DNA from: an uncultured Bacteroidota bacterium
GTDB lineage: Bacteria; Bacteroidota; Bacteroidia; Chitinophagales; Saprospiraceae
Direction of reading: 5' to 3'
Length of the DNA stretch: 34,461 nt
Assembly (NCBI GenBank): GCA_937861115.1
Contig: CALMBD010000126.1
Span: 1-34,461 of the forward strand
The notes beneath the pieces were generated by a model. It was not told the DNA's origin. It did not search any database and saw only the letters and a list, made by a program, of their open reading frames with translations. A program made the translations under genes and the position numbers. Shown one piece after another: positions 1-34,461 of the stretch (the stretch's first letter is position 1; each line of letters begins with the position of its first letter).

Positions 1-2194
<2,194 letters not shown>

Positions 2195-2201
2195 GTATCT
2201 G

Positions 2202-2235
2202 TGCAGGCCTGCATGCCATTGAATGCAGGCCTGCA
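2202..2235. terminator. Nested palindrome between convergent gyrB and DUF1015 genes
   Basis: A perfect 13-base inverted repeat (2202-2214 and 2223-2235) flanks an 8-base loop. Each arm contains TGCAGGCCTGCA, which is itself a perfect 12-base palindrome, so the site is also a direct repeat. It starts 7 bases after the gyrB stop and ends 15 bases before the DUF1015 stop. This position suits a bidirectional terminator, but there is only a short T-run (CTTTTA) on the plus side. Confidence 0.6.
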
Positions 2236-2250
2236 ACTTTTACCCTCCCC

Positions 2251-3366
2251 TCACCGCTTCAACATTTTCACTACCATCCCGCTTTTCATCCGTGGCTCGA
2301 AGTACGTGCTCTTGGGCGGCAGACTTTCTCCTGCATCGGCCATGCGCATCATGTCTTCAAAAGCAACCGGATACAACAGGAAGCCTATACGATCGTCGCT
2401 GTCGTTGGTGGCTTTGCGCAGCCCTTCCAGTCCTTTCACCCCGTCGACATAATTGATCCGAGTATCAGTTCTTACATCCTCAATGCCGATGATGTTGCGC
2501 AGCACGAGTTCGTTGAGCAGTGTGGCATCCAGTACGACGCGGTCTTTGGCGTATTTATCCAGAATGTCTTTTTTCCAGTGGAGGCTGTACCACTCCTTGT
2601 GGATGTACATGACGATTTCGTGCTTCTCCCGGGGTTTGCGCGGTTCGGGCAGTACGCTAAGGTCGAACAGGCGCGACATTTGAACGATGAACTGGGTCGG
2701 GCTTACATCGCGCAGGCCTTCGACCACGCGGTTGTAGTCGAGAATTTCCAGCTGGTCGGACGCAAAAAAAGCACAGAACAGGTTGTCGAAGTCGAGTTCC
2801 GGGTTTTTATCTTTCAGACGTTCGTGCAGCAGGGCGATGGTTGTGGTGCGGTGGTGGCCATCGGCGATATAGGTTCGGTTGACCTGGCTGGCAAACATTT
2901 CCTGCAGGTGTTGTATTTCTGCGGGATCGGTCACACACCACACACTATGCGTCTGGCGGTCTTTGACAAAGCGCGTGACGTAGAGGGGCTTGTTGGAGCC
3001 GGCGAAGTTGTCGAGCCATTGGCTGATATCCGGCGCGGGCGGGTAAGTCAGCAGCACCGGCTTCAGGATGGCATTCCAGCGCAGAAAGAGCTGCATTTGT
3101 TGTTGTTCGCGTTCGCTGAGCGTTTTTTCGTGTTTCTTTACCTTGCCTGCGAAAAAATCCTCCACATCGTCGAGTGCGATGAGGCCTATGTGCTTTCGCA
3201 CCTCGGTTTCGATCTGATAAATGTAAAAAGCTGTTGCCGGTGCAGTCTCAAAAAAGCCGTTGGCCTGAAATTCGCGAAAGGAGTTTTTGGCGTCGTCGCA
3301 GAAGGAATCGGGAGAGGCAATAAAGTCGAAATTCGGGTAGGTGCCGTGAAATGGTTTTATTTGCAT
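2251..3366 (-). CDS. DUF1015 family protein
   Basis: A 371-residue cytoplasmic protein of the DUF1015 family, whose biochemical role is not established. The evidence is the near-start MQIKPFHGTYP, which resembles the usual I-x-PF opening of the family, the region AFYIYQIE, and the family signature ADGHHRTTT in the middle of the protein. The start was placed at the ATG at 3364-3366, because the 16 extra residues of the longer frame look like leader sequence and the family begins at this point. Members are often encoded near serine-biosynthesis genes, but no such genes are present here. It converges on gyrB across the palindrome at 2202-2235 and diverges from the cyclase gene. Confidence 0.85.
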   Translation of the reverse strand: MQIKPFHGTYPNFDFIASPDSFCDDAKNSFREFQANGFFETAPATAFYIYQIETEVRKHIGLIALDDVEDFFAGKVKKHEKTLSEREQQQMQLFLRWNAILKPVLLTYPPAPDISQWLDNFAGSNKPLYVTRFVKDRQTHSVWCVTDPAEIQHLQEMFASQVNRTYIADGHHRTTTIALLHERLKDKNPELDFDNLFCAFFASDQLEILDYNRVVEGLRDVSPTQFIVQMSRLFDLSVLPEPRKPREKHEIVMYIHKEWYSLHWKKDILDKYAKDRVVLDATLLNELVLRNIIGIEDVRTDTRINYVDGVKGLEGLRKATNDSDDRIGFLLYPVAFEDMMRMADAGESLPPKSTYFEPRMKSGMVVKMLKR

Positions 3367-3434
3367 AGGTGGATGGTTAGAGCCTGGTAAAAGTAGCGGT
3401 TTTTCAAAAAGCAATCCGTCTAAAGCAAATAGAC

Positions 3435-3464
3435 TTGGTCAAAAGTGAAAATCTTCGACCTTTG
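3435..3464 (+). promoter_or_regulatory. Promoter of the cyclase-CHAT-TPR operon
   Basis: TTG at 3435-3437 and GACCTTTG at 3457-3464 are separated by 19 bases, which is the right geometry for a Bacteroidota housekeeping promoter. The -7 element differs from TAnnTTTG only in its first base. The same GACCTTTG octamer lies before the TonB receptor and carA genes. The predicted leader is about 85 bases. Confidence 0.6.
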
Positions 3465-3557
3465 TCTTTCTCGCTATATTTCTGCGCAGTTAAAAACAAG
3501 AATTAAATTTTGCTCGTTTGTAACGCGCCCCGGTTATCAAAGTATCGAATTCCTGAC

Positions 3558-5174
3558 ATGAAACATCAATCCGCCTTTGTTTTTATATTCATGTTGCTCG
3601 CCGCCGGCTGGCTCAGCGCTCAATCTGTCGGTGAACTGGAGTCCCGGATCAAAAAAGCAAGTTCCAAGACCGACAAGATGAACTTGTCGTATCAGGTTGC
3701 TGAAAAACTGATCGGCTCCAACCCCGCCAAGGCATCCGATTATGCGCAACAAGCCAGCCAACTGGCCACCGAACTGGGCGACAAGCGCAAAGAAGCAGAT
3801 GCTGCCTACCTCAGCGCGGAAGGGCAATATCGCGCCCGGAAGTACAGCGAGGCCGCCAGCCGCTTTCAACATGCCTGGAATTCTGCGCGCAACTACGGCC
3901 TTCGGGAGGTAGCCCTCAATGCGACCGAAAAACTGCAGGATATTGCGCTCAAGCAGAACGACTACCGCGAAGCGCTCAAATGGAGCAAGGAGACGGTGGC
4001 CTATCTCAAAGAAGCCGGCGGCGGCGTGCGCAGTGGAGGCGATGCCGTCAGACGTCTCGAGAACCAGCTCGCCGCAGCGGAGGCCGACAACCGCTCCCTG
4101 CGCGAACAGATCGCTCAACTTACCGGCCAAAGCCAGGTGCTGGAAACGACATACCAATCGCAACTGCAGGAGACAGAACAAAAAACGCGCAAGGAACTGA
4201 CGAAAAAAGACTCCGCTATCATACAGTTCGCACAGGAAAAACAACGCGCCGATTCATTGATCCGGACGAAGGCCATCCTCCTCAAAAACCTCACCGAGGA
4301 ACAGATGATCGACTCCATTGTGCGCGCCCAACAGGAACGCGAACTACAGATACAGAAAAGACGGGTAGTGGAGGCTGAACTCAAGCAGCAGGAAGGCGAA
4401 AATATCCGGAACGTACTGGCGTTGGCATCGGTTTTTATCCTGGTGCTCGCCCTGTTGTTTTATTTTCGCTTTCGCGCCAAGAAACGTGCAGCCAACGAAC
4501 TGACGCTGAAAAACGCCATGATCGAGGAAGAACAAAAACGCAGCGACGGACTGTTGCTCAATATTCTCCCGCCGGCCATTGCCCAGGAACTGAAAACCCG
4601 GAACAAGGTCGCGGCACGGCGATACGACCAGGCGACGGTCATGTTTACCGACTTTATCGGATTTACCACCATATCGGAACGCCTGAGCCCCGAAAGACTG
4701 GTAGAGGAACTCGATTACTGTTTTTCCAATTTCGATCGCATCATTGAAAAATACCGTATCGAAAAGATCAAAACGGTTGGCGACGCCTACATCTGCGCCA
4801 GCGGCCTATCCGAGCAGGTCGCCAGTCCCGGCGACATGGTAAAGGCAGCGCTGGAGATTCAGGACTTCCTGCTCCACGTAAAAGCGGAGCGTATGGACCA
4901 GGGGCTACCCTTCTTTGAAGCGCGGGTCGGTGTGCATACCGGGCCAGTGGTGGCGGGAGTTGTAGGGGCCAAAAAGTTTGCCTACGATATCTGGGGAGAT
5001 ACTGTCAACATCTCTGCACGTATGGAAGAGGCCTGCGAACCGGGCCGTGTCAATGTGAGTGAAGACACTTACTGGCTCGCCAAATACGAATTCGAGTGGC
5101 AGCACCGGGGCAAGATTGCAGCCAAAAACAAGGGCACTATGGATATGTACTATGTGGTTTCTATGAAAACCTGA
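3558..5174 (+). CDS. Membrane class III adenylate cyclase with extracytoplasmic TPR-like region
   Basis: This 538-residue protein probably makes cyclic AMP. Order of parts: a Sec signal peptide ending in LSAQ (about 1-21), a helical TPR-like region (about 30-150), a coiled coil (about 165-280), one membrane segment (about 285-305, NVLALASVFILVLALLFYF), a short linker, and a C-terminal class III cyclase domain (about 355-535). The metal-binding aspartates D365 (FTDF) and D409 (VGDAY) are present. So are the adenine-selecting pair K405 and D477 (AYDIWGD) and the transition-state residues N484 and R488, which favours ATP over GTP. The signal peptide and membrane segment place the helical region outside the cytoplasmic membrane and the catalytic domain inside, as in a sensor. 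The start was moved to 3558 because the upstream residues precede a clear signal peptide. It is the first gene of an operon, 22 bases before the CHAT gene. Confidence 0.85.
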   Translation: MKHQSAFVFIFMLLAAGWLSAQSVGELESRIKKASSKTDKMNLSYQVAEKLIGSNPAKASDYAQQASQLATELGDKRKEADAAYLSAEGQYRARKYSEAASRFQHAWNSARNYGLREVALNATEKLQDIALKQNDYREALKWSKETVAYLKEAGGGVRSGGDAVRRLENQLAAAEADNRSLREQIAQLTGQSQVLETTYQSQLQETEQKTRKELTKKDSAIIQFAQEKQRADSLIRTKAILLKNLTEEQMIDSIVRAQQERELQIQKRRVVEAELKQQEGENIRNVLALASVFILVLALLFYFRFRAKKRAANELTLKNAMIEEEQKRSDGLLLNILPPAIAQELKTRNKVAARRYDQATVMFTDFIGFTTISERLSPERLVEELDYCFSNFDRIIEKYRIEKIKTVGDAYICASGLSEQVASPGDMVKAALEIQDFLLHVKAERMDQGLPFFEARVGVHTGPVVAGVVGAKKFAYDIWGDTVNISARMEEACEPGRVNVSEDTYWLAKYEFEWQHRGKIAAKNKGTMDMYYVVSMKT

Positions 5175-5196
5175 TCATAAAAGACGGGATTGCAGC

Positions 5197-6660
5197 ATGA
5201 ACTACCGCAACATAAAAATATACGTCGAGAACAACAAGATCTCCCTGAAGATCGAGGCCTCCTCGAATGCCGACGCACCGCTGCCCGTCATTCCCAACAA
5301 CTACAACCTCGAAAAACTCCACCTGCAGATCAGGGTTTCGAAGATTTTCCAGAAAGTGCTGAATATCCGCCGCACCATGGTTAAAAGCGAAATCGAGATA
5401 TTCGACCGGGAAGACTTTGTTATTCTGGGTAATATGCTGAGCAACCTGCTCACGCTGTCAAAAGACGAAGAGAATGGCAAGAACATATTGATGGAGTTTT
5501 TCGATATGTACTACAAGGAGGTGATCGAAACGCCGGACCAGAGTCGCATCCGCCTTTTTTTGGAATTTGACAAAAATGCACGCGAACTGGCCGAACTGCC
5601 CTGGGAATACATCCGGTACAAAGACACTTATCTGGGCGCGCATCCTTACAATTGCGTCAACCTGATGCGGAAAATACCGCTTGGAGCGGAATACGAAGAC
5701 CGGCAGTTTACGCCGCCCAACCGCCTGTCGGTGATCCTGATTCTTGCAGACCCCGGGACGCCGCCATATCAAATCGATCAAAAGGAAAAAAACGACCTGA
5801 TCGGTATGCTGGAACACCTGAAAAAACGGGTCGACAACAGCGACAAAGAAAAAGACCCGGCATGGCAGGAAGAAAAAAGCCGCTTTAATTTCAGGGTGAT
5901 CGAATCGCCGCACCGCAAAGACCTGATCGACCGGTTGAAAGAAGCCAGGCAGGAACTGGACCTGCAAAACGAACCCTATATTGTTCATCTTTTCGGCCAT
6001 GCCCGTCCGGATGCTGTGGCCCTGGCGCCTCAGGATGAATACAGCACCGAACCCGACTGGGTGAGCGACAAAAATTTTGCCGCGCTTTTTGATAAACTGA
6101 TCCCTTCCGAAAAGCCGCCCCTGTTTGTCATGACGGCCTGCGACAGCGGGAAAATCGTCAACTTTACCGAAAATCGTGGTGTGGCCTTCCAGTTGCTGGT
6201 CCAGCAGAAAATGATGGCTGTGCTGGCCATGCAAAATGAGGTGCTGTCTTCCGTTGCCTTTAGTTTTATGGAGAAGATGTACCAGGCATTGCTCGATGGC
6301 GCAGATATCGCCGAGGCAGTAACCAGGGGCCGGTCGTTTTTGGGCGCCGACTACTTCGACGAACCATACAGCAACAATGCGTTCGGCAGCCCCATCCTTT
6401 TTGTTACAACAGACAAACTCCTGCACCTGATACAACCCGCAACCGCATCGGAAGAAGAGTGGGTTAAGAAGATTTGCAAGTTGAAACCCAAACCCCCGTG
6501 TCGCGAGCCGCAGTTTTACCATCCGTTTGAAAAACAGTGCAAGATTTGCGGCGGCGATCTGGAAGAACTCGGCGCTGAAACGGAATCTTTTGCCGCTTCC
6601 CACTCCTCAAGTTCGGATGCAACATCGCGGAGCACCAAATCCACTTCCAGAAGTATTTGA
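5197..6660 (+). CDS. CHAT-domain cysteine protease with C-terminal Cys cluster
   Basis: CHAT proteases belong to clan CD with caspases, and some act as cell-death or defence effectors. Residues of about 70-400 form the CHAT domain: a LELAELPWEYIRY-like block (here ARELAELPWEYIRY), the catalytic His268 in HLFGHARPD and the catalytic Cys315 in TACDSG, with AFGSPILF near its end. Both catalytic residues are intact, so the protein is probably active. There is no signal peptide or membrane segment, which suggests the cytoplasm. After the protease domain come four cysteines, C427-x7-C435-x12-C448-x2-C451, that could bind zinc, then a Ser/Thr-rich tail from about 462. It lies 22 bases after the cyclase and 21 bases before the TPR gene, so it is probably co-transcribed. 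The substrate is unknown. CHAT assignment is confident; the function is inference. Confidence 0.85.
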   Translation: MNYRNIKIYVENNKISLKIEASSNADAPLPVIPNNYNLEKLHLQIRVSKIFQKVLNIRRTMVKSEIEIFDREDFVILGNMLSNLLTLSKDEENGKNILMEFFDMYYKEVIETPDQSRIRLFLEFDKNARELAELPWEYIRYKDTYLGAHPYNCVNLMRKIPLGAEYEDRQFTPPNRLSVILILADPGTPPYQIDQKEKNDLIGMLEHLKKRVDNSDKEKDPAWQEEKSRFNFRVIESPHRKDLIDRLKEARQELDLQNEPYIVHLFGHARPDAVALAPQDEYSTEPDWVSDKNFAALFDKLIPSEKPPLFVMTACDSGKIVNFTENRGVAFQLLVQQKMMAVLAMQNEVLSSVAFSFMEKMYQALLDGADIAEAVTRGRSFLGADYFDEPYSNNAFGSPILFVTTDKLLHLIQPATASEEEWVKKICKLKPKPPCREPQFYHPFEKQCKICGGDLEELGAETESFAASHSSSSDATSRSTKSTSRSI

Positions 6661-6681
6661 ACCACCCCAAGCCGATCTGCC

Positions 6682-9312
6682 ATGCTTGAAGCAAAGGAAA
6701 TCACCGATCTGTTGGCAAAAACGTATTTCAATGCCGCCCGTAGTGAAGGGATCGACATGGTAAAGGTCGCGTCGGTGCTGGAACACCTTCGCCCCCGCTT
6801 CAATGGCCCGCCTGTTTACGATATCTGGAAACATATTCGCCTCGATGAGTCCGATCTGCAGAACGACAACCTGCTGGGCGTATTTGTCCGGCTGAAATTC
6901 GATTACTACGACCTCGTTTACCGCAGTGCAGTGCGCCTGATCGCTACAGAAGCAGAAAAAAATCCGGATAACGCTTTCCAGACCTGGCTCGACATTTATA
7001 TCAATGCGCTGGTCAGTTGGGAAAGCAATGTGTACGATCGTGTCGACGATATTGAACCAAAAATGGCCAGGGCGCATATCGATTTTATGCACAGCGCCCA
7101 AAAATACCACGACTTCGTTCGCGAAAACCGATGGGCCGATTGCTATGACTGGTATGCCGGACTGGCGCGCCACGAGCGCATTTCTGCCGAACTGCGTGCG
7201 GGGCTGGAAATTATCGCCGGTCAAATTCAATTGTACCATATCCTCGACCCCGAAGCAGCCAGGATACATTTTGAGAAGGCGCAGGCACTCGGACTGAAAT
7301 CGGCAAGACTGGAACGCGCCTTTGGCGACCTCCACCTCAATAAACAGGAATTCGATGCAGCGCGATTGCGTTACCTCACAGCGCTCTCGTACGACGATGC
7401 CGATGCCGACAACTATATTGCCCTGGGCGACAGCTACCGCGACGAGCGCAAATACAAACTCGCCGAAGATTACTACCGGCAGGCCATCAGGCACAATCCC
7501 ATCGATGTCAGTGCCTACGACCGCCTGATCTACCTTTACGGCGAGCCGGATATTTTTTCCGAAAATGTGGATAAAATCCCGGCTTTGCTCGAGAAGATCG
7601 AATTGCTCAATCCGAAATCAAAAGATGAGCGCTACGCCAACTGGCGCTACGGCAGTTACAGGAGTGTCGGAGGCGCTTATTATCGCAATAACGACTTTTC
7701 CCAGGCTGTTATATGGTACCGGAAAGCCATCAAAAGCCAGCCCCGCTGGCCGCTCGCCTACCTCGACCTGGGCTATGCCCTTTATGCCGACAAGAAAACT
7801 GCCGAGGCCAAAAAAGCGTTGCTCAAGGCGGAGTCGATCTCTCCCGATAACTTTGATGTGATCTGGGCCCTGGCCTGGTTTTACGACCAGGAAAAAATCA
7901 GCGCACGCGCATCGGAATACTACAACCGGTGCCTGGAAATACGGCCACAGGCCGGCAAAACGCTCCACGTCGTGCTGGGCGATATTTATGCCAATCAGAT
8001 GGGCGATTATGATCGCGCCATCGAACAGTACGAAAAGGCTACTGTCCTTAATCCCGGCGATGCCACAGGCTTTGAAAAACTGGCAAAGGCATACACTGAA
8101 CGCAACCGCTCCGAGCAGGCGGAAAGCGCGTGGCATCGTGCAGCAGCGCTGGACCCGGCGAAGAGCGATTACCAGAATGAAATTGGCATCATCTATTACC
8201 GGCGCGGGGATTATGCCAAAGCTGCAGAATACTTCCAAAAAGCACTCGATCTGCGCCCAACCGATGTCGTCATCAACGATAACCTCGGTCAGGCTTTACA
8301 AAACGCAGGGCGAATAGATGAGGCAGAGCGTGTTTACCTGAAATCGCTGGAAATGACGCCCGAAAATGCCCCCTATCACAACCGCCTGGGTAACTTCTAC
8401 ACTAACATTGGGCAGCAGGAAAAAGCGCTGGAACAGTACCGGATAGCTGTGGAACAAGATGCCTCCAACCCGGTTTACCATGAAAATATGGGCTTCATTT
8501 ACAAAGCAATGAACATGCCCGACGAGGCCAGACGCAGTTATGAAAAAGCGGCCGGGCTGGCGCCGGAAAACGGCAATTACCCCAACGAGATCGGTATTCT
8601 TTATTTTAGTCAGAACGACTTTGAAAAGGCGGCCGAATACTTCAAAAAAGCAACCGACCTGAACCCCGACGACGGCGTTATGTTCGATAACCTGGGCCAG
8701 TCGCTCGAAAGAACGGGCCGCGCCGAGGCAGAACAGGCCTATCTGCGTGCCACGACCCTGAAGCCTGATCGCGACGATTACCTGAACCGTCTCGGTAATT
8801 TTTATGCCAATAAGGGGGAAGACGACAAAGCGGTACCCTGGTATGAAAAAGCCATTGCCGTGAATCCGGGCGACAGTGTGTACTATTCCAATCTGGCATC
8901 GTCGCAACGCAAGCTCGCCCGATATGAAGAAGCCGAAAAAACATGCCTTGCCGGACTTGCCGTATCGCCCGACTACCACATCCTGCTTAACCTGATGGGC
9001 GTGCTTTGTCTGGACCGGAAGGCGTACGACACCGCCCTCGAATACATCCGCAAAGCTGTGGCGATCGACCCCGGCAACCAGATTTACCAAATTAATCTCG
9101 CCGAGACATACTACATGCTGGGCGATTATGCGAATGCTTCCGAGCACGTTATGCGGGCGATCGAGTTGCAGCCCGACAACGAACTTTATCCGACCTATCT
9201 GCTGAAAGCCACCGAGACGCTTTCAGATAAATCCGCCTTTGTTACCCGGCTTCGCGCACTGGCTATCGCAAACCCCCGGCTTCAGGAGACAATAGAGGCC
9301 CTGGAGGGGTAG
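6682..9312 (+). CDS. Large TPR-repeat protein
   Basis: An 876-residue protein without signal peptide or membrane segments, made mostly of tetratricopeptide repeats and so probably a cytoplasmic protein-binding scaffold. Residues 1 to about 185 form a helical region that I do not recognise. From about 190 to 850 there are roughly 16 TPR units of 34 residues, for example around DNYIALGDSYRDERKYKLAE. Residues 497-632 and 633-767 are copies of one 136-residue block (four TPRs): both begin with NEIGI, continue with AAEYF and DNLGQ, and then RLGNFY. It is the last gene of the cyclase-CHAT-TPR operon, 21 bases after the CHAT stop. Because TPR and CHAT parts are fused in the type III-E CRISPR protease, this protein may be the regulator or substrate adaptor of the CHAT protease; this is inference. 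Confidence 0.85.
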   Translation: MLEAKEITDLLAKTYFNAARSEGIDMVKVASVLEHLRPRFNGPPVYDIWKHIRLDESDLQNDNLLGVFVRLKFDYYDLVYRSAVRLIATEAEKNPDNAFQTWLDIYINALVSWESNVYDRVDDIEPKMARAHIDFMHSAQKYHDFVRENRWADCYDWYAGLARHERISAELRAGLEIIAGQIQLYHILDPEAARIHFEKAQALGLKSARLERAFGDLHLNKQEFDAARLRYLTALSYDDADADNYIALGDSYRDERKYKLAEDYYRQAIRHNPIDVSAYDRLIYLYGEPDIFSENVDKIPALLEKIELLNPKSKDERYANWRYGSYRSVGGAYYRNNDFSQAVIWYRKAIKSQPRWPLAYLDLGYALYADKKTAEAKKALLKAESISPDNFDVIWALAWFYDQEKISARASEYYNRCLEIRPQAGKTLHVVLGDIYANQMGDYDRAIEQYEKATVLNPGDATGFEKLAKAYTERNRSEQAESAWHRAAALDPAKSDYQNEIGIIYYRRGDYAKAAEYFQKALDLRPTDVVINDNLGQALQNAGRIDEAERVYLKSLEMTPENAPYHNRLGNFYTNIGQQEKALEQYRIAVEQDASNPVYHENMGFIYKAMNMPDEARRSYEKAAGLAPENGNYPNEIGILYFSQNDFEKAAEYFKKATDLNPDDGVMFDNLGQSLERTGRAEAEQAYLRATTLKPDRDDYLNRLGNFYANKGEDDKAVPWYEKAIAVNPGDSVYYSNLASSQRKLARYEEAEKTCLAGLAVSPDYHILLNLMGVLCLDRKAYDTALEYIRKAVAIDPGNQIYQINLAETYYMLGDYANASEHVMRAIELQPDNELYPTYLLKATETLSDKSAFVTRLRALAIANPRLQETIEALEG

Positions 9313-9332
9313 TACAGCAAAGCCATGGCTGC

Positions 9333-9411
9333 CTGGCGATTGAAGACTTTGCAGCGGCCGGTTCCAGACCAACATATCGAAAATGGCCGCTGTAAAATCT
9401 GCAATCGCCAG
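9333..9411. repeat. Long imperfect inverted repeat between convergent genes
   Basis: The arms at 9333-9359 and 9385-9411 are 27 bases each and match at 24 positions. One of the three mismatches would be a G-U pair in RNA. The loop is 25 bases. The repeat fills most of the 119-base gap between the TPR gene and the convergent DUF4920 gene. There is no T-run on either side, so it is not a standard intrinsic terminator. A perfect 10-base palindrome (AGCCATGGCT, 9321-9330) lies next to it. It could stop transcription from both sides or be a REP-like mobile repeat. Confidence 0.75.
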
Positions 9412-9431
9412 ACAAACAAGTTTATGGCCTT

Positions 9432-9911
9432 TTAGTCCGTGATCAGCACACCGGCCGCTTCATAGGCCAGTTCCCGCTTGGGTTCGGTAATCTTTTCGAT
9501 CTCTTCTTTCGATTTTCCGGCATCTTCGGCATAGTGGCGCAGCACATCGACCGGTGTCACGTCGACATAGGCGTAACCATCTACTACAACGTGTCTGCCG
9601 GAAAGGTCTTTCGGCATGAAGAAGGCGTAATCCTTAAAAGTAACCCGCATTTCGGGCACGCCCGGCTGATCGGACACCAACGTCATCCAGCAGCCCTTTT
9701 TCTGGCACACCTGGCTGACCTTTCCGCTGACCTTTATGGCAAGCGAGTCCGTTTCGGTCATTTTGGAAATCAGGTCATCGTAAGAGATGGCATCATCTGC
9801 TGTAGTGGCAGCGCCAAAGTGCTTGTTGTCTCCCTGTTGTTGGGTTTGGGCATTGCCGCAGGCGAAGAAAAATACAGTCGCGCAAAAGCCGAAAATCAGA
9901 TTTTTTAACAT
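9432..9911 (-). CDS. DUF4920 lipoprotein
   Basis: A 159-residue protein with a lipoprotein signal peptide: FFFAC places the acylated cysteine at residue 18, so the mature protein is probably anchored to a membrane facing the periplasm. The remainder matches the DUF4920 family, recognisable by VSGKVSQVCQKKGCWM followed by a compact beta-rich domain that has TFKDYAFFMPKDLSG. DUF4920 proteins resemble small OB-fold-like domains and have no settled function. The two cysteines in VCQKKGC are a typical feature. It is transcribed alone from its own promoter at 9970-9999, toward the CHAT-TPR operon, and there is nothing to tie it to that operon functionally. Confidence 0.8.
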   Translation of the reverse strand: MLKNLIFGFCATVFFFACGNAQTQQQGDNKHFGAATTADDAISYDDLISKMTETDSLAIKVSGKVSQVCQKKGCWMTLVSDQPGVPEMRVTFKDYAFFMPKDLSGRHVVVDGYAYVDVTPVDVLRHYAEDAGKSKEEIEKITEPKRELAYEAAGVLITD

Positions 9912-9939
9912 CGTTTTAAATATTTTGTAAATTATTGAA

Positions 9940-9958
9940 AGTCAGTGTTTTGCTGACT
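9940..9958 (-). other. Small hairpin in the DUF4920 leader
   Basis: AGTCAG (9940-9945) and CTGACT (9953-9958) form a 6-base-pair stem with a 7-base loop. It lies between the predicted promoter and the start of the DUF4920 gene, in the untranslated leader. It may affect mRNA stability or translation; nothing more can be said. Confidence 0.35.
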
Positions 9959-9969
9959 AAAATACGGTG

Positions 9970-9999
9970 CAAAAGTACAAAATGCCACGGATACGGCAA
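9970..9999 (-). promoter_or_regulatory. Promoter of the DUF4920 lipoprotein gene
   Basis: Read on the minus strand, TTG (9997-9999) is followed after 19 bases by TACTTTTG (9970-9977), an exact TAnnTTTG element. This is one of the clearest Bacteroidota promoters in the window. Transcription would start about 50 bases before the gene. Confidence 0.65.
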
Positions 10000-10275
10000 C
10001 CCATGGCACAATATTCGGATGGCTAAATTGTTCTTGAAATCGCTAATCCGCCTGGTTATCCCCATTACCTTTTGCGCTTTTTTAGTCAATAAGAAAGCAT
10101 ATTCCGATCTCAGCCTATTGGTCAAAATGTGTTTTTTTGTAATTCGTTGGGTGAGGCTTAATTTTCACGATTCAAGAACCCGGTTTTTTGCCGAGTTTAA
10201 TCAATTCAACAGACTGCTTGCACCCTTCGTTTTACCCACACTTTTTTGTAAATGTTATCAAATCCTGTCAGAAAC

Positions 10276-11934
10276 ATGAAGGGTCTTAATCTTTTCGTCC
10301 GCCTGCTTTTGCCGGCCATTGTGTCAGTAGCAGCACTCATTCCCACAAATCTTTCCGCTCAATGCCTGAGCGGCAACTGCCAGTCCGGTACCGGAAAATA
10401 CCGCTACAGTTCCGGTTCCGTTTACACAGGCCAATTCTCCAATGGTCAGCGTCAGGGCAATGGAAAGTTGGTTTATTCCAACAACAACGTTTATGAAGGC
10501 CAGTTCAAGTACAATAGAATGAACGGCGAAGGTACCATGGTCTACTCAAATGGCGACAAGTATGTCGGTAATTGGGTTAGCGACCAGCCCAACGGCAAGG
10601 GCAAGTACTACTGGAAAACAAAAGAGCGCTATGAAGGCGATTTTAAAAATGGCAAATTTGAAGGCCAGGGCACGATGTACTATCCCGACGGGGCCTATTA
10701 CACCGGGGGCTGGAAACAGAACCGCAAAAACGGCCAGGGAAAATTCATTGACCCCAACGGGAATGTCACCCAGGGCACCTGGGCGTTGGGTAAACTGATC
10801 AATACGACCAGTTCCACCGCATCCAACGACAAGCAGAAGACCCAAAACAAGCCCTCGGGCAACAAACCTGCTTCCACCAAGCCCGATGTGACCGGTCTGC
10901 GCAACTGCAGCAATATCTCTTGTACTTCAGGAAAAGGATATTACGACTATCCCGACGGATCACGCTGGATCGGGGAGTTCAAAAACGGCTACCCCAACGG
11001 GAAAGGGACTTGCTACTACGCCGACGGCAACCGCTATGAAGGCGAGTGGGTCAACAATGCGCCCAACGGAGAAGGTATCATGTATTTCTCCAGCGGCCGT
11101 GTGTACGGCGCGGTTTGGGTCAATGGCGCCGCTGTAAAAGAGCTGGACTCCGATGAACAGGTGCCGGCTGATCCGGTGCGCATGGAGAATACCAAAAATG
11201 TGAAGATATGGGCGGTTGTGGTTGGCGTCGGGCGTTATACTTCCATGCCTTCGCTCAAATTTACCGACGACGACGCTTACCGCTTCTATTCGTTCCTCGG
11301 CAGTGTGGAAGGCGGCGCCCTGCCCGACAATCAGATGGCACTGCTCATCGATGAAGATGCCACCCGGGCAAACATTCTTAAGAAGATGCGCGAGTACTTC
11401 CTGCGCGCCGACGAAAATGATGTGGTGTTGCTCTACTTCAGCGGCCACGGCCTGGAGGGATGCTTCCTGCCCGTCGATTATGACGGATACAACAACAAGC
11501 TCCGCCACGAAGAAATCAAACAGGTGTTCAATGAAAGCAAGGCCAAGCATAAATTGTGCATTGCCGATGCCTGCCACAGCGGCTCCCTGAACTACGGCGG
11601 TGGCGCGCTGGCGGCAAAAGGTCCGGCAGAAGTATCGCTTAAGCGGTATTACCAGGCCTTTGAAGATGCCAGCGGCGGCGTAGCCCTGCTGATGTCGTCG
11701 AAAGCGGAAGAACTCTCGCTTGAAGACCACGGGTTGCGCCAGGGTGTTTTCACCTACTATGTTCTGCAAGGCCTCAAAGGCGCTGCCGACTCTAACAACG
11801 ACTATCTGGTGACCATCAGGGAACTGTATAAATATGTGTATGCCAAGGTCCGTGAATATACGGCCAACGTCCAGACACCCGTGCTGACCGGCGATTATGA
11901 CGATTCCATGCCCGTCGCGGTAAGGCGAAACTAG
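10276..11934 (+). CDS. Secreted MORN-repeat protein with caspase-like (C14) protease domain
   Basis: A 552-residue protein. A Sec signal peptide ends at about residue 28 (NLSAQ), so the protein is probably exported. Two blocks of MORN repeats follow: about six units at 36-170 (for example GDKYVGNW, KERYEGDF) and about three at 210-290 (SRWIGEFKNGYPNGKG). A Ser/Thr/Lys-rich linker separates them. Each block opens with a C-x4-C pair (CLSGNC and CSNISC). The caspase-like domain (about 305-545) begins KIWAVVVGVGRYTSMPSLKFTDDD-like and carries the catalytic His391 (YFSGHGLEG) and Cys433 (DACHSG), both intact. MORN repeats in other proteins bind lipids or proteins. The start was set at 10276 because it begins the signal peptide. 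A strong terminator follows, so it is likely monocistronic. Substrate and cleavage specificity are unknown. Confidence 0.88.
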   Translation: MKGLNLFVRLLLPAIVSVAALIPTNLSAQCLSGNCQSGTGKYRYSSGSVYTGQFSNGQRQGNGKLVYSNNNVYEGQFKYNRMNGEGTMVYSNGDKYVGNWVSDQPNGKGKYYWKTKERYEGDFKNGKFEGQGTMYYPDGAYYTGGWKQNRKNGQGKFIDPNGNVTQGTWALGKLINTTSSTASNDKQKTQNKPSGNKPASTKPDVTGLRNCSNISCTSGKGYYDYPDGSRWIGEFKNGYPNGKGTCYYADGNRYEGEWVNNAPNGEGIMYFSSGRVYGAVWVNGAAVKELDSDEQVPADPVRMENTKNVKIWAVVVGVGRYTSMPSLKFTDDDAYRFYSFLGSVEGGALPDNQMALLIDEDATRANILKKMREYFLRADENDVVLLYFSGHGLEGCFLPVDYDGYNNKLRHEEIKQVFNESKAKHKLCIADACHSGSLNYGGGALAAKGPAEVSLKRYYQAFEDASGGVALLMSSKAEELSLEDHGLRQGVFTYYVLQGLKGAADSNNDYLVTIRELYKYVYAKVREYTANVQTPVLTGDYDDSMPVAVRRN

Positions 11935-11960
11935 TAATATTCAGTCACCAAAATTACCAG

Positions 11961-12013
11961 CAGATCAACGCAGACTCAGGCATCATGCCCCCTTGCGTTG
12001 ATCTGTTTTTTTT
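11961..12013 (+). terminator. Strong intrinsic terminator of the MORN-caspase gene
   Basis: A perfect 12-base-pair stem (11961-11972 with 11994-12005) is followed directly by eight Ts (12006-12013). The 21-base loop contains a second small hairpin (GGCAT/ATGCC). It starts 26 bases after the caspase stop. Confidence 0.9.
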
Positions 12014-12066
12014 AGCCGAATCTGCTGCAATAAAATTTGGCGCAACAAGCAACCATTACCCCGTTT

Positions 12067-12097
12067 TTGCCGTTCAGACGAAAGAGCGTTAACTTAG
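12067..12097 (+). promoter_or_regulatory. Probable promoter of the TPR-like membrane protein gene
   Basis: TTG at 12067-12069 and TAACTTAG at 12090-12097 are separated by 20 bases. The second element matches TAnnTTTG except at one position. It lies between the upstream terminator and the start at 12116, leaving a leader of only about 12 bases. Confidence 0.5.
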
Positions 12098-12115
12098 CGA
12101 CCAGCTCCCGATACG

Positions 12116-12781
12116 ATGAATTTCCTGCCTGCCAACCGCCTGCGACTGTACAGGAATTTTAAGGCTCTCGATGGCAACGACCATAACGGGATTATCCGGT
12201 ATTACGAGCAATTTGAGGATGGCATCAGCTCGCTGGATTTTGAGGAATATTTCGATTGCACCCTGGTATACACCAATGCTTTATTTCAGACCGGGCACCA
12301 CGGCCGCAATGTGGTGATGTGCGACCACCTGCTGGAGCTGATCATCATGCAGAATATCGAAACCTGGGGCGGAGAGGATCTATATGCCACCATATTGTTC
12401 CAGAAGGCTGCTTCCTTGTACAACCTAGACGAATATGCCCGGTCTGAACACGTGCTGCGTGAACTGATCAAGATATATCCGAACCAGCCACTTTTTCGCC
12501 GTTTTCTGGAAAAATGCCTCCTGCGCCGAAAACCGTCCTGGTTGTCCAAAACACGCGCAGCGACGGTTGCCCTTGTATTATTGTCGGCTGTTGTCATCGC
12601 TCTGGAAATCTTTGTGGTAAAACCGTTTTTCGAAGAATGGTACCGCGCGGCACAGATCACCCACAACGTAATGCTCGTATCCGGGGTCGCTGTTTTTGCA
12701 TCGGGCGAAATGCTCCACGCCCTTCGATGCCGCTGGGCAGTGATCTCCTTTACCCGGAAAATGGGCCGCCGGAACAGATAG
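12116..12781 (+). CDS. Hypothetical protein: helical TPR-like N-terminus and two membrane segments
   Basis: I do not recognise this 221-residue protein. Residues of about 5-135 are helical and look TPR-like, for example LYATILFQKAASLYNLDEYA and the following AEH-like helix with LIKIYPNQPLFRRF. There is no signal peptide. Two hydrophobic segments follow at about 144-166 (TVALVLLSAVVIALEIFVV) and 178-200 (VMLVSGVAVFASGEML), and a short basic C-terminus (FTRKMGRRNR). A hairpin in the membrane with the TPR-like part in the cytoplasm is the simplest topology. It has its own promoter after the caspase terminator and is followed by thrS in the same direction. Its closeness to the protease genes may or may not be meaningful. 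Confidence 0.65.
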   Translation: MNFLPANRLRLYRNFKALDGNDHNGIIRYYEQFEDGISSLDFEEYFDCTLVYTNALFQTGHHGRNVVMCDHLLELIIMQNIETWGGEDLYATILFQKAASLYNLDEYARSEHVLRELIKIYPNQPLFRRFLEKCLLRRKPSWLSKTRAATVALVLLSAVVIALEIFVVKPFFEEWYRAAQITHNVMLVSGVAVFASGEMLHALRCRWAVISFTRKMGRRNR

Positions 12782-12873
12782 AGCACCGGGGACAGGTCGA
12801 TAAAAACGGCGTGCATTTCTTCCTGCCATCGCGTTAATTCCGCATTTACCATTTATCATTCATCATTCCCCCC

Positions 12874-12881
12874 TACCTTTG
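12874..12881 (+). promoter_or_regulatory. Probable -7 element of the thrS promoter
   Basis: TACCTTTG matches TAnnTTTG exactly, 87 bases before thrS. No clear TTG is found at the expected distance upstream (around 12851), so the -33 element is weak or absent. The leader would be about 80 bases; no T-box-like structure was recognised in it. Confidence 0.5.
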
Positions 12882-12967
12882 CGCCTCATTTTTCACAAAC
12901 CGCCCCCGCCGTTCGTATGGCGCACGGGCACCTGCCTTTCGTTTGGGTGGGCTAAAACAATTTTTTT

Positions 12968-14887
12968 ATGATCAATATTACTTTTCCCGACGGCAACATT
13001 CGTCAGTATGCCGCCGGAACAACTGCGATGGATGTGGCCAAATCCATCAGCGAGGGCCTTGCCCGTGTCGTCCTGGCAGCAGGCGTCAACGGCGAGGTGC
13101 GCGACCTGATGCGCCCGATCAATGAAGATGCGCGCATTGTTTTTTACAAATGGGAAGACAAAGAAGGGAAAAACACCTTCTGGCACTCCTCTGCGCACCT
13201 TCTGGCCGAAGCGCTCGAATCCCTGTACCCGGGCATCAAATTCGGCATCGGACCGCCAATCGAGAACGGCTTTTACTACGATGTGGACACGGGCGACCGA
13301 ATGCTCACCGCTGCTGATCTGCCGAAGATCGAACAGAAAATGCTCGAACTGGCGCGCAACAAAAGCGAATACCAGCGACGGGAGGTCAGCAAGGCCGACG
13401 CCGTGAAGTATTTCACTGAAAAGGGCGACGAATACAAACTCGAACTGATTGAAGGGCTTGAAGACGGACAAATCACGTTTTATCAGCAAGGCAATTTTAC
13501 CGATCTGTGTAAAGGCCCGCACATCCCGTCAACCGAGCCGATCAAGGCCATCAAAATCCTCAACCTTGCCGGCGCCTACTGGCGCGGCGATGAGAAACGC
13601 AAACAACTGACGCGTGTGTACGCCATCACTTTCCCGAAGCAGAAGGAACTGGAGGAATACCTGCACATGCTGGAAGAGGCCAAGAAACGCGACCACCGCA
13701 AACTTGGCGCCGAGCTCGAACTGTTCATGTTTTCCGAAAAAGTCGGCCAGGGTCTGCCCTTGTGGCTGCCCAAAGGCACGGCCCTGCGCCAGCGCCTGGA
13801 GGATTTTTTGAAAAAAGAACAACTCAAACGCGGCTACCAGCCCGTCATTACCCCGCATATCGGTTCGAAGAAACTATACGTAACCTCGGGTCACTGGGAA
13901 AAATACGGCAAGGATTCCTTCCAGCCCATCCTGACGCCCGATGTTGACGAAGAGTTTTTGCTCAAGCCCATGAACTGCCCGCACCACTGCGAGATTTACG
14001 GCCATCGCCCGCGTTCCTACCGCGAGTTGCCGCTGCGCTTTGCAGAGTTCGGTACGGTGTACCGCTACGAGATGTCGGGCGAATTGCACGGCCTCACGCG
14101 GGTGCGCGGCTTCACGCAGGATGATGCGCATATCTTTTGCACTGAAGACCAGATAAAAGACGAGTTTCTTGCGGTACTCGATCTCACCCGCTTTGTGCTG
14201 GCCAAACTGGGTTTCGACAAATTCACCGCCCAGATCAGCCTGCGTGATCCGGACAACAAGCAGAAATATATCGGCACGGATGAAAACTGGCAAAAGGCCG
14301 AACAGGCCATCATCGAAGCGGCTGCGGAAGCAGGGCTAAACACGGTGACGGAACTCGGCGAGGCGGCTTTCTACGGCCCGAAACTCGACTTTATGGTGCG
14401 CGATGCACTGGGCCGCTCCTGGCAGCTCGGCACTATTCAGGTCGATTATAACCTGCCCGAACGTTTTGATCTCACGTATGTGGGCGCCGACAACCAGCCG
14501 CATCGCCCGGTCATGATCCACCGCGCGCCGTTCGGCTCTATGGAGCGATTTACGGGTGTGTTGATTGAGCATTGTGCCGGCAAGTTTCCACTCTGGCTTT
14601 CACCCGAACAGTTTGCCATACTTCCGGTATCAGACAAGTTCGTGGAATATTCCTACCAGGTGAAGCAGCAGCTCGAAGCCGACGACTTGCGCGGGTTTGT
14701 TGACGACCGCAACGAGACGATTGGCCGGAAAATCCGCGATAACGAACTCAAACGTATTCCTTTCCTGCTCATCGTCGGTGAAAAGGAACAGGAGTCGGGT
14801 ACCGTATCGGTGCGCCGGCAGGGCGAGGGCGATCAGGGCGCGCTGAGTGTGGCCGCCTTTGCCGATCTGGTGAAGGGCATGCTGTAA
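12968..14887 (+). CDS. thrS: Threonine-tRNA ligase
   Basis: Class II aminoacyl-tRNA synthetase that charges tRNA-Thr in the cytoplasm. Its 639 residues match the usual bacterial length and full domain set. There is an N-terminal TGS domain (1-60). The editing (SAD) domain has H73-x3-H77 in HSSAHLL and the later C-x3-H in CKGPH. The class II catalytic core and C-terminal anticodon-binding domain (from about 540) follow. The three zinc ligands of the active site are visible: C337 (MNCPHHCE), H388 (DDAHIFC) and H518 (MIHRAPFGS). Motif 2 is visible in the [12 protein letters not shown] region. The start at [10 protein letters not shown] fits the family's usual opening. The common neighbours infC-rpmI-rplT are absent downstream; a terminator follows directly. 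Confidence 0.96.
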
Positions 14888-14917
14888 CGCAGTCCTTCAG
14901 GCAAGTCATGATATATA

Positions 14918-14953
14918 AACGGTGCGGAGGGTCGGAAGACTTTCTGCACCGTT
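14918..14953 (+). terminator. Intrinsic terminator of thrS
   Basis: A 15-base-pair stem (14918-14932 with 14939-14953), including three positions that pair as G-U in RNA, surrounds a 6-base loop. CCTTTTGGG follows. It lies 31 bases after the thrS stop. Confidence 0.75.
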
Positions 14954-15031
14954 CCTTTTGGGTAAAGGGGGATATCGCAAACTTAACACTAACTTAAAGT
15001 CCGTTTTTCGTCCCTTGGAGTGTGTCTGACA

Positions 15032-15039
15032 GACCTTTG
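15032..15039 (+). promoter_or_regulatory. Possible -7 element of the TonB receptor gene
   Basis: GACCTTTG is the same octamer as before the cyclase and carA genes. The nearest TTG (15015-15017) is only 14 bases upstream, so the -33 element is uncertain. The leader would be about 18-25 bases. Confidence 0.35.
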
Positions 15040-15063
15040 CGGAGTAAAATCTGTATCTCGTTT

Positions 15064-17850
15064 ATGAAACGCACTCCCTACCTTTTCGCACTATTGTGCT
15101 TGTTCCCGCTATTCCTTTCTGCACAGAAAGGCTCCATTACAGGAAAAATTATCGATGCAAAACTTGCTGAAGCCCTGATCGGCGCTTCGATTCGTTTGCA
15201 GGACGGCAGTGGCGGCGCCGTTACCGACCTCGACGGAAACTTCATGATCGCTAACGTTCCTGTCGGGACGCACACCATCACCATCAACTATACCGGATAC
15301 CAGACCAAGGAAATCAGTGGCATAGAGGTTCGTAACGGACAAGCTACCACGCTGGATATTTCCATGGAAGAATACTCCGCCCAGACGATTGCCGAGGTAA
15401 TTGTGGTCGCCAAGGCCAGCCGGGAAAGCATGAGCGCGCTCACGATCCTTCAAAAGACGAGCCCAATGATTGCCGATGGCATCAGCGCCGAAAGCATCAA
15501 GCGGACACCGGACCGTACCACCGGCGACGTTATCCGCCGGGTGAGCGGCGCCAGCATCCAGGACAACAAATTTGCCATTATCCGCGGCCTGAACGACCGC
15601 TATAATATTGCCCTTTTGAACGGCGCACTGCTCTCCAGCACCGAGCCGGACCGCAAGGCATTCTCTTTCGATCTCTTTCCCTCGGCTATGCTCGACAACC
15701 TGGTGGTGATGAAAACAGCCAGTGCTGACCTGCCGGGCGAATTTGCCGGCGGCGCCATTATCATCAATACGAGGGATATTCCGGAAGAAAACTACCTGAG
15801 TGTATCCCTCAGTTCAGGATTTAACAATATTACCACGTTCAAGCCGCACCTGTCGGCCCCAGGCGGCGGCACCGACTGGCTTGGTATCGACGATGGTTCG
15901 CGCGATCTGCCCTCTGCATTCCCGGCCACCAACGATTTTAAAACCGCCACCAAGGACGAGCGGATTGCATTTTCCAAGACTGTTGCCAATGATTGGGCAA
16001 TTACGGAGAAAAGCAGCGCGATGCCCAATACATCACTTCAGGTGGCCGCAGGCCTCGTCAGCGACCCGGCGAAAAAGGTGCAGTGGGGTACCACAGTGGC
16101 CTTGTCGTACAGCAACAACAACCGGGTGCAGGATGCCAGCCGCTCGGAGTATGACCTGCAGTCAAAACTCTCCGATTTCAACGATCGCCAGTTCAAGAAC
16201 AATGTGTTGTGGGGAACGCTGTTGAATACGGCTGTCAAGTTCAACAACAAGCACAAGTTGATCCTTCAGGGTACATATTCTACCAACACCGACAACATCG
16301 TCAACGACCGCTTTGTGACCAACTACGAGCAGGTGCGCAATGAAAAAGCCACTTCGATTGAATATACCGAAAATCACCTGCTCACTACCCGCCTCGGCGG
16401 CGAACATACCCTGACCGATAACGGCGTCCGGCTCAGTTGGGGCGGCGGGTTCAACCGCAATACCCGCAACGTGCCTTCGCTGCGTCGCCTGACCTATTTC
16501 CGCAACTTTGATGCGGAAGAAACCGATCCCTACATTGTGTATATCCCCTTCGGCTCTTCCACGCTCAACAACGGCGGCCGTTTCTATTCCGACCTGACAG
16601 AGAACATCTGGAACGGCAACCTTGACCTGACCATACCCTTCAATATTGCAGGCGCCAAACAGTCGGTAAAAGTGGGTGGCTTGTACCAAAAGAAAGACCG
16701 GGCATTCGATGCCCGCGTACTGGGCTATGTGCGCGCCCGGGTTTCCGGGTTCAACAGTTCGCTCATGACCTTGCCGCAGGATTCCATTTTTGCCCCGGAG
16801 AATGTATACGACAAGGGTTTTGTGCTGGATGAGATCACCAACGACGGCGACAAGTACGACGCCAAGTCTGACCTCACATCTGCCTATATCCTGTTCGACA
16901 ACAAGATCGCGGAACGCCTGCGCATTTCATGGGGCTTGCGCATGGAAAACTTCCGCCAGCAACTCAATGCCATCAACTACTCTCAGATACCGGTCAACAT
17001 CGACCGCACGACTACCGAGTGGCTGCCGTCGGCTAACGTTACATACAGCCTGAACGAGAAGAACCAGCTCCGTCTGTCGGCTTCCAGGACCGTGACACGT
17101 CCCGAATTCCGCGAACTGGCGCCGTTTGCTTTTTACGACTTCTACCTGCCGGGCACGGTACAGGGCGATACGACCCTTACCAGCGGCAGGATTTACAACT
17201 TCGACCTGCGTTACGAACTCTACCCCGGTATGAATCAGCTGTTCAGCGTGAGTTTGTTTTACAAAAAATTCAACAATCCGGTCGAGTTCACCTTTAGCAG
17301 CCAGGGCGCCGGGACGCGCAATTTCTCCTTTATCAACGTCCCGAGTGCAGAAAACTACGGTGTCGAACTGGAGTTGCGCAAGAACTTTGATTTCATCGGC
17401 GCCAACTGGGAAAACCTCGTATTCTTTACCAACGCTGCGATTATCCGGTCGAAAATCAACCTGCAAGGCGCCGGCGCCTACGATCCCGATCGCGCCCTGC
17501 AAGGGCAATCGCCCTATATCGTGAACGTCGGTCTCGCCCACAACTGGGTAAGGGCCGGCTTGAACACTACACTGGTATACAACATCATCGGCGACCGCGT
17601 GGCGCAGGTTGGTACCGACGGTTATGCCGATATCTACGAACGCCACCGCAACCTGCTTGATTTTCAGATCAGCAAGCGTGTATGGCAGCGTGGCGAGATC
17701 AAACTTACCTGGAGCGACATATTGCGCCCCGATTTTATGTACTACCAGGATAACAACGCCGACCACAAGTTCAATGAAGGGGTGGACAACGTGATGCAAA
17801 GCCTGAACAGCGGCAGCACGATCACACTCGGACTTGGATACAGGTTCTAG
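15064..17850 (+). CDS. TonB-dependent outer-membrane receptor with carboxypeptidase-regulatory-like domain
   Basis: A 928-residue outer-membrane barrel that should import a ligand using TonB energy. Parts in order: a signal peptide ending FLSAQ (about 1-20), a carboxypeptidase-D-regulatory-like domain (about 22-105, GSITGKIIDAKLAEALIGAS, then TVTDLDGNF-like sequence) typical of Bacteroidota receptors, a plug domain (about 120-235, with RRVSGASIQDNKFAIIRGLNDRY and GEFAGGAIIINT), and a beta barrel to the C-terminus, which ends in the aromatic YRF. No SusD partner follows, so it is not a SusCD glycan pair. The ligand cannot be told from sequence. The start was set at 15064 because it begins the signal peptide. 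It is transcribed alone and followed by a strong terminator. Confidence 0.9.
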   Translation: MKRTPYLFALLCLFPLFLSAQKGSITGKIIDAKLAEALIGASIRLQDGSGGAVTDLDGNFMIANVPVGTHTITINYTGYQTKEISGIEVRNGQATTLDISMEEYSAQTIAEVIVVAKASRESMSALTILQKTSPMIADGISAESIKRTPDRTTGDVIRRVSGASIQDNKFAIIRGLNDRYNIALLNGALLSSTEPDRKAFSFDLFPSAMLDNLVVMKTASADLPGEFAGGAIIINTRDIPEENYLSVSLSSGFNNITTFKPHLSAPGGGTDWLGIDDGSRDLPSAFPATNDFKTATKDERIAFSKTVANDWAITEKSSAMPNTSLQVAAGLVSDPAKKVQWGTTVALSYSNNNRVQDASRSEYDLQSKLSDFNDRQFKNNVLWGTLLNTAVKFNNKHKLILQGTYSTNTDNIVNDRFVTNYEQVRNEKATSIEYTENHLLTTRLGGEHTLTDNGVRLSWGGGFNRNTRNVPSLRRLTYFRNFDAEETDPYIVYIPFGSSTLNNGGRFYSDLTENIWNGNLDLTIPFNIAGAKQSVKVGGLYQKKDRAFDARVLGYVRARVSGFNSSLMTLPQDSIFAPENVYDKGFVLDEITNDGDKYDAKSDLTSAYILFDNKIAERLRISWGLRMENFRQQLNAINYSQIPVNIDRTTTEWLPSANVTYSLNEKNQLRLSASRTVTRPEFRELAPFAFYDFYLPGTVQGDTTLTSGRIYNFDLRYELYPGMNQLFSVSLFYKKFNNPVEFTFSSQGAGTRNFSFINVPSAENYGVELELRKNFDFIGANWENLVFFTNAAIIRSKINLQGAGAYDPDRALQGQSPYIVNVGLAHNWVRAGLNTTLVYNIIGDRVAQVGTDGYADIYERHRNLLDFQISKRVWQRGEIKLTWSDILRPDFMYYQDNNADHKFNEGVDNVMQSLNSGSTITLGLGYRF

Positions 17851-17867
17851 GCGCGTGGACGGGTAAC

Positions 17868-17885
17868 GGCGGGTAATAGCCCGCC
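17868..17885 (+). repeat. Small GC hairpin after the TonB receptor gene
   Basis: GGCGGG (17868-17873) and CCCGCC (17880-17885) flank a 6-base loop, 17 bases after the receptor stop. No T-run follows, so it may protect the mRNA end rather than terminate. Confidence 0.45.
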
Positions 17886-17922
17886 AGGGTGTTCAGGAAA
17901 CACATATCCCGTTCCCGACAAA

Positions 17923-17950
17923 GAGAAACACCCGGACATGGGTGTCTCTC
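17923..17950. repeat. Hairpin in the receptor-RDD intergenic region
   Basis: Arms at 17923-17933 and 17940-17950 match at 10 of 11 positions with a 6-base loop. It is the second of three hairpins in this 189-base gap. Confidence 0.4.
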
Positions 17951-18007
17951 CATCAAAAAATTTGGATACAGATTTCAGTAGTTTAAAGGTTAGGAATTTG
18001 ACTACGC

Positions 18008-18041
18008 AACCCGGGCGACGCAAGTTAGCCCGGGTTTTTTT
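18008..18041 (+). terminator. Strong intrinsic terminator after the TonB receptor gene
   Basis: A perfect 9-base-pair stem, AACCCGGGC (18008-18016) with GCCCGGGTT (18028-18036), is followed by a T-run to 18041. It touches the stop codon of the convergent RDD gene and may limit read-through from both directions. Confidence 0.85.
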
Positions 18042-18795
18042 ATCGCGTCAGCACTATGTAATCGCGCAGAAGCGTCTTCAGAAATTCCACGTTACCGGAA
18101 CCTGGCCATTGTTCGATCCCGAGCAGCGGCATGAGGTGTGCGACGAGTTCGTTCATCACTTGTTCATGGGCGTCGTTGGGATATTGCTGCCAGCGGTTCA
18201 ATACTTTTTTTACAAAAATCATATCGGCCTCGCTCAGGCTGCGCACCTGGGGATATACCGGCTGGTAACTGTCAAGAGATGATATATTGAGGATGTCTTC
18301 CAGACGATAGGTGAAACGGGAACTGTAGAGGTTGATAACCGTTGTATTGGCGGCCATATCGCCCAGGCGCTGGCCTTTGCCGGTCGTTTTGATGAGCAGG
18401 GCGCCGATAATGCCAAGCGAAAAAAAAGCGTCGACCAGTTGCAATAGCGCGCGGAGCACCACATCGCTCCATTCGGGGTCTTTTCCGTCGAGTCGCACTA
18501 CCTTGATATTCAGGGTCTTTTTGCCGGGCGATTGCCCGATATTCCATATTTCGAAGAAAATATTGTAGAGAAAATAGAGGAACAAGGGCAGCAGGAAAAG
18601 GAAGATTGTCGGGTCCGACAACCCTTGTCCCAGAATTGCGCCGAAAAAGGTTCGGAGCAGCAATAACAGTATGCCATAACCAACAACAAAGATCACCAGG
18701 TCGAGCAGCCAGGCCAGTATCCGCTCCCGCAGGTAGGCGAGTTCGTACTCTATGGTTACGTTCTGCGTGGTGGTGATCTCAATCGTTTTTTGCAT
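18040..18795 (-). CDS. RDD family membrane protein
   Basis: A 251-residue inner-membrane protein of the RDD family, whose members are poorly understood; some have been linked to ion transport. Three hydrophobic segments are visible at about 26-47 (ILAWLLDLVIFVVGYGILLL), 61-83 and 115-135. The family's Arg and Asp residues appear in RERILAWLLDLV, and its C-terminal signature in GKGQRLGDMAANTTVI. Residues from about 165 form a soluble tail with helical character (SEADMIFVKKVLNRWQQ). It is the third gene of the mlaE-dapD-RDD operon, 21 bases after dapD. The connection with its neighbours is positional only. Confidence 0.85.
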   Translation of the reverse strand: MQKTIEITTTQNVTIEYELAYLRERILAWLLDLVIFVVGYGILLLLLRTFFGAILGQGLSDPTIFLFLLPLFLYFLYNIFFEIWNIGQSPGKKTLNIKVVRLDGKDPEWSDVVLRALLQLVDAFFSLGIIGALLIKTTGKGQRLGDMAANTTVINLYSSRFTYRLEDILNISSLDSYQPVYPQVRSLSEADMIFVKKVLNRWQQYPNDAHEQVMNELVAHLMPLLGIEQWPGSGNVEFLKTLLRDYIVLTR

Positions 18796-18816
18796 GCATA
18801 GCGGTGTTTATCACGG

Positions 18817-19635
18817 CTAGACGGCTACCTGGTACTCCCGCAGCGCTTCGTTGAGCGATACCTTTTTATCTGTACTTTCCTGTCGCTGGCCGATGATCAG
18901 TGCACAGGCAACCTGGTATTCGCCGGCCGGAAATTGCCGGGTATACGTACCTGGGATGACAACGGAACGCGCCGGAACCCTTCCCTTATATCTGACGGGC
19001 TCCGAACCCGTCACATCAATAATATGGGTGCTCTTGGTCAGTACCACATTGGCCCCGAGTACAGCCTCGCGCTCTACATGAACGCCTTCCACTACAATAC
19101 AGCGTGAACCGATAAAGCACTCGTCTTCTATGATAGTGGGCGTTGCCTGGGGCGGCTCCAGCACACCACCGATGCCCACACCGCCTGCGAGATGCACATT
19201 GCGTCCGATCTGGGCGCAGGAGCCTACAGTTGCCCAGGTATCCACCATTGTCCCGCTACCGACCCATGCGCCGATATTGACATAGGACGGCATCAAAATG
19301 GCGCCGCGTTCGATAAAGGAGCCGAAACGGGCCAGGGCCTGCGGTACCACGCGCACGCCTTTTTGCGCAAAACCGGTTTTGAGCGGAATCTTGTCGTGGT
19401 ATTCAAAGGGCCCCACCTCGATGGTTTGCATTTCCTGAATAGGAAAATAGAGCAATACAGCCTTCTTGATCCATTCATGTGTCGTCCAGACGCCGTCGGC
19501 GCCTTGTTCCGCAACACGTATCGCTCCGTTATCGAGCAGGGCAACTACTTCCCGGATTGCTTTTTTTACTTCCCAGTTCTGGAGCGTCGAACGGTCGTCC
19601 CAGGCAGATTCAATGGTTTTTCTTAAATCATCCAT
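18817..19635 (-). CDS. dapD: 2,3,4,5-tetrahydropyridine-2,6-dicarboxylate N-succinyltransferase
   Basis: DapD transfers a succinyl group from succinyl-CoA to tetrahydrodipicolinate in the succinylase branch of lysine and diaminopimelate synthesis, in the cytoplasm. The 272-residue length is nearly that of the E. coli enzyme. The N-terminal helical domain (about 1-95) is followed by the left-handed beta-helix of hexapeptide repeats (about 100-235), with FIERGAILMPSYVNIGAWV, GTMVDTWATVGSCAQIGRNV and GGVGIGGVLEPPQA as characteristic stretches. The start MDDLRKTIESAW fits the family. It lies 38 bases after mlaE and 21 before the RDD gene, all on the minus strand. Confidence 0.95.
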   Translation of the reverse strand: MDDLRKTIESAWDDRSTLQNWEVKKAIREVVALLDNGAIRVAEQGADGVWTTHEWIKKAVLLYFPIQEMQTIEVGPFEYHDKIPLKTGFAQKGVRVVPQALARFGSFIERGAILMPSYVNIGAWVGSGTMVDTWATVGSCAQIGRNVHLAGGVGIGGVLEPPQATPTIIEDECFIGSRCIVVEGVHVEREAVLGANVVLTKSTHIIDVTGSEPVRYKGRVPARSVVIPGTYTRQFPAGEYQVACALIIGQRQESTDKKVSLNEALREYQVAV

Positions 19636-19673
19636 GCGGTATTTCTTGATGTGCTGAAGTTTTAGAGTCTGTT

Positions 19674-20432
19674 TTACCCAGTCAGCAGCACGGCGATCAG
19701 GTAGTCGGCCAGCAGAATAATAATATCGCTGAACACCACGGCCCGGGTGCTGGCCTGGCCCAGCTCAATACTGCCTCCTTTTACATAATAGCCCTGGTAA
19801 CACGATACGCTGGTCAGAATGACCGCGAAGGTTACCGATTTTACGTACATCATAAATACATTGTACGGCTCAAAGAACGAGCGTACGCCCTGTATATACT
19901 CCGCATCGGTAATCAGGCCTGTAGGTACGCTGGCGAGGTAGCCTCCGATAACTGCCACAAAGGCCGAAAACGTGACCAACAGCGGAATAACGAAGACTGC
20001 TGCAATGAGTTTTGGCGTAATCAGGTAGGCTGCCGTATTAACGCCCATCACTTCCATGGCATCGATGTGTTCTTTTTGCCGCATGCCGCCGATTTCGGCA
20101 GCCATATTGGAGCCGACCTTGCCTGCAAGTACGAGGCAGGTGATGGTAGGCGACAGCTCAATCAGGGCCAGGTCGCGCACAATGTAGCCTATATAATAGC
20201 GCGGCACCAGTTGCCCGTCGAGCTGATAGGCAAATTGTACGGCTGCCACGGCGCCGATAAATATCGAGATCAGGCAAACAATAATGAGTGAACCGACGCC
20301 AATATCGTTCATCTGCCGTGCCGTCTCCTTCCAGTACATGGATAATTTCTCCGGGCGCGCCAGCGCCTGCTTCATCATGAGCAGGTATCGCCCGATATGA
20401 GTCAGGTAGTTGTACTTTGCGAGGAATTCCAT
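19674..20432 (-). CDS. mlaE: MlaE-type lipid ABC transporter permease
   Basis: A 252-residue inner-membrane permease of the MlaE/YrbE family, the membrane part of ABC systems that move phospholipids between inner and outer membranes. Visible features are the amphipathic N-terminal helix, several membrane segments (SLIIVCLISIFIGAVAAVQ, LIAAVFVIPLLVTFSAFVAV, and a last one near the C-terminus), and the conserved block LVLAGKVGSNMAAEIGGMR followed by EQIDAMEVMG-like sequence (here KEHIDAMEVMGV), which contacts the ATPase. The usual partners, the ATPase MlaF and the MCE protein MlaD, are not adjacent in this window: the next gene downstream is dapD, and the upstream gene is divergent. It heads the mlaE-dapD-RDD operon. 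Confidence 0.9.
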   Translation of the reverse strand: MEFLAKYNYLTHIGRYLLMMKQALARPEKLSMYWKETARQMNDIGVGSLIIVCLISIFIGAVAAVQFAYQLDGQLVPRYYIGYIVRDLALIELSPTITCLVLAGKVGSNMAAEIGGMRQKEHIDAMEVMGVNTAAYLITPKLIAAVFVIPLLVTFSAFVAVIGGYLASVPTGLITDAEYIQGVRSFFEPYNVFMMYVKSVTFAVILTSVSCYQGYYVKGGSIELGQASTRAVVFSDIIILLADYLIAVLLTG

Positions 20433-20486
20433 GCTTCAAAGGTTGAACTTTTTTTAAAACTTTGACCCGTAAAATTCAAATCATCG

Positions 20487-21194
20487 ATGGAAAAAACTGC
20501 TGTTATCACCGGAGCGACCAAAGGCCTTGGCCGTGCGATTGCCGAAATTTTTGCTCAAAATGGATTTGATCTTTGTGTTTGTGCGCGCACGGAAGCCGAT
20601 CTGGAGGCCATGCAGGACCAGTGGAAAGTGCGTTTTCCCGCGACAACGCTGCATATTTATCCTGCCGATGTCGGAAAAAAATCGGAAGTGATGGAGTTTG
20701 CGGCATTTGTCCGGAAAACCTGGTCGCACCTCGATGTGCTGGTCAACAATGCCGGCATATACCTGCCCGGCGGGGTATCCGACGAGCAGGACGGCACCCT
20801 CGAAACCCTGCTGGAGACCAACTTGTTCAGTGCTTATTATCTTACCCGGGGCCTGCTGCCGGTGATGTTGGCCCGCCAAAAGGGACATATTTTCAACATG
20901 TGCTCGATCGCCAGCATAATGGCCTATCCCAACGGCGGATCGTACAGTATCTCCAAGTTTGCCCTGCTGGGCTTTTCGAAATGCCTGCGGGAAGAAATGA
21001 AAACGGAAGGCATTAAAGTCACCTCCATTCTGCCCGGCGCTACCTGGTCGGACTCGTGGCACGGTGTCGACTTCCCGGAAGAGCGGCTGATGCAGTCCGG
21101 CGATATTGCAAGTGCCGTTTGGGGCTGCTACAATCTTTCTGACGCCGCTGTGGTGGAAGAATTGCTTATCCGGCCGCAACTGGGCGATTTATAA
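20487..21194 (+). CDS. SDR family NAD(P)-dependent oxidoreductase
   Basis: A 235-residue classical short-chain dehydrogenase/reductase. The Rossmann cofactor site is TGATKGLG (8-15), followed by NNAG (87-90), Asn112, and the catalytic Ser140, Tyr153 and Lys157 (SYSISK), at the standard spacing. Lys12 in the glycine-rich loop and Arg34 (CAR) point to NADPH. The C-terminus lacks obvious membrane segments, so it is cytoplasmic. The reaction cannot be assigned: SDRs of this kind range from ketoreductases to sepiapterin-reductase-like enzymes. It is divergent from mlaE with 54 bases between them, and a terminator follows. Confidence 0.9.
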   Translation: MEKTAVITGATKGLGRAIAEIFAQNGFDLCVCARTEADLEAMQDQWKVRFPATTLHIYPADVGKKSEVMEFAAFVRKTWSHLDVLVNNAGIYLPGGVSDEQDGTLETLLETNLFSAYYLTRGLLPVMLARQKGHIFNMCSIASIMAYPNGGSYSISKFALLGFSKCLREEMKTEGIKVTSILPGATWSDSWHGVDFPEERLMQSGDIASAVWGCYNLSDAAVVEELLIRPQLGDL

Positions 21195-21250
21195 CCACAA
21201 TTACCTGTGCTCAGGCAACCCGTTTGCCGGTCAGGTAGTCCTAATAACAA

Positions 21251-21271
21251 CCGGAAGATGCGCATTTCCGG
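21251..21271 (+). repeat. Hairpin before the SDR terminator
   Basis: CCGGAA (21251-21256) and TTCCGG (21266-21271) form a 6-base-pair stem with a 9-base loop, directly before the terminator stem. It may add to mRNA end stability. Confidence 0.4.
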
Positions 21272-21273
21272 CC

Positions 21274-21299
21274 CGCCGTTCCCGGGTAACGGCGTTTTT
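21274..21299 (+). terminator. Intrinsic terminator of the SDR gene
   Basis: CGCCGTT (21274-21280) pairs with AACGGCG (21288-21294) across a 7-base loop, followed by TTTTT. It lies 80 bases after the SDR stop. The rest of the 244-base gap to the next gene shows no further feature. Confidence 0.8.
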
Positions 21300-21438
21300 C
21301 ATTCCTAACGATTTTTGGTTTTTCGATTCCTGATTCGGGTCGGCATGTTGTTGCCGGCGCACAGCTATCGTCTTGCAGTGTCAAAAGCGTACTGCGGGCA
21401 AAAACCGTATTCAGCCAACTTAAACACATTCAGTCGAA

Positions 21439-22080
21439 ATGAGACAATTGATCTTTTTCTGCCTTCTTTTTACCCTGTATACCGCCTGTAAAAAAGAAAA
21501 AACCGAACCGGTCATTTATCCGGATTATGGCAACCTCCAGGTAGGTAACTACTGGATATATCAGCGATTTCTACTGGAAAACGGGGTGTATAAACCACAG
21601 AATACCATTGACAGCAATTATGTCGAAAAGGACACCCTGATCAACGGACAGACTTTTGCCAAATTGAAAAGTATCAAATTCGAAGCACCTACGGGAACAT
21701 ACCAATCCCTCTTTCTCCGCGATTCACTACACTATATCGTGGATGAAAAAGGGAAGATTTTGTTCTCGTCGGAAAATACTGTAGACACCTTTTCGACGGG
21801 TTACTTCATTCTTGATTTTCCCTCCATGGATACCGTTGCTTTTACATTCGCCAAAATGGATGAAGGCGTGTTCACGACAGACGTACCTGCCGGCAGTTTT
21901 CAGACCAAGAACTACAGATTTACCTATGTGTTGTACCCCGGCTGGTCGCAAGGCGGCGATACCCGTGATGTGATCAACCGGTATGCAGAAGACGTGGGTC
22001 TGGTGGAAGAAACACTCGGGGCCTACGTCGGGTCGCCCATTTACCCGGTGCGCCGGCTCATACGATACGGTAAAAACTGA
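21439..22080 (+). CDS. Hypothetical lipoprotein
   Basis: A 213-residue protein with a lipoprotein signal peptide: LYTAC puts the lipid-modified cysteine at residue 17, and CKKEK follows. The mature part is rich in aromatic and beta-forming residues (for example GNLQVGNYWIYQRFLLENG near the start) and resembles the uncharacterised beta-rich lipoproteins common in Bacteroidota. I do not recognise a named family. No membrane segments follow the signal. The gene converges on the TIGR02757 gene with only 8 bases between the stops. Confidence 0.7.
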   Translation: MRQLIFFCLLFTLYTACKKEKTEPVIYPDYGNLQVGNYWIYQRFLLENGVYKPQNTIDSNYVEKDTLINGQTFAKLKSIKFEAPTGTYQSLFLRDSLHYIVDEKGKILFSSENTVDTFSTGYFILDFPSMDTVAFTFAKMDEGVFTTDVPAGSFQTKNYRFTYVLYPGWSQGGDTRDVINRYAEDVGLVEETLGAYVGSPIYPVRRLIRYGKN

Positions 22081-22088
22081 CCGTCTGA

Positions 22089-22892
22089 TTAACCCCAAAA
22101 TTCCGCTTTTTTGTTTTCCAGAACCCCCAGACCGAACAACGCAAAATCGTACTTCACAGGATCCTCCGGGTCGAAGGCCCGGAGGTTTTGGGTGAGTTCC
22201 AGCACTGCCTGCCAATCGGCTTGCTTGCGCCTGAGCAACCCGAGGCGCCGTGCCACACGCTCCACGTGTACATCGAGCGGGATCAGCAGTTGGGCGGGTC
22301 GAATGGCCTTCCAGACACCGAAATCCACACCGGCGGTATCGGTGCGTACCATCCAGCGCAAAAACATATTGAGCCGTTTGCAGGTAGATCCGCGTTCCGG
22401 TGTGGCAACGTGTTTGCGCGTTCGCTGCGGAGCGTAAGGATGATCGAAAAAATCGCGGTGGAAGCCTGTCAGCGCTGGTTCTACGTTGGTATCACCGGGC
22501 TGCAGGTGTCGGGCAAAGGCGTGCTCGAGAGATTGGTTTTTCCGGTAAAACTGCTGCAGGAACTCGAGGAACCACAGCGTGTCGGTCGCCTGGAAGGTGC
22601 GGTGCTTGAAATCAAGGAAGCGGGCCCTGTCTTCTTCCACGTGATTGACGATAAAATCGTAGGGGGCGCCATCCATCAGTTCGACCAGGCGGTTGGCACT
22701 CTGGATGATGGTCTTGCGCTGGCCCCAGGCGAGGGTTGCCGTCCAAAAGCCGGTGATCTCGCGATCCTGCAACAACCCGAAACGGTGCGGTATCGACAGG
22801 GGGTCGTTCGGGATAAAATCAGGTGTATTATACCGCTGTACTGCCTCGTCGAGGTATTGGGACAGGTGCTTTTCCCCTATTTTTATCGTCAT
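22089..22892 (-). CDS. TIGR02757 (DUF2400) family protein
   Basis: A 267-residue cytoplasmic protein of the TIGR02757/DUF2400 family, which is widespread in Bacteroidota and has no established function. The recognisable stretches are the ITGFWTATLAWGQRKTIIQS region near residue 50, the KRLNMFLRWMVR block, the following IPLDVHVERVARRLGLL and the C-terminal DPVKYDFALFGLGV. The helical character and the LDVHVERVARRLG block recall helix-hairpin-helix DNA-repair proteins, but this similarity is by eye. It has its own promoter at 22951-22958 and is divergent from carA. Confidence 0.85.
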   Translation of the reverse strand: MTIKIGEKHLSQYLDEAVQRYNTPDFIPNDPLSIPHRFGLLQDREITGFWTATLAWGQRKTIIQSANRLVELMDGAPYDFIVNHVEEDRARFLDFKHRTFQATDTLWFLEFLQQFYRKNQSLEHAFARHLQPGDTNVEPALTGFHRDFFDHPYAPQRTRKHVATPERGSTCKRLNMFLRWMVRTDTAGVDFGVWKAIRPAQLLIPLDVHVERVARRLGLLRRKQADWQAVLELTQNLRAFDPEDPVKYDFALFGLGVLENKKAEFWG

Positions 22893-22950
22893 GCGGAGTT
22901 GCCTTACGGATTGGGTTGTGACACGGATTTCAGTTCATTGGCGCTTTCGT

Positions 22951-22958
22951 CAAAGTTA
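22951..22958 (-). promoter_or_regulatory. Probable -7 element of the TIGR02757 gene
   Basis: Read on the minus strand this is TAACTTTG, an exact TAnnTTTG element, about 59 bases before the gene. A CTG rather than TTG lies at the expected -33 distance (22977-22979). Confidence 0.5.
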
Positions 22959-23052
22959 TGACGCTTTGCTGCCCGGCAGGCAGAAAAAACAACATACAGG
23001 GTTCGATTTTCATATAAGGTTTGCATTTTTCTGAAAAGTCAGATTCTTACCC

Positions 23053-23060
23053 GACCTTTG
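23053..23060 (+). promoter_or_regulatory. Possible -7 element of the carA promoter
   Basis: GACCTTTG, followed by CG, lies 17 bases before the carA start. CTG at 23031-23033 is at the expected -33 distance (19 bases) but is not a perfect TTG. If used, the leader would be very short, about 10 bases. Confidence 0.45.
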
Positions 23061-23077
23061 CGACCCAAAATAACAAC

Positions 23078-24169
23078 ATGACAAAAGCCATTCTCCTGCT
23101 CGAAGACGGCACAATCTTTAGGGGCAAAGCCGGTGGAAAAATCGGCACCACAACCGGTGAAATCTGTTTCAACACCGGTATGACAGGCTACCAGGAAATT
23201 TTTACCGATCCTTCCTACAGCGGCCAGATATTGGTGGCCACCAATGTCCATATCGGAAATTACGGGATCAAGGACAATGAAGTGGAAAGCGAAAGCGTAA
23301 AGATCGCCGGTTTTGTTTGCCGCAATTTCAATATCGATTACAGCCGCATCCTGGCTGACCGAAGCATCCAGGACTATTTTGAAGCGGAAAATATCGTCGC
23401 CATTCACGATGTGGATACGCGGGCACTGGTGCAGCATATTCGCGAATGCGGGGCTATGAACTGCATTATCTCCTCTGAAACAGACGATCTGGATGTCCTG
23501 AAACAGCGCCTGGCCGATACGCCGGATATGGCCGGACTCGAATTGTCGAGCAGCGTGACGACGAAGTCGCCCTATTTTATCGGAAACGAAGCCGCAAAAT
23601 ACCGGATCGCCGTAATGGATTACGGCGTAAAGAAAAACATCCTGCGTTGCTTCGATCAGCGCGACTGCTACCTGAAGGTTTTTCCGGCCAGGACAGATTT
23701 TTCGGAGATAAAAGCCTGGAACCCCGACGGATATTTTCTTTCCAACGGCCCCGGCGACCCGTCCTCCATGCCTTACGCAGTAGAAACAGTGAAACAGATG
23801 CTGGCCGACGGGAAACCGCTTTTTGGCATCTGTCTCGGTCAGCAGTTGCTCGCGCTTGCAGCGGGCCTGCCCAGTTACAAACTGCACCACGGTCACCGCG
23901 GTATCAATCACCCGGTGAAAAACCTGCGGACCGGGAAAAGCGAAATTACCAGTCAAAACCACGGTTTCGGCGTGCTGGAACAGGCCGTGTACGACTCTCC
24001 CTCGCTGGTTGAGGCCACCCATATCAACCTGAACGATAATACGGTAGAAGGCATCCGTCTGAAAAACAAGCCCGCATTCAGCGTGCAATATCACCCCGAA
24101 GCAAGCCCCGGTCCGCACGATTCCCGGTATTTGTTCGACGAGTTTGTCGCCATGATGGCAAAGGTTTGA
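23078..24169 (+). CDS. carA: Carbamoyl-phosphate synthase small subunit
   Basis: CarA is the glutaminase subunit that supplies ammonia to CarB for carbamoyl phosphate, which feeds arginine and pyrimidine synthesis. This 363-residue protein has the N-terminal CPSase small-chain domain (about 1-150; LEDGTIFRGKAGG, then TGEICFNTGMTGYQEIFTDP) and a class I glutamine amidotransferase domain (about 185-360). The catalytic triad is Cys252 (FGICLGQQ), His339 and Glu341 (YHPEASPGPHD). The start was placed at MTKAILLLEDG, the usual family opening, which removes 19 unlikely residues of the longer frame. carB is not adjacent; a small hypothetical gene follows after 22 bases. Confidence 0.95.
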   Translation: MTKAILLLEDGTIFRGKAGGKIGTTTGEICFNTGMTGYQEIFTDPSYSGQILVATNVHIGNYGIKDNEVESESVKIAGFVCRNFNIDYSRILADRSIQDYFEAENIVAIHDVDTRALVQHIRECGAMNCIISSETDDLDVLKQRLADTPDMAGLELSSSVTTKSPYFIGNEAAKYRIAVMDYGVKKNILRCFDQRDCYLKVFPARTDFSEIKAWNPDGYFLSNGPGDPSSMPYAVETVKQMLADGKPLFGICLGQQLLALAAGLPSYKLHHGHRGINHPVKNLRTGKSEITSQNHGFGVLEQAVYDSPSLVEATHINLNDNTVEGIRLKNKPAFSVQYHPEASPGPHDSRYLFDEFVAMMAKV

Positions 24170-24191
24170 CGAATATCAACCCAAACTGTTT

Positions 24192-24758
24192 ATGGACATC
24201 TTCAAAGACATATCCCGCGTTATCAGTCCGGAACTGCCAAAGGATCTGGGCGATATGGATTCGCATCTCGATTTTATCTTGCCCAAGGTGATTCCCTACG
24301 GCGAAGACCTGCGGGAGGAAAACTTCTGGCTCAGCAAGCGCTGGAAGGAAGTACGCGACGATGAAGGTTTTCACGAGTCCATCCTGCATATTTTTAATGA
24401 AGGCGGCGAATACCTGCTTTCTCTGGACGGCAACGTGGCCAAGGGCAGTTGGAAGCGCCTGAACAAAGACAATACGCTTATACTCGAAATTGCGGGCAAG
24501 AGTGAATTGTTTGATCTTCGATTTTTGAGCCCGGAATTCCTGATCCTTACAAAACACGGCAACCAGGGTGTCAAAGGCCTGCGCCGCTATTTTTGCCTGG
24601 TACACGAGCCCGCTACCCGCTCAGGAGGGCGCGAACTGGACTGGCGCAATGTGATGGAGAAAATGTTCAATATCTGGCGGGAGAACAGCCTCAGCGTTTG
24701 GGCCTGGCTCGTTTTTATTGTGGCAATAGGTTTTTTTGTTTATTTGTCGTTCAGGTAA
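24192..24758 (+). CDS. Hypothetical tail-anchored protein
   Basis: I do not recognise this 188-residue protein. It has no signal peptide. The first 160 residues look like a small mixed alpha/beta domain with a stretch of beta strands (EYLLSLDGNVAKGSWKRLNK, then TLILEI and LFDLRFLSPEFLILTK). One hydrophobic segment lies at the very C-terminus (about 164-187, VWAWLVFIVAIGFFVYL). This pattern suggests a cytoplasmic domain held to the membrane by its tail. It follows carA by 22 bases and is probably co-transcribed with it, but nothing in the sequence suggests a role in carbamoyl phosphate synthesis. Confidence 0.7.
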   Translation: MDIFKDISRVISPELPKDLGDMDSHLDFILPKVIPYGEDLREENFWLSKRWKEVRDDEGFHESILHIFNEGGEYLLSLDGNVAKGSWKRLNKDNTLILEIAGKSELFDLRFLSPEFLILTKHGNQGVKGLRRYFCLVHEPATRSGGRELDWRNVMEKMFNIWRENSLSVWAWLVFIVAIGFFVYLSFR

Positions 24759-24812
24759 CTATCTGAGCAAAACCGGATACGCTTTCCCCGGCATTATTTT
24801 TATCACCATTTT

Positions 24813-24838
24813 GCCGCCTGCGGGCAGGTGGCGCTTTT
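24813..24838 (+). terminator. Hairpin with short T-run just before the symporter gene
   Basis: GCCGCCTGC (24813-24821) and GCAGGTGGC (24824-24832) can pair with one mismatch, though with so short a gap the innermost pairs would open to form the loop. GCTTTTG follows. It lies 54 bases after the preceding stop and ends only 6 bases before the symporter start, so it may end the carA transcript or regulate the symporter. Confidence 0.4.
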
Positions 24839-24844
24839 GTTGCT

Positions 24845-26533
24845 ATGCATATTATTGACTGGTTTGTATTGGTAGGCACGCTTGCCCTTGTTGTCGCATA
24901 CGGTATCTGGAAAAGCCGGAACATCGGTACAAGTGAAAACTTCCTGGCAGGCAAACGCGATTTACCCTGGTGGACGATCGGCCTGAGCATCATGGCTACA
25001 CAGGCCAGCGCGATTACCTTTCTGAGCACGCCCGGCCAGGGTTTTTCCGACGGGATGCAGTTTGTGCAGTACTACTTTGGCCTGCCGATCGCGATGGTAT
25101 TCCTGAGTATTTTCGTGTTGCCGGTCTACTACCGGCTGCGGGTAACCACTGCCTACGAATACCTCGAACAGCGTTTCGACCTGCGGATGCGCACGCTTAC
25201 AGCCATGTTATTTCTGCTCCAGCGCGGTATGGCGGCTGCGATCAGCATATATGCGCCGAGTATCATTCTCAGCGCGGTATTTGGCTGGAACCTTGCCCTG
25301 ACCAATTTTCTGATGGCGGTATTCGTGGTGATTTACACGACCTCCGGCGGCAGTTCAGCCGTGAGCCGAACCCAGGAGCTGCAAATGACGATCATGTTGT
25401 GCGGGCTTGTACTGGCTTTCTTCCTTGTGTTGTACAAATTGCCGCCCGAGGTCGGGCTTTCCGAAGCCTGGCAAATCGCAGGAGCAACCGGGAAAACGCA
25501 GGTGCTGGACTGGACTTTCCACTGGGAAGACCGTTACAATGTGTGGTCGGGAGTGCTGGGCGCGACCTTCCTTTTTCTTTCCTACTTCGGGACCGATCAG
25601 AGCCAGGTGGGGCGCTATCTGTCGGGAAAATCGCTGAGAGAAAGCCGTATTGGTCTGATTTTTAACGGGTTGATAAAGGTTCCTATGCAGTTCCTGGTAT
25701 TGTCGGTCGGGGTGATGGTCTTCGTTTTTTACCAGTTCAACCAATCGCCACTTCATTTCAACCAGGCCAACCGGGCCAAGGTGACGGGAACGCCTCAGGA
25801 GGCCGCGTTTGAACGGCTGGAGGCACGTGCCGACAGCCTGTTTCAGCAAAAACAGCTGGTGCTGAGTGATCTGACGGCGGGTTTGAATACTACAAACGAG
25901 GCTTTGTCTGAAAAGGCCAAACAGGAGTTGCGCGATATTGAACAGGAACGCGCCGGGTTGCGGGAGCAGGCCGCCCGCCTGGTCAAGGAGGCTTCGCCGC
26001 TGTCTGATCCCAACGACAAGGATTTTATTTTTATCAGTTTTATTTTGAAACACATACCGACGGGACTGGTCGGGCTGATGCTGGCAATGATATTCTGCGG
26101 CGCCTGGAGTACAACAGCGTCCGAGATCAGCGCTCTTACCGCCACCAGCGTATCCGATATCTATCGCCGGTCGTTTGTGCCCGACCGCGACGACAACCAC
26201 TATTTCCGGGTGTCAAAAATTGCGACGGTGCTTTGGGGAGCAATTATTACGGTTTTTGCCATTTATTTCGACCTGTTCGACAACCTGATCCAGGCGGTGA
26301 ACATGATCGGTTCAATCTTTTATGGCACCATTCTTGGGATATTTTTTACGGCGTTTTTTCTGAAACGCGTAGGCGGCAGGGCGGTGTTTTGGGCGGCGGT
26401 GCTAACCCAGTCGATTATTGTGTGGTTGTTTTTCGGGGTAAGCAAAGATCCGTTCCTGTGGTATAACCCCCTGGGTTGTGGTTTGGTGATGGGGCTGAGT
26501 CTTGTTTTTGAGCAAGTATTAAGGAGACGTTAA
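24845..26533 (+). CDS. Sodium:solute symporter (SSS family)
   Basis: A 562-residue inner-membrane transporter of the sodium:solute symporter family, which couples uptake of a small solute to sodium. The family core is visible: the N-terminal IIDWFVLVGTLALVVAYGIW segment, FLAGKRDLPWWTIGLSIMAT with the following SAITFLSTPG, the PVYYRLRVTTAYEYLEQRF block, and YTTSGGSSAVSRTQELQ. About 13 membrane segments are present. Residues of about 298-395 are a hydrophilic, coiled-coil-like insertion (from FNQSPLHFNQ to DPNDKDF) between two membrane segments, longer than in classical members such as PutP or SGLT. The solute cannot be assigned from sequence. Confidence 0.9.
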   Translation: MHIIDWFVLVGTLALVVAYGIWKSRNIGTSENFLAGKRDLPWWTIGLSIMATQASAITFLSTPGQGFSDGMQFVQYYFGLPIAMVFLSIFVLPVYYRLRVTTAYEYLEQRFDLRMRTLTAMLFLLQRGMAAAISIYAPSIILSAVFGWNLALTNFLMAVFVVIYTTSGGSSAVSRTQELQMTIMLCGLVLAFFLVLYKLPPEVGLSEAWQIAGATGKTQVLDWTFHWEDRYNVWSGVLGATFLFLSYFGTDQSQVGRYLSGKSLRESRIGLIFNGLIKVPMQFLVLSVGVMVFVFYQFNQSPLHFNQANRAKVTGTPQEAAFERLEARADSLFQQKQLVLSDLTAGLNTTNEALSEKAKQELRDIEQERAGLREQAARLVKEASPLSDPNDKDFIFISFILKHIPTGLVGLMLAMIFCGAWSTTASEISALTATSVSDIYRRSFVPDRDDNHYFRVSKIATVLWGAIITVFAIYFDLFDNLIQAVNMIGSIFYGTILGIFFTAFFLKRVGGRAVFWAAVLTQSIIVWLFFGVSKDPFLWYNPLGCGLVMGLSLVFEQVLRRR

Positions 26534-26636
26534 TTGCCCGTGATTGTGCCAGGCCGGTGAACGAAATTTGGGTGCAGGCCGTTAAGAACATAAAGACTGT
26601 ATACTCCATTCTCTCACTTTTAAATTGTTTAATCCT

Positions 26637-26705
26637 ATGTTGATTCTCACAGTTCTACTGCTCGTACTCCTCATTTTTGGCAATCGTATGCTCAAAGAGG
26701 CCTGA
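26637..26705 (+). CDS. Possible small membrane protein, 22 residues
   Basis: An ATG-started frame too short for standard gene calling. It encodes 22 residues: MLILTVLLLVLLIFG, long enough for one membrane helix, then the charged end NRMLKEA and a TGA stop. The AT-rich stretch before the start (TTTAATCCT) suits Bacteroidota translation, which does not need a Shine-Dalgarno sequence. A hairpin follows 12 bases after the stop and a strong terminator further on, so it could be its own transcript or the tail of the symporter message. It might be a small membrane regulator, a toxin-like peptide, or chance. Confidence 0.4.
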   Translation: MLILTVLLLVLLIFGNRMLKEA

Positions 26706-26717
26706 GGAGCACAACAC

Positions 26718-26752
26718 GGCGGCCAACCCTTTAAAATCATTGGTTTTCCGCC
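26718..26752 (+). repeat. Hairpin after the 22-codon ORF
   Basis: Arms at 26718-26728 and 26742-26752 match at 9 of 11 positions (GGCGG and AACC in the left arm pair with GGTT and CCGCC in the right), with two unpaired central positions and a 13-base loop. Confidence 0.4.
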
Positions 26753-26790
26753 CACCCATTCGTTTCCAGATAAAGCAATTGCATCATTAA

Positions 26791-26828
26791 AAAAGCGACA
26801 CCAGGATTTTCCCGGTGTCGCTTTTTTT
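26791..26828. terminator. Bidirectional intrinsic terminator
   Basis: AAAAGCGACACC (26791-26802) and GGTGTCGCTTTT (26814-26825) form a perfect 12-base-pair stem with an 11-base loop. A run of seven Ts ends at 26828 on the plus strand, and a run of As before the left arm serves as a T-run on the minus strand. It separates the convergent symporter and S8 protease genes. Confidence 0.9.
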
Positions 26829-26886
26829 AGGTTCAAAGGTTGTGTAGAGGGTGGAGAAGAAAAAATTGCCCCGACCCGTATCAACA

Positions 26887-28596
26887 TCAAGGCGTAACGG
26901 CCTTCGTCTTCTTGGTCTTCGGCATTTTACCCATGCCTGCATCCTGCCAGATGGCCTTTTTCGACTTCTTCGCTTTGGTATTGTTCGCCATACTCACCGC
27001 ATTGGTGGCGCTGATAATGCCACCGCTGACGCACAATTCAGAGAATTTGACCTTGTCTGTCGATCCGGGCTTGTTCACTTCGCCGTCTTGCTTCACCACC
27101 GAATTGATCAGGATGTCTTTCACCTGTTTGGCGGAAAGTTCGGGGTAGTAGGAGCGAATAATGGCAGCTACACCGGCAGCAGCCGGGCAGGCCATAGAAG
27201 TGCCGCTGGCGTTGCCGTATTTGTTGTCGGGAATAGTGGAATAGAGTTGTGATCCCGGCGAGAACAGGTCGACATTCTTTTTGCCGTAATTGGAGAAGCC
27301 GGCAACGCGTTTATCGCCTGATCTCCAGTTGAGGGCGCCGATTTCCAGCCAGGACGGTACGGTCTTTTCCTTTTTGAACAAACCCGCTTTTACCGGCTTT
27401 TTGTAATTGTCGTTGGGGAAATTAGCGTCGGTGTCGTTGTTTTCCGAATCATTGCCGGCAGCGTGTACGAGCAGCACGTCGTGATCAGATGCATATTTCA
27501 TAGCAGCATCTACATAATCTTTTTGTGGGCTGTACCCTTTACCAAACGACATGTTGATGATGCTGGCACCGTTATCAACGGCATAGTAGATGGCGTTGGC
27601 AACGTCTTTGTCGCGCTCGTCACCGTCGGGTACGCAGCGGACCGTCATGATGCGCACATTGTCGGCAATGCCGTTGATGCCTTTGCCGTTGTTGCGGATT
27701 GCGGCAATAATTCCGGCTACGTGCGTACCGTGGAAGGCGTCGGGGCCTTCGTACTCATTGCTGCCGTAGAAGCGGTTGCTCAGGTCGTCGGGATTGTCGC
27801 CCACGATATCGCGCGGGTTGTAATCGGGGTTGAGGTTGTATTTCAACTGGCCATCGAAATACTTGGTGGCTTCTGCCTTCTGCTCCTGAAGTTCGGTGCT
27901 ATTGGCAATGCCCTGCGCGCGCACGGCTTTCACCATAGCAATAGATTGTGCGAGTTCGGTGCTGGCGCCCTCTTCGATCTTGGCAATGTCTTCGTCGGTA
28001 TATTCTGTTTTGCCAAGGGCTTTTTCTACTGCGTTGTAAGCCTCTTCGATGGAAGCCAGTTGCTGCTCCACGCGGGCTTTACCGGATTCTGCTTCTGCGC
28101 GCTGTTCTTCGAAGGCCGTTTTGATTTCCTCGTAGTATTTGTACTCCTCGGCAGCGGGACCGTGCAGGTTTTTCGGGTCTGTTCCTTTGAACCTTTTGCT
28201 CAGGCGTACGTATTCGCGGGTGAGTTCAAGCGTTTCGTGGTGTACGCTGCCTTTTTTGCCGCCCAGAAAATTCCAGCCGTGAATATCGTCGATATAACCG
28301 TTGCCGTCGTCGTCTTTGCCGTTGCCGGGTATTTCACCCGGGTTTACCCACATAATATCTTTCAGGTCTTCGTGCTCATAGTCTACACCAGAGTCGAGTA
28401 CTGCCACGATGACAGTCTGGCCTTTTTTACCTTTCTCTTTGAGCATTTTGAGGGCCTCGTCGGAGCCGGTACCGTTCACCTGGTCTTTTGTCGGATCCAG
28501 GGTGAACCAGTTCTCCGGCGCCTTGTTGCCCTGTGCATTCAGCAGCAAGGCCGAAAAACCGAATAGGAAGATTGCTAAGCAATGCTTGATTGTCAT
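26887..28596 (-). CDS. Secreted S8 (subtilisin-like) serine protease
   Basis: A 569-residue exported protease. A Sec signal peptide ends at about residue 22 (LLLNAQ). The catalytic triad of the S8 family is complete: Asp68 (VLDSGVD), His289 (HGTHVAG) and Ser467 (GTSMACP), with the oxyanion Asn in HAAGND. The gap between Asp68 and His289 is about 220 residues, far more than the few dozen usual in subtilisins; it includes a helical, Glu/Lys/Ala-rich stretch (about 140-235) that looks like a coiled coil. The C-terminus is Lys-rich (KAKKSKK and KTKKTK) and has no type IX sorting domain that I recognise, nor a separate pro-domain before the protease. It is transcribed alone and ends at the bidirectional terminator. 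Confidence 0.9.
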   Translation of the reverse strand: MTIKHCLAIFLFGFSALLLNAQGNKAPENWFTLDPTKDQVNGTGSDEALKMLKEKGKKGQTVIVAVLDSGVDYEHEDLKDIMWVNPGEIPGNGKDDDGNGYIDDIHGWNFLGGKKGSVHHETLELTREYVRLSKRFKGTDPKNLHGPAAEEYKYYEEIKTAFEEQRAEAESGKARVEQQLASIEEAYNAVEKALGKTEYTDEDIAKIEEGASTELAQSIAMVKAVRAQGIANSTELQEQKAEATKYFDGQLKYNLNPDYNPRDIVGDNPDDLSNRFYGSNEYEGPDAFHGTHVAGIIAAIRNNGKGINGIADNVRIMTVRCVPDGDERDKDVANAIYYAVDNGASIINMSFGKGYSPQKDYVDAAMKYASDHDVLLVHAAGNDSENNDTDANFPNDNYKKPVKAGLFKKEKTVPSWLEIGALNWRSGDKRVAGFSNYGKKNVDLFSPGSQLYSTIPDNKYGNASGTSMACPAAAGVAAIIRSYYPELSAKQVKDILINSVVKQDGEVNKPGSTDKVKFSELCVSGGIISATNAVSMANNTKAKKSKKAIWQDAGMGKMPKTKKTKAVTP

Positions 28597-28667
28597 GTTG
28601 AATAAAGATTTAAATTTTTAATTTCACAAAAAGTGGTTGATTCCGCATTAGCGGATAATTCAAACGG

Positions 28668-28675
28668 CAAAATTA
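28668..28675 (-). promoter_or_regulatory. Possible -7 element of the S8 protease gene
   Basis: Read on the minus strand this is TAATTTTG, an exact TAnnTTTG element, 71 bases before the start. No TTG lies at the right distance upstream; an inverted repeat (28691-28716) covers the -33 region. Confidence 0.4.
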
Positions 28676-28690
28676 TGTGTTTTTGTACTG

Positions 28691-28716
28691 CCGGTTTTAA
28701 CATTAGACAAAACCGG
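28691..28716. repeat. Inverted repeat in the S8 protease promoter region
   Basis: CCGGTTTT (28691-28698) and AAAACCGG (28709-28716) form a perfect 8-base inverted repeat with a 10-base gap. The dyad shape and its place over the expected -33 region suit an operator for a dimeric regulator. It lies downstream of the hpd stop but no T-run follows on the minus strand. Confidence 0.45.
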
Positions 28717-28782
28717 TACTTCCGCCTCTGTATATTGAACTTTTAACGGCAGATGAACAAAAATGGCCCGAAAATCCATGCC

Positions 28783-29919
28783 TCAAAGTGTACCGCGGAT
28801 GGCCTGTTCGCGCTCGATTGCCTCAAACAAGGCCTTGAAATTGCCTTTTCCGAATGATTTCGCCCCCTTGCGCTGGATGATCTCAAAAAATACTGTGGGA
28901 CGGTCCTCAACCGGTTTGGTAAATATCTGGAGCAGGTACCCGTCTTCATCGCGGTCGATCAGGATGTTCATCTTTTTGAGCGCATCGAGGTCTTCGTCAA
29001 TCTGACCGACCCGCTCCGGCACATCGTTGTAGTAGTTCTCCGGTACATACAGAAAATCAACACCATTGTTGCGCAGTTGGTTTATGGTTTCGATGATATC
29101 GTCGGTAGCCACCGCGATATGCTGCACACCGGCGCCTTTGTAGAACTCCAGGTACTCGTCGATCTGGCTCTTTTTCAGTCCCTTGGCCGGTTCATTGATG
29201 GGAAACTTGATATAGCCGTTGCCGTTCGATACGACTTTCGACATGAGAGCGGTGTATTCCGTGGAAATGTCCTTGTCGTCGAATGTAATGAGCAGTTTGA
29301 ATCCCATTACATCCTGATAGAATTTAACCCACTTGTTCATGGCGCCGAGTTCTACGTTGCCGACACAGTGGTCTACGTATTTCAGGCCGACGGATTTTAC
29401 CGGATAAGCGCTTTTGCGCGGCTCGTAGCCGGGCATGAATACACCCTTGTAGTTGGAACGCTCTACCAGCGTATGGATGGTGTCGCCGTAGGTTTTGATA
29501 GCGGCCACTACAACCGATCCGTGTTCGTCGCGCAGCGTTTTGGGAGCAAATGCCGATTCGGCGCCGCGTTTAAGGGCTGTATAATAGGCGCTTTCTGCAT
29601 CATCGACCCAAAGGGCAAGTACTTTCACGCCGTCGCCGTGGAGGGCTACATGCCGGGAAATTTCGGTGTCCGGCTGAAGTGAAGCCGTCAGCACGATGCG
29701 GATCTTGTTTTGCTGAAGCACATAACTTACCCGGTCGCGGACGCCGGTTTCCGGACCGCTGTAAGCGACGAGTTCGAAGCCAAAAGCAGCCTGGTAATAC
29801 ATGGCGCTTTGCTTGGCATTGCCGACATAGAATTCAAGGTGGTCGGTGCCGTTTATGGGGAAGGTGTCGTTCGGGTTTGTAGCGGGAGAGGTGGCGGTTG
29901 GCTTGGTTAAGGCATCCAT
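28783..29919 (-). CDS. hpd: 4-hydroxyphenylpyruvate dioxygenase
   Basis: This Fe(II) enzyme converts 4-hydroxyphenylpyruvate to homogentisate in tyrosine breakdown, in the cytoplasm. It has two vicinal-oxygen-chelate halves (about 15-155 and 175-355). The three iron ligands are visible: His184 (VDHCVGN), His267 (GVQHIAVAT) and Glu346 (FFEIIQR). The C-terminal GAKSFGKGNFKALFEAIEREQ is the conserved lid helix of the family. The start was set at 29919, giving 378 residues, a usual length; the longer frame adds 63 residues unlike the family. The next enzyme of the pathway, homogentisate dioxygenase, is not in the window. It appears to be transcribed alone from 29968-29975. Confidence 0.94.
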   Translation of the reverse strand: MDALTKPTATSPATNPNDTFPINGTDHLEFYVGNAKQSAMYYQAAFGFELVAYSGPETGVRDRVSYVLQQNKIRIVLTASLQPDTEISRHVALHGDGVKVLALWVDDAESAYYTALKRGAESAFAPKTLRDEHGSVVVAAIKTYGDTIHTLVERSNYKGVFMPGYEPRKSAYPVKSVGLKYVDHCVGNVELGAMNKWVKFYQDVMGFKLLITFDDKDISTEYTALMSKVVSNGNGYIKFPINEPAKGLKKSQIDEYLEFYKGAGVQHIAVATDDIIETINQLRNNGVDFLYVPENYYNDVPERVGQIDEDLDALKKMNILIDRDEDGYLLQIFTKPVEDRPTVFFEIIQRKGAKSFGKGNFKALFEAIEREQAIRGTL

Positions 29920-29967
29920 GCGTGAGCGGTTGACAAGTTTGAAACGGATGTTGTGCAAAATGCGCCG

Positions 29968-29975
29968 CAAAATTA
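29968..29975 (-). promoter_or_regulatory. Probable -7 element of the hpd promoter
   Basis: Read on the minus strand this is TAATTTTG, the same octamer as before the S8 gene, 48 bases before hpd. A TTG lies at 30001-30003, giving a 25-base spacer, longer than ideal. Confidence 0.45.
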
Positions 29976-30038
29976 ACAAATACAACCGGGAAGCGGATTT
30001 CAAAAAGGTCAAATTCGGGTAAAACGGGCCAACAATCC

Positions 30039-30569
30039 TCAAAAGGTTGCTTTCATCTGTAAATCCAGCCGGGTTTGGGTTTCCTGCTGGGTCGTATTGC
30101 GCAGCCACAGCACGATGTCGAGGCTGAACCGGGAATTTTTAAAGAAGCGCTTGGCGTCGGCCAGGGAGGGAATAAGCGGCAGGTTATTGCCCGGATCGAG
30201 GGGCACCGGCTGGCGATAGGCGATCTCCACCCAATCTGTCGGGTCGCTTTTATCGTACACGCGCAGGGAGACCTGGTCGACATAATCAAAGTCGGCATCG
30301 CCGAACACGCCGCCCAGCGTTACCTGCGAGGCAATAATACCGGTGATGTCGGCGTCTGTTTTGCCGTGCTGGTCGAGGTATTGTTGGTAGCGGGAGGGTA
30401 TATTTTCGATCTGGAAATGGTGCACATCAAACACCCCGATACCCGCCGGGATATAAAATTCCTGCTGAAAAATCATGTCGAACCCCGGCGCCTGGTCGTT
30501 TACTTTGTTGCAACTGCTTCCAAGCAGTATCGCCGGAACAAGGATCATTAAGAGTGACTTTATTTTCAT
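30039..30569 (-). CDS. Hypothetical lipoprotein
   Basis: A 176-residue protein with a lipoprotein signal peptide; LGSSC puts the acylated cysteine at residue 20. The mature part begins NKVNDQAPGFDMIFQQEFYI and is mostly beta-forming, with pieces such as VTLGGVFGDADFDYVDQVSLRV (shown here as the region around 85-110) and a C-terminal strand pattern LDIVLWLRN...RLDLQMKATF. I do not recognise a family. It lies 32 bases after the DUF5691 stop and is probably the last gene of the OmpA-DUF5691-lipoprotein operon. Confidence 0.65.
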   Translation of the reverse strand: MKIKSLLMILVPAILLGSSCNKVNDQAPGFDMIFQQEFYIPAGIGVFDVHHFQIENIPSRYQQYLDQHGKTDADITGIIASQVTLGGVFGDADFDYVDQVSLRVYDKSDPTDWVEIAYRQPVPLDPGNNLPLIPSLADAKRFFKNSRFSLDIVLWLRNTTQQETQTRLDLQMKATF

Positions 30570-30601
30570 AACCTATGGTTTGAAACACTATGGTGCATTA
30601 A

Positions 30602-32110
30602 TCAGGCAATGTGTTGCCTCATCCCCTGGCGAAACCGGATAATATCCAGAAATGTCAGGAATTCCCGCGGGCGGGATGGATACTGGCTCTGGAAATATGC
30701 CCGCGCGACTTCGGTTGCCAAAGCATCGGCAGGCTGGCAGTGGTACGCTGCGGTGCGCAGTGCAGGAGCAAAATGCCAGCCCGGGATTTCCGATTGAAAT
30801 GAAAATGCTGCCCGACGGTATTGATCCAACAGGAAGACCACCATCGTCCTGGTCCAGGGTCTGTCGTAGTGTTCCAGTGCCCGCAGCACACATTCGTTTT
30901 CAAATCCGATCCCGGCGCCGGTTCGGTCAAAAATATCGATGGCATCGGGTGCGAAGGCAGTGATAAAGGCGGTCATGGCCTTTGACTGCCAGATGACATG
31001 CCGCCAATTAGTACAGAAATGCCCCAGCACGGCATCCGTCCAGGTGGCGTCGGTATGGCGTACGAGCGATTCCAGCAATTGCTCGGCGTCGGCTGCATTG
31101 TCGAATGCCGCAACGATGGCTTCCTTTGTCAGACCGCTTTGCGCCATCAAGTCGCCGGGGGGCAGGATGGATATAAAAAACAGAAATAGCGCCTCGCGCC
31201 AGTCTGACTTCCCGGTAATAACAGGCATGGACATCCAGCGCTGCAACCCGCCTTCCGACATATCCGGCAGGTTTTTCTTCAGCACCTTTTCCCGCCGGGC
31301 AGGCAATATCGCGTCGGAGAGTCGCTCTCTGAAAAAGGAAAGGGCCTGCGCCCGGGTTTCGCTGTCGGGCAAGCGGAGCAGTATTTCCAGCGCTGCAATC
31401 CGGATATCGCGGTTCTTATCCTGCAACGCGCGTTTTAGCAGGGGTTCATCTGCGGGAGAAAGCCGTATCCGGAGCAATTCGATGAACTGTAGTTTGTGGG
31501 CGGGCTTTTCTTCTTTCCACGTTTTTTCGAGCCAGGTCAGGGCCAGCAGGGGATTCCTGCTGCGGGTCTCTTGCAACAATAATTTCCGCTCCGGAAACGA
31601 TCCTGTAAACCAGTCTGCGCCCTTTTTTTCTGCAAGATCTGCCCAGCGCGGATGCTGCCGGGCCAGCCACGCGCCCCTTGAACCAGCAATAGCCATTAGC
31701 TGTGCGGCCATGTGAGTATATCGTGCCGCACGGTCGAGCAGCTCCGGCAACAGCTCAGGCGGTACCTGCTTCCCTTTTTCCAACAGCAGGCCTGCATATT
31801 CGGGCATGGCTTCGCCAAAACGCCCCGACAGGATGAGGTTCAGGTCGCGTGCCGCGTCATCCCCGCATACGGGCCTATTATCAGCCTCTGCCGTAATTTT
31901 CCAGTGCTCACGGTTGCCGTCACGGCCCATTACCACCACTCTCCTTCCTGCCTTTCGGAGCAGATTGGCTGTTGCCAGCGACTCCAGTGCCGTTTGTGCG
32001 GGGTCATGCGCCACGCCGGGCTGTTCCGGAAGCGGGCTGCGTTCGGTACCTGTGATCGTCGTTTTGAGTATGGCAGACCAGTTCAATGTGGCAGGCTTGT
32101 ATTTGGGCAA
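30602..32110 (-). CDS. DUF5691 family protein, TTG start
   Basis: A 502-residue helical, HEAT-like protein of the DUF5691 family, with no assigned activity. The family opening is visible in LNWSAILKTTITGTERSPLP, and the rest is a series of helices rich in Leu, Ala and Arg (for example IRIAALEILLRLPDSETRAQ). The start codon is TTG at 32108-32110: no ATG precedes the conserved opening in frame, and a stop lies nine codons upstream. From memory, relatives are often found with SWIM zinc-finger and MoxR/VWA-type genes, none of which is in this window. It begins 24 bases after the OmpA-family gene, in the same operon. There is no signal peptide, so it is cytoplasmic. Confidence 0.75.
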   Translation of the reverse strand: MPKYKPATLNWSAILKTTITGTERSPLPEQPGVAHDPAQTALESLATANLLRKAGRRVVVMGRDGNREHWKITAEADNRPVCGDDAARDLNLILSGRFGEAMPEYAGLLLEKGKQVPPELLPELLDRAARYTHMAAQLMAIAGSRGAWLARQHPRWADLAEKKGADWFTGSFPERKLLLQETRSRNPLLALTWLEKTWKEEKPAHKLQFIELLRIRLSPADEPLLKRALQDKNRDIRIAALEILLRLPDSETRAQALSFFRERLSDAILPARREKVLKKNLPDMSEGGLQRWMSMPVITGKSDWREALFLFFISILPPGDLMAQSGLTKEAIVAAFDNAADAEQLLESLVRHTDATWTDAVLGHFCTNWRHVIWQSKAMTAFITAFAPDAIDIFDRTGAGIGFENECVLRALEHYDRPWTRTMVVFLLDQYRRAAFSFQSEIPGWHFAPALRTAAYHCQPADALATEVARAYFQSQYPSRPREFLTFLDIIRFRQGMRQHIA

Positions 32111-32134
32111 AGATAAAAAGTGCGGCAGCCAATA

Positions 32135-33199
32135 TTATCCGCCTTCGGTGACGCGTATTTCCACCCGACGGTTTTGCTCCGACTCTTCTTCGTTCCTCGG
32201 GCTGGGAAACAACATTTTCGTATTCATATAGCCTTTCCAGGTCATGCGTTCGGCCGGGATACCGTTTTTCAGCAGGTAGTCGTACACTACTTTTGCACGG
32301 CGTTCGGACAGGCTCCGCCGCCACTCGGGTTCGTTGGCCATGATCAGGCCGGGGCCGTTGATATGACCTCCGATCTCCACTTTTAAATCGGGGTTTATCT
32401 GCATGAATTTCAATACTTTAGGCAGTTCAGGCAGTGACGCCTTCAGCAGAACATCCTGATCTCCGACAAAAAACAGGTCGCGCAACACGGCTGTTTCGCC
32501 TGCTTTTGCGGGTGCCAGGGTGATATCAGGGTTGATCTTGTATTTTTTATACAGTTCAGGGCTGCCGAAAATGCGCGTAGTGATCGTCTGAAAAAAATGA
32601 CCCGGCGCGACGGCCTCGATTTTCGCGACTGAATCCCTGGGCAGCCGCACGCTGTAAAAACCGTCCTTGTCGGTTTGTGTAGAGTCTTCGCGCGTTTTGG
32701 TGCGGAATGTCACCGTCGCCTGCACGCCCTCACCGGAATCGCGGTCTTTTACCTGTCCGGCGAAGGTCGCCATAGGCACGGCAATCACAATATCGAGCGT
32801 TGCCCGGCGGTTGCGTTGCCGGCCCGCTTCTGTCGCGTTCGGCGCCGCCGGACGGCGTTCGCCGTAGGCAGTAATTTCGATACGGGCATCGCCAAGGCCG
32901 CGCTGGAGCAGTTTGTCGCGTACCGCTGCGGCCCGACGCCCGGAGAGCGCCTCATTGGCCTGCGGCGAACCGACCGAATCGGTATGCGCGGTAATGCGCA
33001 CACGCAGGTATTGCGGGTTGGCATTCAGTCCCGACACTATGGAATCCAGTACAGCGGCTGCATCGGGCGTAAGATCGGCTTTGCCGAAGGCGAAATAAAC
33101 TTCGGCGCTGCGGGCCGTGTAAATCGAATCGAAAACAGATTGTGCCGCAAGACTTTGTACCAGGAAAAAAAGAAACGACAGGGGCAGTAAACTTTTCAT
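32135..33199 (-). CDS. OmpA-family protein with two OmpA-like domains
   Basis: A 354-residue exported protein likely to tie the outer membrane or periplasmic structures to peptidoglycan. Parts: a signal peptide ending SLAAQ (about 1-20), a first OmpA-like domain (about 31-138), a carboxypeptidase-regulatory-like beta domain (about 143-225, FAGQVKDRDSGEGVQATVTF), and a second OmpA-like domain (about 240-352). In the first, the diaminopimelate-binding pair is intact (Asp74 in AHTDSVG and Arg89 in LSGRRA, the standard 15 apart). In the second, the Asp position appears to be Asn281 (GGHINGPG) with Arg301 (LSERRA), 20 residues apart, so its binding is doubtful. It heads the operon with DUF5691 and a lipoprotein, and is divergent from the C1 protease gene. 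Confidence 0.85.
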   Translation of the reverse strand: MKSLLPLSFLFFLVQSLAAQSVFDSIYTARSAEVYFAFGKADLTPDAAAVLDSIVSGLNANPQYLRVRITAHTDSVGSPQANEALSGRRAAAVRDKLLQRGLGDARIEITAYGERRPAAPNATEAGRQRNRRATLDIVIAVPMATFAGQVKDRDSGEGVQATVTFRTKTREDSTQTDKDGFYSVRLPRDSVAKIEAVAPGHFFQTITTRIFGSPELYKKYKINPDITLAPAKAGETAVLRDLFFVGDQDVLLKASLPELPKVLKFMQINPDLKVEIGGHINGPGLIMANEPEWRRSLSERRAKVVYDYLLKNGIPAERMTWKGYMNTKMLFPSPRNEEESEQNRRVEIRVTEGG

Positions 33200-33301
33200 T
33201 GAAGGGTGATTTAAGCAGGAAACGTCTATGAAACGACAATGTTATCGGGCGGTATAATTACTTTTCCGGGTAAAAACGTGTAAACAAATTAACGATCATT
33301 C

Positions 33302-34456
33302 ATGAAACAACTTGTCACCGCCGCGCTATTCCTTTTCGTTTTAAGCGCCGCTTCCGCCCAGGACCTGCCTGCTGAACTCAACGGGTATAAATTCACCATT
33401 GCCAAAAAACTCGGCGTCACGCCGGTAGAAAATCAAAACAAATCCGGCACCTGCTGGGTGTATTCCGCCAATTCATTTTTTGAAAGTGAATTGCTGCGTA
33501 TGGGCAAACCACCCGTCGATCTGAGCGAAATGTACACGGTTCATGCCGGGTATCTCGAACGCGCCGAAAATTATGTGCGCCGCCAGGGCGCCGCTGCATT
33601 CGGCCAGGGCGCCGAAACCCATGATGTGCTGAACATCATTCGCGAATACGGCATGATGCCCCAGTCGGTTTACAGCGGATTTCCCGCCGGCCAGGACAAG
33701 CCCGTACACGGCGAAATGGAAGCCGTGCTCAAGGCTGTTGTCGATGCAGTGATCAAGGTACCCGACGGCAAGTTAAGCCAGCAATGGCAGAAGGCTTACG
33801 CCGGCGCACTCGACGGGTATATGGGCACTCCTCCGGCTTCATTTATGGTCAACGGGAAGCAGTACACGCCGCAAACCTATTTTCAAAGCCTGGGTATCAA
33901 CCTTGACGATTATGTAGCGCTGAGCTCTTATACCCATCATCCATTTTACAAGCCGTTTATCCTTGAAGTATCCGATAACTGGTCGAACGGACAGTTCTAC
34001 AACGTCCCGATCGACGAACTGATGCAGATCGCAGGTAATGCAGTCGACAAGGGTTATTCCGTTGTGTGGGCCAGCGATGTGAGCGAAAAGACGTTTTCGG
34101 CAAAAGAAGGTATGGCGGTATGGCCGGAAACGGCTTGGGATGATATGAGCCAGGACGAAAAATCGTCCGTGTTCAAGGCGCCTGTGAAGGAAAAATGGGT
34201 AAGCCAGGAAGAGCGTCAGCGCGGCTTCGATGAGTTGACCACCACCGACGACCACGGCATGCACATTACCGGCACGGCTACCGATCAGAACGGCACGAGG
34301 TATTTTATCGTAAAAAATTCCTGGGGTACCTCGGTCAACAAGGACATGGGCGGCTATTTATACGTTTCGCAGCCTTATTTCCGGTGTAAAACGATGTCGA
34401 TCCTGGTACACAAAGACGCGATCCCGACGCCGATAAGACAGAAACTGGGAGTTTGA
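33302..34456 (+). CDS. Secreted C1 cysteine protease, bleomycin-hydrolase-like
   Basis: A 384-residue papain-fold protease (C1, closest to the C1B bleomycin-hydrolase type). A signal peptide ends at about residue 20 (SAASAQ), so unlike classical cytoplasmic bleomycin hydrolases it is exported. The active-site residues are complete: Gln45 and Cys51 (QNKSGTCW), His318 (DHGMHITG) and Asn339 (VKNSWG). The LSEMYTVHAGYLERAENYV region after the catalytic Cys and the long segment between Cys and His fit C1B. There is no long pro-peptide: the mature chain begins about 25 residues before the Gln. The gene is complete, with its TGA stop five bases before the window ends. It is divergent from the OmpA-family gene. 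Confidence 0.9.
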   Translation: MKQLVTAALFLFVLSAASAQDLPAELNGYKFTIAKKLGVTPVENQNKSGTCWVYSANSFFESELLRMGKPPVDLSEMYTVHAGYLERAENYVRRQGAAAFGQGAETHDVLNIIREYGMMPQSVYSGFPAGQDKPVHGEMEAVLKAVVDAVIKVPDGKLSQQWQKAYAGALDGYMGTPPASFMVNGKQYTPQTYFQSLGINLDDYVALSSYTHHPFYKPFILEVSDNWSNGQFYNVPIDELMQIAGNAVDKGYSVVWASDVSEKTFSAKEGMAVWPETAWDDMSQDEKSSVFKAPVKEKWVSQEERQRGFDELTTTDDHGMHITGTATDQNGTRYFIVKNSWGTSVNKDMGGYLYVSQPYFRCKTMSILVHKDAIPTPIRQKLGV

Positions 34457-34461
34457 CAAGT

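Follow-up and report, generated by a model that had tools for sequence, protein, structure and literature searches.

A probable acquired CHAT protease-TPR gene module beside a resident cyclase gene in a Saprospiraceae genome

In the window, i.e., the whole stretch of 34,461 nucleotides analyzed here from an uncultured Saprospiraceae bacterium, the genes for a CHAT protease and a TPR protein are flanked by the stop codons of two other genes, a resident cyclase gene and DUF4920, and probably form an acquired two-gene module encoding a CHAT protease that is held in check by its TPR partner (Table 1). The first-pass annotation had joined cyclase, CHAT, and TPR genes into one signaling system. The three genes do share a strand and are separated by 22 and 21 bases, as it described, and its pairing of CHAT with TPR and its comparison with Csx29 hold, whereas the membership of the cyclase does not.

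Table 1. Coordinates of the features discussed, in positions of the window.
Feature	Position	Strand	Basis and remarks
Membrane class III cyclase	3558..5174	+	Pfam, genus-wide presence, neighborhoods, blastn junction; resident core gene, outside the CHAT-TPR module
CHAT protease (predicted)	5197..6660	+	Separase/Csx29-like protease half (predicted structure); His268 and Cys315 intact
TPR partner	6682..9312	+	Pfam TPR families, N-terminal alignment of 13 partners, repeat count
Insert with the CHAT and TPR genes	5178..9433	+	blastn against G705 (L085)
Long interrupted hairpin at the insert end	9330..9414	.	Arm complementarity, fold energy, genome repeat search
Block AAATCTTCGACCTTTG, conserved, between the cyclase and DUF1015 genes	3449..3464	+	Identity among relatives
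DUF1015 gene, conserved divergent neighbor of the cyclase	2251..3366	-	Pfam, relatives' loci
DUF4920 gene	9432..9911	-	Faces the cyclase tail-to-tail in relatives lacking the insert; Pfam, relatives' loci, blastn

The Insert and the Resident Cyclase

When positions 4000-11000 of the window were compared by blastn with genome G705 (locus L085), in which the stop codon of the cyclase gene directly adjoins that of DUF4920, the matching segments 4002-5177 and 9434-11000 both met at base 4529, which places a single clean insert at this junction in the window. No DNA similarity inside the insert was found by blastn to any of 20 same-genus loci, and its G+C content is similar to that of its surroundings.

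The class III catalytic residues reported earlier for the cyclase were recovered, with a Pfam Guanylate_cyc match over residues 352-533 (E 2.5e-50) and the motifs FTDFIGFT, IKTVGDAY, and YDIWGDTVNISARM starting at residues 363, 404, and 476; the N-terminus is signal-peptide-like and a single hydrophobic segment lies near residues 282-307. A close relative of this cyclase is present in 40 of the 41 other same-genus genomes, with neither CHAT nor TPR gene beside it at any of the 20 same-genus loci fetched, and no cyclase was seen next to the pair in 13 loci of its relatives (the contigs of L022 and L146 end close before CHAT). The gene order proposed earlier is thus broken in relatives at the cyclase, which we judge to be a core gene of the genus, unrelated to the inserted pair and not part of the CHAT-TPR module; as a neighbor, it may at most lend its transcript to the pair.

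These neighborhoods bear directly on the proposal that the membrane cyclase responds to a signal from outside and, through cAMP, controls a TPR-regulated CHAT protease, with the three genes as one system. In favor of this proposal, which appears very improbable, are the shared strand and short gaps, the class III motifs, and the top Foldseek match of the CHAT model, the SAVED-CHAT protease 8tl0, as in type III CRISPR proteases of this kind respond to a nucleotide signal. However, cyclase and pair occur apart, no domain that binds nucleotides is among the Pfam matches of CHAT or the 25 of 30 families listed for the TPR protein, and 8 more cyclase matches at E <= 1e-20 occur in the host genome, therefore cAMP would not be specific to the adjoining cyclase. 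The empty junction in G705 largely refutes the three-gene cAMP system. Control of CHAT-TPR by cAMP is unsupported, and this tempting but false link gives way to a testable one.

Non-coding Elements

The promoter that had been suggested at 3435-3464 is the single weak point of the original description. A sigma-70 scan of 3300-9600 listed none there, with 3 sites overall compared with 4.5 in shuffled sequence, on a model that does not cover Bacteroidota promoters. A conserved block lies inside the suggested promoter, identical in three relatives and with one base different in a fourth. Since the relatives sharing this block have no CHAT or TPR gene behind the cyclase, it belongs to the cyclase and probably serves to regulate the resident genes. 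The structured element noticed after the TPR gene is borne out by arms at 9330-9359 and 9385-9414 that are 87% complementary and by the fold of 9313-9431 (-51.2 kcal/mol, z -6.4); elsewhere in the same genome it has only short chance matches, and it is perhaps a transcription end for the converging genes.

The CHAT Protease and Its TPR Partner

The CHAT protein matches Pfam CHAT (E 2e-9, 37.8 bits against a cut-off of 24) and has both His268 and Cys315, as first annotated. Its predicted structure matches the protease half of the separase/Csx29-like two-subdomain fold, in line with the earlier likening to Csx29, and ends in a Cys-containing zinc-ribbon-like stretch and a low-confidence Ser-rich tail. 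By domain match, catalytic His and Cys, and modeled fold, it is a predicted protease of the CHAT (caspase-fold) type.

The partner is a repeat protein, as had been recognized, although a crude score counts 18 repeat-like units over residues 174-833 rather than the approximately 16 first given. The repeats follow an N-terminal region of approximately residues 1-170, which is conserved and non-TPR in an alignment of 13 partners.

The two genes stay together in all nine closer relatives, which upholds this half of the original proposal. At 9 of 16 distant loci (L118, L120-L127), the gene immediately after CHAT is not a TPR homologue by blastp. Seven weak same-genus matches comprise five loci fetched long, four of which hold the pair (L019, L020, L022, and L024) and one neither gene (L023), and two available as short loci only (G005 and G022). 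Fifteen weak family matches were represented by four fetched loci (G316, G719, G838, and G272), none with a two-gene pair; at those of G316 (L021) and G272 (L149) a single frame spans both the CHAT and the TPR match. G1208 holds a further, second CHAT and G680 holds one, both outside the set of loci compared.

U357, the Third Gene of the Relatives

The recurring third gene with CHAT-TPR is U357, not the cyclase: in seven relatives' loci, e.g., the U357, CHAT, TPR locus of Chitinophaga silvatica (L116), the first gene belongs to this family of approximately 350 residues, which has no name in the libraries searched. The His-Cys pair is kept in 7/7 U357-linked CHATs, while among the seven CHATs without U357 in view only that of the window keeps it and six have lost one or both residues, a count that depends on the alignment, the Cys column being unsure in L019 and L020, where the motif was rebuilt. 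The window CHAT groups with the U357-linked CHATs (tree support 99/99), of which L117 falls outside this group on a long branch, and the window pair fits the U357-linked clade in being a CHAT of that clade followed by a TPR protein with the conserved N-terminal region.

In the window's genome, the cyclase precedes CHAT and a whole-genome search at E <= 0.01 (genome 96% complete) found no U357. Whole-genome searches likewise found none in G224 and G007, nor in the genomes of L146 and L022 (G830, 87% complete, and G030, 99%), whose contigs end near the front of CHAT; G009 and G023 have none within the fetched stretches. The pair might accordingly be a decaying remnant of a U357-CHAT-TPR operon that has lost U357 and has no present function, which the grouping of its CHAT with U357-linked CHATs would fit. 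We regard this as unlikely, as both frames are open and full length, the G+C content matches the surroundings, and His268 and Cys315 are kept, in contrast to the loss in the six other CHATs.

Across 12 U357 loci, the neighboring protease is CHAT in Bacteroidota and Rhizobium, a caspase in Pseudanabaena, and of papain type in Sporomusa; no protease adjoins U357 in L159, and the neighbor in L156 has no convincing domain match. The searches run here found no tie of U357 to gasdermin or nuclease, which does not exclude such kinship. Tentatively, and with considerable doubt, the pair can be seen as a split separase/Csx29-like protease whose usual cargo, U357, is possibly a C2-like membrane-binding sandwich pro-effector, cut and switched on by the adjoining cysteine protease. 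If true, several protease families would share U357 as an execution module distinct from gasdermins. As its neighbors in several phyla are cysteine proteases of different kinds, U357 is a good candidate for a so far unrecognized class of effectors switched on by proteases.

Defense Context and Proposed Mechanism

That CHAT-TPR is a free-standing anti-phage defense, acting by abortive infection through proteolysis, is plausible but falls short of probable. It is patchily distributed and inserted at a gene border, as accessory defense genes typically are, a TIR is fused to CHAT in the related locus L019, the fold relatives Csx29 and SAVED-CHAT belong to CRISPR systems, and a MORN-caspase gene located 0.9 kb past the TPR gene matches a PADLOC caspase model (E 2.5e-20). 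However, that gene is a genus neighbor: relatives lacking the insert also have it, next to DUF4920 or close to the cyclase. PADLOC, with CHAT and cyclase scanned, gave no match for CHAT and weak PycC matches for the cyclase (best E 2e-6), none of 10 flanking proteins of relatives matched, and no relative of U357 was found in viral_contigs. The check for a defense island proposed with the first-pass annotation hence showed none.

For the module of a TPR-checked CHAT protease, we infer that the TPR chain would bind and restrain CHAT and relay a trigger, like the helical half within Csx29, and that CHAT would then cut a partner protein. In the seven relatives this partner is likely U357, encoded in front of CHAT; in the window, where no U357 was found, the pair may act on another host protein or may have lost its target.

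Comparison With Known Systems

The SAVED-CHAT protease of type III CRISPR (8tl0) differs in its SAVED domain, as Pfam names none in the window CHAT. Separase is eukaryotic, forms one chain, and cuts cohesin; its likeness to the window CHAT is one of predicted fold. Gasdermin-protease and nuclease-protease pairs are part of bacterial immunity. Systems of this kind are treated in PMC12799240. In such pairs a protease gene lies beside an effector gene, as the CHAT of the relatives lies beside the candidate pro-effector U357.

CATRA stands for caspase and TPR repeat associated, and CATRA ternary conflict systems resemble U357-CHAT-TPR in combining a caspase-type protease, a TPR protein, and a third gene. 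Pfam includes CATRA models, and none is among the Pfam matches listed for the window proteins. CATRA is mentioned in passing in PMC8195603.

In Csx29 of type III-E CRISPR (Craspase), TPR and CHAT form one chain, whereas the window has two genes 21 bases apart with the protease gene first; the protease half of Csx29 has the separase-like two-subdomain fold, as does the window CHAT in its model. Csx29 has eight repeats according to PMC10028731, compared with approximately 18 in the window TPR protein. Csx29 is encoded with Cas7-11, a crRNA array, and Csx30; in the scans of window proteins, neither Cas7-11 nor any other CRISPR component was named. With its separase-like protease divided between two genes, the pair allows the roles of the helical and protease halves to be tested apart and hints at a Csx29-like layout outside CRISPR.

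Gene content and the resident cyclase

The first-pass annotation had joined a membrane adenylate cyclase, a CHAT protease and a TPR scaffold into one candidate signalling-protease operon. Its description of three plus-strand genes with gaps of 22 bases (cyclase-CHAT) and 21 bases (CHAT-TPR) is borne out by the coordinates and by Pfam, which supports all three identities. The cyclase protein has a signal-like start, a single hydrophobic segment (residues ~282-307) and the motifs FTDFIGFT, IKTVGDAY and YDIWGDTVNISARM, starting at residues 363, 404 and 476, which are known as catalytic motifs; His268 and Cys315 are present in the CHAT protein, and the TPR protein comprises ~18 repeat-like units. 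The structured element downstream of the last gene is a real hairpin, and the promoter upstream of the cyclase, which is weak, is the sole weak item of the observation.

Coordinates of features in the window and in fetched loci (L numbers; G numbers are the genomes compared)
Feature	Locus	Position	Strand	Remark
Conserved upstream blocks	window	3449-3464; 3513-3521		upstream of cyclase
Class III cyclase gene	window	3558-5174	+	Pfam E 2.5e-50
Insert	window	5178-9433
CHAT gene	window	5197-6660	+	Pfam CHAT domain E 2e-9
TPR gene	window	6682-9312	+	Pfam TPR repeats
MORN-repeat caspase gene, then 221-residue gene	window	10252-12781
Subtilase (S8) gene	window	26887-28596		no link to CHAT-TPR seen
C1-like peptidase gene	window	33302-34456		no link to CHAT-TPR seen
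Ig-like secreted protein, sigma-70 family factor, SBBP beta-propeller protein	L088 (G022)	9708-14558		cyclase-DUF4920 interval
U357 family	L116	8918-9988
U357 family	L154	6001-7089
U357 family	L155	5857-7023
U357 family	L157	5851-7134
U357 relative and neighbours	L159 (G931)	2170-9075
Distant pair and third gene	L019 (G007)	4676-10985
Distant pair and third gene	L020 (G009)	4765-10903
Distant pair and third gene	L024 (G023)	8779-14836
Single open frame	L021 (G316)	526-3948		weak CHAT and weak TPR matches
Single open frame	L149 (G272)	6928-10611		weak CHAT and weak TPR matches

The grouping itself was wrong, as the cyclase occurs without the pair and the pair without the cyclase. In a genus search of 42 genomes including the window's own, a full-length cyclase relative (58-81% identity) was found in 38 of the 41 others, with partial matches in two further genomes (G027, G020) and distant cyclases only in G704; in 26 of the 41, cyclase and DUF1015 genes adjoin on one contig, as in the window. 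Both upstream blocks are conserved in G705, G007, G009 and G022, all of which are without the pair at that place. None of 20 fetched same-genus cyclase loci holds a CHAT or TPR relative within the stretch fetched, and none of 13 pair loci holds a cyclase relative, the contigs of L022 and L146 ending close before CHAT. The cyclase is a resident gene.

The pair as an insert

The G705 cyclase is 81% identical to that of the window; in this genome the stop codons of cyclase and DUF4920 abut, and BLAST of the window against this genome gave matches at 4002-5177 and 9434-11000 that join at one G705 base. Because these matches meet at one base and the order cyclase then DUF4920 is also kept in G011, G019 and G035, the intervening stretch is an insert, which left both flanking genes whole. 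The same interval holds three different genes in G022; the place therefore tolerates insertions and may be an insertion hot spot. The module consists of two genes that were placed downstream of a resident cyclase.

Few genomes carry the CHAT protein: it was found in 7/298 order genomes (E <= 1e-6), 18/298 family genomes (1e-8 with alignment; 15 are weak partial matches), 3/395 class genomes (1e-15) and 1/395 phylum genomes (1e-10), the window's own counted each time, while 36 other same-genus genomes gave weak matches only, in 7. A contig scan of genomes returned 16 loci, seven of them full-length relatives, of which three are on the same contigs as loci already in the set. Behind CHAT, on the same strand, a homologous TPR gene is present in all nine closer relatives (L112, Prolixibacteraceae; L113, Bacteroidetes SZAS-60; L114, uncultured Saprospiraceae; L115, Bacteroidetes P_S1; L116, Chitinophaga silvatica; L117, Mariniphaga sediminis; L119, Dyadobacter arcticus; L146, G830; L158, G1208), so that the proposed linkage of these two genes holds, and the two reading frames share four bases in L112 and L119. 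Among five weak same-genus loci the pair is present in L019, L020, L022 and L024 and not in L023; it was not seen in nine distant contig-scan loci or four weak family loci. The TPR partners have a non-repeat N-terminal region in common by alignment and are thus a specific partner rather than any TPR protein.

U357, a recurring third gene

Of the leads, the most interesting one, U357, is found beyond the window. In 7 of the 13 pair loci (L112, L113, L115, L116, L117, L119, L158) the gene before CHAT belongs to one family without a name, here U357, whose members at this position are 34-41% identical by blastp (the L115 copy has its start cut by the contig end). U357 proteins (~350-450 residues) occur in several phyla, where they sit beside CHAT, caspase or papain-type proteases, show weak similarity to a C2-like fold, and gave no significant match in Pfam or NCBIfam or, for the two members scanned, in PADLOC. 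The family was found in 2/395 class genomes and in four plasmid records, with the neighbouring gene encoding a caspase domain in Pseudanabaena, a papain-type protease in Sporomusa, a CHAT protein in Rhizobium and a protein without a name in Prosthecochloris; in 10 of 12 U357 loci seen, the adjoining gene encodes a cysteine protease. A search did not find it in the window's genome, G224, G830, G007 or G030. At L159, a U357 relative without an adjoining protease sits behind a sensor histidine kinase gene and a gene with a DyP-type peroxidase C-terminal match.

All seven U357-linked CHATs have retained both active-site residues, His and Cys (six by alignment, L158 by the GH and AC motifs in its sequence), whereas among seven CHATs with no U357 in view only the window's has done so (by alignment), counts that represent related sequences and not independent events. 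The degenerate sites carry His to Arg (L114), Cys to Ala (L146), Cys to Pro (L022, L024), or His to Lys with a rebuilt Cys motif (L019, L020). Three of these loci, the distant L019, L020 and L024, have a third gene, matching FHIPEP (Pfam) in L019 and L024 and alike by blastp in L020. In the CHAT tree the window's protein joins six U357-linked CHATs (support 99/99), with the U357-linked L117 outside on a long branch, and the tree built on the TPR N-terminal region again groups the window with those six loci, at 80/89. The plain reading of these sequences is that the protease would stay active where U357 is present as a target to cut, and that the window's pair would be a recent orphan or have another target.

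Control, defence and relation to known proteases

Control of CHAT by cAMP, as earlier envisaged, left no sign: no nucleotide-binding domain is among the Pfam matches shown for CHAT and TPR, and the window's genome has eight further cyclase matches. Nor was there a clear signal of a defence island near the pair, with PADLOC matching 0/10 flanking proteins of relatives. The MORN-repeat caspase gene of the window matches a PADLOC caspase model (E 2.5e-20); together with the 221-residue gene it adjoins DUF4920 in the same-genus loci L085, L088, L099 and L101 (L100 has the caspase gene alone up to the contig end, and L104 the set without DUF4920), and it is a genus neighbour that occurs without the insert and forms no part of it. 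The pair may still serve in defence, given that it is patchily distributed and that a related CHAT, that of L019, is fused to a TIR domain.

The single open frames of L021 and L149 are possibly fusions in the two-gene order, CHAT apparently first. No paper describing this gene set, judged by title or abstract start, was found in a search of one literature library, and the module of the window represents a new, split form of TPR-CHAT protease.
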